The notes beneath the pieces are model-generated. The model did no database searches, had not been told where the DNA came from, and worked only from the letters and a program-made list of their open reading frames with translations. From positions 224,086-288,085 of the forward strand of contig WOUZ01000004.1 of assembly GCA_009773165.1 (NCBI GenBank): a DNA stretch of 64,000 nucleotides, written 5' to 3'. The translations under genes and the position numbers were made by a program. This DNA comes from Bacteroidota bacterium. Its GTDB lineage: Bacteria; Bacteroidota; Bacteroidia; Bacteroidales; F082. This document shows positions 1 through 64,000 of this stretch, in pieces; positions within the stretch are counted from its first letter, which is position 1; each line of letters starts with the position of its first letter.

Positions 1-165
1 AATATAACTTGAATCTGATTTACTTTCAATAAAGCTTTCAAACGGTGAAAATCATGCTTATTCAATTCATGTATTCAAAACAAATTAACTTATCGAATTA
101 TGTATTTTACAATCTGAAAAATGTACTATTGATTTAATATTCAGTTTAACCTGTTTTTGGTAAAA

Positions 166-1092
166 TTATAAACGGGTCCCAAATGGTAATTGCTCCATTG
201 AACTAAGTTCTAATTCATTTAAAACTTCATCACTGCTAAAACCACCGCTTAACTCTTCGTTTGAACAAAAAGCATCCTGTATTGCAACATCTGTAACTAT
301 TATTAAACGGAAACTATCTGTATAGTCAATACCTAAAGTTTGAATATCAATAGCAAATTGATCTTTAAATAACTGTTTTAGCTGATTATCAGCAATAAGT
401 TCCTTGACACCTTCTTTATCATTCAGAAGTTTTTTCTTATCTAAGTAACTGAGCATTGGTTTATTCTGGGTGAGAATTGCAGATTGTAAAAGGCTCATTG
501 AAATAATATCATGTGCGTCGTCAAGTGCCACATAGTCACGATCTGGATTATTTTCTTTAAAAGTTATAATAGCATTCATCAAATTTAATAGTACAGTTTC
601 ATTGTTTTTAATCCGGGCAATGGCATTTTGAGCCTGGTTAAGGTATCCGATTATTGGAACATTTAAGTTTTCATCCAACGAAACAATTACACTCATGGCA
701 TATAAAATTTCTTCACGTGCAGGTACAAGAAAAGTTTTAAAACTTTCCAGTGCATTCATATAAGGATAATAAGTCTTGGCAAAATCTTCTGCTTCAGTCA
801 TCTTCTTTAAAACCTCGTCTACATCGAAGGAAATCTTCAGTGATTTGTAATAATAAAAAAGCAAATACCTTTCGTATTGACGGCGTTTGGCTGTGTCTTC
901 GACTAACTCATTACGCAATAAAATATCATCTTCCGTTACTTTCACATTTCTGTAACGATCCACTTTTCCAATTGAGCCAGATAATTTTTCTTTTTCGAAT
1001 AAAGGCAGATCGATCATTGAACCAATCAATAAACCGCCGACAAATGTCAATAATGCGAAAAGGCTTACCTGAATTAATGTTAACTTTTTCAT
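166..1092 (-). CDS. hypothetical protein with N-terminal membrane anchor; paralog of the 1399..2391 product
   Basis: Long ORF. N-terminal hydrophobic segment. Extensive block shared with the neighbouring ORF (GSIGKVDRYRNVxVxEDDILLRNEL..., ILTQNKPMLSYLDKKKLLNDKEGVKEL). Confidence 0.8.
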   Translation of the reverse strand: MKKLTLIQVSLFALLTFVGGLLIGSMIDLPLFEKEKLSGSIGKVDRYRNVKVTEDDILLRNELVEDTAKRRQYERYLLFYYYKSLKISFDVDEVLKKMTEAEDFAKTYYPYMNALESFKTFLVPAREEILYAMSVIVSLDENLNVPIIGYLNQAQNAIARIKNNETVLLNLMNAIITFKENNPDRDYVALDDAHDIISMSLLQSAILTQNKPMLSYLDKKKLLNDKEGVKELIADNQLKQLFKDQFAIDIQTLGIDYTDSFRLIIVTDVAIQDAFCSNEELSGGFSSDEVLNELELSSMEQLPFGTRL

Positions 1093-1398
1093 TTGTTTTT
1101 ATTTGTTTTCTAATGTTAAGTACTTTATTAGCAAATCGTTCATTTAAAAATTCAATTGACTGGTACCTTCAACTCAAATAACTTGGACAAACTGGAATTG
1201 AAATCATGTGAATAATCGGAAAATCAATTTTGGCAAATTAATTTTTCTGTAAATCAATCTTTATCAAAGAACATCAGTTGTGCGAACTAAACGACCACAA
1301 CAAGAAAGTTTTGTCAGTACTATTTTGAAGTCAGGTACGCTTGTTAAAACCAGATTAATAAGCGTACCTGTTTCAATAACAAATCATTAGATTGCCTT

Positions 1399-2391
1399 TT
1401 ATCTAAATTCGGAAACGTCAGTCATAACTCCCAAATTCTGAACATCAATTCCTAATTGATCTATTGCTTTCAAAGTGCTTATGGAGCTTATTGCATCATT
1501 ACTCAAGAGTAAACTGCTTAACTCTTCATTTGAACAAAAAACATCCTGCAGAGCAACATCGTTTAAAATTAAAGCATTTAAACTCTCATTTGCGATACCT
1601 AAGGTACTCATATCAGCAACAAACTGATCATTAAATAATGATTTCAGTTGAGCATCAGCAACGAGTTCTTTAACACCTTCCTTATCATTGAGAAGCTTTT
1701 TCTTATCTAGGTAACTGAGCATAGGTTTGTTCTGGGTAAGAATTGCCGATTGCATCAGGTTCATTGAAATGATGTCGTGTGCATCCTCCAACGCCCAATA
1801 CTTTCCTTCAGGATTGGCATCTTTGAAAGTAATAATAGCATTCATAAGGTTCATAAGAATAGATTCATTGCTGTTGATACGGGCAATAGCGTTTTGAGCC
1901 TGATTTAGGTATCCAATAACAGGAACTTTCGCATTTTCATCCAATGAAGAAACCATATTCAAAGCAAAAAGAATATCCTCACGTGCTGGAACAAGGTATG
2001 TTTTGAAACTTTCCAAAGCTATCATGTAGGGATAGTAAGTTTTAGCAAATTCTTCTGTTTCAGTTGTTTTCTTCAAAACTTCATCTACGTCAAAAGAAGT
2101 TTTAAGTGACTTATAATAATAAAACAGCAGGTATTTTTCGTATTGAGTGCGTTTGGCGGTGTCGTCAAGCAACTCATTCCGCAATAAAATATCATCTTCT
2201 GATACCTGAACATTGCGATAGCGATCTACTTTCCCTATTGAACCTCCGAGATACTTACCCATCTCATAATAATCAGTTTGGGAGTCAGCACCCTGGGGCG
2301 AATAGTTTACAATACTGATACCCAGGAATAATCCTACTACCAGTGCGAGAGCTGCGAGGAGTGCGGCTTGAAGTAAAGTGTACTTTTTCAT
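1399..2391 (-). CDS. hypothetical protein with N-terminal membrane anchor; tandem paralog of the 166..1092 product
   Basis: Long ORF with N-terminal TM segment and high identity to the adjacent ORF. Confidence 0.8.
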   Translation of the reverse strand: MKKYTLLQAALLAALALVVGLFLGISIVNYSPQGADSQTDYYEMGKYLGGSIGKVDRYRNVQVSEDDILLRNELLDDTAKRTQYEKYLLFYYYKSLKTSFDVDEVLKKTTETEEFAKTYYPYMIALESFKTYLVPAREDILFALNMVSSLDENAKVPVIGYLNQAQNAIARINSNESILMNLMNAIITFKDANPEGKYWALEDAHDIISMNLMQSAILTQNKPMLSYLDKKKLLNDKEGVKELVADAQLKSLFNDQFVADMSTLGIANESLNALILNDVALQDVFCSNEELSSLLLSNDAISSISTLKAIDQLGIDVQNLGVMTDVSEFR

Positions 2392-2473
2392 TGTTTTGAA
2401 ATTTTAGTTGTAAATAATAATTGTTTCTATTTTATTGAATGATCATTAAGTGGATAAAAAGTTGGTTTTTTTG

Positions 2474-3226
2474 TCAAAAAGTTAGGTGTTTTTTTATAAT
2501 AACTGATTGATTTTGGAAAGCAGTGACAGTGACCGCAGCCTGAGCATCCGTAGTTTTTTCCAGAATAAGTTGAAATGAGTTCATTCCTGTTGCTGTAAAA
2601 TTCACTGATCCCATATTGTAATCACTTGAATTCGAACCTTCTGTCATAACAAATTCGGCCTTGGCAACCTTAAAATCGGTAGTACTAAATGAAGTTTCCA
2701 GATGAAGCTCGTTTGGACTATTGATCACAAAATTCAAATAGTAAAGGTTGCCAATCTGATAAGGAATCATTTTAATGCTGCTGTGTTGGTAAGCATAGGA
2801 AATTTCTTGTCCGGAGGCGCTACTTATACTTCCTGCAAGCCTGCTTGTATCAGTTGGACCAATTTCAGCCAGAAAAAACCATGTAAAAGCCGTACCTACC
2901 ATTACACCGGTAAATAAAATCATCGCATAACGAACAGGGAAAGGATTGAATAATTGATCCCAAAAAGGGTTGTCCCACCAACTTGGTTTTGGAACCCGCT
3001 TTTTTGACGTAATGCGCTGCATGACTTCTTCAGTAATATCTACAGGATGCTCCTCCACATGTGTTTTTTCAAGATGAAGCTCAATCTCCTTAAGTTTGTC
3101 CAGGTGATCATTCTCAGTTTTGGAACTCGAATTTTCAGCCAGATTTCTATCAGAGCTTTTGCCTTTCATCTGTTCCTTGTCAGGGTTTTTATCCGACTGA
3201 GCTGAAGCGTTTTTCCTGAAGTCCAT
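2474..3226 (-). CDS. putative anti-sigma factor, single-pass membrane protein
   Basis: Immediately downstream of the ECF sigma gene. Cytoplasmic N-terminus (DITEEVMQRI), one central TM (YAMILFTGVMVGTAFTWFFLA) and an extracytoplasmic C-terminal domain. No HxxxCxxC zinc motif. Confidence 0.6.
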   Translation of the reverse strand: MDFRKNASAQSDKNPDKEQMKGKSSDRNLAENSSSKTENDHLDKLKEIELHLEKTHVEEHPVDITEEVMQRITSKKRVPKPSWWDNPFWDQLFNPFPVRYAMILFTGVMVGTAFTWFFLAEIGPTDTSRLAGSISSASGQEISYAYQHSSIKMIPYQIGNLYYLNFVINSPNELHLETSFSTTDFKVAKAEFVMTEGSNSSDYNMGSVNFTATGMNSFQLILEKTTDAQAAVTVTAFQNQSVIIKKHLTF

Positions 3227-3243
3227 TGTATTATAGTTTTAAT

Positions 3244-3843
3244 TTATTCAAATGTTCTAAAATACGGTGTCTTTTCGAGTATCTCTTTAATCTGCATTCG
3301 CGCATCGAACAAGCGCGACCTTACTTTTTGCTCCGAAATCTGCAGCGAATAAGCTACTTCTTTGTAGGAGAGTTGTTCATAATACTTCAAAACTATCACC
3401 GCTCTATATTTCTCTTTTAATTGATTAACAGCATATTGCAACTGATATTCACGCTCATCATATGTATCTTCTCTTTCATCTTCTACATTTTTTAAATATT
3501 CAATTCCAACATTATTTTTTTGTTTTTTCAAATAATTTAAAGCAGTATTAACTGCAATACGATACACCCAGCTGAAAAATTTGTGGTCGCCGCTAACAGT
3601 TGCCAAAGCCTCATATGCTTTTACAAACACCACTTGAGTTAGTTCCCTTGCCTCATCCCTGTCATGAATCATTCGTATAAGCAGATTGTAAACAGGGCGT
3701 TGGTACTTGTCAACTAATACTCTATATGCATTCACCTGTCCTTTGAGTACCTTTCTGATTATTTCATGATCTTCAAGGGCACTCTGCTGTGCTGCTTCCA
3801 GTTTCTCTTTATCCGGTTTATCTATGTCATCTTCATTTTTCAT
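3244..3843 (-). CDS. RNA polymerase ECF-type sigma-70 factor
   Basis: Region 2 (ELTQVVFVKAYEAL...FFSWVYRIAVNTALNYLKK) and region 4 (VIVLKYYEQLSYKEVAYSLQISEQKVRSRLFDAR). Confidence 0.92.
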   Translation of the reverse strand: MKNEDDIDKPDKEKLEAAQQSALEDHEIIRKVLKGQVNAYRVLVDKYQRPVYNLLIRMIHDRDEARELTQVVFVKAYEALATVSGDHKFFSWVYRIAVNTALNYLKKQKNNVGIEYLKNVEDEREDTYDEREYQLQYAVNQLKEKYRAVIVLKYYEQLSYKEVAYSLQISEQKVRSRLFDARMQIKEILEKTPYFRTFE

Positions 3844-3880
3844 GAATTACACTTTATGTTTTGAAAAAGTTGGTTTTTCA

Positions 3881-4879
3881 TTAACTATTTTCCAATTGAC
3901 TTAATTTCCACAGTTCTCTGTGCTTGATTCTGATGAGTGGTTGCAATGCAAGCTCACCGGTTTTACCAACCTGTTTACGTAAAGCTTTGAGCTCTGTAAG
4001 CTTTTCAATCGTATCGTTTTCAGCTATTGGCGTAAATCCGTTCTCTTTAAGCATCAGGTTACGTTTTGCTTTGATCGAAAGTTCGAGATACAGGCTTAGG
4101 TAATTATACAGATCTACAATCATTTCTGAGTCAAAATGCGCTCTCAGTCCGGCGATATATGCTCCCGATCGGGTACCCGAAAACTTGCCCTGCCTGATCA
4201 TTCTCAATATTTCTACCTCGTTACTGAATTCCATTTCCAACCAATTTTGGAGACTGCTGGTACTTTGTTTAAAAATAAAGCCAAAGAAAACAGGGAGTAG
4301 CACAAAAATGAGTAAGGTTTGGAGGTATGGATTCAGAAAAAAATGATTAAATGCGCTGTGAACGATGATCGCAACAAATAGTCCACTAGGTACTGAAAAA
4401 AAGAGTTTCTTCTCGCGCTGTATTCCACCCATTATAAGTAGCGCTACAATAGCAGTGCAGCCACCATGCATGAGGGCTGTACCAAAACCACGCAACATCC
4501 ATAACATCATTGATGGCTCATCTCCAATGAAATAGATATAAACCATATTCTCAATCAATGCGAAACCAGTTCCTGAAGCAAACCCATAAATGGCAGCGTC
4601 AATTGAGAAACCAATTTTTCGTCGTGCGATAAGAAAGAAAACAAAAAGTGCTTTTAAAACCTCTTCAACAATAGGGGCAAAATAGCGGGTAAAGTTTTCA
4701 AAACTGAGCGTAAAATGCGACGAAAGCCATTCATTTGAAAGATAAGAAAACCATGCTGCCAGTCCACCCCACAATATTGCTAAGACAAGATTTTTTTTAC
4801 TCACCAATTTAAAGCTATCCATCAGGAAAAGCCCTGTTAGAAAAAGAAGTACTGGCATCAAGCTGAAAACGATTTTCAT
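3881..4879 (-). CDS. PrsW-family intramembrane metalloprotease
   Basis: Polytopic membrane protein with EEVLKA, GFALIEN and HGGCTA / HSAFNHF motifs typical of PrsW. Confidence 0.85.
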   Translation of the reverse strand: MKIVFSLMPVLLFLTGLFLMDSFKLVSKKNLVLAILWGGLAAWFSYLSNEWLSSHFTLSFENFTRYFAPIVEEVLKALFVFFLIARRKIGFSIDAAIYGFASGTGFALIENMVYIYFIGDEPSMMLWMLRGFGTALMHGGCTAIVALLIMGGIQREKKLFFSVPSGLFVAIIVHSAFNHFFLNPYLQTLLIFVLLPVFFGFIFKQSTSSLQNWLEMEFSNEVEILRMIRQGKFSGTRSGAYIAGLRAHFDSEMIVDLYNYLSLYLELSIKAKRNLMLKENGFTPIAENDTIEKLTELKALRKQVGKTGELALQPLIRIKHRELWKLSQLENS

Positions 4880-5400
4880 AAAGACTTTTTTAAAAATGAA
4901 TCTTTTTACAAATAGAAACAGAGACTAACTCATACTTGACTAAATAATTTAATATGAGGTATTTATAAGTCGCATTAGAATTATACGATAGAAACCAGTT
5001 CAAGTAGAATTCTGAATTAAGAAAGCCAAGAAAAGACTGATTATTAAAAATATAAAGCGGTATGTTCTCAGCAGGGCTTGAAAATAAGCACTTCCACTGG
5101 GAAACCTGCAATGAAAAAAATGCCAGTAGATTTACATGGTGCTTAGAAACCCTATAAGATAGATCATCAACCATAATGTGTTGATTTTACTTGTCTCTGC
5201 TGTTAACAAAACTTCCTGTTCATTGTATTAAAAGCTAATTTTTTGGCAGTAACTTAATAAATAGTATCGGGCAATCAGATTGCAGTAATTGAAGAGTTGG
5301 ATTGGAACTTTTAATAATATCAATGAGCAAGCGCAAATGTAAGTTATTACCCAATTAAAAACAAATTCCAATCCTTTATTAGGTCTTTTTATTCAAAAAA

Positions 5401-5431
5401 AAATGATGCGGGATTTGATCTCGCATCATTT
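5401..5431 (-). terminator. intrinsic terminator downstream of the phospho-sugar mutase gene
   Basis: Inverted repeat AAATGATGCGgGAT..ATCtCGCATCATTT, followed on the minus strand by a T-run (TTTTTTTTT). Confidence 0.7.
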
Positions 5432-5460
5432 ATAAAATAATTGTACAGAATACCTGAAGA

Positions 5461-7200
5461 CTAACTATTTAAAGCCTCCATCACTTGTTTGATCATGTGC
5501 TCAAGTTCATTATCGATAACATCAAATTGGTCACGATTTTCAAGAATTCCTTTTACACCAAAATAAAATTTTATTTTGGGTTCGGTTCCCGATGGTCTTA
5601 TGCTTATTTTATTACCATTTTCGGTTAAAAACTGTAAAACATCCGATTTGGGCAAATCAATGGTGGTTTGCTTTCCTTCAACGAGATTTCGTGTAATCCG
5701 CTGCTCATAGTCTTTTATTAAGACAAGACGTGAACCAGCTATTTCGAGTGGCGGATTATTCCTGTAGCGCTCCATCATAGCCTTAATTTCCTGTGCGCCG
5801 GCCATTCCTTTTTTGGTGACTGAAACGAGTTTTTCTTTATAAAACCCAAATTCAACATAGATATCTTTAAGTAAATCGTACATGCTTTTTCCCTGATCAG
5901 CAGCCCATGCCGCTGTTTCAGCTATCATCACACAAGAAATTACAGCATCTTTATCGCGAACGAAATCTCCAACAAGGTAACCATAACTTTCTTCACCTCC
6001 ACCAATAAACGTTTTCTTACCTTCATATTTCTGAATTATATCTGCGATATATTTAAATCCGGTTAAAACATCAAACCGTTCCACCCCATATTTGTCAGCA
6101 ATATTGAAAAGCAGTTCAGAAGTAACAATTGTTTTTACAATATATTCATTTCCGGTAAGTTTACCCTTTTCACTCCATCTGCTAATCAGGTAATAGAGCA
6201 ACAAACTTGCAGCCTGGTTTCCATTTAATAAAATAAATTTTCCCTGATCGTTTTTAACAGCAATTCCAACTCTGTCGCCATCAGGATCGGTTGCCATCAC
6301 AATATCAGCGTCAATTTCTTCAGCTTTTGCAATAGCCATGCTCAAGGCAGCAGGTTCTTCAGGATTAGGAGAATATACAGTCGGAAAGTTCCCATCAACG
6401 ATATTCTGCTCCTCAACAGTTGTAATCGACTCGAAACCAACAGCTTTTAAAGCCATTGGAACCAATTTTACTGTTGAGCCGTGTATGGGTGTAAATACAA
6501 TTTTGAAATTTTTCTGTCGTTGAATCACCTCAGGAGACAAACTAAGTCCCTTGATGCGTTCCACATAAATTTTATCAAAATCATCCCCTAGCAAGGTTAT
6601 CAGTTCGGTTTTAGAATTAAAATTTACATCAGCCGGTCCCGAAATTTTCTCAACTTCGGTAATGACATTTTTGTCGTGTGGTGCAATTAGTTGTCCGCCA
6701 TCATTCCAGTAAGCTTTATAGCCATTATATTCCTTGGGGTTGTGCGAGGCGGTTATTACAACACCACTCTGACAGCCAAAATAGCGCACAGCAAATGAGA
6801 GCTCAGGTGTTGGACGAAGACTTTCAAAAAGATACACCTTAATGTTATTGGCCGACATTACCTCAGCTGTAATTCTGGCAAAGTAATCGCTGTTATTTCT
6901 GCAATCATAAGCGATTGCCATTGAAGGTGTTTCAATCGAAGGAAACATTTTTCGGATATAATTGGCAAGGCCTTGTGTTGCCATAGCAACAGTATATTTA
7001 TTCATACGGTTGGTGCCAACTCCCATAATCCCTCTTAGGCCACCTGTTCCAAACTCCAGGTTACGGTAAAAACTTTCGGTGAGTTCCTGAGGATCCTCTT
7101 CCATGAGAAGTCTTACTTTTTCAATCGTCTCAGAATCATAAGGTTCAGAAAGCCATTGACTTGCTTTCGCGAGAATGGCAGGATCAATCTGTTGTTTCAT
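5461..7200 (-). CDS. phospho-sugar mutase (phosphoglucomutase/phosphomannomutase family)
   Basis: VVITASHNPKEYNGYK catalytic loop, ATDPDGDRVG metal-binding loop, GGGEESYG, and RPSGTEPKIKFY phosphate loop. Confidence 0.95.
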   Translation of the reverse strand: MKQQIDPAILAKASQWLSEPYDSETIEKVRLLMEEDPQELTESFYRNLEFGTGGLRGIMGVGTNRMNKYTVAMATQGLANYIRKMFPSIETPSMAIAYDCRNNSDYFARITAEVMSANNIKVYLFESLRPTPELSFAVRYFGCQSGVVITASHNPKEYNGYKAYWNDGGQLIAPHDKNVITEVEKISGPADVNFNSKTELITLLGDDFDKIYVERIKGLSLSPEVIQRQKNFKIVFTPIHGSTVKLVPMALKAVGFESITTVEEQNIVDGNFPTVYSPNPEEPAALSMAIAKAEEIDADIVMATDPDGDRVGIAVKNDQGKFILLNGNQAASLLLYYLISRWSEKGKLTGNEYIVKTIVTSELLFNIADKYGVERFDVLTGFKYIADIIQKYEGKKTFIGGGEESYGYLVGDFVRDKDAVISCVMIAETAAWAADQGKSMYDLLKDIYVEFGFYKEKLVSVTKKGMAGAQEIKAMMERYRNNPPLEIAGSRLVLIKDYEQRITRNLVEGKQTTIDLPKSDVLQFLTENGNKISIRPSGTEPKIKFYFGVKGILENRDQFDVIDNELEHMIKQVMEALNS

Positions 7201-7595
7201 AGAGTTATTCTTTTGAGGTTTGTAATCTTTTTAAAGCCATCGATTAAACGTTCTTCCGCAGGGTTAAGTAAAACACCCATGCTGCAACCCGAAAAGGAAA
7301 CTACTGTGTTGAGTTTCTTTAGATGCTCTTCAGCTTTTCTTACAGAAGAGATGAGTTCGATTGCTATTTCTTCTTCAATTATAAAATCAGCAAATAATTT
7401 TTCTTCAATTCTTATTCCTTTGTAGTGTACAGCAACAGAAGCATTCATCCTGAAGCGTATTCCCCTGAGCCTGAATTCATGAGCCAGACAACTTTTAAAT
7501 ATTTCAGGCAAAATACCCGGGCCAGTATAAGCATGAACCTCCCTTGCACAATCATAAATTAAGGTCGCCAAGCTATTTCGCCTGCTCTTGTCCAT
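7197..7595 (-). CDS. GxxExxY-family protein
   Basis: About 130 aa with GPGILPEIFKSCLAHEFRLRGI and IRIEEKLFADFIIEEEIAIELIS. Overlaps both neighbouring genes. Confidence 0.8.
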   Translation of the reverse strand: MDKSRRNSLATLIYDCAREVHAYTGPGILPEIFKSCLAHEFRLRGIRFRMNASVAVHYKGIRIEEKLFADFIIEEEIAIELISSVRKAEEHLKKLNTVVSFSGCSMGVLLNPAEERLIDGFKKITNLKRITL

Positions 7596-8448
7596 TTAGT
7601 TCTTCCAAACATTTTTTCAGGCTATCTTTCCAATAAGGTAATTGAACCTGATAATTCTTTTTAAACTTTTCTTTACTCAAAACACTGTAAAAGGGCCTTT
7701 TTGTTTTCACAGGATATGCCGATGATGGTATTGGATTAACCTTGCAATCCAGCAGGCACAATTCCATGATGGTTTTCGAAAAGTCGTACCAGCTGATGGC
7801 TCCTTCATTACTAAAATGGTAAATCTCCTTAACAAAATCACCTTTATAGCGATCAACAATTAAAACAATAGCCCAAGCCAGATCAAAAGCCCATGTGGGA
7901 GTGCCAATCTGATCAGCAACAACATTTATTTCAGGGCGTTCTTTTCCAAGACGCATCATTGTTTTTACAAAATTATTCCCCGATGCAGCATACAGCCACG
8001 ATGTTCTTAAGATAACGCTATGACAACCATGACCCATGAGAATTGCTTCTCCTCTGGCTTTACTCTTTCCATAGGAAGAAATGGCAGAGATGGGCTCACT
8101 TTCCTCATAAGGTTTATAATTCTCACCATCAAAAACATAATCAGTGGAAATATGAATGAACAAAGCATTGTTTTTTTTACAAGCGTCGGCTAAAACACCT
8201 ACAGCAACAGCGTTGATGCGATCTGCCAGAACAGGCTCATCTTCAGCCTTATCTACGGCTGTGTATGCAGCACAATTGATACAAACTTCAATCTCGTGAA
8301 TTTCAAAAAACCCTTGAACGGCATCAGTTTGAGTTATATTCAACTCCTCTACATCTGTGAAATGCCATTGATGCCTGCGATCATTGCCTGCAATCTTTTG
8401 AAGTTCGTTTCCAAGCTGACCTTTACTACCTGTAACTAAGATATTCAT
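7573..8448 (-). CDS. rfbD: dTDP-4-dehydrorhamnose reductase
   Basis: MNILVTGSKGQLGNEL Rossmann start, STDYVFDG, YGKSKARGE, RTSWLY. Confidence 0.93.
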   Translation of the reverse strand: MNILVTGSKGQLGNELQKIAGNDRRHQWHFTDVEELNITQTDAVQGFFEIHEIEVCINCAAYTAVDKAEDEPVLADRINAVAVGVLADACKKNNALFIHISTDYVFDGENYKPYEESEPISAISSYGKSKARGEAILMGHGCHSVILRTSWLYAASGNNFVKTMMRLGKERPEINVVADQIGTPTWAFDLAWAIVLIVDRYKGDFVKEIYHFSNEGAISWYDFSKTIMELCLLDCKVNPIPSSAYPVKTKRPFYSVLSKEKFKKNYQVQLPYWKDSLKKCLEELNGQEQAK

Positions 8449-8490
8449 TTTAATCTAATTAAGTTTCAATAAAATGAAAGAAAGCGGAAA

Positions 8491-9423
8491 TTAAACAACT
8501 GTTTTAAAGAAATCAATAGTTCTGCGCAAACCCTCGTCGAGGTGAATCTTTGGCTCCCAGTCCAGAAGTTCTTTAGCAAGACTTATATCAGGTTTTCTCT
8601 GTAATGGGTCGTCGGTAGGTAACGGCTGAAAAATAATTTTTGAGCCTGTGCCTGTCATTTGGATAACTTTTTCGGCTAATTCAAGCATGGTAAATTCACC
8701 TGGATTTCCAATATTCACAGGACCAGTGATAGAATCATCGGTAGCCATCATACGTATCATACCTTCAACGAGGTCGTCAACATATTGGAAGCTACGTGTT
8801 TGCATACCATTTCCATACATCGTAATATCATCACCTCTCAGAGCCTGAACAATAAAATTAGATACCACTCGTCCATCATTCGGATGCATTCGCGGTCCAT
8901 ACGTATTAAAAATGCGGATGATCTTAATACGTACATCATTCTGATTGTGATAATCCACAAATAATGTCTCCGCGCACCGTTTTCCTTCATCATAACAGGA
9001 GCGCGGTCCGATTGGATTCACATGTCCCCAGTAAGTTTCTTTTTGAGGATGCTGCTCTGGATTGCCATAAACTTCACTTGTTGAAGCCTGCAAAATCTTT
9101 GCTTTAATACGTTTTGCCAACCCTAGCATATTTATTGCACCCATCACTGAAGTTTTGATGGTTTTAATGGGATTGTACTGATAATGGACAGGTGATGCAG
9201 GGCACGCCAAATTAAATATCTCGTCAACTTCAACAAAATAAGGTGTTGTTACATCGTGACGTACCAACTCAAAATAGCGGTGATCCATCAAATGGGCAAT
9301 ATTCTTTTTTTGTCCGGTAAAATAGTTATCCAGACAAATCACATCATTACCCTCATTGAGAAGGCGTTCACATAAATGGGAACCTATAAAACCTGCCCCT
9401 CCTGTTACTAATATTCTTTTCAT
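8491..9423 (-). CDS. UDP-glucuronate decarboxylase (UDP-xylose synthase) / NAD-dependent epimerase
   Basis: [70 protein letters not shown]; typical UXS motifs. Confidence 0.93.
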
Positions 9424-9445
9424 CCTGTTTAGTTAATTATAAAAA

Positions 9446-9476
9446 ACGGCTGCATCTGAAAAGATACAGCCGCTTT
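9446..9476 (-). terminator. intrinsic terminator after ugd
   Basis: ACGGCTGcATCT..AGATaCAGCCG inverted repeat followed on the minus strand by TTTTTTATAA. Confidence 0.6.
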
Positions 9477-9484
9477 TTCAATGT

Positions 9485-10810
9485 TTATTTTTGTGTGTTG
9501 ACACCGATACAGAAGTAATCAAATCCTTCTGCTTTCATCTCTTTTACGTCGTAAATATTTCTTCCATCGAAAATTGCTGGTGCTTTGAGTAATTTTTTGA
9601 TTACACGGAAGTTAGGAAATTTAAATTCCGACCATTCAGTAATAATCATTAAAGCATCAGCATCGATTAAGGCGTCATACTGATCTTTGGCGAAGTCGAT
9701 ACTTTTGTTAAAAATACGTTCACCTTCATGCATTGCAACCGGGTCGTAAGCTCTTACTTTGGCACCGGCTTCAAGTAATTTGCTAATGACAACCCTTGCA
9801 GGAGCTTCGCGCATATCATCGGTATTTGGTTTAAAAGACAACCCCCATACAGCTACCGTTTTACCTTTGATTTCATAATTGTAGTACTTCATCAACTTGT
9901 TAAACAGAACTGACTTCTGATCATCGTTTACATCTTCAACAGCCTGAAGCACACGTAATCCATATCCATAACCTTTGGCCGTTTTGATGAGAGCTTTCAC
10001 ATCTTTTGGGAAACATGAGCCACCATAACCTGTTCCGGGATAAATGAAATATTTACCAATTCTTCGATCTGAACCAATACCTTTACGAACCATATTAATA
10101 TCAGCACCAACAATTTCGCAAAGATTGGCTATGTCATTCATGAAACTAATTTTTGTTGCAAGCATCGAGTTGGCTGCATACTTAGTCATTTCAGCTGAAA
10201 CGATATCCATAAATATTACCGGATGACCGTTCATTGTGAATGGTTTGTATAATTTTTTCATGAGGTTTTCGGCACGCTCTGAATCGACGCCAACCACAAT
10301 ACGGTCAGGTTTCATGAAATCATCAACGGCAGCACCTTCTTTCAGAAATTCGGGATTTGAGGCTACATCAAACGGGATATCTACTCCACGTTTTTGCTGA
10401 GCTTCTTTAACCGCAGCCCTGACTTTTTCGGCAGTACCTACCGGAACGGTGCTTTTTGTAACAATCAAGACATAATCTTTCATGTTTTCACCCACCTGAC
10501 GTGCTACTTCGAGCACATACTTTAAGTCTGCACTGCCATCCTCATCAGGTGGTGTACCAACTGCACTGAAAACGACCTCACAATCTTCGAGGGATGGAGC
10601 CAGTTCAGTTGAGAAAAATAAACGTTTCTTCTCAACATTACGCTGAACCATTTCCTCCAACCCAGGCTCATAAATAGGGATAATTCCCTGATTCAGATTG
10701 TCAATTTTTTTCTTGTCAATGTCTACACAATGCACATCAATACCTACTTCGGCAAAGCATGTTCCTGTAACCAAGCCAACATAACCAGTGCCAACAACTG
10801 AAATTTTCAT
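9485..10810 (-). CDS. ugd: UDP-glucose 6-dehydrogenase
   Basis: MKISVVGTGYVGLVTGTCFAE, STVPVGTAEKV, NPEFLKEGAA, GTGYGGSCFPKDVKAL, GLSFKPNTDDMREAP. Confidence 0.96.
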   Translation of the reverse strand: MKISVVGTGYVGLVTGTCFAEVGIDVHCVDIDKKKIDNLNQGIIPIYEPGLEEMVQRNVEKKRLFFSTELAPSLEDCEVVFSAVGTPPDEDGSADLKYVLEVARQVGENMKDYVLIVTKSTVPVGTAEKVRAAVKEAQQKRGVDIPFDVASNPEFLKEGAAVDDFMKPDRIVVGVDSERAENLMKKLYKPFTMNGHPVIFMDIVSAEMTKYAANSMLATKISFMNDIANLCEIVGADINMVRKGIGSDRRIGKYFIYPGTGYGGSCFPKDVKALIKTAKGYGYGLRVLQAVEDVNDDQKSVLFNKLMKYYNYEIKGKTVAVWGLSFKPNTDDMREAPARVVISKLLEAGAKVRAYDPVAMHEGERIFNKSIDFAKDQYDALIDADALMIITEWSEFKFPNFRVIKKLLKAPAIFDGRNIYDVKEMKAEGFDYFCIGVNTQK

Positions 10811-11027
10811 GGGAGTTTGTTTTAATTAATCATTCATATTAAACAGGCAGCAAGATAGCTAAAAAACTATCTTTCCAAAACAATTTTAAAATTTTTAATT
10901 CTAGTGAAATTGCTTTTGCCAGACAAATATAGTGAAAGCTTAAAGTAAAAAAACAAACGATACCAACAATTTTTAATATGTTGTTTATCAGCTATTTAAA
11001 TATAAGAAAATTAATAAATTAGATGAT

Positions 11028-12062
11028 CTAACCAATTTTATAGCTAAATCCAATGCCAAGCGACTCTTTCATTTGAAGCCTGGGTCCTGATCCTATTTGT
11101 TTTTTCTGACCTTCGATGATGTCATAAACTGGTATATCGGTATCATGATCATACTTCAGCAAAAGAAATAAAACAGTATGAATACGTTTGTTGACAGTAA
11201 AATTCACTTTTGTTTCCCAATCAACATCAATGTTCCATCTGTTGTTTCGATCTTCATCCATATAATTATTGTACAGGTTTAATGAGGATGCCAAATCGAT
11301 ATTCTTTGATAGTTCCTTATTGAATATTGCCAGAATGTTGAAGCCAAATTCTGAAAGCAGGTTTTTTCCCGGAACAAGGACCTCCCCCGCTGAATCAAGG
11401 ATGGCTTTTTCAACACCAAATGCCCCTTTATCAGCCAGATCCTGATTTTTAACGAAGGTAAACTTACCTGAAGCAGGGCTAATAAATAATTCAAACTTCT
11501 CCGATTTTCTATACTTAAACCCTAATGATGCTGTTAAATAACCTGGTGCCATAAAAGCTGAGACCAATGTGCTGTCATTTGGGTATTTATAACCATTTGC
11601 AAACTGTGACTTGAAAGTAAACAACGAAGTATATGTCCATTCTTTAAATGCTTTCTGAGAGTACGAAACCGAAAAATCAATTCTATCATCGGTTTTTTCA
11701 ATACGTTCAGCACCATAGCCAACGATTCCAAAAGCCGATTTATGGATCAATTCGGCACTGCTTCCTTCCTTCTGATACCTTAATTTATAGTCAATATTGG
11801 CTTTTCCTGAAAGAGAACTCTCTCCCCCGCTTGCCCAATTGGTTAGACTAAGTTGGTTAAAAGTCAAGCCAAAACTTGCTGTTGTTTTAAAATATTTAAC
11901 GCTGTCAACTTTAATTTTTGATACAGTGTCAGGCGTCATGGCCTTTGATTGAAAGGCAAAAAATAAAAAACAAAATGACAAACCACGTATGAGATTATCA
12001 CTTAGAATAGGGCGGATTTTTATCAAAGGAAGCTTATAAATTGGCTTTTGTAATGATTTCAT
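11028..12062 (-). CDS. DUF3078 domain-containing outer-membrane-type protein
   Basis: SFGLTFNQLSLTNWASGGESSLSGKANIDYKLRY is characteristic of the family. Start moved to the internal ATG at 12062 because a TACTTTTG -7 site overlaps the ORF-track start. Confidence 0.8.
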   Translation of the reverse strand: MKSLQKPIYKLPLIKIRPILSDNLIRGLSFCFLFFAFQSKAMTPDTVSKIKVDSVKYFKTTASFGLTFNQLSLTNWASGGESSLSGKANIDYKLRYQKEGSSAELIHKSAFGIVGYGAERIEKTDDRIDFSVSYSQKAFKEWTYTSLFTFKSQFANGYKYPNDSTLVSAFMAPGYLTASLGFKYRKSEKFELFISPASGKFTFVKNQDLADKGAFGVEKAILDSAGEVLVPGKNLLSEFGFNILAIFNKELSKNIDLASSLNLYNNYMDEDRNNRWNIDVDWETKVNFTVNKRIHTVLFLLLKYDHDTDIPVYDIIEGQKKQIGSGPRLQMKESLGIGFSYKIG

Positions 12063-12108
12063 TTTGAAAATACTTGATAATGAGAATGTTTCATAATTAG
12101 TCAAAATA

Positions 12109-12116
12109 CAAAAGTA
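12109..12116 (-). promoter_or_regulatory. Bacteroidetes -7 element TACTTTTG upstream of the DUF3078 gene
   Basis: Matches the TAnnTTTG consensus. No clear -33 element found. Confidence 0.45.
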
Positions 12117-12274
12117 TAACGCAAATCTTTTTGATTATTGTTTCTCACGAAAAAACGTAAAAAACTTTTTTGAAAATATCCTCTCCAAACATTATAAAAA
12201 TCGAGAAAGAAAATTGCTAAAAACAAATAGTCGCCTAATACGTTATAAGATTGAACAATATTTACTTCATTTTT

Positions 12275-13435
12275 ATGCGTTTAATACAATTTGCTGTTTT
12301 TTTCAGTATCGTCCTTACGATCTATAGCTTCGTGAATTATTATATTTTTAGCCGTGGCTTGCGAACTTTTGAGCAAGGCTCATTACTACGCACCTTTTAT
12401 ATAAGTGGTTTCTGGTTATTGGCTTCAACATTTATTCTTGGAAGGGTACTCGAAAAAGTATATTTATCACATTTAAGTGATTTGTTTACCTGGCTTGGAT
12501 CATTTTGGCTTGCCGCCATGCTCTATTTATTCTTGGCAGTTGTGTTAGTTGATATTGTTCGTCTGGCAAACTTTTTCGTTCCATTTCTGCACCAGTTTGA
12601 TGAAACATTTCTTTTTAGAAATCCACAATGGATTACTATCGGCATTGCGACGACAGTGTTTTTTGTTGTTTTAGCAGGTCACATAAATGCGTTGCATCCC
12701 CGGATTCATTCAATCACGATTGACACCGGACTTGAGTCTGAAGAAAGAAATGAGCTTCGTATCGTTATGGCTTCAGATATACATTTAGGCACTATTATCA
12801 GCACAAACAGATTGAGTAAAATTGTTAGTCAGATAAATGAACTGCAGCCTGAAGTTGTGCTGTTCGCCGGCGATGTAGTGGATGAAGACCTTGCCCCTGT
12901 GATTCGTCAAAACCTGGGGCAATTACTTACAAAGATAAAAGCTCCAATGGGTATTATCGGCTCCACAGGTAATCATGAATATATCGGAGGTGCAGATGCA
13001 GCTGTTAAGTACCTTTCAACTCATGGCTTGACTATTCTTAGAGACTCAATGATACAACTCACTGATAAAGTATATGTTGCAGGAAGAGAAGATATTGAGA
13101 GCAAACGTTTTGGAGGAGTGACCCGCAAAAGTTTAAAAGAAATAAGCGCTTCGCGACCTGAAGGAAGTTTTCTGATTGTGCTCGACCATCAGCCAAGGGC
13201 AATTCCTGAAGCTATGGAAAACAAAGCAGGCCTTGTCCTTTCAGGCCATACACATCATGGACAGATGTGGCCTTTGAATTATATTACTACTGCTATGTTT
13301 CCGGTAAGCTGGGGTCATAAATTGTTTGAAGAAACGCATGTTTATGTATCAAGTGGCCTGGGCACATGGGGACCACCGGTTCGAATCGGTAACCGGCCTG
13401 AGATTGTTGTATTTACTCTTCTTTTCAATAAATAA
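12275..13435 (+). CDS. metallophosphoesterase, membrane-anchored (YkuE-like)
   Basis: Four or five TM segments, then MASDIHLG, FAGDVVDED, GSTGNHEY, LSGHTHHGQMWP phosphoesterase motifs. ATG at 12275 preferred over TTG at 12251. Confidence 0.9.
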   Translation: MRLIQFAVFFSIVLTIYSFVNYYIFSRGLRTFEQGSLLRTFYISGFWLLASTFILGRVLEKVYLSHLSDLFTWLGSFWLAAMLYLFLAVVLVDIVRLANFFVPFLHQFDETFLFRNPQWITIGIATTVFFVVLAGHINALHPRIHSITIDTGLESEERNELRIVMASDIHLGTIISTNRLSKIVSQINELQPEVVLFAGDVVDEDLAPVIRQNLGQLLTKIKAPMGIIGSTGNHEYIGGADAAVKYLSTHGLTILRDSMIQLTDKVYVAGREDIESKRFGGVTRKSLKEISASRPEGSFLIVLDHQPRAIPEAMENKAGLVLSGHTHHGQMWPLNYITTAMFPVSWGHKLFEETHVYVSSGLGTWGPPVRIGNRPEIVVFTLLFNK

Positions 13436-13554
13436 GCATTCTCAATTCTGATTAACATGAGAAAAGATCAAATGTGAGGGTTAATTTTTGTTAAGCCGAT
13501 ACTCTTCCTTACCATTGAAAGGAATCATCCGGCGAAGTTTCCGATAGATTTTAG

Positions 13555-13562
13555 TACATTTG
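13555..13562 (+). promoter_or_regulatory. Bacteroidetes -7 element TACATTTG upstream of guaB
   Basis: TAnnTTTG match 29 nt upstream of the start codon. Confidence 0.5.
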
Positions 13563-13581
13563 CCGGCAATTAACCCTATAG

Positions 13582-15063
<1,482 letters not shown>

Positions 15064-15105
15064 CATTATATCAAATAATTACTTATCAAAAACTAATAGT
15101 TGAAA

Positions 15106-17109
15106 ATGAAACATCTGATAATTTTTTTGAGTGTAGTTCTGTTATCTATCTCAACATTCGCTCAAAAGAACAGCAACAACGCCGTTTTGATGACCATCGG
15201 TGATGAAAAAGTTACGTCTAAAGCATTTATGGACGTTTTCACCAAAAATAATGTTCAAAATCAAGTAATTGATAAAAAGTCACTTGAAGAATATCTCGAC
15301 TTGTACATCAATTTTAAATTAAAAGTTAAAGAAGCCGAAAGTTTAAAAATGGATACGAATAAGGCATTCATTGATGAGCTTGACGGTTACAGAAAACAGT
15401 TGGCTAAACCTTATTTTACTGATGAATCAGTGAGTGAAGCGCTGCTTAAGGAAGCTTATGACCGCAAAAAAGAAGATATCAGAGCCAGCCATATATTACT
15501 TATGCTGGATAAGAATGCAGCTCCCAAAGACACACTTGAGGTTTACAACAGAATCCAAAAGATCAGGGAACGTCTGATCAATGGTGAAGATTTTGCAACA
15601 GTTGCCGCTGAAACATCTGAAGATCCTTCAGCCCGTGACAGGGAGGCAATTCCAAACCAAAGGAGTTTCAGGCCAGGAAACAAAGGCGACCTTGGCTATT
15701 TTTCAGTGTTTGATATGGTATATCCTTTTGAAACAGGCGCTTACACAACTCCTGTTGGTCAAGTATCAGTTCCTCTACGTTCTGAGTTCGGTTATCACTT
15801 AATTAAAGTTGTTGAAAAAACACCGGCAAGCGGACTTATCGAGGCTGCTCATATCTATATCAGCGTAAACCCTGATGCTAAAGCTGAAGAAATAGCTGAA
15901 AAAGCTGAGAAAGCTGAATTTATATACGAGAAAATCCTTGACGGAATGAGCTTTGAAGCTGCAGTTAAGGAATATTCTGACGATCGTGGCTCAGCATCCA
16001 GAGATGGTTTACTTACAAAGTTTGCCGTGAATAGAATCGTTCCTGAATTTGTATCAGCGATCAAGAAAATGGAACCTGGTCAAATTAGTGTTCCTATTCG
16101 TACTGTTTATGGTTTTCATATTATTAAACTCATTGGTTCAGAAAAACCTGGTACTTTTGAAGAAGAATCAGCTAAACTTAAGGAACGTCTCAGCAAAGAT
16201 TCCCGTTCTCAAAAGAGTGAAGAAGCTGTTATTCAACAGATTAAATCTGATTCAAAGTTCAAAATATTCGATAAAAATCTTCAGGCCTTTATGGCAAAAA
16301 TGGATTCATCCCTTCTTCAGGGTAAGTTTTCAGACAGCGCTTTTGCTTTAACTAAAATGCCACTTTTTCAACTTGGGAAGGAGAAATACACTGACACCAA
16401 GTTTGCTTCCTATATATCCACCAAGCAAACTGCACAACAAAATATGTCGGTTGAATCTTATACCACAAAGTTGTTCAATGATTTTGTAAAGGAATCTTGT
16501 CTTGCATATGAAGATAGCCAACTCGAAAAGAAACATCCTGAGTTTGCTTCCTTAATGAAAGAGTACCGCGATGGCATCTTACTTTTTGATCTGATGGATA
16601 AAAAAGTATGGACAAAAGCAATAAAAGACACAACTGGTTTAATTGCCTTCCATAATGTCCATGTTACTGATTATAAATGGAATGAACGTGCAGATGCAAC
16701 TATTTTCACTATAACAAACCAGGATGAAACAGCAGCTGTTGAAGCAATACTAAGGCAACTGAGTGATGTAAAAGAAATTCGTACACAATTTGAAAGCGAC
16801 AGCATCAAATCTGTGAGAATTCAACCAGGAAAATTTGAGAAAGGCGACAATAAATTTGTTGATGGAACAAATTGGAATATCGGTTTGCATGGTCCGATAA
16901 CTGCTGATGCTGACAAAGCAACAATTTATGTAGTTGTAAATCAAGTTCTCCCTGTTCAAAATAAGGCGTTGGATGAAGCAAAAGGACTCATTACGTCCGA
17001 CTACCAAAACTACCTCGAAAAAGAATGGGTGAAAGAATTGCGCGAAAAATATCCTGTTGCTGTCAATAACAAGGTTTTTGAACAATTAAAAGTAACTTAC
17101 ATTAAATGA
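15106..17109 (+). CDS. periplasmic peptidylprolyl isomerase with tandem parvulin domains
   Basis: Signal peptide. Two rotamase domains (IRASHILLML...GDLGYFSVFDMVYPFE...; EAAHIYISV...SRDGLLTKFAVNRIVPEF). Confidence 0.9.
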   Translation: MKHLIIFLSVVLLSISTFAQKNSNNAVLMTIGDEKVTSKAFMDVFTKNNVQNQVIDKKSLEEYLDLYINFKLKVKEAESLKMDTNKAFIDELDGYRKQLAKPYFTDESVSEALLKEAYDRKKEDIRASHILLMLDKNAAPKDTLEVYNRIQKIRERLINGEDFATVAAETSEDPSARDREAIPNQRSFRPGNKGDLGYFSVFDMVYPFETGAYTTPVGQVSVPLRSEFGYHLIKVVEKTPASGLIEAAHIYISVNPDAKAEEIAEKAEKAEFIYEKILDGMSFEAAVKEYSDDRGSASRDGLLTKFAVNRIVPEFVSAIKKMEPGQISVPIRTVYGFHIIKLIGSEKPGTFEEESAKLKERLSKDSRSQKSEEAVIQQIKSDSKFKIFDKNLQAFMAKMDSSLLQGKFSDSAFALTKMPLFQLGKEKYTDTKFASYISTKQTAQQNMSVESYTTKLFNDFVKESCLAYEDSQLEKKHPEFASLMKEYRDGILLFDLMDKKVWTKAIKDTTGLIAFHNVHVTDYKWNERADATIFTITNQDETAAVEAILRQLSDVKEIRTQFESDSIKSVRIQPGKFEKGDNKFVDGTNWNIGLHGPITADADKATIYVVVNQVLPVQNKALDEAKGLITSDYQNYLEKEWVKELREKYPVAVNNKVFEQLKVTYIK

Positions 17110-17957
17110 AATTAAAACTGTCCTTTTTACTGCTGCTGAGTGTGCTCATATTCAGTAGCTGTGATCCGTCAGCTAATCATGATCGGGGTACAGTTGTTGC
17201 TAAAATTTATGACAACTATCTGTATAGCAACGATATGCTGGGAGTGGTACCTGCCGGAACACCAAAAAAGGATAGCATCTTTCTTGTAAAGAACTATATT
17301 GATAGCTGGATTCGGAAACAGTTGCTCATTCGGCAGGCCGAACGAAACCTTACGCCTAAACAACGTGATTTCAATTCAAAGCTTGAGGATTACAAAAACT
17401 CACTCCTGACTTATGCCTACGAAGCAGAATTGATCAAGCAAAAACTTGATACGATTGTAACTGAAACTGAAATTTCGACCTATTATTTATTGAATAAATC
17501 CAGTTTTCAGCTAAGGTACAACATTGTGAAGGCGGTCTATGTTGTTTTAAATGAAGACTCTAAAGAACTGAAGCGCTTCCGTAACCTGTTGTCAAACAAA
17601 GACACTGTTATGTCAAACACAATCGATTTTCTGGCGAAACAGCATGCTCTTTCTTATTACATTGGTGACGAGATATGGATTCGTTTTGACGATTTGCTGC
17701 AGCAGATACCAATTGAAACCTTCAATCAGGAACTATTTCTGAAAAACAATTCATACGTTGAGATAAAGGATAAACCATTTGTCTATCTCATTCGTTTTAA
17801 GGATTATATGATAAGTGAAAGCATTTCACCGCTTGAAATGGAGACAGAAAACATACGCAATATCATCATCAATAAACGAAAACAGTCCTTTTTGCGTTCC
17901 ATGCATGAAGAACTTTATTCCAAAGCCCTGAGGGAAGAAGAATTCGAAATCTATTGA
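17106..17957 (+). CDS. lipoprotein, SurA-N/PPIase-associated hypothetical
   Basis: Lipobox LLSVLIFSSC. ATGA overlap with the upstream PPIase and located between two PPIase genes. Confidence 0.75.
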   Translation: MKLKLSFLLLLSVLIFSSCDPSANHDRGTVVAKIYDNYLYSNDMLGVVPAGTPKKDSIFLVKNYIDSWIRKQLLIRQAERNLTPKQRDFNSKLEDYKNSLLTYAYEAELIKQKLDTIVTETEISTYYLLNKSSFQLRYNIVKAVYVVLNEDSKELKRFRNLLSNKDTVMSNTIDFLAKQHALSYYIGDEIWIRFDDLLQQIPIETFNQELFLKNNSYVEIKDKPFVYLIRFKDYMISESISPLEMETENIRNIIINKRKQSFLRSMHEELYSKALREEEFEIY

Positions 17958-18004
17958 ACATTAACAAACCTACAATGAATCTTACTAATCATCAAACATT
18001 AAGA

Positions 18005-19360
18005 ATGAAGCATTATCAATTAAAGTTAATTGCTTTCGTTGCATTTATCTTTTTATCAATTCCTGCAATTGCACAGCAAGCTGCTGTTATTGACCAGGTT
18101 GTAGCTGTTGTTGGTAACAATGTTATTCTTCAATCCGATATCGAAAATCAGTACATTCAAACACGTCTTCAAAAAGGTGTCAGTGGAAGCGCTAAAGATA
18201 TCCGCTGCAAGATACTTGAGGACATGCTGTTTCAGAAACTATTGTTGAATCAGGCTGAATTGGATAGTATCACCGTAACCGATGATCAGGTTGAACAGGA
18301 AATGGAACGACGACTTCGCTACTTTATTAATGAATTGGGTTCTCAGGAAAAACTGGAGGCTTATTACAATAAATCTGTTTCAGAAATAAAGAACGAATTG
18401 CGCCGAATGGTTAAGGATCAAATTCTTGGTCAAAAAGTTCAGGACGAAATTATGACAACTGTTGTTGTTACACCGCAAGAGGTTAGAACTTTCTTCAAAA
18501 ATATGTCAAAAGACAGCATTCCGATGGTGCCCGCTGAATATGAAATTGCACAGATTGTAAAAAATCCTCCTATAAGTGTTGATGAGAAGCTGGCTGTAAA
18601 AGAACGTTTAAACGAAATGCGAAAACGTATTTTGGCTGGCGAACGATTTTCTACGCTTGCAGTGCTTTACTCTGAAGACCCAGGATCAGCTCGAAAAGGA
18701 GGTGAATTGGGATTTTATGGAAGAGGTGAGTTATATCCTGAATTTGAGGCTGTTGCATTTAAATTACGTGAAGGTGAAATAAGTGAGATTGTAGAAACTG
18801 AAGCTGGTTTCCATATCATACAAATGATTGAACGACGCGGAGATTATATCAATGTTCGTCACATCTTGTTAATGACAAAAGTTAGCCCTCTTGCTCTGGA
18901 ACAAGCGAAAAACCAGCTCGATTCTATTGCCCTGCTCATACGTAATGATTCATTAAAATTTGAGGCTGCTGTCGAAAAGTTTTCAGAAGATGCAAACAAG
19001 TCAAATGGCGGTATGCTGCTTAACCCATATACAGCTGGCATTCGATTTGAAGCTGAGATGCTTGATCCTCAAGTATCTTTTGTTATAGACAAACTACAAG
19101 TCGGAGAACTAAGCGAGCCTGTTCCGATGAAAACTGAAGACGGAAAAGATGCTTACCGCCTGCTTAAACTTATCTTAAAAACTAATCCCCACCAGGCAAA
19201 TCTTAAAGATGATTACAATAGGATTCAGGAATGGGCACTGCAAGAGAAAAAACAGAAAGCAGTAGAAAATTGGATTCGAAATAAGTCGAAAAATGCTTTT
19301 GTTGATGTACATCCCGATTTTAAGGCCTGTACTTTTGAGTTTAACTGGAAAACTGAGTAG
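18005..19360 (+). CDS. surA: peptidylprolyl isomerase, SurA-like chaperone
   Basis: VIDQVVAVVGNNVILQSDIE N-terminus and two parvulin domains (SARKGGELGFYGRGELYPEFE; NVRHILLMTK...SNGGMLLNP). Start set at the signal-peptide ATG. Confidence 0.9.
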   Translation: MKHYQLKLIAFVAFIFLSIPAIAQQAAVIDQVVAVVGNNVILQSDIENQYIQTRLQKGVSGSAKDIRCKILEDMLFQKLLLNQAELDSITVTDDQVEQEMERRLRYFINELGSQEKLEAYYNKSVSEIKNELRRMVKDQILGQKVQDEIMTTVVVTPQEVRTFFKNMSKDSIPMVPAEYEIAQIVKNPPISVDEKLAVKERLNEMRKRILAGERFSTLAVLYSEDPGSARKGGELGFYGRGELYPEFEAVAFKLREGEISEIVETEAGFHIIQMIERRGDYINVRHILLMTKVSPLALEQAKNQLDSIALLIRNDSLKFEAAVEKFSEDANKSNGGMLLNPYTAGIRFEAEMLDPQVSFVIDKLQVGELSEPVPMKTEDGKDAYRLLKLILKTNPHQANLKDDYNRIQEWALQEKKQKAVENWIRNKSKNAFVDVHPDFKACTFEFNWKTE

Positions 19361-19414
19361 GTTAGTGACCACCTAATTCTTATTGTTGTTTATTATTAAA
19401 AGAATTTATTTCAA

Positions 19415-20380
19415 ATGATATCATATCAATCCGACGTTGAAGCTGCGAAGGCTATGCAAGCCAAATATGAGGTTCTGAAAAAAGAAATTGCAAAAGTGAT
19501 TGTTGGGCAGGATGAGGTTATACATCAGACGCTCATCGCCATCTTCAGCAAAGGTCACGTTTTATTAGTTGGAGTTCCCGGACTTGCCAAAACATTGTTA
19601 GTCAATACTATAGGCAAAGTACTTGGACTTTCTTATAGTAGAATTCAGTTTACTCCTGATCTAATGCCTTCTGATATCATTGGAACAGAAATCCTGGATG
19701 AAGGAAGAAAGTTCCGGTTTATCAAAGGACCCGTTTTTGCCAATATTGTGCTGGCCGATGAAATAAACCGCACACCTCCTAAAACACAGGCCGCTTTGCT
19801 GGAGGCGATGCAGGAAAAGAATATCACGGTAGCTGGACAAACACACCGTTTGCAAGAACCATTTTTTGTTTTGGCCACACAAAACCCTATCGAACAGGAA
19901 GGTACATATCCGCTTCCTGAAGCACAGCTTGACAGATTTATGTTTAATCTTTGGCTTGATTATCCCAGCTTTGATGAAGAAATTGCTGTTGTTAAAAACA
20001 CAACAGTGCTAAACGATGTGCAGCCGGAGGCAGTTCTTTCTTCGGAAGAGATTAGTTTTTTCCAACAGCTGGTAAGAAAAGTACCTGTAGCCGATAATGT
20101 ATTGGAGTATGCTGTAAACCTTGTTTCAAAAACGAGGCCTAATACAAGTCGCTCGCACGAGTGGACAAATAAATACATAAGCTGGGGTGCCGGACCTCGT
20201 GCTTCTCAATACCTGATTGTTGGTGCAAAATGTAATGCGCTCCTCAAAGGCAAGTTTTCACCCGATATCGAAGATGTAAAATCAGTTGCTTTACCAATTT
20301 TACGTCACAGGCTTGTAAGAAATTATACAGCCGAAGCTGAAGGAATAAGCATGGAGCAAATCATTGGAAAATTGTTGTAA
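19415..20380 (+). CDS. MoxR-family AAA ATPase
   Basis: VIVGQDEVIHQTLIAIFSKGHVLLVGVPGLAKT, LADEINRTPPKTQAALLEAMQE, ATQNPIEQEGTYPLPEAQLDRFM. Confidence 0.95.
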   Translation: MISYQSDVEAAKAMQAKYEVLKKEIAKVIVGQDEVIHQTLIAIFSKGHVLLVGVPGLAKTLLVNTIGKVLGLSYSRIQFTPDLMPSDIIGTEILDEGRKFRFIKGPVFANIVLADEINRTPPKTQAALLEAMQEKNITVAGQTHRLQEPFFVLATQNPIEQEGTYPLPEAQLDRFMFNLWLDYPSFDEEIAVVKNTTVLNDVQPEAVLSSEEISFFQQLVRKVPVADNVLEYAVNLVSKTRPNTSRSHEWTNKYISWGAGPRASQYLIVGAKCNALLKGKFSPDIEDVKSVALPILRHRLVRNYTAEAEGISMEQIIGKLL

Positions 20381-20427
20381 TTGAATGATTTTTAAGATAT
20401 TACATATTAACATATTATGCTGAACTT

Positions 20428-21864
20428 ATGAAAGACAACCGAAAAATTTACATTTCTGTCGGTGCGATTCTCGCTGTTATTGCATTGGTATGGTATTTCA
20501 CTCAATCAGGAAAAGAAGAATCAATAGTTATTGAGGCTACTGTCAAGAAAGGACTTTTCACAATAAGTGTTACCACAACCGGGGAACTTGAAGCACGAAG
20601 TTCAGAGATGATTTACGGGCCCTCCCCTACTTCGCTGCGTGATGCCCGCATCTGGCAGTTAAAGATTGACGACATCATCCCGGATGGTACTATTGTAGAT
20701 TCAGGTAATTATGTGGCACAGCTTGACCGTTCTGAGTTAACGAATAAAATCAAGGATCAACAGATTGAAATTGAGCAATTTCAAAACAACTTCATTAAAA
20801 CACAACTTGATACAACCATGGATTTGCGAGCTGCCAGAAATGAGCTGGTGAATCTAAAGTATGCTATGGAAGAAGCTCAGATTGCTGTTGATCAATCGAT
20901 TTACGAACCACCAGCAACTCAACGTCAGGTTCAAATTGAACTGGATAGAGCTCAAAGATCTTATGATCAAGCTGTTAGAAACTACTCACTCAAATATGAG
21001 AAAGCTGTTGCCAATATGTCGGAAGTTTCAACAGCTCTAAAAAAGAAACAAACGGAATTTCAGAAATTTGTTGAACTTAGTGAAGAATTTACCATTCATG
21101 CCCCAAAAGCAGGCATGGTTATTTATCAACGTGACTGGGATGGTAAAAAACGTGGAGCAGGTGCAAGTATCAGCAGCTGGGAAAATGTTGTTGCCACATT
21201 GCCAAACCTGCGTGAAATGATTACAAAAACCTATGTGAATGAAGTAGATATCTCAAAAGTAAAAGTGGGTCAACGTGTTGAAATTGGTGTAGATGCTTTT
21301 CCTGAGAAGAAATTTACCGGTCAGGTGCTGGAGGTAGCAAATATTGGTGAACAACTGCGCAGTTCCAACGCAAAAGTATTTGAAGTGAAAATCGAAGTTA
21401 ACGAGTTTGACTCGATCGTTCGACCAGCAATGACTACTAAAAATGTCATCATAACAGATGAACTTTCTGACATGCTATATATTCCTCTTGAAGCGATTCA
21501 TGGGTTAGACAGTCTGCAATATGTTTTCATTGGCAACCGCAGGCAGCAGGTTATTCCAGGCAAATCAAATGAAAATGAGATCATTATAAGAGCAGGTCTT
21601 AAGGAAAACGATATGGTTCGATTAGTCCCACCTGATGATATTGCAGGTTTTAAACTTGAGATGCTCGACCAAGCCACCCTTGACAAAATTACGGAAGAAG
21701 ATGCATCGAAACAGGCAGAAATTGCTAAAGCTGCTGCCGCAAAAGAAGCAGAACGTCAGGAAATGATGCAGCAAAGAATGCAACAACCTAACGGAAACGG
21801 TCAGTCAGCAAAAGGCGGAACAGGTCGCAAGCAAGGAGGAGGTTCTCAAAGGAGATCCAGGTAA
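20428..21864 (+). CDS. efflux periplasmic adaptor subunit (HlyD/MacA family)
   Basis: N-terminal TM, lipoyl/hairpin region, FTIHAPKAGMVIYQRDWDGKKRGAG, and overlap with a MacB-like permease. Confidence 0.88.
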   Translation: MKDNRKIYISVGAILAVIALVWYFTQSGKEESIVIEATVKKGLFTISVTTTGELEARSSEMIYGPSPTSLRDARIWQLKIDDIIPDGTIVDSGNYVAQLDRSELTNKIKDQQIEIEQFQNNFIKTQLDTTMDLRAARNELVNLKYAMEEAQIAVDQSIYEPPATQRQVQIELDRAQRSYDQAVRNYSLKYEKAVANMSEVSTALKKKQTEFQKFVELSEEFTIHAPKAGMVIYQRDWDGKKRGAGASISSWENVVATLPNLREMITKTYVNEVDISKVKVGQRVEIGVDAFPEKKFTGQVLEVANIGEQLRSSNAKVFEVKIEVNEFDSIVRPAMTTKNVIITDELSDMLYIPLEAIHGLDSLQYVFIGNRRQQVIPGKSNENEIIIRAGLKENDMVRLVPPDDIAGFKLEMLDQATLDKITEEDASKQAEIAKAAAAKEAERQEMMQQRMQQPNGNGQSAKGGTGRKQGGGSQRRSR

Positions 21865-23234
21865 TGAAAACAGAACGCTATTGGGAAATCTTACAGGTTG
21901 CTTTGGAAGCCGTTTTTGCAAACCGCTCCAGATCAATACTTACAGCTCTTGGAATCATTTTTGGAGTTGCTGCTGTTATTGCCATGATGGCTATCGGCAA
22001 TGGAGCACGTCAGGAGATTTTGGAGCAGATAAAGATGGTTGGCGTTAATAACATTATTGTAAGCGCAAAAGTTGAAAAAGCCAGATCTTCTGATGATGAT
22101 TCCGAAGATGAAGGCAAAACTGAAAGCAAGAAATTTTCTCCGGGCCTTACTTTGCTCGATGCTCATGGCATAAAAAGTATCATTCCCACTGTCGAACGAA
22201 TCAGTCCTGAAGTTTCATATGAAACTAGTATTATCAAAGATGGAATTAGACAACAAGCTAAATTAAAAGGGGTTACGATAGATTTCTTTCAGGTTTTCAG
22301 CATGTCACTCGAATCAGGAACAATGTTCAATAAAGAACAATTGGAAGATGGTAGTCCGGTATGTATCATTGGTCCGGGAGTGAAAACACGATTTTTCGCA
22401 TTGGAGGATCCAATTGGCAAGCAAATTAAATGTGGAAATATTTGGCTAAAAGTAGTTGGTGTGCTCGAAAAGCGGCTGACTGGAAATCCCAAAACAGAAA
22501 ATATTGGTGTGTCCGACTATGATGATCACATTTATGCCCCTATTCAGACTGTTTTACTTCGCTTCAAAGACCGCTCATTAATAAATGCAGGTTCGGTTGC
22601 CGGAGGAAGCAACACGGTTATTTTTTCGGGCAACAGCATGATGTCGTTTAGCAATGAAAGCAGCGAGGATGAGAGTACGAATTACCATCAGCTCGATCGA
22701 ATAGTTGTACAAGTAGACGACAGCGAAAATCTCAGTTCAACAACTAAAATCCTCACTCAGATGTTAAAACGACGCCACTTGGGCGTTGAGGATTTTGAAA
22801 TTACTGTTCCAGAACTACTTTTGAAACAAGAGCAGCGAACAAAAGACATTTTTAATATCGTTCTCGGTGCAATTGCAGGCATCTCATTACTTGTTGGCGG
22901 AATAGGTATTATGAATATTATGCTCGCCTCGGTTATGGAACGTATACGTGAGATTGGCGTACGAAGATCGATTGGAGCAACACAAAATGATATCATTTTT
23001 CAGTTTCTAGCCGAAGCAACCCTTATCAGTATCAGTGGAGGTTTGATTGGTATTCTGCTGGGACTAATTATGGCTAAAGTAATTATGGAAACTACTGAAA
23101 TACTTACCATTGTGAGCCTTTCTTCCATCATTATTTCATTTGGTGTAGCTGCTACGGTTGGCATCGTTTTTGGCTACCTTCCGGCGCGCAAAGCGGCCGA
23201 TCAGGACCCGGTTGAATCACTTCGACACGATTAA
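21864..23234 (+). CDS. ABC transporter permease, MacB-like
   Basis: NRSRSILTALGIIFGVAAVIAMMAIGNGARQEI, GGIGIMNIMLASVMERIREIGVRRSIGA, FGYLPARKAADQDPVESLRHD. Confidence 0.93.
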   Translation: MKTERYWEILQVALEAVFANRSRSILTALGIIFGVAAVIAMMAIGNGARQEILEQIKMVGVNNIIVSAKVEKARSSDDDSEDEGKTESKKFSPGLTLLDAHGIKSIIPTVERISPEVSYETSIIKDGIRQQAKLKGVTIDFFQVFSMSLESGTMFNKEQLEDGSPVCIIGPGVKTRFFALEDPIGKQIKCGNIWLKVVGVLEKRLTGNPKTENIGVSDYDDHIYAPIQTVLLRFKDRSLINAGSVAGGSNTVIFSGNSMMSFSNESSEDESTNYHQLDRIVVQVDDSENLSSTTKILTQMLKRRHLGVEDFEITVPELLLKQEQRTKDIFNIVLGAIAGISLLVGGIGIMNIMLASVMERIREIGVRRSIGATQNDIIFQFLAEATLISISGGLIGILLGLIMAKVIMETTEILTIVSLSSIIISFGVAATVGIVFGYLPARKAADQDPVESLRHD

Positions 23235-23318
23235 AAGATTCTATATTTCTTTCAGCAATTTCCTCAGAAACTACTAATTACTTTAGAAGAAATTGATAGT
23301 AAGTGTCAAATATTCAAT

Positions 23319-23326
23319 TAATTTTG
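23319..23326 (+). promoter_or_regulatory. Bacteroidetes -7 element TAATTTTG upstream of ahpC
   Basis: TAnnTTTG match about 42 nt upstream of the ATG. Confidence 0.4.
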
Positions 23327-23367
23327 CAGTCAGAAAATTATTCAGTATTCAATAAATTTGAACCTTT

Positions 23368-23997
23368 ATGGCAGTATTAGTTGGCAAAAAAGCCCCTTAT
23401 TTTGAAGCAGATGCCGTTATTGACGGCGGTTTTGAAGAAAAATTCTCATTACAGCAGTACATTGGGAAGAAACATGTTATCTTTTTCTTTTATCCTTTGG
23501 ATTTTACATTTGTATGCCCTACCGAAATCATCGCGTTTCAGGATCGTATGGCAGAATTTGAAGACCGTAATGTAGCGGTTGTAGGATGTTCAATCGATTC
23601 AAAGTTCTCACATTGGGCATGGATCAATACACCTCGTGATAATGGTGGTATCCAAGGAGTTAAGTATCCTCTGGTATCTGACTTAACTAAAACCATCTCA
23701 ACAAACTATGATGTTTTAGCAGGCGAGTTTGCTTATAACGAAGATGGCGAAATGGAATTCAATGGTGATCCTGTCGCATATCGTGGACTCTTCCTTATTG
23801 ATAAACAAGGTGTTGTTCGTCACCAGGTAGTTAATGACCTTCCATTAGGCAGGAGTATTGACGAGGCACTTCGTATGATTGACGCTCTCCAACATTTTGA
23901 AGAAAATGGTGAAGTTTGCCCGGCAAACTGGAAGCAGGGAGATGAAGCAATGCTTGCAACACATGAAGGTGTTTCATCTTATCTGGCAAAACACTAA
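23368..23997 (+). CDS. ahpC: peroxiredoxin, alkyl hydroperoxide reductase C-like
   Basis: FFYPLDFTFVCPTEIIAFQDR peroxidatic Cys motif, VVGCSIDSKFSHWAW, C-terminal GEVCPANW resolving Cys. Confidence 0.95.
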   Translation: MAVLVGKKAPYFEADAVIDGGFEEKFSLQQYIGKKHVIFFFYPLDFTFVCPTEIIAFQDRMAEFEDRNVAVVGCSIDSKFSHWAWINTPRDNGGIQGVKYPLVSDLTKTISTNYDVLAGEFAYNEDGEMEFNGDPVAYRGLFLIDKQGVVRHQVVNDLPLGRSIDEALRMIDALQHFEENGEVCPANWKQGDEAMLATHEGVSSYLAKH

Positions 23998-24034
23998 AAG
24001 AGTTTTTCTGGGTTTCTTCTCAATTAAAATTTTA

Positions 24035-24064
24035 AAACCACCTCAAAAAGGTGGTTTTTTATTT
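24035..24064 (+). terminator. intrinsic terminator after ahpC
   Basis: AAACCACCTcaaaaAGGTGGTTTTTTATTT stem-loop with T-run. Confidence 0.85.
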
Positions 24065-24125
24065 AATTATGATCTGCTATTAAGATCAGCGGAAAGCTAA
24101 AAGCAGCCATAATTCTGAAACCATT

Positions 24126-24944
24126 CTAGAAAACCATCACAGCGCCAATTCCGGTTGCAGTTGGAGAAATACGCAATCCTTTTTGTGGATGTCTGTAATA
24201 ATAGAGGATTCCTCGTCCAATTAAATAGCCAATAGCTGCTCCTGCTAAAACATCAGAAGGCCAATGCGAACTACTTATCAACCTGCCATATGAGGTCAGA
24301 GCAGCCAAACCATACAAGCCGGCTCCCAATAAAGGCATGTCGTTGTAGTAGCCTGCCAGAACTGTAGCCACAGCAAACGCACGCATTGCATGTCCGGAAG
24401 GAAAAGCATCGAATTCAAACGATTTAAAGGGACCATCCCATTGATTGGAAACATATAACTGATCAGGCCGCGGCCTATGACTGATATGTTTCATAACAAA
24501 AGCAGTACCAGCGCTTAAAACAAATGCTTGGAAGCCAAGTAAAGCAGCTTCCTTTGGTCGTTGAAGTGACTTCATGCTACCAAATCCATACATAAGCGCA
24601 AAAGAAGGTAAAGCTACGATACCATTGCCAAAAACACCTGTCCACTCCATCTTATTTTCGTTGGCAAACGGGGAACTGCCATTAAACTTTTGAAACAAGG
24701 CTTTATCGTTAAGGTACATTGTCGTAAAAACAGCTCCTGTAAAGCCTGTAATCACCCATTCATTTGTGGTGAACCTCGAAGGTGAGACGACAAATTGTTT
24801 AAAGGCAGGCGCATATGATTTAAGGTAAGCCAGGTTGAAAGATACATAAGAATTTGTCTCAGGAGTTACATCTCCCTGACTTCTTATTGGTTGATGTATG
24901 AGGCTGAAAGCAATGAAAATCAGAGCTATGACAAAGGATTTCAT
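24126..24944 (-). CDS. PAP2-family phosphatase
   Basis: KHISHRPRPDQ...AFPSGHAMRAFAVATVL...SSHWPSDVLAGAAIGYLIGR acid phosphatase signature. Confidence 0.93.
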   Translation of the reverse strand: MKSFVIALIFIAFSLIHQPIRSQGDVTPETNSYVSFNLAYLKSYAPAFKQFVVSPSRFTTNEWVITGFTGAVFTTMYLNDKALFQKFNGSSPFANENKMEWTGVFGNGIVALPSFALMYGFGSMKSLQRPKEAALLGFQAFVLSAGTAFVMKHISHRPRPDQLYVSNQWDGPFKSFEFDAFPSGHAMRAFAVATVLAGYYNDMPLLGAGLYGLAALTSYGRLISSSHWPSDVLAGAAIGYLIGRGILYYYRHPQKGLRISPTATGIGAVMVF

Positions 24945-25711
24945 TCCAATTTCTTTGCTTCATTCCATAAGTCATCCATTTCTTCCAGACTCATGTTATG
25001 AAGTTGTTTATCAACTTCAGCTGCCTTATTCTCGATATAGCTAAAACGTGAACGGAACTTCTTATTCGTTCTTTCAAGTGCATCTTCTGGGTTTACTCCA
25101 ATATATCTTGCATAATTTACCAGGGCAAATAGCAGGTCACCAAATTCATCCTCCATACGATCGGAAGATGCGTTTGAAGCCACTTCCACCTGCAGCTCGG
25201 CCAGTTCTTCTTCAACTTTGAGCCAAACATCCTCTTTTCTTCTCCATTCAAAGCCAACACCTCCAGCTTTTTCCTGCATCCTGTATGCCTTTAATAAAGC
25301 TGGCAAACTAGCAGGCACGCCTTCAAGTACTGATTTTTTACCTTCTTTGAGCTTAATCTTTTCCCAGTTAGATTTAACATCATCTGAATCAGCTACTTTC
25401 ACATCTCCATAAATATGGGGATGACGTATGATGAGTTTCTCTGAAATAGAATCAATTACATCTTTAATGTCAAAGGCTCCTGATTCAGATCCTATTTTTG
25501 CATAAAAAACGAGGTGCAGCGTTAAATCACCCAACTCCTTTTTAACCTCCTGAAGGTCATTTTTAAGAATTGCATCGCTCAGTTCGTAGGTTTCTTCTAT
25601 TGTAAGATGTCTAAGACTTTCCAGCGTTTGAACCCGATCCCAGGGGCAACCTGCACGCAATTCATCCATTATTGTTAACAACCTTTCAAACGCTTCTAAT
25701 TTCTCTTTCAT
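24941..25711 (-). CDS. mazG: nucleoside triphosphate pyrophosphohydrolase
   Basis: LRAGCPWDRVQTLESLRHLTIEETYEL and EDEFGDLLFALVNYAR. Confidence 0.96.
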   Translation of the reverse strand: MKEKLEAFERLLTIMDELRAGCPWDRVQTLESLRHLTIEETYELSDAILKNDLQEVKKELGDLTLHLVFYAKIGSESGAFDIKDVIDSISEKLIIRHPHIYGDVKVADSDDVKSNWEKIKLKEGKKSVLEGVPASLPALLKAYRMQEKAGGVGFEWRRKEDVWLKVEEELAELQVEVASNASSDRMEDEFGDLLFALVNYARYIGVNPEDALERTNKKFRSRFSYIENKAAEVDKQLHNMSLEEMDDLWNEAKKLE

Positions 25712-25843
25712 AAAAATATCTAAATTTCGGGTAAAAGTACTTCAAATATTCCCCATAGGGAAGATTACCTCAAAAAACCGTCAAACGGGCAACAAATCTA
25801 CGTTTCACTCGTTAATTGACGAAGCTTAGGTTAAAGAAATCGT

Positions 25844-25851
25844 TACCTTTG
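25844..25851 (+). promoter_or_regulatory. Bacteroidetes -7 element TACCTTTG
   Basis: TAnnTTTG match 33 nt upstream of the PagL-like gene. Confidence 0.5.
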
Positions 25852-25883
25852 CGGGCTGTTTTGCACATTCCTGAAAATAATTT

Positions 25884-27056
25884 ATGAACTTTTATAAGCT
25901 CAGTATATATCTTTTGTTTTTTCTGTTTTTTTTTCAGAATAAGTCTTTTGGGCAACCCGGGCCACCTTTGCCTATCGACAATTACCAGATTGAGCTACGC
26001 ACACATTACGGTTTTTTTCTTAACCATCATTTTGAACTTGAACGGTTTAATGCCAATTTTCCGTCATTCGAGTTAGCGCTTCAACGACCCACTTTTGGTC
26101 GCCAGCGTTGGGAGTCGCTTTACGACTACCCTATCATTGGTGTATCGGTTTTTTATTCCGATCTTGGTAATTTCGAAGAGCTTGGACAGGTTGTTGCAGC
26201 CTATCCATTTATAAGTTTTCCACTCAATCAAAATGTTGATAACAGACTCAGTTTCCGTTTAGGTGTTGGATTAGCCTGGCTGACGGAGAGATATGATCCT
26301 ATTGAAAATTATAAAAACTTTGCAATAGGCTCTCATTTGAATGCTGCCGGAAGTCTCTATCTTGATTATAGAAAGAAGATTAGTCCAAGATTCACCTTTA
26401 TTGCATCAGGAGGATTGACACATTTTTCAAATGGGTCAACAAAAACACCAAATTTCGGTATTAACATTCTCACGGCATCTGCTGGCTTAACCTGGTATTT
26501 AAACCGGCCTAATCCCTATCTCGACAAAAAATTCCTACCCATTCTTCGGTTGTATGAATACGACAACAAAAAACGCTTTTCTATTGAAATAATACAATCT
26601 TTTGGTACCAGAGACATGTCGCAACAGCTTGGAAAAAGATATTTTGTTTCAAATACAGCAGCAAATTTCCTATTACCTGTTTCAATGAAAGGGAAGCTGG
26701 GTTTAGGTTTGGAAGTAACCTATGATGCTTCCGATAAAGGTGTGATTGACCAAAGGGAACTTATTGAAGGAATTGAATTATATGAAAAAAACAGTGAAAT
26801 CCTTAAGCCAGGAACAAGTATAGTTTACGAAATGATACTTTCAAAGACATCCTTTTTGTTCCAGTTAGGATTCCATTTAGCAGGCGCGGAAAAATCAGAC
26901 GGATATCTTTACGAAAAAGTCGGCTTTAAATATCATTTTACCGAAAACCTGTTCGCCAACATCGCTTTAACAGCGCATGGGGGTAGAGCAGATTATATAG
27001 GATATGGCATAGGTTACAGATGGAATTACAAGTTTTATCTAAAAAAACGACGATGA
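25884..27056 (+). CDS. acyloxyacyl hydrolase / PagL-like lipid A deacylase family outer membrane protein
   Basis: Signal peptide, beta-barrel strands, GGLTHFSNGSTKTPNFGINILTASAGL motif resembling the PagL His-Ser active site. Confidence 0.75.
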   Translation: MNFYKLSIYLLFFLFFFQNKSFGQPGPPLPIDNYQIELRTHYGFFLNHHFELERFNANFPSFELALQRPTFGRQRWESLYDYPIIGVSVFYSDLGNFEELGQVVAAYPFISFPLNQNVDNRLSFRLGVGLAWLTERYDPIENYKNFAIGSHLNAAGSLYLDYRKKISPRFTFIASGGLTHFSNGSTKTPNFGINILTASAGLTWYLNRPNPYLDKKFLPILRLYEYDNKKRFSIEIIQSFGTRDMSQQLGKRYFVSNTAANFLLPVSMKGKLGLGLEVTYDASDKGVIDQRELIEGIELYEKNSEILKPGTSIVYEMILSKTSFLFQLGFHLAGAEKSDGYLYEKVGFKYHFTENLFANIALTAHGGRADYIGYGIGYRWNYKFYLKKRR

Positions 27057-27793
27057 AAAAAACACACTTGCTTTATCTAAGTTGCCTACTGTTATTCTTT
27101 ACTTCCTGTGGCAAAACCAGTGTTGATTGCTTTTCGGATCCAGGAACAGTTGAAAGCATTATTCGCATACCCGACTCTACTTTCACAGGGATTGAAATGT
27201 ATAATAACATTGATGTAGATCTGGTTGCAAGTAATTTTGCACAAATTGAACTGATTGGAGGCAATAAACTTCTCGACGCTATCACAACCGAGGTTGAAGA
27301 CAATAAGCTCATTTTAAGAAACACAAGCGAGTGCAACTTCCTACGCTCATCCGACCGCCCCCTGAAAGCTATAATCTACTATACTCAACTCGACAGCCTC
27401 ATTTACCGATCCAATGGTAACCTGACTACCTTGGGTGCAATTAAATCTGACCAGTTTAAAATTGATATATTTGAAGGCTCGGGAAAGATAAGTCTCATAC
27501 TCAACACCTCCAAATCATATCTGAATTACCACTTTGGGACCGCAGATCTTCTCGTTGAAGGCAGCTCCAATGTCAATTATATTTACCAGGTAAGTTATGG
27601 TCCAATTGACGCAAGGCAACTCAACACACAATATACCTATTTGGAAAGCCGGTCGCCAAACAATTGTTTTGTTAAGTCTAACCTATCCCTTGAAGCAACT
27701 ATTAATGGTCCTGGAAATGTCTATTTTACCGGAAATGTGCAAAATCCGGTACTATCAGGTTCAGGAAGCGGTAAATTGTTACGACTCGAATAA
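27053..27793 (+). CDS. head GIN domain / DUF2807-like lipoprotein
   Basis: Lipobox LLFFTSCGK, FTGIEMYNNIDVDLVASNFAQIELIGG, GSGKLLRLE ending. ATG overlaps the upstream stop (ATGA). Confidence 0.75.
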   Translation: MKKTHLLYLSCLLLFFTSCGKTSVDCFSDPGTVESIIRIPDSTFTGIEMYNNIDVDLVASNFAQIELIGGNKLLDAITTEVEDNKLILRNTSECNFLRSSDRPLKAIIYYTQLDSLIYRSNGNLTTLGAIKSDQFKIDIFEGSGKISLILNTSKSYLNYHFGTADLLVEGSSNVNYIYQVSYGPIDARQLNTQYTYLESRSPNNCFVKSNLSLEATINGPGNVYFTGNVQNPVLSGSGSGKLLRLE

Positions 27794-27821
27794 ACGATTA
27801 TTATTAGCAACAAATAAAATG

Positions 27822-27859
27822 AAATAGCCGGAAATCATTCAAATGAAATCCGGCTATTT
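27822..27859. terminator. bidirectional intrinsic terminator between convergent genes
   Basis: AAATAGCCGGAaATCATT..AATGAaATCCGGCTATTT inverted repeat between the ends of 27793(+) and 27879(-). Confidence 0.8.
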
Positions 27860-27878
27860 ATTTTAAGTCAATTTAGCT

Positions 27879-29351
27879 TTAATAAGAACGTGCAAAAACA
27901 ACCCGCTGATTGGAAGGGTTCCCAGAATAGACGCACTGACCATCCTCCTGTCCACCACTTAACGGTATCAAACGAATCGTTGCTTTCGTTTCATCTTTAA
28001 TTTTTTGCTCCGTTTCAGAAGTTTCATCCCAATGTGCTTCGATAAATCCACCCTTTTCAATCTGAATTTTAAACTCATCCCAGCTGTCCACTTTGAAGGT
28101 ATTTGCTGTCCTGAAATCTAAAGCTTTTTGGTAAAGGTTCGTTTGAATCTGATCCAAGAGATGAACCACTTTTTGATCAATATCCTGAATTTGAAGTAGT
28201 TCCTTTTCTAAAGTATCTCTTCTGGCTATTTCAATCGTACCATTCTCCAAATCGCGTGGTCCTAATGCAAGGCGTAACGGAACACCTTTGAATTCCCATT
28301 CGTTAAACTTAAAACCAGGTTTTTGCGTGTCACGGTCATCTAATTTAACCCTGACTCCCAATGCTTCAAGCTGTTTTTTAATTTCTCGTCCTTTATCACA
28401 AATTGCTGTATATTGTTCTTCGTTTCTGTAAATAGGCACTATAACTACTTGTATTGGAGCAAGTTTAGGAGGAAGTACAAGGCCATTATCATCAGAATGT
28501 GTCATGACCAAAGCACCCATCAAACGAGTTGAAACGCCCCATGAAGTAGCCCAAACATATTCAAGTTTATTTTCTTTGCTTAAAAACTGAACATCAAATG
28601 CCTTGGCAAAATTTTGTCCAAGAAAATGAGAAGTACCAGCTTGAAGTGCTTTTCCATCCTGCATCATTGCTTCGATACAATAGGTCTCAACAGCACCTGC
28701 AAAACGTTCATTGGCTGATTTCACACCTTTCAATACAGGTATTGCCATCCATTCTTCTGCAAATTCGGCATACACACGCAGCATCTGTTCTGCCTCAGCA
28801 ACAGCCTCATCTTTTGTTGCATGCGCTGTATGTCCCTCCTGCCATAGAAATTCCGTAGTGCGTAAGAAAAGTCGGGTACGCATTTCCCAGCGTACAACGT
28901 TTGCCCACTGATTAATGAGTAATGGAAGATCTCTATATGACTGAATCCATGTACGATATGTATCCCAAATAATGGTTTCACTTGTTGGTCGCACAATAAG
29001 TTCTTCTTCCAAACGAGCAGTTTCATCCACTACAATACCTTTACCATTTTCGTCATTCTTCAAACGATAATGTGTTACTACAGCGCATTCCTTTGCAAAT
29101 CCTTCAACATGACTTGCCTCTTTGCTAAAGAATGACTTAGGAATAAACAAAGGGAAATAGGCATTTTGATGGCCCGTATCCTTAAACATTTTATCGAGAA
29201 CTGCTTGCATACGCTCCCAAATAGCATATCCGTACGGTTTAATAACCATACAACCTCTAACAGCCGAATTTTCTGCTAAATCAGCTTTTGTAACAATATC
29301 AGTGTACCATTGAGAATAATTATCCTCTCGTGTGCTTAAATCTTTCGCCAT
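27879..29351 (-). CDS. proS: prolyl-tRNA synthetase
   Basis: [68 protein letters not shown]. Confidence 0.97.
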
Positions 29352-29454
29352 TTAAATTTTTGGTATAATATTTGTATTTTTCTGCTCGATTATAATCAGC
29401 AAAAATACGAAAACCATGCGTACTTCAAGCATAAATCTAACAGAGGCTCTTAAA

Positions 29455-30933
29455 ATGAAAACTTCTAAATTGTATTTATTTGCCATGTTGCTTGCACTTA
29501 GTGCATGTTCAACCAGTGGTGTCGTTTACGACGATGTGTATTACTCCCGTAAATCGGATAATAAAACAGTAACACCTGTATTAGCAACCGCTCCACAAGC
29601 TGGCACAACGGTTTCTACTCCCAGCAGCAACAGTTCCTATGAGTATCAAACGATTTATAAGGATGAGCAGCCAAATCAGGTAGCTACAGAAGAGCCTGAA
29701 GCAGTTTATTCTACAACAGAAACTGTTGTTGAGCCAGATGGAACAAGTTATTCAACAACAGAGACATATTATGATTCGGAATATGCCCAAAGGCTCAGAA
29801 GGTTCAATGGTGAAACAACAAGCTCGTTTGGATATTATGATGGATATAATACAGGATGTTACGATTGCAGCAGCAGTTCATTCTCTTTTGGATTCGGTTA
29901 TCCTTTTGGAATGAACATGTCTTTCGGATATAATTATGGATGGCCATACTATTCAGGCTATTCGCCCTATTACGGTTGGGGTTACGACCCATTTTACAGT
30001 CCATGGGGATTTGGTTATGGTTGGAATAATCCATTTGGATATTACGGAAGCTATTACGATGGTTATTATAACGGCTTCTGGGATGGATATTACTATGGCG
30101 GAGGCAATTGGGACTATCCAGGCAACTCTCGTCCAAGTACTTTATATGGACACAGGGGAAATCGTGGTGGAGGAACAACTATTCCAGGAAGGACAAGCGA
30201 TAGGTTGGCAGGAACGAACGAGAAATCTACTTATAGCAGTCCGCGTGGCGATAGAAGCATTGGAACAGGAAGCACGATCGGAACCAATTCTTCTGACAGG
30301 GTTACAAGCACAGGAGCAGACAGAGGTCAGACAAATGTTTCTGCAAGACCTGATAGAGGTACGTCAGTAACAGGTGATCGCGTTAGCCGACCTGTTAGTC
30401 AGGACAGAAATCAACGTCCAACGACACGCCCGTCAGCTGAACAAAAAGTAAATGAATACCGCGAACGTTATCAGCGTCCTTCAAACTCAACTGGAAATAC
30501 CCGTGAACAACGCTATGAACGACCAAAATCTTACACATCACCTTCAGTAAGACAACCCAAATCCAGCAATGAATATGTGCGTCCTCAATCAACGACACGT
30601 TCAACTCAAAACGAAACACGTACAACTGTGACACCAAACCGTCAAAATGTTCGCCCTCTTTCTACTCCTCAAAGGAGCAACAACGGACAATCTGTTTCAC
30701 AGCCTGCAAGATCCAATTCGTCAGGCAACAGCTCAACAAGGTCTGTTTCTCAGCCAAGCCGTAGTTCATCCTCCGGATCTTCGGGTGGAAGTTCATATTC
30801 ACCTAGCCGCAGTTCATCCTCAGGTAGCTCGGGAGGATCTTCAACACGCAGTTCGGGATCTTCAGGAAGTAGCTCTTCAGGAAGCAGCAGAGGTGGTTCA
30901 TCCGGTGGTTCTTCTTCAGGAGGCCGCAGATAA
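29455..30933 (+). CDS. low-complexity lipoprotein: Tyr/Gly/Trp-rich central region, Ser/Gly/Arg-rich C-terminus
   Basis: Lipobox MLLALSACS. Central GYNYGWPYYSGYSPYYGWGYDPFYSPWG, C-terminal SSSGSSGGSS repeats. Start set at the internal ATG preceding the signal peptide. Confidence 0.8.
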   Translation: MKTSKLYLFAMLLALSACSTSGVVYDDVYYSRKSDNKTVTPVLATAPQAGTTVSTPSSNSSYEYQTIYKDEQPNQVATEEPEAVYSTTETVVEPDGTSYSTTETYYDSEYAQRLRRFNGETTSSFGYYDGYNTGCYDCSSSSFSFGFGYPFGMNMSFGYNYGWPYYSGYSPYYGWGYDPFYSPWGFGYGWNNPFGYYGSYYDGYYNGFWDGYYYGGGNWDYPGNSRPSTLYGHRGNRGGGTTIPGRTSDRLAGTNEKSTYSSPRGDRSIGTGSTIGTNSSDRVTSTGADRGQTNVSARPDRGTSVTGDRVSRPVSQDRNQRPTTRPSAEQKVNEYRERYQRPSNSTGNTREQRYERPKSYTSPSVRQPKSSNEYVRPQSTTRSTQNETRTTVTPNRQNVRPLSTPQRSNNGQSVSQPARSNSSGNSSTRSVSQPSRSSSSGSSGGSSYSPSRSSSSGSSGGSSTRSSGSSGSSSSGSSRGGSSGGSSSGGRR

Positions 30934-31035
30934 TCTGGTTTCTTTTATATCAGTAATCTATTGAATTTCAATCTTGTACCGTTCTTTTAGAAATGAACGC
31001 TTAAAAAAAGTATTAACAGAAAATTAGTAAATACG

Positions 31036-32499
31036 ATGAAAAAGTCTATTATTTATATCCTATTTGCCGTATTGGCCATCAATCTGCAAGCGCAAAATGA
31101 AACGGATGCGCTGCGGTTTTCACAATCTTATTATCAGGGAACTGCCCGAAGTATGGCAATGGGAGGAGCTTTTGGAGCTTTGGGAGCTGATTTTTCTTCC
31201 TTAAGCACCAACCCGGCAGGCATTGGTTTGTACCGCAGTTCTGAGTTTAGCTTAAGTCCAACACTTATGAATGCTAAAACAGAATCGACCTATAATGGTA
31301 TGTTTGGCGATGATGTAAGAACCAATTTTTCACTTAGCAACCTTGGGATGGTTTTAACAACAAAAGTGGATGATGGCAAATCTTCAAGTCCATGGAAATA
31401 TTATCAGTTCGCGATTGGCATGAATCGAACAAATTCGTTTCATAACCGATCTTTCATTCAAGGTGATAACAGTGAACATTCGAAAATTGATGTTTACCTC
31501 GATCGCGTTTGGAACACCTATCCAGAAGATATTGAAGATCAATTTCCTTATGACCTTTATCCTGCATGGTATGTTTATTTGATTGATACAGTGAGAGATA
31601 ACAATGGAGGTCTCATCTATACCAGCCCGGTACCGATAGGAGGTATACGTCAGTTTGAAAGCGTGAACACCTGGGGGTCAACAAACGAATGGTTGTTTAG
31701 TGGAGGTGCAAATCTCAACGACAATATATTTTTAGGTGCTACACTTGGGTTGCCTTATACACGTTACTTTAAAGAGTCCATGTATACTGAAAAGGATATG
31801 AATGACGATTACGCTGGTTTTGAAGAATGGAGTTACAGCGAAACCATTGAAAGCCGTGGAATGGGCTTGAACCTTAAGGTTGGTTTAATCGTTTGGCCTG
31901 TTGAATGGCTTCGCTTAGGAGCTGCATTCCATACTCCAACGTATTATGCTGAAATGCAGGATATCTGGTACACAAGCACAGAAGCCCGACTTGAGCCCGA
32001 TTACAACAAAAAGAACTCGCCAACCGGAGAATATATTTATGACATCACAACTCCTTTGAGAGCTATTGGAAGTGCAGCATTTATTATTGGACAATATGGT
32101 TCATTAAGTGCTGACTATGAATATGTTGATTATAGCAAAATGCGTCTTCGCGCCTCTGACTACAGTTTTACAAATGAAAATCAAAACATCCGTGATTATT
32201 ATACCTCTACATATAATTTGCGGCTTGGTACCGAATGGCGCTTGAATCAATTCAATTTCAGAGGCGGATATGCTATGTATGGAAGTCCATACGCAAATGA
32301 TATTAATGATGGTCAAAAATCATATTTCTCACTTGGAATTGGTTACAACGAGAAAAATTTTAGCCTCGATCTGGCTTATATAAACGGAAATATGAAACAA
32401 GATTATTATCTTTATACATCCGAAAACTATTCGACTAATCCAACAGCTCAGGTACTAAAAACCAATCAGTTTGTAATGACTACCCGTTTCAAATTCTAG
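31036..32499 (+). CDS. outer membrane protein transport protein (OmpP1/FadL/TodX-like)
   Basis: ARSMAMGGAFGALGADFSSLSTNPAGIGLYRSSEFSLSPTL N-terminal signature, beta-barrel, C-terminal aromatic (TRFKF). Confidence 0.85.
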   Translation: MKKSIIYILFAVLAINLQAQNETDALRFSQSYYQGTARSMAMGGAFGALGADFSSLSTNPAGIGLYRSSEFSLSPTLMNAKTESTYNGMFGDDVRTNFSLSNLGMVLTTKVDDGKSSSPWKYYQFAIGMNRTNSFHNRSFIQGDNSEHSKIDVYLDRVWNTYPEDIEDQFPYDLYPAWYVYLIDTVRDNNGGLIYTSPVPIGGIRQFESVNTWGSTNEWLFSGGANLNDNIFLGATLGLPYTRYFKESMYTEKDMNDDYAGFEEWSYSETIESRGMGLNLKVGLIVWPVEWLRLGAAFHTPTYYAEMQDIWYTSTEARLEPDYNKKNSPTGEYIYDITTPLRAIGSAAFIIGQYGSLSADYEYVDYSKMRLRASDYSFTNENQNIRDYYTSTYNLRLGTEWRLNQFNFRGGYAMYGSPYANDINDGQKSYFSLGIGYNEKNFSLDLAYINGNMKQDYYLYTSENYSTNPTAQVLKTNQFVMTTRFKF

Positions 32500-32525
32500 T
32501 AACCTATTTGTTTAAATAAACTCAT

Positions 32526-32564
32526 TAAGCAGGCTGCATTATTTTTGTGCAGGCTGCTTTTTTT
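32526..32564. terminator. intrinsic terminator between convergent genes
   Basis: AAGCAGgCTGCA..TGCAGgCTGCTT stem (one G-G mismatch) followed by TTTTTT. Confidence 0.75.
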
Positions 32565-32582
32565 ATATCCAAAACGCCTGTT

Positions 32583-34073
32583 TCACTTTGTTTTGAGTCT
32601 GTTGAGGCCTGCCTTGGCTTTAGCATGAATACCTAAACGATACTCTTCTGGTTGAATGCTTAAGCATAATTTATATAAACGTATAGCTTCATCAGTCTTC
32701 TGGGCTAACTCATTGATTTCACCTGCTAAAAGTGCAGAGTTAGCAGCATAATATAGTGGTGAATCTAAGCCGTCAGTCCATGTTTTCTTGTAATAATTTA
32801 AGGCTTCAGGATAGTTTTCCAACGCATGATAAACTCTACCCATGCGATAGTTATATTCAAGTCGTTGATTCATTGACATTTGTTGAAAAGATTTACTTGC
32901 CCGAAACAACATTTCCCGCGATTTATCGTAATATCCCCCATCGAAAAGCAACCTTGCCTTCAAAAGATCTTTAAAAGGTATTTCATTATTTCCTGCCTCT
33001 CTCAAAGCTTGCTTATCTGCTTCAACCTGACCAGCTTCAATTGATACAATTTGCTTAAGGGTATTTATATAGGCCGTAGTATCAGATCTAAGAATTGCAA
33101 TCCAGGCTAACTTTCGCCTGGCATCTGCTTTGTAATTCAAGCCGCGATAATTATCAATAAAATAGTGATAGTTGATTGCCGCTGAAGTATCAAGCTTCCT
33201 AAGTTTTGCCTCAGCTTCCATATAATCAAGGTAATACAATGGAAAAGCTGTACTTGTCTTTGTTCTTTCTTTTAAGGTCCTCAATGCAGATTCATTTAAA
33301 CCACTCTTCATTTCGATGCTTACTTTCGAATAAAGAAGTAATGGGTTTAAAATATCTTCGCTGGTATAAACTTGTAATAGTTTTTGAGATAATCTCTTAT
33401 CAGGATTTAAATTCATCTCGATAAAACTCAGATAAAACAAAACTTCAGGGCGCATCAACCGATTGTAAAGATCAGGATCAACTGGATGAAGCGCAGTATA
33501 AAGCAGTTTTCTGCCTTCGTTGATGTCTCCTTCCATCGAAGCCAGTTTCACAATCCACTGATATTGAGGCGGAACACTACCAATGATTGCATATAAAAGT
33601 CCCAGGCTTATGTTGTTTGGCAGAAAATCAGGAAAACGTTTTTTATTTTCTTCAAGCAAAAGGTAGGCTTTTCTAACCTCCAATACGGCACTGTATGGTT
33701 CATCAAATTTGGACCTTGAGGCTGCTGACTGCAAATAGATCGATGCTAAAGCCCATAGCTTGAGAGGGTTATTGGGATCAACTTTGCTGATTTGACTGAT
33801 CCGGTTATCTTTTTTATCCTGAAGATTAACGTTAAATGCCTTTTCTTCCAGAATAAAAGCCTTGAAAAAATCGAGATAGTTTTCGACGACAAGTGGAAAT
33901 AAGTTATCAGGTTGATCCTTTTGTTCTGCTTTGATGTGTACCCACATTTCGGCTTCATTCAATGAAATAGCGGTCTGATACGCATGTTGCATATTGGCAC
34001 TCAACACAAGAGATTGTGAGTTAACACTGAGAGTTGTTAGAAAAAAGAGAATGAAAATCAGTTTTCTACTCAT
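32583..34073 (-). CDS. tetratricopeptide repeat protein, secreted
   Basis: Signal peptide. TPR-like repeats (GRVYHALENYPEALNYYKKTW; TDEAIRLYKLCLSIQPEEY). Confidence 0.8.
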   Translation of the reverse strand: MSRKLIFILFFLTTLSVNSQSLVLSANMQHAYQTAISLNEAEMWVHIKAEQKDQPDNLFPLVVENYLDFFKAFILEEKAFNVNLQDKKDNRISQISKVDPNNPLKLWALASIYLQSAASRSKFDEPYSAVLEVRKAYLLLEENKKRFPDFLPNNISLGLLYAIIGSVPPQYQWIVKLASMEGDINEGRKLLYTALHPVDPDLYNRLMRPEVLFYLSFIEMNLNPDKRLSQKLLQVYTSEDILNPLLLYSKVSIEMKSGLNESALRTLKERTKTSTAFPLYYLDYMEAEAKLRKLDTSAAINYHYFIDNYRGLNYKADARRKLAWIAILRSDTTAYINTLKQIVSIEAGQVEADKQALREAGNNEIPFKDLLKARLLFDGGYYDKSREMLFRASKSFQQMSMNQRLEYNYRMGRVYHALENYPEALNYYKKTWTDGLDSPLYYAANSALLAGEINELAQKTDEAIRLYKLCLSIQPEEYRLGIHAKAKAGLNRLKTK

Positions 34074-34087
34074 AACGTCAAAAATAC

Positions 34088-34116
34088 AAAAAGGGAATCA
34101 TTTGATTCCCTTTTTA
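34088..34116 (-). terminator. intrinsic terminator downstream of the zinc-ribbon gene
   Basis: AAAAAGGGAATCatttGATTCCCTTTTT perfect hairpin. Confidence 0.75.
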
Positions 34117-34153
34117 ATTCCATTATCTAAGTATTTGAAAACGTTTGAGTTGA

Positions 34154-34951
34154 CTAGCTGTATTTTTCAGCAATTTCTTGATCAACTAAAATACGTCCGC
34201 AATATTCACAAACGATTACTTTCTTGTGCATACGAATATCCAATTGGTGCTGAGGAGGGATTTTATTGAAACAACCACCACAAGCATCACGCTCAATTTG
34301 AACAACAGCAAGGCCATTTCTGGCATTCAGCCTGATTCTTTTGTAAGCAACAACCAAACGGTCTTCAACCTGATGTTCATGTTTGTAGGATTTCTCAATC
34401 AAGTCTTCCTCTTCCTTTTCAGTTTCTTCGATAATTGATTGAAGCTCTGACTTTTTCACTTCCAAATCACCTAAACGCTCAGTAAGTCGTTCTTTCGCTA
34501 CAAGTATTTCTTTTTGCAACTCTTCGACCTTAACTGTGTATTCTCTGATTCGCTTCTCAGAAAGTTGAATCTCAAGATTTTGAAATTCGATCTCTTTTGA
34601 TAATGAATCATACTCACGATTATTCCTAACATTCATCTGCTGCTCTTCGTAGCGCTTGATGAGTGATGCACTGTCTTTCATCGACAGTTTCTTTTCACTT
34701 ACATTTTGATTGAGTGCAATCGTCTCATTTTCGTATTTCTCGATCCGGGTTTCAAGGCCGGCTATTTCATCTTCCAGATCTTGCACTTCCAAAGGTAATT
34801 CACCTCTGATAATTCTGATTCGATCAATCTGTGAATGAATCTGTTGCAAGGCATACAATGAAACTAATTTGCGTTCTACGCTAATTTCAACAGGTTCTTC
34901 TATAGCTGCATTGCTCATTTTCAGTTTATCAGCTTGGTTTTCTTTCGACAT
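34154..34951 (-). CDS. C4-type zinc ribbon, coiled-coil protein
   Basis: Long coiled coil, then CGGCFNKIPPQ...VIVCEYCGRILVD zinc ribbon. Confidence 0.9.
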   Translation of the reverse strand: MSKENQADKLKMSNAAIEEPVEISVERKLVSLYALQQIHSQIDRIRIIRGELPLEVQDLEDEIAGLETRIEKYENETIALNQNVSEKKLSMKDSASLIKRYEEQQMNVRNNREYDSLSKEIEFQNLEIQLSEKRIREYTVKVEELQKEILVAKERLTERLGDLEVKKSELQSIIEETEKEEEDLIEKSYKHEHQVEDRLVVAYKRIRLNARNGLAVVQIERDACGGCFNKIPPQHQLDIRMHKKVIVCEYCGRILVDQEIAEKYS

Positions 34952-34965
34952 ATTAAATTGGGTTT

Positions 34966-36066
34966 CTATTTGAAATAATATCCTACTGCGTTTGTGTTTA
35001 CTTCAGAAAACAGGACTGCAAAATTAGGAATTTTTTTTCTTAAAATATCAGCTATCAATTCTTTCGTAAATTGTTCTGTTTCAAAGTGGCCTGCATCAAC
35101 CATTAATAGCGCGTTATCGGCATCAAAAAAATCATGATACTTGATGTCGGCAGTTATAAATGCTTCAGCCTTAGCACGTTTTGCTGAAGAAAGCAAAAAT
35201 GCACCTGAGCCTCCACAAACTGCAACTTTTTGAATGTTTCTGTTTAAAAATGGAGAATGACGAACCATAGGAACCTCAAAAGTAGCAGATACCAATTCCA
35301 GAAAATCTTTTTCTTTCATTGGCTGTTCAAAAAAACCAACCATACCCGAGCCTGCATTAGTCCAACTGTTATCCAAAGGAATCACATCATAGGCGACTTC
35401 TTCGTACGGATGGGTCTTCAATAAAGATTCAATCACTCTATTTAATTGGTAATGAGGCACTATAACTTCAATTCTAACTTCGGCTTCGGTATGTAGTTTA
35501 TCCTGTTGCCCAACAAAAGGCTGAGCCAACGCATTTGCTCTAAAAGTTCCTTCGCCCACAACATTGAAACTACACGAATCATAATTTCCAATATTTCCTG
35601 CACCTGCTTCAAACATTGCTAACCGAACTCTTTCAGCTTCTTTTTGAGGAGCGTAGGTAACGATTTTTTTTAAAAGACCAACTTTTGGATCTAAAATACT
35701 CGCGCGAATTAATCCGAGTTTATCTGCAATTCGCTTATTCACCCCAACCGGACTATTATCCAAATTAGTATGCATCGATGCAATACCAATTTCATGTCGA
35801 ATGGCCTTTATAACTGTTCGTTCGACATATCCATGTGGTACAAGGCTTTTAATTCCTTTAAAAATTATTGGATGATGTGAAATAATTAAGTTGCAATTTT
35901 TACTAATAGCCTCATCAACAACAGCTTCTGTAACATCAAGGCAAACAAGCACTTTCTCAACATCAGCATTTGGGTCACCAACGATTAGTCCGCTGTTGTC
36001 CCACGATTCCTGAAGGGAAAGTGGTGCAGTATCTTCTATAATGTTAAGGAGGTCTCTTATTTTCAT
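34966..36066 (-). CDS. Nif3-like dinuclear metal center hexameric protein
   Basis: DNSGLIVGDPNADVEKVLVCLDVTE, IISHHPIIFKGIKSL, MHTNLDNSPVGVNKRIAD, VDAGHFETEQF. The upstream 27 codons are excluded because the TACTTTTG promoter lies next to the ORF-track start. Confidence 0.93.
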   Translation of the reverse strand: MKIRDLLNIIEDTAPLSLQESWDNSGLIVGDPNADVEKVLVCLDVTEAVVDEAISKNCNLIISHHPIIFKGIKSLVPHGYVERTVIKAIRHEIGIASMHTNLDNSPVGVNKRIADKLGLIRASILDPKVGLLKKIVTYAPQKEAERVRLAMFEAGAGNIGNYDSCSFNVVGEGTFRANALAQPFVGQQDKLHTEAEVRIEVIVPHYQLNRVIESLLKTHPYEEVAYDVIPLDNSWTNAGSGMVGFFEQPMKEKDFLELVSATFEVPMVRHSPFLNRNIQKVAVCGGSGAFLLSSAKRAKAEAFITADIKYHDFFDADNALLMVDAGHFETEQFTKELIADILRKKIPNFAVLFSEVNTNAVGYYFK

Positions 36067-36159
36067 GAAAAAACGTTTCTCATTTTTAGTTGTTAAAAAA
36101 ATCAATAATAATACCCTTTGAAATGACGTAAAAGGTAACCTTATCAATTATTTAACGTA

Positions 36160-36167
36160 CAAAAGTA
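36160..36167 (-). promoter_or_regulatory. Bacteroidetes -7 element TACTTTTG upstream of the Nif3-like gene
   Basis: TAnnTTTG match on the minus strand. Confidence 0.45.
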
Positions 36168-36244
36168 CATCAAATTGATGGATTTAACTAATTTCGCAGG
36201 AATTGCACTACTACTGAGAAAAATCATTTTTATTCATAATTGGC

Positions 36245-37288
36245 ATGAGAGTATTTCTGCTTCCTTTTGCATGGCTTTATCATTTGATTTTAATCGTTCG
36301 ACATGCGATGTTTGATAGTGGTTTGAAATCATCCCAATCATTTGATCTTCCTGTTATTTGTGTTGGAAATATTCGTTTAGGAGGAACTGGAAAAACACCT
36401 CATATTGAATACCTTGTTCGCTTACTTCAAAAAAAACACAAAATAGCGATCCTAAGTAGAGGCTACGGACGTCTTACAAAAGGATTTATTGAAGCAGATT
36501 CATCTAAAACAGCTGACTTGATTGGTGACGAGCCGATGCAATATGTCACCAAATTTCCTGATGTGACGGTTGCAGTGGACGAAAAACGTGTTGAAGGAAT
36601 TAAAAAGTTACAACAAAAAACTACGCCTCCCGAAATTATTCTTCTCGACGATGCTTTTCAGCACCGAAATGTTAAAGCAGGACTTAATATTGTATTGACT
36701 GATTATCACAACTTGTATTCTGATGATTTACTTTTCCCTTCAGGTATGCTAAGAGACACAAAATCATCAGTAAAAAGGGCTGATGCAGTAATCGTCACAA
36801 AAACACCTGCAGTTTTTTCTCCATTTATCGAACAGAATCTACGCGACAAACTTAAGCTTTCACCTTCCCAATCACTCTTTTTCTCATATATCTATTATGG
36901 TAATATGAAGCCAATAGTTGAATCAACAGAGGCATGTATTCCAAAAAGTATTACAACCATTTTGCTAGTTACCGGGATAGCCAATTCATACCCTTTAAAA
37001 GAGTATTTGAACACCAGGTGTATTGATCTTATCGAAATAAAGTACGGCGATCACCATCGTTACACCGAAAAAGACCTAAACTTGATCAACTCAAGTTTCC
37101 AAAATATTATTGGAAAGAATAAATTGATCATTACAACTGAAAAAGACGCCATGAGATTCAAGGATTCTCCCTATTTTCGCATCATAGAAAGTCTACCGCT
37201 ATTTTATGTTCCCATAAAGGTGGCATTTCATAAAAGCAGCGGTGAAAGTTTTGATGCTTATATCGAAAAATATGTTAGAAAAAATTAA
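36245..37288 (+). CDS. lpxK: tetraacyldisaccharide 4'-kinase
   Basis: VICVGNIRLGGTGKTPHIEYLVRLL, ILSRGYGR, IGDEPMQY, LLDDAFQHRNVK. Confidence 0.95.
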   Translation: MRVFLLPFAWLYHLILIVRHAMFDSGLKSSQSFDLPVICVGNIRLGGTGKTPHIEYLVRLLQKKHKIAILSRGYGRLTKGFIEADSSKTADLIGDEPMQYVTKFPDVTVAVDEKRVEGIKKLQQKTTPPEIILLDDAFQHRNVKAGLNIVLTDYHNLYSDDLLFPSGMLRDTKSSVKRADAVIVTKTPAVFSPFIEQNLRDKLKLSPSQSLFFSYIYYGNMKPIVESTEACIPKSITTILLVTGIANSYPLKEYLNTRCIDLIEIKYGDHHRYTEKDLNLINSSFQNIIGKNKLIITTEKDAMRFKDSPYFRIIESLPLFYVPIKVAFHKSSGESFDAYIEKYVRKN

Positions 37289-38087
37289 TGAGACTACAGC
37301 TTATATTAAGCAACAATTTGAAAAACAGCCTGAAATAGGTATTATTCTCGGAACCGGCTTGGGCGAACTTGTAAACGAAATTGAAGTTGAAAAAGCAATT
37401 CCTTATGAAGAAATTCCCAACTTTCCCGTTTCTACAGTTCATGGACACAAAGGCCGTTTGATCTTTGGTAAGTTGAGTGGAAGAACCATTGTTGCAATGC
37501 AAGGTCGATTCCATTATTACGAAGGCTACACCATGCAGGAAGTTACTTTTCCGGTTCGGGTAATGAAACAACTTGGTATACAACTTCTTATTGTTTCGAA
37601 TGCCAGTGGTGGACTTAAAGAAGAGTTTGAAGTTGGTGACCTGATGTTGATTTCAGACCATATTAATTTAATGCCTAATCCACTAATAGGAAAAAATGAT
37701 GAGAGGATAGGAACAAGATTTCCTGATATGAGCGATGCCTATGACCACCGCATACTTCAGATGGCTCATAAAGTTGCGCAAAAAAGTGGTATCAAAGTTC
37801 ATGAAGGAATCTATGCAGCAGTAACCGGACCAACCTTTGAAACTCCGGCAGAGTATAATTACATTCATGTAATTGGTGCTCATGCTGTTGGCATGTCTAC
37901 TGTTCCTGAAGTAATAGTAGCCAGACATATGAAACTTCCTGTGTTCGCTGTCTCTGTAATTTCCGATTTGGGTGTTAAAGGAAAAATTGTGCAAATTTCA
38001 CATGAGGAGGTCATTGATGCCGCTGCCGCTGCTCAGCCAAAAATGACCTTACTCATTAAGGAATTGCTCAAAGAACCAATCATATAG
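37272..38087 (+). CDS. purine nucleoside phosphorylase
   Basis: IGIILGTGLGELV, MQGRFHYYEGYTMQEVTFPVRVMKQLG, SNASGGL, GPTFETPAEY, VGMSTVPEVIVARH. Overlaps the 3' end of lpxK. Confidence 0.95.
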   Translation: MLEKINETTAYIKQQFEKQPEIGIILGTGLGELVNEIEVEKAIPYEEIPNFPVSTVHGHKGRLIFGKLSGRTIVAMQGRFHYYEGYTMQEVTFPVRVMKQLGIQLLIVSNASGGLKEEFEVGDLMLISDHINLMPNPLIGKNDERIGTRFPDMSDAYDHRILQMAHKVAQKSGIKVHEGIYAAVTGPTFETPAEYNYIHVIGAHAVGMSTVPEVIVARHMKLPVFAVSVISDLGVKGKIVQISHEEVIDAAAAAQPKMTLLIKELLKEPII

Positions 38088-38097
38088 ATTATTCAGC

Positions 38098-38874
38098 TTG
38101 ACTGAAGAAAAAACACATATTTACTTTGCTTCAGATTTTCATTTGGGAGTTCCCGATCATGAAAGAAGTCTGAAACGTGAGAAAAAACTCGTAAGCTGGC
38201 TCGAAAGTATTGAGCCGTCTGCCAAAGAGATTTTCCTCATGGGCGATCTTTTCGACTTTTGGTTTGAATACAATACTGTTATACCAAAAGGGTACGTGAG
38301 GCTTCTTGGAAAAATTGCATCTCTTACCGATAAAGGCATTCCTGTGCATGTATTCAGAGGTAATCACGATATTTGGGCTTTCGATTACCTCAGCAAAGAG
38401 GCTGGTGTTCAATTACACAGGCTGCCAGTAATGCGCAGTTTTAACGGGAAAAAATTTTTCTTATCGCATGGCGATGGACTTGGGCCCGGTGACACAGGCT
38501 ACAAATTGTTAAAGAAAGTGTTTGAAAATCGCTTTAATCAATTTCTGTTTAATTGGATACATCCTGATATAGGCACGAAACTCGGATTATATTTCTCGAA
38601 AAAAAGCCGTATTGCCAATATAGCACGCGAACAGAAAAACGATTTTAAAATAGATATTGAGCGCGAGATGCTCTACCTTTATTGCAAACGAAAACTTGAG
38701 CAGCAGCCTACGATCGACTTTTTTGTGTTTGGTCATCGTCATATTCCAATTCAACATGCTGTTGGTGACACAGCTCAAATGGTTATTCTCGGCGATTGGG
38801 TCACAAATTTTTCTTATGCAGTTTTTGATGGCACGTCACTACAGCTTCGTTTTTTTGAGGAAACTAAACCTTAA
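38098..38874 (+). CDS. lpxH: UDP-2,3-diacylglucosamine diphosphatase
   Basis: FASDFHLG, LMGDLFDFWFEY, RGNHDIWAFDYL, SHGDGLGPGD, FGHRHIP. Apparent TTG start. Confidence 0.88.
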   Translation: MTEEKTHIYFASDFHLGVPDHERSLKREKKLVSWLESIEPSAKEIFLMGDLFDFWFEYNTVIPKGYVRLLGKIASLTDKGIPVHVFRGNHDIWAFDYLSKEAGVQLHRLPVMRSFNGKKFFLSHGDGLGPGDTGYKLLKKVFENRFNQFLFNWIHPDIGTKLGLYFSKKSRIANIAREQKNDFKIDIEREMLYLYCKRKLEQQPTIDFFVFGHRHIPIQHAVGDTAQMVILGDWVTNFSYAVFDGTSLQLRFFEETKP

Positions 38875-39913
38875 ACCTTGATGTATCAGTCTCATTATCC
38901 GGAATCAATTCGTTAACTAATTGATTGATAAATTTTTGAGCTAATGAAGGGGCTAGCATTGCACCTTTTGAACCAAGTCCATTAAAAATATGAAGTGGTT
39001 TTAACAATGGATGTCTTCCTGCAACTGGTCTTCGATCAGCAATAGCGGGACGTATTCCAGACTGATGATCAACCACCTCAAAAGGGACTTTTAAAAACCT
39101 GGAAGGCCTATCCGTAAGATAAGCTTTGGCTTCCTCAGTTGGCTTATCATTTTTAAAATTCCATTCATAGGTAGAGCCAACCCGATAAAGGTCATTTCCT
39201 AAAGGTAAAATAAAAACATCTTTATTCAATAACTGATTGGTATTGAGCTCAGGAATATACAATGTTAACACCTCCCCTTTTACAGGCCGGAACGGCAAGT
39301 TATTGAACCACGGATTCTCAGAAACTGTGTGACCTTCGCAAAAGACAATTTTATCAGCCTTAATATCCTTATATAACACATGCTGATCATGAATTTTTAA
39401 AGAATCATGCATAAAAGCATCCTCAATAAGAAATCCTAACCTATTCAATTCTAAACGGATATAATTTAAAAAAGAGTTTGTATCTAACCAAGCCACATCT
39501 TTTACAAGGCCAAATCCATAAGGAGCATCAATTGTTTTCTCAAGATCAGGTATTGCATCTGCAATTTCAAGAAACTGATCAAATCCCGGCAATAGCAACT
39601 TCGATCTCCATTTCCCTGGTTCGTTTTCAGATAAGATGCGTGCAATCGTGATGTCATGGAGAACATTCTGAGATGTTTCCAATTCAAAACTTCTGTAGAA
39701 GCGAACCGCCTCATCAAATATAGCAGGAACTTTCCAACTAAGGGTAAGGTAGCGGAAAACAATTGGATTCATTATACCTGCCGCAACTCTTGAGGATGTG
39801 AAACGGTCAGGTTTATCAATGACTATAAAAGGAATATTTCTTTTTAGAAGATGCCATGACAAAATACTGCCAGCCAAACCCAAGCCAACAATTACAATCT
39901 GCTTATGTACCAT
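38864..39913 (-). CDS. FAD-dependent oxidoreductase (DAO family)
   Basis: IVIVGLGLAGSILSWHLLKR N-terminal dinucleotide-binding motif; DAO-like C-terminus (SGIRPAIADRRPVAG, FNGLGSKGAMLAP). Confidence 0.9.
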   Translation of the reverse strand: MVHKQIVIVGLGLAGSILSWHLLKRNIPFIVIDKPDRFTSSRVAAGIMNPIVFRYLTLSWKVPAIFDEAVRFYRSFELETSQNVLHDITIARILSENEPGKWRSKLLLPGFDQFLEIADAIPDLEKTIDAPYGFGLVKDVAWLDTNSFLNYIRLELNRLGFLIEDAFMHDSLKIHDQHVLYKDIKADKIVFCEGHTVSENPWFNNLPFRPVKGEVLTLYIPELNTNQLLNKDVFILPLGNDLYRVGSTYEWNFKNDKPTEEAKAYLTDRPSRFLKVPFEVVDHQSGIRPAIADRRPVAGRHPLLKPLHIFNGLGSKGAMLAPSLAQKFINQLVNELIPDNETDTSRFKV

Positions 39914-39914
39914 T

Positions 39915-40928
39915 TCATGCGAATAGTTCTATTAAGTCCACAAGGCGGCTTGCGTAACCCATTTCATTATCATACCATGCAACAACTTTAACCAGCTTAT
40001 TTCGATCACCCAAAACAGCGGTTAATCCTGCATCAAACACAGCTGAGTGCGTATTCCCAATCACATCAACTGAAACTATCGGATCTTCAGTATACTGCAA
40101 AATACCTTTTAGGTTTCCTTCAGAAGCTGTTTTAAAAGCTGCATTTATTTCCTTTACAGTGGCCGACTTATGTAAAGTACATGTAAGGTCGGTGAGCGAT
40201 CCATCAGCTACAGGAACGCGAATACCAGCTCCTCCCAAATTACCTTTCAAATGCGGAAATATACGTGTAGCTGCTTTAGCAGCACCCGTTGTGGTTGGGA
40301 CAATAGAGGTTGCTGCCGCACGACCTCTTCTCCAGTCCTTATGAGGACCATCAACCAGATTTTGATCTTTTGTATAGCTATGAACTGTTGTGATGAATCC
40401 TTTTTCCACGCCCCAGTTTTCATCCAGAATTTTAATCAGCGGTGCAACATTATTCGTTGTGCATGAGGCATTTGAAATGACAAAATCATTTTTATTGATT
40501 AGGTGATTGTTAACACCCAATACAATGTAGGGAACCTTTTCCAGGTCATCTTTGGCAGGAGCAGAAATAATTACTTTTCGCGCCCCAGCATCGTGAACGT
40601 GACGCAAAGCCTGCTCTGGTTCAATAAAAAAACCTGTTGATTCAATAACAACATCAATTCCCAATTTTTTCCAGGGCAATAAGGATGGGTCTGAAACTGA
40701 AAGCACCTCAACACGTTTTCCATTAACTGTTAAGCTGTTACTATCAGGAATTATTTCATATGGAAAATGACCATGAACACTATCGTACTTTAACAAATGT
40801 GCCAGATTATAGGCATCAGTCAAATCATTTATTGCAACAACTTCCATATCAGTACGTTGCAAAAGCTGTCGAAAGGTTACTCTTCCGATCCTGCCAAATC
40901 CGTTGATAGCTATTCTGATTTTCTGCAT
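39915..40928 (-). CDS. gapA: type I glyceraldehyde-3-phosphate dehydrogenase
   Basis: IRIAINGFGRIGRV, ISNASCTTNNVAPL, HSYTKDQNLVDGPHKDWRRGRAAA, WYDNEMGYA. Confidence 0.97.
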   Translation of the reverse strand: MQKIRIAINGFGRIGRVTFRQLLQRTDMEVVAINDLTDAYNLAHLLKYDSVHGHFPYEIIPDSNSLTVNGKRVEVLSVSDPSLLPWKKLGIDVVIESTGFFIEPEQALRHVHDAGARKVIISAPAKDDLEKVPYIVLGVNNHLINKNDFVISNASCTTNNVAPLIKILDENWGVEKGFITTVHSYTKDQNLVDGPHKDWRRGRAAATSIVPTTTGAAKAATRIFPHLKGNLGGAGIRVPVADGSLTDLTCTLHKSATVKEINAAFKTASEGNLKGILQYTEDPIVSVDVIGNTHSAVFDAGLTAVLGDRNKLVKVVAWYDNEMGYASRLVDLIELFA

Positions 40929-41002
40929 TCCATCACTTTTTGGCAAAGTTAACCAAAAGTGAAATCAAAATTAGAATCAAAAATCAATCCGGTAAACTGA
41001 TA

Positions 41003-42616
<1,614 letters not shown>

Positions 42617-42665
42617 CTATTATATAATTTATTAACAAAAATAAGTCAACTGACTTTAAAGCGTG

Positions 42666-42673
42666 CAAAGGTA
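42666..42673 (-). promoter_or_regulatory. Bacteroidetes -7 element TACCTTTG upstream of the ABC-F gene
   Basis: TAnnTTTG match on the minus strand. Confidence 0.5.
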
Positions 42674-42883
42674 CATCATTAAGTAATGTTATGGCTATGA
42701 ATAGTATCTTTATCACCTGAGCATTTGATCGCATTAAGTCAATAAATTCATGTATATACTTTATTATCAGTATTTTATATTAATATTGGTATTTCAAAAA
42801 GAAACAGAAGTTTATGAAGTTTGATATTCTTGTAATCTCAGAGGTTTATAATTACTTTTGTCAGGTATCAAAAAAAGCGAACA

Positions 42884-44284
42884 ATGCATTTCGATTATCT
42901 GAATAAAGACACTATTTGCGCCTTATCAACAGCACCTGGAATGGCTGCAATTGCTGTACTGCGCATCTCAGGTCCGGAAACTTTTTCTATTGTAAGGCAA
43001 ATCTTTAAGCCTAAATCGAACAAGGCTTTAACAGAGGAAATGCTAAAACATAAAGTCCATTTTGGTACTATTTACGATAATGAGGTGCTGCTTGATGAAG
43101 TGCTTGTTACTTTTTTCAAATCCCCGCATTCATATACAGGTGAAGATGTTGCTGAAATCAGTTGCCATGGATCTGTTTATATACAACAACGGATTTTTGA
43201 TCTGATTATTGAAAAAGGGGCACGACCGGCCACAGCAGGCGAATTTACCATGCGGGGTTTTGCACATCAGCGTTTCGACCTTGCACAGGCAGAAGCAGTG
43301 GCTGACCTCATTGCCAGCAATTCGAGAACTACTCATGAGTTGGCTATCAGACAGATGAGGGGTGGCTTCTCCGAGAAAATTGCAATTCTGAGACAGCGCT
43401 TGCTCGAATTCACTGCACTCATTGAACTTGAACTTGACTTTTCAGAAGAAGATGTTGAATTTGCCGATCGTAACGCTTTTTTACTTCTTATTGCAGAGCT
43501 CCAGGCTGAGATTAAAGTTTTAATGTCAAGTTTTCAAACAGGTAATGTGCTGAAAAATGGAATTCCTGTTGCTATCATTGGTAAACCAAACGTTGGCAAA
43601 TCAACCCTGCTGAATGCCATCTTGAACGAGGAACGTGCTATCGTGAGCGAAATTCCAGGCACCACACGCGACATTATTGAGGACACCATTATTATCGAAG
43701 GTTACAATTTCCGTTTCATCGACACTGCAGGTTTACGCGATTCTGACGACATTATCGAAAATATGGGCATTGAACGCACGTACGAAAAAATAAAACAAGC
43801 ATCCATAATACTATATGTATGTGACCTCTCAGCTTGTGTCGGCGAATCAGCTGATGAGATGCTTACTGATTTCAAATCTTTCATGCAAGACGATAGTAAA
43901 CATTTTATTTTGGTTGGAAATAAGATTGATCAAATCGCTGAAACACCTGGCCATTTCAGGGAAATGGTTGAACTGGAAACAATCTTTGTTTCGGCCAAAA
44001 GAAAAGAAAATATTCAGCTGATAGCGGATAGTTTGGTTAAGGCAGTGAAAAAATTTACCATTCAGGCGGATACTATTGTAAGCAACGCCCGCCATTATCA
44101 CGCCTTGAAAAAAACCTCAGAAGCCTTGTCAGAAGTTGAAAGAAATCTTATTGAAAAGTTGCCTACTGACTTAATTGCAATTGACATTCGGACTGCATTG
44201 CACCATCTGGGTTCGATAACAGGACAGATATATACGGACGAGATTTTAGGAACAATTTTCAGTAAATTTTGTATCGGAAAGTGA
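42884..44284 (+). CDS. mnmE: tRNA uridine-5-carboxymethylaminomethyl(34) synthesis GTPase MnmE
   Basis: DTICALSTAPGMAAIAVLRISG, GKPNVGKSTLLNAIL, IPGTTRDIIED, C-terminal FCIGK. Confidence 0.98.
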   Translation: MHFDYLNKDTICALSTAPGMAAIAVLRISGPETFSIVRQIFKPKSNKALTEEMLKHKVHFGTIYDNEVLLDEVLVTFFKSPHSYTGEDVAEISCHGSVYIQQRIFDLIIEKGARPATAGEFTMRGFAHQRFDLAQAEAVADLIASNSRTTHELAIRQMRGGFSEKIAILRQRLLEFTALIELELDFSEEDVEFADRNAFLLLIAELQAEIKVLMSSFQTGNVLKNGIPVAIIGKPNVGKSTLLNAILNEERAIVSEIPGTTRDIIEDTIIIEGYNFRFIDTAGLRDSDDIIENMGIERTYEKIKQASIILYVCDLSACVGESADEMLTDFKSFMQDDSKHFILVGNKIDQIAETPGHFREMVELETIFVSAKRKENIQLIADSLVKAVKKFTIQADTIVSNARHYHALKKTSEALSEVERNLIEKLPTDLIAIDIRTALHHLGSITGQIYTDEILGTIFSKFCIGK

Positions 44285-44297
44285 AAACACAAAAAAA

Positions 44298-44328
44298 ACA
44301 GGAAACAAGTTAATTCTCGCTTCCTGCT
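44298..44328. terminator. intrinsic terminator between convergent genes
   Basis: AACAGGAA..TTCCTGcTT imperfect hairpin flanked by A- and T-runs. Confidence 0.55.
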
Positions 44329-44349
44329 TTTCAAAATGATCGTTATATA

Positions 44350-45492
44350 TTATTGAATATTAACGACTTTATATGTTTTAGTTAATGATTTACTTGAAAC
44401 CTGAATATAGTTCAATCCTGAATTTTTCAATTGAATTTTTATGCTAAAATCTTCAGTATTATAAGTTGACTGAATTTTTCCAAGTGCATCATATACAGTT
44501 ATTTTCATTGGATTAGCTGAAGCAGAAGTTAAAGTAACCCACCCGTTTGATGGATTTGGTCCAATTTGAAACACTGAAGACTCCATCTCATCTGAAGATG
44601 ACATCAAACCCGTCATATCGTACTTTCTGAGAAACTGCCAGATCACTTTGCTGGCACTGAAATCCATATTCGTAATATTAATATTTACCGGCGCACCTGG
44701 CCATGAATGACCTCCGCCGATTATCTTATAATGTTCGACAGATGTTCCAACATCTCCCATTGGGTAAACATAACGCTCTGCCGTGCAGCCATCGTTTGGA
44801 TTGATATCAGGTAACTGCTGGAATTCGGCCGTTGTTTGGCAATTGTTATGATCAATCCAAAAATCAACGATATTCGCAACAGGCACAAAAAACGCACTTC
44901 CATTATAAGGAACCGTTCCATCTGCAGTTCCATGGATGTGCATCACCGGAATAGGACGTGAAGGCAAACACGTCATAAAATTGGCAGTAGTCATAGTTCC
45001 TGTTACTGACGCTATTGCAGCAATTTTCTGACTTAAGGCACATGAGAGACTATACGACATAAAGCCTCCATTGCTCATACCAGTTGAATAAACTCTGCTT
45101 AGGTCAATATTATAATGTTGCGCAAGGGTATCGATGAGTGCTGATAAAAACCCGATATCATTCACATTGGAGGTCCCAAACGTATTCCAATGCATGGTAT
45201 TATTAAAATCTAATGTGCCATTGGGATGAACAACCAAAAAAACTGCTGTGTCAGCAATAGGTCTGAAATCACCATATTGCTCCTGCTCAATATTATTCGA
45301 TCCATAGCCATGCAGATTAAGTAGTAATGGAACAGTCTGCTGATTATTATACCCTGAAGGTACATACAGACGGTAGGTTCGGTTTAGCCCTTCAAATGTA
45401 AAACCCGATTCTACTGTGGTCTGGGCGTTTGTAAAAAGATTGAAACCATTAATTAAGATAATGATTATCAATAAACTAATTCTGTTTTTCAT
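44350..45492 (-). CDS. PHB depolymerase-family esterase with T9SS C-terminal sorting domain
   Basis: VPLLLNLHGYGSN, YSTGMSNGGFMSYSLSC, HIHGTADGTVPY, HSWPGAP. C-terminal IGPNPSNGWVTL...IQLKNSGLNYIQVSSKSLTKTYKVVNIQ is type-A CTD-like. Confidence 0.9.
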   Translation of the reverse strand: MKNRISLLIIIILINGFNLFTNAQTTVESGFTFEGLNRTYRLYVPSGYNNQQTVPLLLNLHGYGSNNIEQEQYGDFRPIADTAVFLVVHPNGTLDFNNTMHWNTFGTSNVNDIGFLSALIDTLAQHYNIDLSRVYSTGMSNGGFMSYSLSCALSQKIAAIASVTGTMTTANFMTCLPSRPIPVMHIHGTADGTVPYNGSAFFVPVANIVDFWIDHNNCQTTAEFQQLPDINPNDGCTAERYVYPMGDVGTSVEHYKIIGGGHSWPGAPVNINITNMDFSASKVIWQFLRKYDMTGLMSSSDEMESSVFQIGPNPSNGWVTLTSASANPMKITVYDALGKIQSTYNTEDFSIKIQLKNSGLNYIQVSSKSLTKTYKVVNIQ

Positions 45493-45533
45493 ATATTCAA
45501 ATAATTACAAAACTACAAAAAAACCGATTCAAC

Positions 45534-46007
45534 TTACTTTGAGGCATCATTTGTTGATCCTGGAAAAATTTTCTTCACAACCTCAGTCCGGTAATTGAAA
45601 ATTGATTCAAGTTGTTTTTTAACAAAAATGACGTGCGCGAAATTTCCTAAAAAACCAAGCGGGAGCAAATAACTGACAATATCTTCCATTTCGACTCCAC
45701 CATCCACTGACTTAAAATGGTGTTCATGATGCCACATTTTGTAGGGACCTTTTCGTTGTTCATCAACAAAAAACTTCATTTCATCAACATGAGTTATTTC
45801 AGTAACCCATTCCATTGGAACTCCTGCTACCGGCTTTACTGTATATGCAATAATTTGTCCGGGGTACATCTTCCCTTCTCCACCTGTTTTTATCGTAAAA
45901 CCCATGGATGGAGCGGTTATTTTTGATAGATTTTGAGGAGAACTAAAGAAATCCCACACTTCAGGCAATGAAGCAGGCACAAAGATTCTAGTGTGTAGTT
46001 GATACAT
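45534..46007 (-). CDS. SRPBCC-family protein
   Basis: MYQLHTRIFVPASLPEVWDFFSSPQNLSKITAPSMGF and IVSYLLPLGFLGNFAHVIFVKKQLESIFNYR. Confidence 0.88.
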   Translation of the reverse strand: MYQLHTRIFVPASLPEVWDFFSSPQNLSKITAPSMGFTIKTGGEGKMYPGQIIAYTVKPVAGVPMEWVTEITHVDEMKFFVDEQRKGPYKMWHHEHHFKSVDGGVEMEDIVSYLLPLGFLGNFAHVIFVKKQLESIFNYRTEVVKKIFPGSTNDASK

Positions 46008-46241
46008 TTTTTATTTTATAAACATCCGACAAAGCAGAAAGTTTTAATAAAAAAACAAATGATCAATTTAGACTCTTGTTATAAATTGGTGGAATAATTC
46101 ATATATTATTAATTAACAAGAAGTTAACTACCTTTAGAATTCATTTACGAAGAAGCTTTTACAAAAGCCTTTTTTTAAAGAAATTATAATGATTTTCAGC
46201 TTGTTTTCTTACTTTTACGCCTTGTTTAAAAAATCATAACT

Positions 46242-47594
46242 ATGACAAAGACCAAACCACGCCTAAGTTTTTGGCAAATATGGAACATGAGTTTTGGTTT
46301 CATGGGCATTCAGATGGGTTTTGCCCTTCAAAATGCCAATGCGAGCCGAATATTACAAACCTTTGGTGCTGATGTTGAACACCTTTCATGGTTTTGGCTG
46401 GTTGCACCCATTACCGGTATGATCGTTCAGCCAATAATTGGCCATTATAGTGATCAGACCTGGAATCGCTTTGGCAGACGTCGTCCTTATTTTTTATTCG
46501 GAGCCATAATGACAGCTATTGGGTTAATATTAATGCCCAACTCCCCCATGTTTGCCTCGTTTTTACCACCGCTTTGGATTGGTGCAGGTATGCTCATGAT
46601 CATGGATGCTTCAGTGAATGTTGCCATGGAACCATTCAGGGCTCTTGTTGCGGACAAACTCCCGACTGATCAGCGAACTCTCGGTTTTTCGGTTCAAACA
46701 TTACTTATAGGAATTGGTGCAGTGGTTGGTTCCTGGTTACCTTATGTTCTTACTAATTGGTTTGGATTTAATGAATTAGGTGCTGAAGGAAGTGTTCCGT
46801 TCAGTTTGATTTTATCCTTTATTATTGGTGCGGCAGTCCTCCTTGGAAGTATTATTTGGACTGTTGCAACGACCAAAGAGTACTCGCCCGAAGAGCAGGC
46901 TATGTTTGACGATCACACCGCAGCACCTGAGGAAGAATCGAAAGGTATTATGGATATTTTCAAAGATTTTGCTCAAATGCCATCTACCATGCGCCAATTA
47001 GGATTGGTTCAGTTCTTTTCCTGGTTTGCATTGTTCTCCATGTGGGTCTTTACTACACCGGCACTTGCACAACATGTCTGGGGATTATCAGCTGGCGACA
47101 GAAGCTCTGCTGCTTTCAACGAAGCAGGTGATTATGTAGGAGTCATATTTGGTGTATATAACCTCGTTGCTGCTTTATTTGCAATGGCTTTGCCTGTTAT
47201 AGCTGCAAAAGTTGGCCGCAAACGCACTCATGCTATTAACCTGGCAATTGGAGGATTGGGAATGATATCCATGGTTTTTGTTACTTCACCTGAAATGAAA
47301 TGGTTACTTAATCTTAGCATGATTGGTGTTGGGATCGCTTGGGCAAGTATTCTGGCGATGCCATATGCAATTTTAGCAGGTTCTATACCTGCAAGGAAAA
47401 TGGGTGTTTACATGGGGATTTTTAATTTCTTCATCACATTCCCACAAATAGTGAATGGTTTGCTTGGAGGACCCATTGTTAAGCATTTTTATGGAGGCCA
47501 TGCAATCTATGCTTTGGTTGCTGCAGGGTTAATGCTAATCTTAGGAGCTATTTCCGTTATTTTTGTAAAAGACTCCGATGATATAGTGCAATAG
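46242..47594 (+). CDS. MFS transporter, SLC45/sugar-type
   Basis: 12-TM profile, QPIIGHYSDQTWNRFGRRRPYFLFGAI, FRALVADKLPTDQRTLGFSVQ. Confidence 0.9.
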   Translation: MTKTKPRLSFWQIWNMSFGFMGIQMGFALQNANASRILQTFGADVEHLSWFWLVAPITGMIVQPIIGHYSDQTWNRFGRRRPYFLFGAIMTAIGLILMPNSPMFASFLPPLWIGAGMLMIMDASVNVAMEPFRALVADKLPTDQRTLGFSVQTLLIGIGAVVGSWLPYVLTNWFGFNELGAEGSVPFSLILSFIIGAAVLLGSIIWTVATTKEYSPEEQAMFDDHTAAPEEESKGIMDIFKDFAQMPSTMRQLGLVQFFSWFALFSMWVFTTPALAQHVWGLSAGDRSSAAFNEAGDYVGVIFGVYNLVAALFAMALPVIAAKVGRKRTHAINLAIGGLGMISMVFVTSPEMKWLLNLSMIGVGIAWASILAMPYAILAGSIPARKMGVYMGIFNFFITFPQIVNGLLGGPIVKHFYGGHAIYALVAAGLMLILGAISVIFVKDSDDIVQ

Positions 47595-47626
47595 CGTGCA
47601 AAAACTTTTTTAAGAATTAGCTGATT

Positions 47627-47661
47627 TAAAACAACTGGGATGGTAATTTCAGTTGTTTTTT
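47627..47661. terminator. intrinsic terminator between convergent genes
   Basis: AAACAACTG..CAGTTGTTTTTTT hairpin. Confidence 0.65.
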
Positions 47662-47665
47662 TCAA

Positions 47666-48199
47666 TTAATCAGATGACTCTTCTCCGATCTGATTAATGC
47701 AATCTCTAATTTTTGAGCATAGAATTGATTCATTTCCAGAGCAATATCCTGACTGTTTACAAAATACTTTCATATTCTTGTCGAAAAGAAACGTAAAAGG
47801 AGGATTTACTCCCATGGCTCTCCGTAATTCGCCATTCGTATCAAAATACAACTCAACTTCCATTTCTTTGGCCATGAGCCATGGTTTAACCTGCAAAGTG
47901 CTGTGCGCATCATCTGTGCAGATGGCGACAATTTTAACATTTTCATCCTTAAGGGAATCATTTACTGTTTGAAAAATAGTCTCAAGATTTTTGCAGGAGG
48001 CCATATCACTTAGCTTCCAAAAGATCATTAAAACAGGCTTACCTTGCGACTGAATGGTTGAAATATCAATCATTCTACCTTGTCCATTTAATACTTTAAC
48101 AGAGGGAAGCATTTGTTGAGCTTCAAGAACAGAGGGCAATGCAAATAAAATCAAAAAGAACAGACTGGCCTTTGAGATTTGGTTTGTTGGCGTTTTCAT
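47666..48199 (-). CDS. redoxin/TlpA-like secreted protein
   Basis: Signal peptide (MKTPTNQISKASLFFLILFALPSVLEAQ) and thioredoxin-like fold (GKPVLMIFWKLSDMASCKNLE..., GVNPPFTFLFD). Start moved to 48199. Confidence 0.8.
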   Translation of the reverse strand: MKTPTNQISKASLFFLILFALPSVLEAQQMLPSVKVLNGQGRMIDISTIQSQGKPVLMIFWKLSDMASCKNLETIFQTVNDSLKDENVKIVAICTDDAHSTLQVKPWLMAKEMEVELYFDTNGELRRAMGVNPPFTFLFDKNMKVFCKQSGYCSGNESILCSKIRDCINQIGEESSD

Positions 48200-48234
48200 T
48201 TTTTTGATTTGTTTTGTCTGGTTTGGCAGATGCA

Positions 48235-48242
48235 CAAATATA
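48235..48242 (-). promoter_or_regulatory. Bacteroidetes -7 element TATATTTG
   Basis: TAnnTTTG match 36 nt upstream of the revised start at 48199 and inside the ORF-track extension. Confidence 0.45.
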
Positions 48243-48383
48243 CGAAAAAACGATAAAAAAATCAATAATTATTTCACCTTTATTGCATTGAAGCTGAATT
48301 GATTCTGCTTGAGATAAAATGTAAAGAAATGATTGAATATAATTAAAGTTAACCTAAAAGTACTTGAATAAAACTTTGGCAAT

Positions 48384-48893
48384 CTATGGATTATAGCTTT
48401 TTATCAAATGAGTTAATTCATTTAGGTTCACCGACTCACCTTTTACAATGATTTTTGCCTGACTATAAAAGATATTACGTTGACGCAGGTGTTCTTTTAC
48501 AAAAGTCAATAACTCATCTTCTTTTTTATTTGCAACGAGCGGCCGCTTTCGCTTTGAACTTTTAAGACGTTCTAAAATACTTTTCGGATTCATCTGCAGG
48601 TAAACAGTCAGGCCATTGGAGTTCATCCAATGCATGTTATCATAAAAACAAGGGGTACCTCCGCCGGTAGCAATAATTGCATCCTTCAAATGAAGTGTAT
48701 CTTTAAGGAGACTACTTTCAATTTTTCTGAATAATGATTCGTCATAGCGATCAAAAAAATGAGAAATCTCAATTTTATATTGCTCCTCAAACAGCTGATC
48801 CAGATCATAACAAGGCATATCAAGCAATCCAGCCAATTTTTTAGCAGTTGTTGATTTTCCTGAACCCATGTATCCGATCAGGTAAATTAGCAT
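48384..48893 (-). CDS. aroK: shikimate kinase
   Basis: IYLIGYMGSGKSTTAKKLA, CYDLDQLFEE, ATGGGTPCF, KRKRPLV. Confidence 0.95.
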   Translation of the reverse strand: MLIYLIGYMGSGKSTTAKKLAGLLDMPCYDLDQLFEEQYKIEISHFFDRYDESLFRKIESSLLKDTLHLKDAIIATGGGTPCFYDNMHWMNSNGLTVYLQMNPKSILERLKSSKRKRPLVANKKEDELLTFVKEHLRQRNIFYSQAKIIVKGESVNLNELTHLIKSYNP

Positions 48894-48926
48894 AATGAGG
48901 TTTAAAGATTTTCGTAAAAAGAATTA

Positions 48927-49877
48927 TTACTTTCTTGAGATTGCACGTTTGGCTGCAGCCACAATATCTACTGACTCAAGACCATATTCAGCTAAAAGTT
49001 GCTCCGGCGTTCCACTTTGTCCAAAAATATCTTGAACTGCAATCATTTCAATAGGTAGTGGTAGTTTTCTGCCCAAAAGTTGTGCAATGCTATCACCCAA
49101 GCCACCATTTTGCTGATGTTCTTCAGCAGTTACAACACATCTGGTTTTATTAGCTGAGGCAAGTATTGCCTCATCATCCAGGGGTTTAATAGTATGTATA
49201 TTAATAAGTTCCGCATTAATACCTTCTGCTTCAAGCAGTGCTATTGCTTCAATGGCTTTCCAAACGAGGTGTCCGGTGGCAAAAATACTAACATCAGAAC
49301 CTTCTTTAAGCAAATCAGCTTTACCAATAACAAAAGGACGGTCCTCCGGAGTAAAATTGGGTACCTTAGGGCGACCGAAACGAAGGTAAACCGGACCTTC
49401 AAAATCAGCGATTGCAATTGTTGCAGCCTTTGTCTGATTGTAATCGCATGGAACAATTACTGTCATTCCCGGAAGCATTTTCATTAACCCAATATCTTCC
49501 AAAATTTGATGTGTCGCGCCATCCTCACCAAGGGTCAAACCAGCATGAGAGGCACAGATTTTTACATTTTTTTCAGAATATGCCACTGATTGCCTGATCT
49601 GATCATAAACCCTGCCTGTAGAAAAATTGGCAAAAGTTCCCGTAAAAGGAATAAAGCCACCAATGGTAAGGCCTGCAGCCATTCCAATCATATTAGCTTC
49701 AGAAATGCCAACCTGAAAAAACCTTTCAGGATGATTTTTCACGAATTCGTCCATTTTGAGTGATCCGATAAGATCGGCGCACAAAGCGACTACTTTAGGA
49801 TTTGTTTTTCCAAGTTCTGCTAATCCGGCTCCAAAACCTGAGCGTGTATCCTGATGATTGTATATTGTAAATTCCAT
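48927..49877 (-). CDS. transketolase C-terminal subunit
   Basis: DTRSGFGAGLAELGKTNPKVVALCADL, ISEANMIGMAAGL, HAGLTLGEDGATHQ, YLRFGRPKVP. Confidence 0.95.
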   Translation of the reverse strand: MEFTIYNHQDTRSGFGAGLAELGKTNPKVVALCADLIGSLKMDEFVKNHPERFFQVGISEANMIGMAAGLTIGGFIPFTGTFANFSTGRVYDQIRQSVAYSEKNVKICASHAGLTLGEDGATHQILEDIGLMKMLPGMTVIVPCDYNQTKAATIAIADFEGPVYLRFGRPKVPNFTPEDRPFVIGKADLLKEGSDVSIFATGHLVWKAIEAIALLEAEGINAELINIHTIKPLDDEAILASANKTRCVVTAEEHQQNGGLGDSIAQLLGRKLPLPIEMIAVQDIFGQSGTPEQLLAEYGLESVDIVAAAKRAISRK

Positions 49878-49897
49878 GATTAATTCTTATCTACTAA

Positions 49898-50743
49898 TTA
49901 ATAATCGCCCAAAGTTTCTTCCAGTTGTGCAAGTGCTGCGTCTTTTTGTACATCATTTGGCGCGCTACCATGCCATTTATGTGTACCCATCATAAAATCA
50001 ACCCCCTGCCCCATTTCTGTCTTCATTAGAAGTAATTGAGGAGCACCTTTTCCGGCATAAACACTGGCTAGCTGAAGGGTTTCAACAACAGACTCCATTT
50101 GATTACCATCTAAAGTAATTACCGACCAACCAAAAGCTTCGTATTTTGCCTTCAAATCACCCAGCGGCATAACTTTATCCACAGGACCATCAATTTGCTG
50201 ACCATTGTAGTCGATTATTGCAATCAAATTATCCAAACCACGGGCTCCGGCATGCAAAACTGCTTCCCAGATTTGACCTTCCTGCTGCTCTCCATCACCC
50301 ATTAAAACATAAACCAAATGCTTATCACCGTTAAGTTTCTTCGCCCATGCTGCCCCAATAGCAACAGATAACCCCTGTCCAAGTGATCCGCTGGCTACAC
50401 GAATACCAGGCAACCCTTCCATTGTTGCTGGATGACCCTGAAGCCTGCTGTGAATACACCGAAACGTTTTCAACTCCTCTACAGGAAAATATCCACAACG
50501 AGCCAAAACACTATAAAAAAGTGGGCTTATATGGCCATTAGACAGGAAAAATAAATCTTCACCTTTTCCATCCATGGTAAAAGATGCCGGATCAATTCGC
50601 ATATGGTTAAAATACAATGCAACAAGTAAATCTGTGCATCCCAGCGATCCGCCTGGATGGCCTGACTGACATGCATGTACCATTCGTACAATATCACGCC
50701 TCACCTGAGTGGCAACAGCTTGCAGTTGAGATATATCATTCAT
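49898..50743 (-). CDS. transketolase N-terminal subunit
   Basis: SGHPGGSLGCTDLLVALYF, GSLGQGLSVAIGAAWAKK, GDGEQQEGQIWEA TPP-binding motifs. Confidence 0.95.
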   Translation of the reverse strand: MNDISQLQAVATQVRRDIVRMVHACQSGHPGGSLGCTDLLVALYFNHMRIDPASFTMDGKGEDLFFLSNGHISPLFYSVLARCGYFPVEELKTFRCIHSRLQGHPATMEGLPGIRVASGSLGQGLSVAIGAAWAKKLNGDKHLVYVLMGDGEQQEGQIWEAVLHAGARGLDNLIAIIDYNGQQIDGPVDKVMPLGDLKAKYEAFGWSVITLDGNQMESVVETLQLASVYAGKGAPQLLLMKTEMGQGVDFMMGTHKWHGSAPNDVQKDAALAQLEETLGDY

Positions 50744-50803
50744 ATTATGAAGGTTAAAAAAACTTTCGCTTGTGAATCAAAAAAAATAACTGTTTTGAAG
50801 GCG

Positions 50804-50811
50804 CAAAAGTA
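50804..50811 (-). promoter_or_regulatory. Bacteroidetes -7 element TACTTTTG upstream of the transketolase operon
   Basis: TAnnTTTG match on the minus strand about 60 nt upstream of the start at 50743. Confidence 0.55.
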
Positions 50812-50862
50812 AGGAATACATCTGAAATTAAATGATTTTGTTTCGTCAGGTATAATAAGAGG

Positions 50863-50957
50863 AATGCCCTTGAGGATGTTGCCGATCGTAAAAAACAACA
50901 AAAACGATTGACACCTCAAGGGCATTAAGTTCGAACTTATAAAACAACCAACCAATT
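50863..50957. repeat. covarying hairpin repeat, copy 1
   Basis: Outer stem AATGCCCTTGAGG (50863-50875) / CCTCAAGGGCATT (50914-50926). Inner stem TGCCGATCGT/ACGATTGACA, loop AAAAAACAACAAAA. Palindrome TAAGTTCGAACTTA (50926-50939), then TAAAACAACCAACCAATT. Confidence 0.9.
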
Positions 50958-51192
50958 GAAGCAGCAAATTTAAAAGACTCGTAGATATTGAAAGAAGGTG
51001 ATTCAGTTTAAGGTCAGGTTAAAAAAGAATATGGAAAACAAGTACTGTGAATCCTGTTTAGATGAAATTAAAACTTACTATACTTCATGCGATTGAGAAA
51101 AACCTAATTACCTGAATTAATATCAAATAGTTCAATATCAACTATATATAAAAATAAAATATCAATATTTGATAAGAAATGGACTAAAAGAC

Positions 51193-51287
51193 AATGCCCT
51201 TGAGGATGTTGCTAGTCGTAAAAACAACAAAACGACGAGCACCTCAAGGGCATTAAGTTCGAACTTATAAAACAACCAACCAATTGA
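51193..51287. repeat. covarying hairpin repeat, copy 2
   Basis: Outer stem AATGCCCTTGAGG (51193-51205) / CCTCAAGGGCATT (51242-51254). Inner stem TGCTAGTCGT/ACGACGAGCA, loop AAAAACAACAAA. Same palindrome (51254-51267) and tail. Confidence 0.9.
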
Positions 51288-51550
51288 AGCAACAAATTTA
51301 TGCCTTTGTAAACACAAAAAATATGAGAAATCAGTTAAAGGCAGATTCGGATGAGGAAAGGGAATTTTTAACTATTTGGTGTAATATCCATTACGTCCAA
51401 ACCAGTATAAATTCAATTAAAAGGATCTGCACAAGCCCCATAAAACTATTCCCGAAACTTTTAAAAATCATATCTCGTTTTGAAAAATTTCAAAATATAA
51501 AACAAACTATAAGAAAATTAGGGATGAGAGATATTTTGCGCTCCTGTTAA
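51284..51550 (+). CDS. small uncharacterised ORF between hairpin copies 2 and 3 (doubtful)
   Basis: 88-codon ORF with a TTG start inside the repeat tail. No recognised motif; may be spurious. Confidence 0.15.
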   Translation: MKQQIYAFVNTKNMRNQLKADSDEEREFLTIWCNIHYVQTSINSIKRICTSPIKLFPKLLKIISRFEKFQNIKQTIRKLGMRDILRSC

Positions 51551-51573
51551 AAGTAGATCTTAATAAAAAGAGG

Positions 51574-51665
51574 AATGCCCTTGGGGATATTTTGAATTGA
51601 AAAAACAACAAATCAATTCAACCCCAAGGGCATTAAGTTCGAACTTATAAAACAACCAACCAATT
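51574..51665. repeat. covarying hairpin repeat, copy 3
   Basis: Outer stem AATGCCCTTGGGG (51574-51586) / CCCCAAGGGCATT (51622-51634), showing the compensatory change. Inner stem TTGAATTG/CAATTCAA, loop AAAAAACAACAAAT. Same palindrome (51634-51647) and tail. Confidence 0.9.
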
Positions 51666-51751
51666 AGGATTGCGAAGATAATAGCTGAACACCACTTACA
51701 CTACGGTTCAATCAGTTAATGGCACATTTTATAAAGTTAACGGTAAAGCTC

Positions 51752-52414
51752 TTACTCTTTATTTACCAAAGCCTGATTTAAGAATTGATTAAACTCAACC
51801 ATGTTTTTAAAGGTTTCGATGATAAATATTTGAATATCAGATGTACTCATTTTTTCAGGAGTAAATGGTCTGCTAACAACATAGTGCTTATATTTCAACA
51901 GCTCGATGTCGCCAAAATCTACCGGAAATCCCTTTGGAGCTTTTACCAGTCGTTCATCCATCAGGTCACCAAAGATGTGACGAAAATTCTCATTAAAAAC
52001 AATTGACTTAAATGCAGGTGCGTTAAAATAGATTTCTGTTCGTAAGGCGTGCAGAACTTCCGGTTGGGGAGCATAAATGCCACCTCCAACAAATGATTGG
52101 CCGGGTTCGAAATGAACATAATATCCTGCATTGGATGAGCTTTTGCCACCTTTTACAATAAAGGCCCCCATATTGGTTTTGAATGGCTGTTTGTTTTTCG
52201 AGAAACGGACGTCTCTGTGCTGGCGAAAAATACATTTTTTTGCTTCAGGAGTACCGATTGTTGAATCGAAAACAGATAAATCAGCAATAACGTTTTCTAC
52301 AATGCTTAATAGCTCATTTTTAGCCACTTCAAAGTCGTTGCGGTGTGTATCAAACCAGGCCTTATCATTATTTGCAGACAGGTCGGTCAAAAAATCAATG
52401 ATCCTTTTACTCAT
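51752..52414 (-). CDS. DUF2461 domain-containing protein (TIGR02453-type)
   Basis: LTDLSANNDKAWFDTHRNDFEVAK, FRQHRDVRFSKNKQPFKTNMGAFI, GYYVHFEPGQSFVGGGIYAP. Confidence 0.92.
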   Translation of the reverse strand: MSKRIIDFLTDLSANNDKAWFDTHRNDFEVAKNELLSIVENVIADLSVFDSTIGTPEAKKCIFRQHRDVRFSKNKQPFKTNMGAFIVKGGKSSSNAGYYVHFEPGQSFVGGGIYAPQPEVLHALRTEIYFNAPAFKSIVFNENFRHIFGDLMDERLVKAPKGFPVDFGDIELLKYKHYVVSRPFTPEKMSTSDIQIFIIETFKNMVEFNQFLNQALVNKE

Positions 52415-52477
52415 AATATGAAGTTTGATTGCAAAAATAATCTAAATTCGTTGTGCATTTCAAAACAATGCCCACAC

Positions 52478-53314
52478 ATGAAAAAGTATCTTTCCCTCTT
52501 GTTTTTATTCATTGTATTTTTTGATCAGCACGTGAGTGCTTTTGAAGGCTACAGCACCATTGGAGCGCGCTCGGCAGCATTGGGCAGGGCATCAGTAACA
52601 TTAAGTGATTTCTGGTCAATACATAATAATCCATCCGGAATTGCTTTGCAGTTAAGACCGGCAGCTGGTATTGCTTATGAAAACAGGTATCAGATGAAAG
52701 AATTGAGTTTGAAGAGCGCCGCTTTTGTTCTTCCTGTTAATTTCGGCGTTTTAGGTCTTAGTTTTAATCAATATGGGTACAAAGCCTATAACGAGAATAA
52801 AATTGGGCTGGCATATGCACGGTCATTTGGCCCAATGTTGCGCTTAGGACTGCAATTGGATTACCTTTCAAGTCGTTTTTCGGAAGGTTATGAAGGTAGC
52901 AACCATGTTACTTTTGAATTTGGTGTTCAATCAGATCTTACCGATAAGTTAACTGCTGCTGCTCTCATTTTCAATCCTATAGGAGTTAGAAGGTCCGATT
53001 TGACAAAAGAACGTATACCAGTGGTTATGCGTATTGGCTTAGGCTACCGGTTCACCGAAGAGCTTTCGGCCATTGCAGAAATTGAGAAACAGACAGATTT
53101 TGGTCCTGATGGACGTTTTGGAATTGAATACAAGATCAACGAAAAGTTTTATGCCCGCACGGGTGTTGCTGTAAATCCGGGTCTTTTCACTTTTGGCGCA
53201 GGATGGCATGCCGGCCGGCTTCATATCGATATTGCAGCTGCAATGCATCAGGTGGTTGGAACAACTGCACAGGTAAGTCTCGTCTATCATTTTGGTAAAT
53301 CGATCAACGAATGA
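52478..53314 (+). CDS. PorV/PorQ-like outer membrane protein
   Basis: Signal peptide MKKYLSLLFLFIVFFDQHVSA, then GYSTIGARSAALGRASVTLSDFWSIHNNPSGIA, beta-barrel. Start set at the ATG at 52478. Confidence 0.8.
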   Translation: MKKYLSLLFLFIVFFDQHVSAFEGYSTIGARSAALGRASVTLSDFWSIHNNPSGIALQLRPAAGIAYENRYQMKELSLKSAAFVLPVNFGVLGLSFNQYGYKAYNENKIGLAYARSFGPMLRLGLQLDYLSSRFSEGYEGSNHVTFEFGVQSDLTDKLTAAALIFNPIGVRRSDLTKERIPVVMRIGLGYRFTEELSAIAEIEKQTDFGPDGRFGIEYKINEKFYARTGVAVNPGLFTFGAGWHAGRLHIDIAAAMHQVVGTTAQVSLVYHFGKSINE

Positions 53315-55455
53315 AGGTTTCCCGGTTCAAAATCAGTCTATTATTTTTTTATTTGGTCCTGGTGTTTCAGACAACCTCTTTTGCTCAGGAAACGGATACA
53401 ACTGGTCGTTACCTTACAGAAAAAATTACAGCTCAAATCGAGTCGATCACCGAATCCTTGGATGCAAATCTCGACTTCTCTGACCTCGTAGAATCCTATT
53501 ATTATCATGCGGAGAATAAAATTAACATCAATGGACCAGATGCAGATGAGCTAAGAAACCTCTATCTTATTTCGGATTTCCAGCTTCAGAGTTTGAAAAA
53601 CTACCTGAAAAAGTTTGGGCCACTTATCAGTATCTACGAGCTACCTCTTATTGAAGGCTTTGATGATCAAACTGTTGAATTGCTTACACCTATAATTGAT
53701 GTTAGCAGTCAATCAACATCCGGACGCCTTAAACCGAAACAAATTGCAAAATGGGGACGGCATCAAATCATTACCCGAATGGAGCGCAATTTAAACGAAC
53801 AGATTGGTTATCAGCCTACTGATGACAGCTCGTTGTGGGAAAAACCCAATTCGCGATACCTTGGCTCAAAAGAAAAAATCTACGCAAAGTACGGATTCAA
53901 TTACCGAAACAGGGTCAGAGCAGGCGTCACAATGGATAAAGATGCAGGCGAAGTATTCTTCAAACAAAATGTCAACGACTCACTGCAATCCTTGGTTGGT
54001 AGCAAATTAAAAAACGGCTTTGATTTCCTTTCAGCGCACGCATTTATAGCCGATGTTGGAATTGTAAAAGCAGTTGCTTTAGGCGATTATCATCTCTCAT
54101 TTGGACAAGGAATCACAATGTGGTCAGGACTTTCACATGGTAAATCTACAGTCCCTACACAAGTTATGCGTTACGGAAGAGGCCTCAAACCCAATTCATC
54201 TGTCAACGAAAGTTATTTTCTGAGAGGTGGTGCAGCAACACTCGGATGGAAAGCTTTTGAACTCACTGTTTTCTATTCCAATAAAAAAATCGATGCCAAT
54301 GCAGAGAGCGCTGACACACTATCGAACGACGATTATTATGTTACTAGTTTACAGGAAAGTGGACTTCACCGCACAGTGAGCGAGCTGTCCGATAAAGGTA
54401 CGTTGAGTCAACAGTTGTATGGCGGCCGTTTTGCATACAGAAGCAAAAAATTTGAGATTGGGTACACCATGCATCAAACTATGCTTGGAACCACTTTATT
54501 TCCAAGAACATATCCTTATTCCCAGTTTAGATTTCAATCGGATCGGTTGATGAATCAAGGTATTGACTGGAGATGGGTGAATCCCCATGTAATTTTCTTT
54601 GGTGAACTTGGCATGAGTGATAATGGAGCGATGGCGGGAATAGCAGGTCTTGCTACCCAACCGGCAGGATTTGTATCCTTAACACTCGCCTACCGTCATT
54701 ATGAGAAGGAATACCAAAATCTTTTCAGTAACGCATTTTCTGAAAGCAGCTCAACTGCAAACGAAAGTGGTATATATGCCGGTATTTCAGCCAGTTTGGC
54801 CCCCGGATGGAAGGTTTCAGCCTATGCTGACCAGTTCAAATTCCAATGGTTAAGATTTTCTACCGATGCACCAAGTAACGGTTTCGATTATTTCGTTCAA
54901 TCGGATTACCGAATCAGTCGTAAAGCCGATCTTTATGTGCGTTTCCGAACCAAACAAAAAATGATCAATGACAATAATCCATGGAATGCCATTGATTTTA
55001 TTATCCCTGAAACAAAAAACAGCTACCGTTTTCACATCAATTATACTGTAAGTCCCTCCATTACGTTTAAAAACAGAGCCGAACTTATCAGCTATAAAAA
55101 AGGAAATGAGGAGAATGACTATGGATTTATCATCTATCAAGACATCATATACCGACCTGAAAACAAACCATTTGAGCTCAATTTCCGTTATGCGGTATTC
55201 GATGCAGACAGCTATGATGCACGTCTTTATGCTTATGAAAGTGATGTACTTTACGCCTTTTCGATTCCAGCTTTCTCCGAAAAAGGTAGCAGAGCTTATT
55301 TGCTTTTTAAGCTAAAGGCATTTAAAAATGTTGACTTTTGGGCGCGTGTTGCTCACACCTGGTACGATAACCGCTCAGAGATTGGCAGCGGACTTGATGT
55401 AATTGAAGGCAATAGCAAAACCGACCTGAAAATCCAGGTCAGATGGAAATTTTAA
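53311..55455 (+). CDS. helix-hairpin-helix-containing outer membrane beta-barrel protein
   Basis: Signal peptide. N-terminal HhH-like segment (ININGPDADELRNLYLISDFQLQSLKNYLKKFGPLISIYELPLIEGFDDQTVELLTPII), then a long beta-barrel ending ...LKIQVRWKF. Confidence 0.8.
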   Translation: MKVSRFKISLLFFYLVLVFQTTSFAQETDTTGRYLTEKITAQIESITESLDANLDFSDLVESYYYHAENKININGPDADELRNLYLISDFQLQSLKNYLKKFGPLISIYELPLIEGFDDQTVELLTPIIDVSSQSTSGRLKPKQIAKWGRHQIITRMERNLNEQIGYQPTDDSSLWEKPNSRYLGSKEKIYAKYGFNYRNRVRAGVTMDKDAGEVFFKQNVNDSLQSLVGSKLKNGFDFLSAHAFIADVGIVKAVALGDYHLSFGQGITMWSGLSHGKSTVPTQVMRYGRGLKPNSSVNESYFLRGGAATLGWKAFELTVFYSNKKIDANAESADTLSNDDYYVTSLQESGLHRTVSELSDKGTLSQQLYGGRFAYRSKKFEIGYTMHQTMLGTTLFPRTYPYSQFRFQSDRLMNQGIDWRWVNPHVIFFGELGMSDNGAMAGIAGLATQPAGFVSLTLAYRHYEKEYQNLFSNAFSESSSTANESGIYAGISASLAPGWKVSAYADQFKFQWLRFSTDAPSNGFDYFVQSDYRISRKADLYVRFRTKQKMINDNNPWNAIDFIIPETKNSYRFHINYTVSPSITFKNRAELISYKKGNEENDYGFIIYQDIIYRPENKPFELNFRYAVFDADSYDARLYAYESDVLYAFSIPAFSEKGSRAYLLFKLKAFKNVDFWARVAHTWYDNRSEIGSGLDVIEGNSKTDLKIQVRWKF

Positions 55456-55480
55456 TAAACCACAAGCAAAATAACTACAA

Positions 55481-56746
55481 ATGAATAACCCTTTGAGATC
55501 AAATTACAAAGCACTGACACTTCAACTTCTACTGATTTACATGATGATACTACCAGCTTCCTGCCAAAAGTCGGATCCCGTTCCTTCTATTACTTCTCCG
55601 GTTTACCGGTCTTTTGAAAGCATAAAGGCGTTTAATACAACATGGGATTCGCTCCTGCTCATATCTGATTCAGTGGTCAGAAAACAGCAAATGAGCAACT
55701 TATGGGATTCACTTAAACTAAACAAGCAGCTACCTTTCAGGATCGATGATACCGTTGTATTCATGTATAACGGAACTTCGCAGCCATTATGGGCAGGCGA
55801 CTTCAATGGCTGGGGATCAGAAACACTCAACTGGTCGGGTAAACAATTGGGTAAAAGTCCTTATTGGTGGCTCAAAAAACATTTTCCTGATGATGCCCGT
55901 TTGGATTACAAACTGGTTTTGGGAAGTAACTGGATACTTGACCCTTCAAATAATGAAGTTCAGTACAGTGGTTTTGGGCCAAACTCCGTTTTGAAAATGC
56001 CCAAATGGATTTTTCCGGAGGAAACCATCAGGCAGGAAGGTGTACTGAAAGGTACATTGTCTGAAAATCAACAGATTCAAAGCAATTCATCAAATTTAAA
56101 TTACAAAGTCAATTATCGGGTATATCTGCCATATAACTATGCCAGTGTTGCCAATTGTCCTGTAATTTATGTTACAGACGGGCATGAATATTCCGATGAC
56201 AGGCTTGGTGCAATGTTGATTGTTCTTGACAATTTAATTTTTACCGGAAAAATTGAACCTGTCATTGCAGTTTTTATCGATCCCCGCGACCCGGTGTCAG
56301 GAACAAACCGCAGGATGAGCGAATACAGGGCTAATCTAAAATTTGCAAATTTTGTGTCAGATGAACTTGTGCCACAAATAGATATGACCTTTAAAACCAA
56401 CCCTGATGCATCTAAGCGTGCAATACTAGGAACTTCACTAGGAGGATGGAATTCAGCGTTTTTTGGATTAACCCGATCGGATAAATTTCAACTGATAGGA
56501 ATACATTCCCCTGCTTTTGATGAGGCAATCCTTCGAAATTTCCAAAGTGCTGACAAACTCCCGCTAAAGGTATACATGAGTACCGGGACAATCTTTGATA
56601 CGCAAGCAAGGGCGCGTCAGATGCGGGACATTTTAACTGGAAAAGCCTATCCACTGAAGTATAAAGAAGTGAATGAAGGCCATTCGTGGGGCAACTGGAG
56701 AGCATTAATTGACGAACCTCTTCTTTTTTTTTACGGCACCAATTAA
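55481..56746 (+). CDS. putative esterase (enterochelin esterase-like alpha/beta hydrolase) with N-terminal CBM48-like region, lipoprotein
   Basis: Lipobox-like LPASC, PLWAGDFNGWG, VIYVTDGHEYSDD, ILGTSLGGWNSAFFG, VNEGHSWGNWRALID. Confidence 0.85.
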   Translation: MNNPLRSNYKALTLQLLLIYMMILPASCQKSDPVPSITSPVYRSFESIKAFNTTWDSLLLISDSVVRKQQMSNLWDSLKLNKQLPFRIDDTVVFMYNGTSQPLWAGDFNGWGSETLNWSGKQLGKSPYWWLKKHFPDDARLDYKLVLGSNWILDPSNNEVQYSGFGPNSVLKMPKWIFPEETIRQEGVLKGTLSENQQIQSNSSNLNYKVNYRVYLPYNYASVANCPVIYVTDGHEYSDDRLGAMLIVLDNLIFTGKIEPVIAVFIDPRDPVSGTNRRMSEYRANLKFANFVSDELVPQIDMTFKTNPDASKRAILGTSLGGWNSAFFGLTRSDKFQLIGIHSPAFDEAILRNFQSADKLPLKVYMSTGTIFDTQARARQMRDILTGKAYPLKYKEVNEGHSWGNWRALIDEPLLFFYGTN

Positions 56747-56795
56747 CTGACATAAAGCAATTTACACATTTTTAAACCATATTTCAAGTGATTCG

Positions 56796-57599
56796 ATGAA
56801 ACGGTACCTCATAATTAAGAACCATCTTGCGTATTCAGGATTTATGGTTGCCGGTGCATTATTTTTACTGTTTCTTGCAGCACCATTAGGGAATCTCTTA
56901 TTGTCAACCTCGATTCCCAGACTGTTCGAAACCCTTGAAGATGAGCAGGTAAACAAAAGTATCGTCCTTTCACTTAGCATGGCAGCTGTTGCAACCTTAG
57001 CCTCGGCACTTCTGATTATTCCCTTTGCATGGCTGATGGTTCGGCAGACAAGCCGTTGGAAGCATATCATATCCGGCTTGATTGACCTACCCATGATGAT
57101 ACCCCATTCGGCAGCAGGAATTGCATTGCTGGGTGTTGTCAACCGCGAAAGTTTTGTTGGGAAAATAGCTTCCGGATTTGGCCTTGATTTTGTTGACCGA
57201 CCGGCAGGGATAGCTATTGCAATGGCATTTGTGAGTGTACCCTATCTTTACAACGCAGCCTATCATGCCTTTTCTTCTGTTCCTCGTAAGATGGAGTTAG
57301 CTGCAGCCAATTTAGGTGCAAAGCCCTCAAAAGTATTTTTCAGCATAAGTCTACCCCTTTCCCGAAAAGGGATCCTGAATGGCATGGTAATGATGTTTGC
57401 ACGGGGCATGAGTGAATTTGGCGCTGTTATCATTCTGGCATACAACCCTTTCACAACACCAGTGTTAATTTTTGACCGGTTCAACGCTTTTGGACTTCGA
57501 AACGCACAAGCTATTTCAGCCTTGTTTATTCTGATAAGTCTGACGGTTTTTATACTACTTCGGATACTTTCAAAACCAGAGGAAGATGTTAGAAATTAA
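56796..57599 (+). CDS. ABC transporter permease, molybdate/tungstate/sulfate type
   Basis: LPMMIPHSAAGIALLGV, ELAAANLGAKPSKVFFSISLPLSRKGILNGMVMMFARGMSEFGAV (EAA-like loop). Confidence 0.88.
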   Translation: MKRYLIIKNHLAYSGFMVAGALFLLFLAAPLGNLLLSTSIPRLFETLEDEQVNKSIVLSLSMAAVATLASALLIIPFAWLMVRQTSRWKHIISGLIDLPMMIPHSAAGIALLGVVNRESFVGKIASGFGLDFVDRPAGIAIAMAFVSVPYLYNAAYHAFSSVPRKMELAAANLGAKPSKVFFSISLPLSRKGILNGMVMMFARGMSEFGAVIILAYNPFTTPVLIFDRFNAFGLRNAQAISALFILISLTVFILLRILSKPEEDVRN

Positions 57600-58641
57600 A
57601 GCTATTGAAAAACATTTTTCAGGTTTCTCGCTTGGCCCTGTTCAATTGCGAATAGGTAAGGGAGAGCATTATGTGTTGCTGGGTCCAAGTGGATCAGGGA
57701 AATCGCTGTTACTTGAACTTATTGCAGGATTTCAGTTTCCTGACAAAGGTGAGATTATACTTAACGGAAAGGATATCACGCATTTACAGGCTCATAAGCG
57801 TTCAATGGCTTTTGTTTTTCAAAAACCAGCCTTGTTTCCACATCTTACAAATTTTGATAATATCGCCTATTCACTTCATCTGCAACGAATTAACAAATCC
57901 GAAGTTCGAAAAATTGTTCTTGAGTTAAGCGAAAGGTTTCATATTGATCATCTTCTTGATGATAAACCGGCGCGGCTTTCGGGTGGTGAAGCACAGCGGG
58001 TGTCGCTGGCAAGAGCTTTGGCGATGCGGCCAGCTTTTTTACTGCTCGATGAGCCGCTCTCATCACTCGATGTGCAACTTAAAAAGGAACTAAGGCAATA
58101 CCTGATCGATTTAAACCATCAAGGTCTTACAATGCTACATGTCACGCATGATTTTGAAGAAGCAATCAGGTTTGCTGATGCCTCATCAATAATTTTTGAA
58201 GGTAAAATAATTCAGTCGGGCAAACCTTCCGAACTCTACAAAACGCCTGCAAACTCTTTTGTAGCTGAAATGGCAGGACATAAAAACTTTTTTACCGGCA
58301 AGCTTTTACCTTCAAAAAATGATGAATTACGTACAGCTGATTTAGGAGGTGTTCTGATAAAACTCTACAGCGATTCTGCAGCTGAGGGAGGCATTTTTGT
58401 TGTTGATGAGCATCAGATTATCTTACAGACAGAAGCTTCAGTTACAAGTGCGCAGAACATCTTTAAAGGGATAGTGCAGCAAGTTACCTATCTTCAGAAA
58501 GGAGTTGAAGTGGAATTAAATATTGGCATTCAGTTGTTTACATATATTACCCGCGATTCAGCCAAAAAGTTAAATTTAGTACCAGGACAAGAAATCTTTG
58601 CTTCTTTCAAAGCATCAGCAGTGAGATTCCTCGAACATTGA
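57586..58641 (+). CDS. ABC transporter ATP-binding protein, ModC/WtpC-like
   Basis: LLGPSGSGKSLLLELIAGF, LSGGEAQRVSLARALAMRPAFLLLDEPLSSLD, C-terminal TOBE-like region. Confidence 0.93.
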   Translation: MLEIKAIEKHFSGFSLGPVQLRIGKGEHYVLLGPSGSGKSLLLELIAGFQFPDKGEIILNGKDITHLQAHKRSMAFVFQKPALFPHLTNFDNIAYSLHLQRINKSEVRKIVLELSERFHIDHLLDDKPARLSGGEAQRVSLARALAMRPAFLLLDEPLSSLDVQLKKELRQYLIDLNHQGLTMLHVTHDFEEAIRFADASSIIFEGKIIQSGKPSELYKTPANSFVAEMAGHKNFFTGKLLPSKNDELRTADLGGVLIKLYSDSAAEGGIFVVDEHQIILQTEASVTSAQNIFKGIVQQVTYLQKGVEVELNIGIQLFTYITRDSAKKLNLVPGQEIFASFKASAVRFLEH

Positions 58642-58703
58642 TGAGTGAATGTAGAAAATGTTTAATTTTGACCTAAATTAACACGTTATAAATCACAGAT
58701 TAT

Positions 58704-59141
58704 ATGTATACTGCACTATTAAAAAGTCACTCGGGTCTTCGCTGGGTGTTGCTCTTCAGCTTCATCAGCTCGATCATCATTTTATTTCGCGCCTCAAAAA
58801 AGGGAACCAGTATTAAAGCCGTTAAGCCTTATGTTTTAATAACACTTATCGTTACGCATGTTCAATTTATTATAGGTTTGGCGCTTTATTTCACCAGTCC
58901 GAAAGTTATTTTTGCCGGCACTGCCATGAAAGACAGCGTTCAGCGTTTCTTTCTCGTTGAGCACATCAGCCTGATGTTGATTGCTATAATCCTTGTTACG
59001 ATTGGTTACAGCAAATGGAAAAAAGCAACTCAGGCGTCAAAAGCAATGAAAAGTCTGTTCAATTATTACCTCATAGCCCTGATATTGATTCTTGTTTCGA
59101 TACCATGGCCTTTTAGAATTGCAGGTTCGGCCTGGTTTTAA
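58704..59141 (+). CDS. conserved membrane protein, 4 TM
   Basis: Four hydrophobic segments, conserved-looking MYTALLKSHSGLRWVLL start. Confidence 0.7.
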   Translation: MYTALLKSHSGLRWVLLFSFISSIIILFRASKKGTSIKAVKPYVLITLIVTHVQFIIGLALYFTSPKVIFAGTAMKDSVQRFFLVEHISLMLIAIILVTIGYSKWKKATQASKAMKSLFNYYLIALILILVSIPWPFRIAGSAWF

Positions 59142-59179
59142 GTTTTTAACGCAACTATTTTTCAAACAACAAATACACT

Positions 59180-59464
59180 ATGGAACAGCATTATGGTTTT
59201 TTAAAAAACATGTTGATTCTTATCACCATTGGCATCTGGGTTATTGTGCTCCAAAATGCAGGACTTTTACCTCAGTTGAGGCCAACAAAAATCTCCGCTG
59301 ATCAGCCTATTGCGATCAAAGGATTGGTGGAAGTTGAAAATACTGTATTTATCAAAGGGCAGGTTGACGCCAACCTTGAAAGCATTAACGGTCACAACAA
59401 GTTTTACAAAGATCCGCGTACCGGCGATTATTACGTAATTCCGGTGACTGATCCTTATGAATAG
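59180..59464 (+). CDS. small hypothetical protein with N-terminal membrane segment
   Basis: 94-aa ORF in the intergenic position with an N-terminal TM helix. Overlaps the start of the next gene. Confidence 0.65.
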   Translation: MEQHYGFLKNMLILITIGIWVIVLQNAGLLPQLRPTKISADQPIAIKGLVEVENTVFIKGQVDANLESINGHNKFYKDPRTGDYYVIPVTDPYE

Positions 59465-61256
59465 CCTTAAACGATATCTTTTTTTCTTTCTTTTTGTTTC
59501 TGGTATTTTATTGCCAGAAGCAAAAGGAGAGGTTAGTGCCAGGAAAACTGACAGCTTGATTTCACAACTTTCAGGCATGGAAGATGGTGAGAAAAAGATT
59601 CAGTTGCTCAATGAACTGGCATTACTTTATCGCGAGTCGGATCCCGACAAAGCACTGATATACAGCCGTCAGGCTTTATCAATGGCAACACAGTTGCAAT
59701 CCATTTCTTCCTGCGCTGTCACCAACAAAATGATGGGTGAGATTTTTGAGATCAAACACAATTATCAGCCATCGATCAATTATTATCTCATCAGCATCAA
59801 ACATTATAAGACCCTTGGTGACAAAAATGAGCTGGCTTTGCTTTACAACAAACTTGGGCATATTTACATCACCAACCATTACGATTATGATCAGGGGATG
59901 GTTTATTTTAATCAAGCGCTTGAGAACGCCGAAAGTGTTGGAAACAGCAAGGAGATGGCAACTTCCTACAATTCGATAGGTGGGATTTATTACTACCAAA
60001 ACGACCTCGACAAGGCAAATATTTATTTCCGGGATGCACTGAAAATTCGTGAGGAGATAGGTGACGAAAGTGGAATCGCCGCCTCTTTAAATAATATTGG
60101 TGAAATCCACCGGCTAAAAGGCGATTTCAATAAGGCGTTGGATTTTTATAATCAGGCCATAAAAATTAATGAAACTATCCGCCATAAACACTATCTATCA
60201 ATCAATTATCTCAACATGGGATTGATTTTCTCGACAAAAGGTGATCCTGTTAAAGCAAAAAACTATTTCCTGAAAAGCATTGATTTAAACATACAGAGTC
60301 GTGACACAGCTTCCGTAATAAGCGGAATGATCGAATTAGGAAAGCACTACAACAAGCAGCTTGATTTTGACGCTTCATTGCAAACTTTTGCTGAGGCTTT
60401 GGAACTAGCTATAAAATACAACGATTTGAATGGGCAAAAAGATGCGAGCTACGGCCTGAGTATTGCCTACGATGGCAAAGGAGACACCCGAAAAGCCTTT
60501 GAAAAGTTTAAACAATATAATGCTTTACACGACTCGCTTTTTGCCAAAACGAAAGCCGATCAATTGGATGAATTGCACTCGCGTTTTGCACTTAACCTCA
60601 AGGAGAAGGAAATTGAACTGAAAAACAATGAAATTGCCTTATTGCAACGCGAGCAGAAGATATTCCATTTCAGACAGTTACTCTTGTTTTTGTCGTTATT
60701 TCTTGTAATAATAATCACCATTCTGGTGTACTCAAACCTTCAGTCGAAACATAAGAAAAACAAGCTTTTAATGGAGCAGGAAGCCGCTCTTAGTAAGGCG
60801 AAACATGAGCTCATGGAGATAGAATTAAAAAACAAAACCCATGATTTGACGAATGTTGCCCTGCATCTTGTTGAAAAGAACAAGTTCCTTCACGAGTTGA
60901 AATCTGAATTGAAGAGTTTACGCAATGCACCTGTGGAACAGCGCGAAGAACGCATCAAAGAGTTGGCAATCAACGTGCAACAAAATATCAATTTACAAAA
61001 GGATCTCGACGATTTTCAATCACATATCAACGAGGTGAACACAGCTTTTTACAGGAAACTGAAAGCCCGTTTTCCAGGACTGACAAAAAATGAGGAGCAT
61101 TTGTGTGCGATGCTTCGCCTTAATTTATCGTCGAAAGAAATTGCTGCATTGAATAATATCTCGCTTCGGGCTGTTGAAATGGGTCGCTACCGGCTTCGTA
61201 AAAAATTCGATATCCCTACCACCTACTCCATTTCCGATTTTCTGCAGGAACTATAA
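59457..61256 (+). CDS. TPR-containing membrane regulator with C-terminal LuxR-like HTH
   Basis: Signal/TM, multiple TPRs (ATSYNSIGGIYYYQNDLDKANIYFRDALKIREEIGDESG...), one TM (LLLFLSLFLVIIITILVYS), coiled coil, then LTKNEEHLCAMLRLNLSSKEIAALNNISLRAVEMGRYRLRKKF. Confidence 0.9.
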   Translation: MNSLKRYLFFFLFVSGILLPEAKGEVSARKTDSLISQLSGMEDGEKKIQLLNELALLYRESDPDKALIYSRQALSMATQLQSISSCAVTNKMMGEIFEIKHNYQPSINYYLISIKHYKTLGDKNELALLYNKLGHIYITNHYDYDQGMVYFNQALENAESVGNSKEMATSYNSIGGIYYYQNDLDKANIYFRDALKIREEIGDESGIAASLNNIGEIHRLKGDFNKALDFYNQAIKINETIRHKHYLSINYLNMGLIFSTKGDPVKAKNYFLKSIDLNIQSRDTASVISGMIELGKHYNKQLDFDASLQTFAEALELAIKYNDLNGQKDASYGLSIAYDGKGDTRKAFEKFKQYNALHDSLFAKTKADQLDELHSRFALNLKEKEIELKNNEIALLQREQKIFHFRQLLLFLSLFLVIIITILVYSNLQSKHKKNKLLMEQEAALSKAKHELMEIELKNKTHDLTNVALHLVEKNKFLHELKSELKSLRNAPVEQREERIKELAINVQQNINLQKDLDDFQSHINEVNTAFYRKLKARFPGLTKNEEHLCAMLRLNLSSKEIAALNNISLRAVEMGRYRLRKKFDIPTTYSISDFLQEL

Positions 61257-61280
61257 AAAAGCAGGCCTAAACCTGCTTTC
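61257..61280. terminator. intrinsic terminator between convergent genes
   Basis: AAAAGCAGGcctaaaCCTGCTTTC hairpin. Confidence 0.7.
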
Positions 61281-61303
61281 CTATGTATCACCAGCGTTTG
61301 TGA

Positions 61304-62014
61304 TCAGGCAATATTGGTATAAACAGCCTGAACATCATCATCTTCCTCAATTTTATCCAGCATCTTCTCGATGTCAACTTTTTGATCATCAGAAAAATTT
61401 ACCGGACTATTTGGGAAACGCTGAAGACCTGATTTTACGATCTCCAGACCTTTTTCTTCGATAGCTGAATGCAACAACCCATAATTGGCATAATCGGCAT
61501 AAAGGAAAATGATATCTTCAACAAGTTCTATCTCTTCGAGGCCGCCGTCAATCAATTCAAGCTCAAGCTCTTCCACATCGACACCATCTTTGGCTTTGCA
61601 TTCAAACACAGCTTTGCGCGAAAACATAAACTCCAATGAACCAATAGGCACAAAAGAACCACCTGATTTATTGAAATACGATTTAACGTTGGCAACAGTA
61701 CGGGTTGTGTTATCGGTAGCGCATTCGACATACACCAACACTCCATGAGGACCTTTACCTTCGTATACCACCTCCACCATTGTCTCGGCATCCTTTCCGG
61801 CGGCTCTTTTGATCGCATTGTCAATGTTTTCCTTAGGCATATTTTCAGCCTTGGCATTTAATATTGCATTGCGTAATCGGGGATTCATTTCCGGATCAGG
61901 GCCACCTTCTTTTGCTGCAATCATAATCAGTTTTCCCAGTTTCGGGAACACCTTCGACATTTTGTCCCAACGTTTTTCTTTCGCCGCGCGGCGATATTCA
62001 AATGCTCTGCCCAT
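61304..62014 (-). CDS. YebC/PmpR-family DNA-binding regulator
   Basis: [51 protein letters not shown] and [16 protein letters not shown]. Confidence 0.95.
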
Positions 62015-62213
62015 ACAATGATCTATTTCCTGTCAATTAAAAATGATTCTGTAAAAATAAGTTTGCAAATTTACACAAAGCCACTGTTATATCATAACCT
62101 GAGTGAAAAATCTCATCATATAAATCATTCTTACGCAAATGAGGACACAAAAGCTTGTGCTTAAGACCTGAAAATTGCATCTTTGCATACCTAATATTCT
62201 AACCCTCCAAATT

Positions 62214-63833
62214 ATGGAAATAATCATTCTTTTTCTGATCGTGCTGCTCCTTGCCATCAGTATTGTTTTAGGAATCACCATTTTGAGACTTGTCAGGCAA
62301 GCAAATCAAAATCAGGAAACAAACTCAAAATTTGAGTACCTGGAAAGGAGTTTGCTGCGGTTGGAAGGTGCGTTTAAAGATGACTTCAGAAATAACAGGG
62401 AAGAACTTGGAAAAAGTTTCAGCAGCTTTCAACAAAATTTCCTTGATACACTGCGTGAAATTTCGCTGAGCCAACGCGAAGAGTTAAAAAATATTCAGGA
62501 GATTAACCGAAGCATTTTAGCCGAGCTTAATAAGACCATTGAAGAGAAACTTACGCGCCTGACCGACAAAAGTGAGTTAAACAACAAAGAAAACCGCAAA
62601 GAGTTAAGTCGTAACTTATTGATGATCAATGATCAAATAAAATTGAAACTCGACGACAACGCACTTGCACTTAAAGCACAAAACGACACAAATCTTCAGC
62701 AGCTCGAGCTCATACAATCAAAACTCGATCAGAAACTGACACATCTGGCAGAACAGTTTCAGCGCAATACTGCCGACATTCGTGATAACTTACAGCAGTC
62801 CTTGCGTGAGTTTCAGGTTTCGTTTACCAACAACGTAAAAGATTTCAACAACCTTCAGATACAAAAATTCGCCGACCTCGAAAAGAAGCAGACAGAACTT
62901 GTTTCAATGACAGAGCTGAAGCTCGAGAAAATGCGTGAAACTGTTGATGAGAAACTTCAAAAGACACTTGAAGCCCGTCTGGGTCAATCGTTTGAGCTTG
63001 TTAGCAAGCAACTCGAGAGTGTGCAAAAAGGTTTGGGCGAGATGCAAAGTCTGGCAAGCGATGTTGGTGGATTGAAGCGCGTTCTGTCAAATGTAAAAAC
63101 GCGTGGTGTGATGGGAGAAATACAGTTAGGCAATATTCTGGAACAGATACTCGCTCCTGAACAATATGAAACGAACGTAAAAACGAAGCGTTCGAGTGCT
63201 GATCATGTTGAGTTTGCCATCAAGCTACCGGGACGAGACGACAACAATCAATCTGTTTATCTACCTATCGATGCTAAATTTCCACAGGAGGCTTACCATT
63301 TGCTTCAGATAGCCTATGACGAAGCTAATCCGGCCAAGGTTGAAGAGTCGACAAAATCACTGGCAGTTTCCATCACACGTTTTGCAAAAGACATCAATGA
63401 AAAGTACCTCGACCCGCCTTTCACAACCGATTTTGCGATCATGTTTTTACCTATCGAAGGCTTATATGCTGAGGTAGTGCGTAATACCGACCTTATTGAG
63501 CAGCTGCAGCGAAAATATAAGATCATTGTGACAGGCCCAACTACGCTGGCAGCTATTTTAAACAGCCTTCAGATGGGCTTTAAAACACTGGCCATTCAAA
63601 AGCGCAGCAGTGAGGTGTGGCAGATTTTAGGTGCAGTTAAAAATGAGTTCAGTAAGTTTGGCGGCATCCTGGAGAAAGCCCGCAAAAAAATTGATGAAGC
63701 CAGTAACGACATCGACAATCTGGTGGGAACACGCACACGTGCTATCGAGCGGCGTTTGCGACAGGTACAGGAATTGCCTTCAGCAGAAACAGGATTGTTA
63801 TTTGAAAATGAGGCAATTGAAGAGGATGAATAA
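62214..63833 (+). CDS. rmuC: DNA recombination protein RmuC
   Basis: N-terminal TM, coiled coil, RGVMGEIQLGNILEQILAPEQYETNV, PIDAKFPQEAYHLL, ITGPTTLAAILNSLQMGF-type motif (IIVTGPTTLAAILNSLQMGF). Start set at the ATG at 62214. Confidence 0.95.
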   Translation: MEIIILFLIVLLLAISIVLGITILRLVRQANQNQETNSKFEYLERSLLRLEGAFKDDFRNNREELGKSFSSFQQNFLDTLREISLSQREELKNIQEINRSILAELNKTIEEKLTRLTDKSELNNKENRKELSRNLLMINDQIKLKLDDNALALKAQNDTNLQQLELIQSKLDQKLTHLAEQFQRNTADIRDNLQQSLREFQVSFTNNVKDFNNLQIQKFADLEKKQTELVSMTELKLEKMRETVDEKLQKTLEARLGQSFELVSKQLESVQKGLGEMQSLASDVGGLKRVLSNVKTRGVMGEIQLGNILEQILAPEQYETNVKTKRSSADHVEFAIKLPGRDDNNQSVYLPIDAKFPQEAYHLLQIAYDEANPAKVEESTKSLAVSITRFAKDINEKYLDPPFTTDFAIMFLPIEGLYAEVVRNTDLIEQLQRKYKIIVTGPTTLAAILNSLQMGFKTLAIQKRSSEVWQILGAVKNEFSKFGGILEKARKKIDEASNDIDNLVGTRTRAIERRLRQVQELPSAETGLLFENEAIEEDE

Positions 63834-63888
63834 GTATTAAAACTTAATCATCCTGCAAAAGAGTTAAAGAAATTTTTGAAGTCGTTCT

Positions 63889-64000
63889 TTATTCAGGCAC
63901 TTCGTACAGATTGTCATCATTGCGGTAGCCCTGCTCGTCGCTATACCAATCGGCATATTCAGTGCCACCGCTTTGAGCCCATGCAGCAAATTTCAGGTAA
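63889..64000 (-). CDS. C-terminal fragment of an LruC/DUF4842-like protein, truncated by the window edge
   Basis: Minus-strand frame open to the window edge: YLKFAAWAQSGGTEYADWYSDEQGYRNDDNLYEVPE*. Confidence 0.5.
   Translation of the reverse strand, partial: YLKFAAWAQSGGTEYADWYSDEQGYRNDDNLYEVPE

Follow-up and report, generated by a model that had tools for sequence, protein, structure and literature searches.

The window (the whole stretch of DNA that was analysed, 64,000 nt of a Bacteroidota contig) carries three near-identical direct repeats, 330-380 bp apart, between a DUF2461 gene and a transketolase gene. Each repeat, read on the minus strand, is a complete predicted sRNA gene with a predicted RNA of ~105 nt. 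The features of the locus are the following (CM, covariance model).

49898-50743, minus strand: transketolase N-terminal subunit gene, the conserved neighbour downstream of the array
50804-50811, minus strand: separate -7 box of the transketolase operon (TACTTTTG), downstream of the sRNA hairpin
50853-50959, minus strand: predicted sRNA copy 1, start near 50959 (deduced from the -7 box), 3′ end near 50855; CM score 128 bits
50863-50926, minus strand: terminal hairpin of copy 1 (outer arms 50863-50875/50914-50926, inner arms 50880-50889/50904-50913, loop 50890-50903); fold z -5.8, with covariation
50926-50939, minus strand: palindrome of copy 1 (TAAGTTCGAACTTA), its core GUUCGAAC near-invariant in the family
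50940-50957, minus strand: 5′ seed-like region of copy 1 (AATTGGTTGGTTGTTTTA), near-invariant in 56 CM-retrieved copies
50965-50972, minus strand: -7 box of copy 1 (TAAATTTG)
51005-51034, minus strand: LytTR-like direct repeat of copy 1, proximal CCTTAAACT (51005-51013) and weak distal CCATATTCT (51026-51034); the position fits the family-wide profile
51183-51287, minus strand: predicted sRNA copy 2 (hairpin arms 51193-51205/51242-51254); CM score 116.8 bits
51293-51300, minus strand: -7 box of copy 2 (TAAATTTG)
51333-51362, minus strand: LytTR-like repeat of copy 2, proximal CCTTTAACT (51333-51341) and weak distal CCCTTTCCT (51354-51362)
51564-51667, minus strand: predicted sRNA copy 3, adjoining DUF2461 (hairpin arms 51574-51586/51622-51634); CM score 117.2 bits
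51673-51680, minus strand: -7 box of copy 3 (TATCTTCG), one mismatch to TAnnTTTG
51714-51743, minus strand: LytTR-like direct repeat of copy 3, CCGTTAACT-12 bp-CCATTAACT, the sole full-pattern match (<=1 mismatch) genome-wide
51752-52414, minus strand: DUF2461 gene (PF09365), the conserved neighbour upstream of the array

A sequence-only reading of the window had proposed three hairpin copies beginning at 50863, 51193 and 51574, and we verified their coordinates and letters in the sequence. The outer arms have the coordinates listed above, 3/3 window copies contain the inner arms as well as the palindrome TAAGTTCGAACTTA and the tail TAAAACAACCAACCAATT, and the A to G/T to C double change in the outer stem of copy 3 is genuine. 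The copies have the structure described there, but the similarity that runs past the tail into a promoter had been missed, and so had the strand. The RNA is predicted to be encoded on the minus strand, because in the aligned flanks the conservation continues past the 'tail' into a minus-strand Bacteroidota promoter. The tail, conserved as claimed, is actually the 5′ seed-like end of the minus-strand RNA. The loop is conserved as well, but it was wrongly labelled 'A-rich', being U/G-rich on the functional (minus) strand. The 14-bp palindrome is present in the three copies of the window, but it is perfect in some copies only, and across genera only GTTCGAAC is near-invariant.

The gene order is two LytTR-like half sites, the -7 box, the 5′ end, the palindrome, the 3′ hairpin and a pyrimidine/U tail. 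The predicted RNA has the 5′ end AAUUGGUUGGUUGUUUUAUAA, with the invariant unstructured part AAUUGGUUGGUUGUUUU, followed by the palindrome GUUCGAAC. In the 3′ hairpin an inner stem stacks directly on a stem of 13 bp; there is a bulge of 4-5 nt (on the 3′ side on the minus strand) and an exposed loop (word UUUUGUUGUUUUUU, loop sequence UUUUUGUUGUUUUUU). The exposed, GU-rich word GUUGUUUU occurs twice, at the 5′ end and in the loop. The hairpin tail CCUCUUUUUA is a U tract broken by C; a simple terminator scan did not call the hairpin, and the 8-nt loop limit of the scan rules such a hairpin out. In single-copy folds the extreme 5′ end stays unpaired, apart from a weak alternative in which GGUU pairs with AACU of the palindrome region (GUUCGAAC). 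Among the 56 CM-retrieved copies conservation covers the 5′ end, the loop, GUUCGAAC and the base of the stem (GCCCUUG), and the sequence of the inner stem is free, so that the 5′ seed and the loop are kept while the stems vary.

Each copy in the window folds far better than its dinucleotide shuffles (z -5.8 to -6.7; 0/200 shuffles as good). We found double changes in 14/27 pairs of the first alignment (A2), with 74 double-change cells against 23 in shuffles. In the model-fitted alignment (A3, 63 distinct rows), which leans to structure, 93.6% of cells are paired, 23/27 pairs show double changes, and the double-change cells number 197, against 52 in shuffled and at most 44 in slid controls; both stems covary strongly. 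When inner arms were swapped between copies, the mean duplex energy went from -8.7 (own arms) to -3.6 kcal/mol, with 0/2000 permutations as good. The proposal that selection acts on the fold of an undescribed structured RNA is borne out by homologues with many compensatory changes, the lack of an Rfam match and the lack of any IS or MITE sign, and the alternative of ssDNA hairpins is not needed.

The family comprises about 60 copies in tandem arrays of 1-6, distributed over five genera of one uncultured family of Bacteroidales. The 4.4-Mb genome of the window has just these three copies (next match E = 0.02). When 100 relatives were searched at the DNA level, the element turned up in 8/8 other genomes of the same genus and also in several further genera of the bacterial family, where arrays of 2-6 copies spaced by 200-700 bp were frequent throughout. 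Scanning public species genomes for an exact pattern yielded 22 records, and every one is a MAG of uncultured Bacteroidales, Bacteroidia or Bacteroidetes. The covariance model R1, built from 38 copies, matched 30/174 genomes of the bacterial family, strongly in genera g1, g4, g6, g8 and g9 and weakly in a sixth genus, g14; among 395 order-wide genomes it matched the window's own genome alone and nothing outside the family. No copy was recovered from the viral, phage and plasmid collections searched. No Rfam family reached the gathering threshold in the window or in nine related loci, and relaxed E-values gave chance matches to eukaryotic microRNA/snoRNA models only. Outside the family, matches to the 16-nt seed are roughly at chance level (10 outside the own genome vs 4 for the reversed control).

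The divergent members in g14, all with LytTR-like repeats, are of two sorts and make the family modular. At two loci (L111 and L112) the stems are wholly different, but seed, loop and -7 box are retained and the repeat is perfect (18/18). Four others (L107-L110, type B) keep the GCCCUUGA stem and the U/GUUG loop behind the same promoter layout, with another 5′ end. The loop and the promoter are therefore the common denominators. A lone unit on contig 14 of the own genome (L145/L289, 30262-30390), which has a TATATTTG box and shares the AATTGGTTGGTTGTTTTA word but ends in another terminator, was left out of the family, as it is without repeats and not conserved in 60 genomes of the bacterial family.

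Regarding the promoter, the Bacteroidota -7 box TAnnTTTG is perfect upstream of 43/54 distinct copies, where 1.4 would be expected from shuffled sequences, and the remaining 11/54 match five of the six box bases. The first T of the box lies mostly 14-15 nt before AATTGGTTGG in these 54 copies. Seed conservation in this set is partly due to selection, since the copies were gathered using the seed sequence; the CM set of 56 copies is freer of that bias. TAnnTTTG at -7 is the sigma-ABfr consensus (PMC7366714), and from the position of the box we infer that transcription would start at the conserved 5′ end or 0-2 nt before it.

Further upstream, half sites of the form CCGWWAACT (>=8/9) cluster 40-42 nt (41 sites) and 61-63 nt (25 sites) before the box and occur almost nowhere else upstream of it in the 54-copy set. 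Their period of 21 bp corresponds to 9-bp repeats with a 12-bp spacer, centred about -60 from the predicted start. The sites of LytTR regulators are ACCxxTTAx direct repeats with 12 bp between them (PMC6193735), and the repeats of AgrA are centred near -60 (PMC4227749). The layout found here fits both, in its spacing and in its centre. In the own genome the full repeat (<=1 mismatch) matches solely upstream of copy 3, with the distal half sites weak at copies 1 and 2; in relatives of the same genus almost every full-repeat match sits at the sRNA promoters. The own genome encodes eight LytTR proteins, none of them tied to the sites.

Combinations of a half site and a -7 box were also observed elsewhere, near genes for DUF5916, C1 and S9 peptidase, DUF4249 and T9SS-tailed proteins, with the distal half mostly weak or absent, and these are suggestive only. 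In the genes for DUF5916 (L189, L193, L196), C1-type (L192, L197) and S9 peptidases (L195) the half site has the same spacing to the -7 box, and the distal half is weak (6-7/9). Five genes for large secreted proteins (L200, L203, L204, L205 and L207) have a repeat of the type CCTCAAACT/CCATAAACT-12 bp-CCGAAAACT located 40 nt before TATCTTTG; the product of L200 has a T9SS C-terminal sorting domain. These five could possibly be members of the same LytTR regulon.

We consider it reasonably probable that each copy is an independent minus-strand gene for a trans-acting antisense sRNA of ~105 nt, which is activated by a LytTR regulator and blocks the translation of its targets. A regulator of this family would bind the two 9-bp half sites, whose centre lies about 60 bp before the start, and would activate a sigma-ABfr-type promoter with a weak -33 element. 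The RNA would expose its invariant 5′ end AAUUGGUUGGUUGUUUU and a loop with the same GUUGUUUU word beside a stable 3′ hairpin, which may also end transcription. The exposed parts would pair with target mRNAs close to their start codons and so block translation, and tandem duplication would raise the dose of the sRNA. We favour antisense repression under LytTR control because the design matches that of FopS/GibS and LhrC1-5 (see below).

The search for targets of such pairing gave no clear signal. Complements of the seed or of the loop showed no excess over shuffled seeds at 1280 predicted starts in ~1.7 Mb of the own genome, a test too coarse to reveal a handful of true targets, and near-perfect 13-mer complements were no commoner than in the reversed control. 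Two individual sites were recorded in the own genome. At C2:29658 AACCAACCAACC, complementary to the seed, stands directly before an AUG and makes a single candidate target; at C29:200981 the start region AUGAAAAACCAACCAAAACA is complementary to the seed and is another candidate.

The main rival to the antisense sRNA is a protein sponge, in which the GU-rich GUUGUUUU of the 5′ end and the loop would titrate an RNA-binding protein, e.g. the genome's only RRM-domain protein, and free other mRNAs in a CsrB-like manner. The absence of an excess of antisense targets speaks for it, and so does the loop, which is conserved even where the stems and, in type B of g14, the 5′ end differ. Moreover, the genome encodes one RRM_1 protein, and the Bacteroides RRM protein RbpB binds FopS sRNAs (PMC11697453). 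However, a sponge would not need an unbroken invariant 5′ end of ~17 nt, and we regard it as unlikely.

A combined arrangement may also be put forward, although tentatively and as rather doubtful. The sRNA system would be modular and confined to one uncultured family of Bacteroidales, a LytTR regulator driving several sRNA types. The stems would be exchangeable, the shared UUUUUGUUGUUUUUU loop would dock one RNA-binding protein, and the 5′ ends would choose the targets, with another 5′ module in one genus.

Nearly all loci lie between the DUF2461 and transketolase genes, and inheritance is therefore vertical with local duplication. This position bears on the other explanations. In 16 loci the distance from a copy to the transketolase start codon downstream of it, on the same strand, is 109-198 nt, as it could be for a cis-acting leader or attenuator of the transketolase operon. 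However, in 16/16 of these transketolase-adjacent loci a separate TAnnTTTG box is present beyond the hairpin, 55-79 nt before the start codon, and the sRNA is thus a discrete unit and not a leader. Most array copies do not adjoin transketolase either, and g9 has arrays of four near DUF2461, away from it. A leader is very unlikely, and we rejected it on account of the operon's own separate promoter. The hairpins also follow the DUF2461 gene on its own strand, where they could terminate its transcript, but plain intrinsic terminators duplicated by chance would need neither a conserved promoter and regulator sites nor an invariant unpaired 5′ end and a conserved loop, which makes this explanation highly improbable. 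Mobile-element ends (MITE, IS200/IS605-type ssDNA hairpins or integron attC-like sites), suggested by direct repeats with hairpins that look like an array of recombination sites, are barely credible and were rejected, given one syntenic locus without dispersed copies, promoters and upstream sites conserved at fixed spacing, and the lack of matches in viral, phage and plasmid collections.

The preferred reading of antisense sRNAs under LytTR control starts from what is, as predicted from sequence, a real, covarying, family-restricted array of sRNA genes with their own predicted promoters. As far as Rfam and the searched literature show, the family is new, its kind (multicopy sRNA families) is already known, and FopS/GibS were compared by description. 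Regulatory RNA of Bacteroidota is known chiefly from Bacteroides and a few relatives (also PMC7366714, PMC11697453). Here a multicopy sRNA family, with no kin detected among curated families, is found in environmental Bacteroidales; LytTR regulators are its clear candidate activators, and two conserved words are exposed in its predicted RNA. This suggests that multicopy sRNAs composed of a seed and a hairpin recur as a design in the phylum, and it offers sites at which a regulator, an RNA-binding protein and a target can be tested.

RNAIII is a single large RNA that also encodes a peptide, and its promoter is of a different type from that of the window family. The likeness to the AgrA-controlled RNAIII promoter of Staphylococcus aureus lies in LytTR direct repeats near -60 that drive a regulatory RNA (PMC4227749). 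LhrC1-5 of Listeria monocytogenes is a five-copy sRNA under a two-component system (PMC4132741). It shares with the window family near-identical multicopy sRNAs, two-component control (here putative) and a pairing word that is present redundantly, both in an unpaired segment and in hairpin loops, but it belongs to another phylum, has a UCCC word in place of GUUGUUUU and LisR as its regulator, and is unrelated in sequence. FopS of Bacteroides thetaiotaomicron, to which the RRM protein RbpB binds, prevents susC mRNAs from being translated (PMC11697453). FopS/GibS are likewise multicopy paralogous Bacteroidales sRNAs of the same size class, in which a conserved, unpaired 5′ seed precedes a terminator hairpin, and they have TAnnTTTG promoters (PMC11697453, PMC7366714), which is a resemblance of design only. 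In contrast to the tandem array at one conserved locus described here, FopS genes fall into intergenic, antisense and 3′-UTR classes, and the LytTR-like repeats, the GUUCGAAC palindrome and the long covarying two-part hairpin set the window family apart. This comparison rests on the published description; FopS is reported as deposited in Rfam (PMC11697453), its presence in Rfam 15 is unconfirmed, and no Rfam family matches here. By analogy, the Bacteroidales group of the window appears to employ a multicopy regulatory RNA in much the way that Bacteroides employs FopS and Listeria LhrC.
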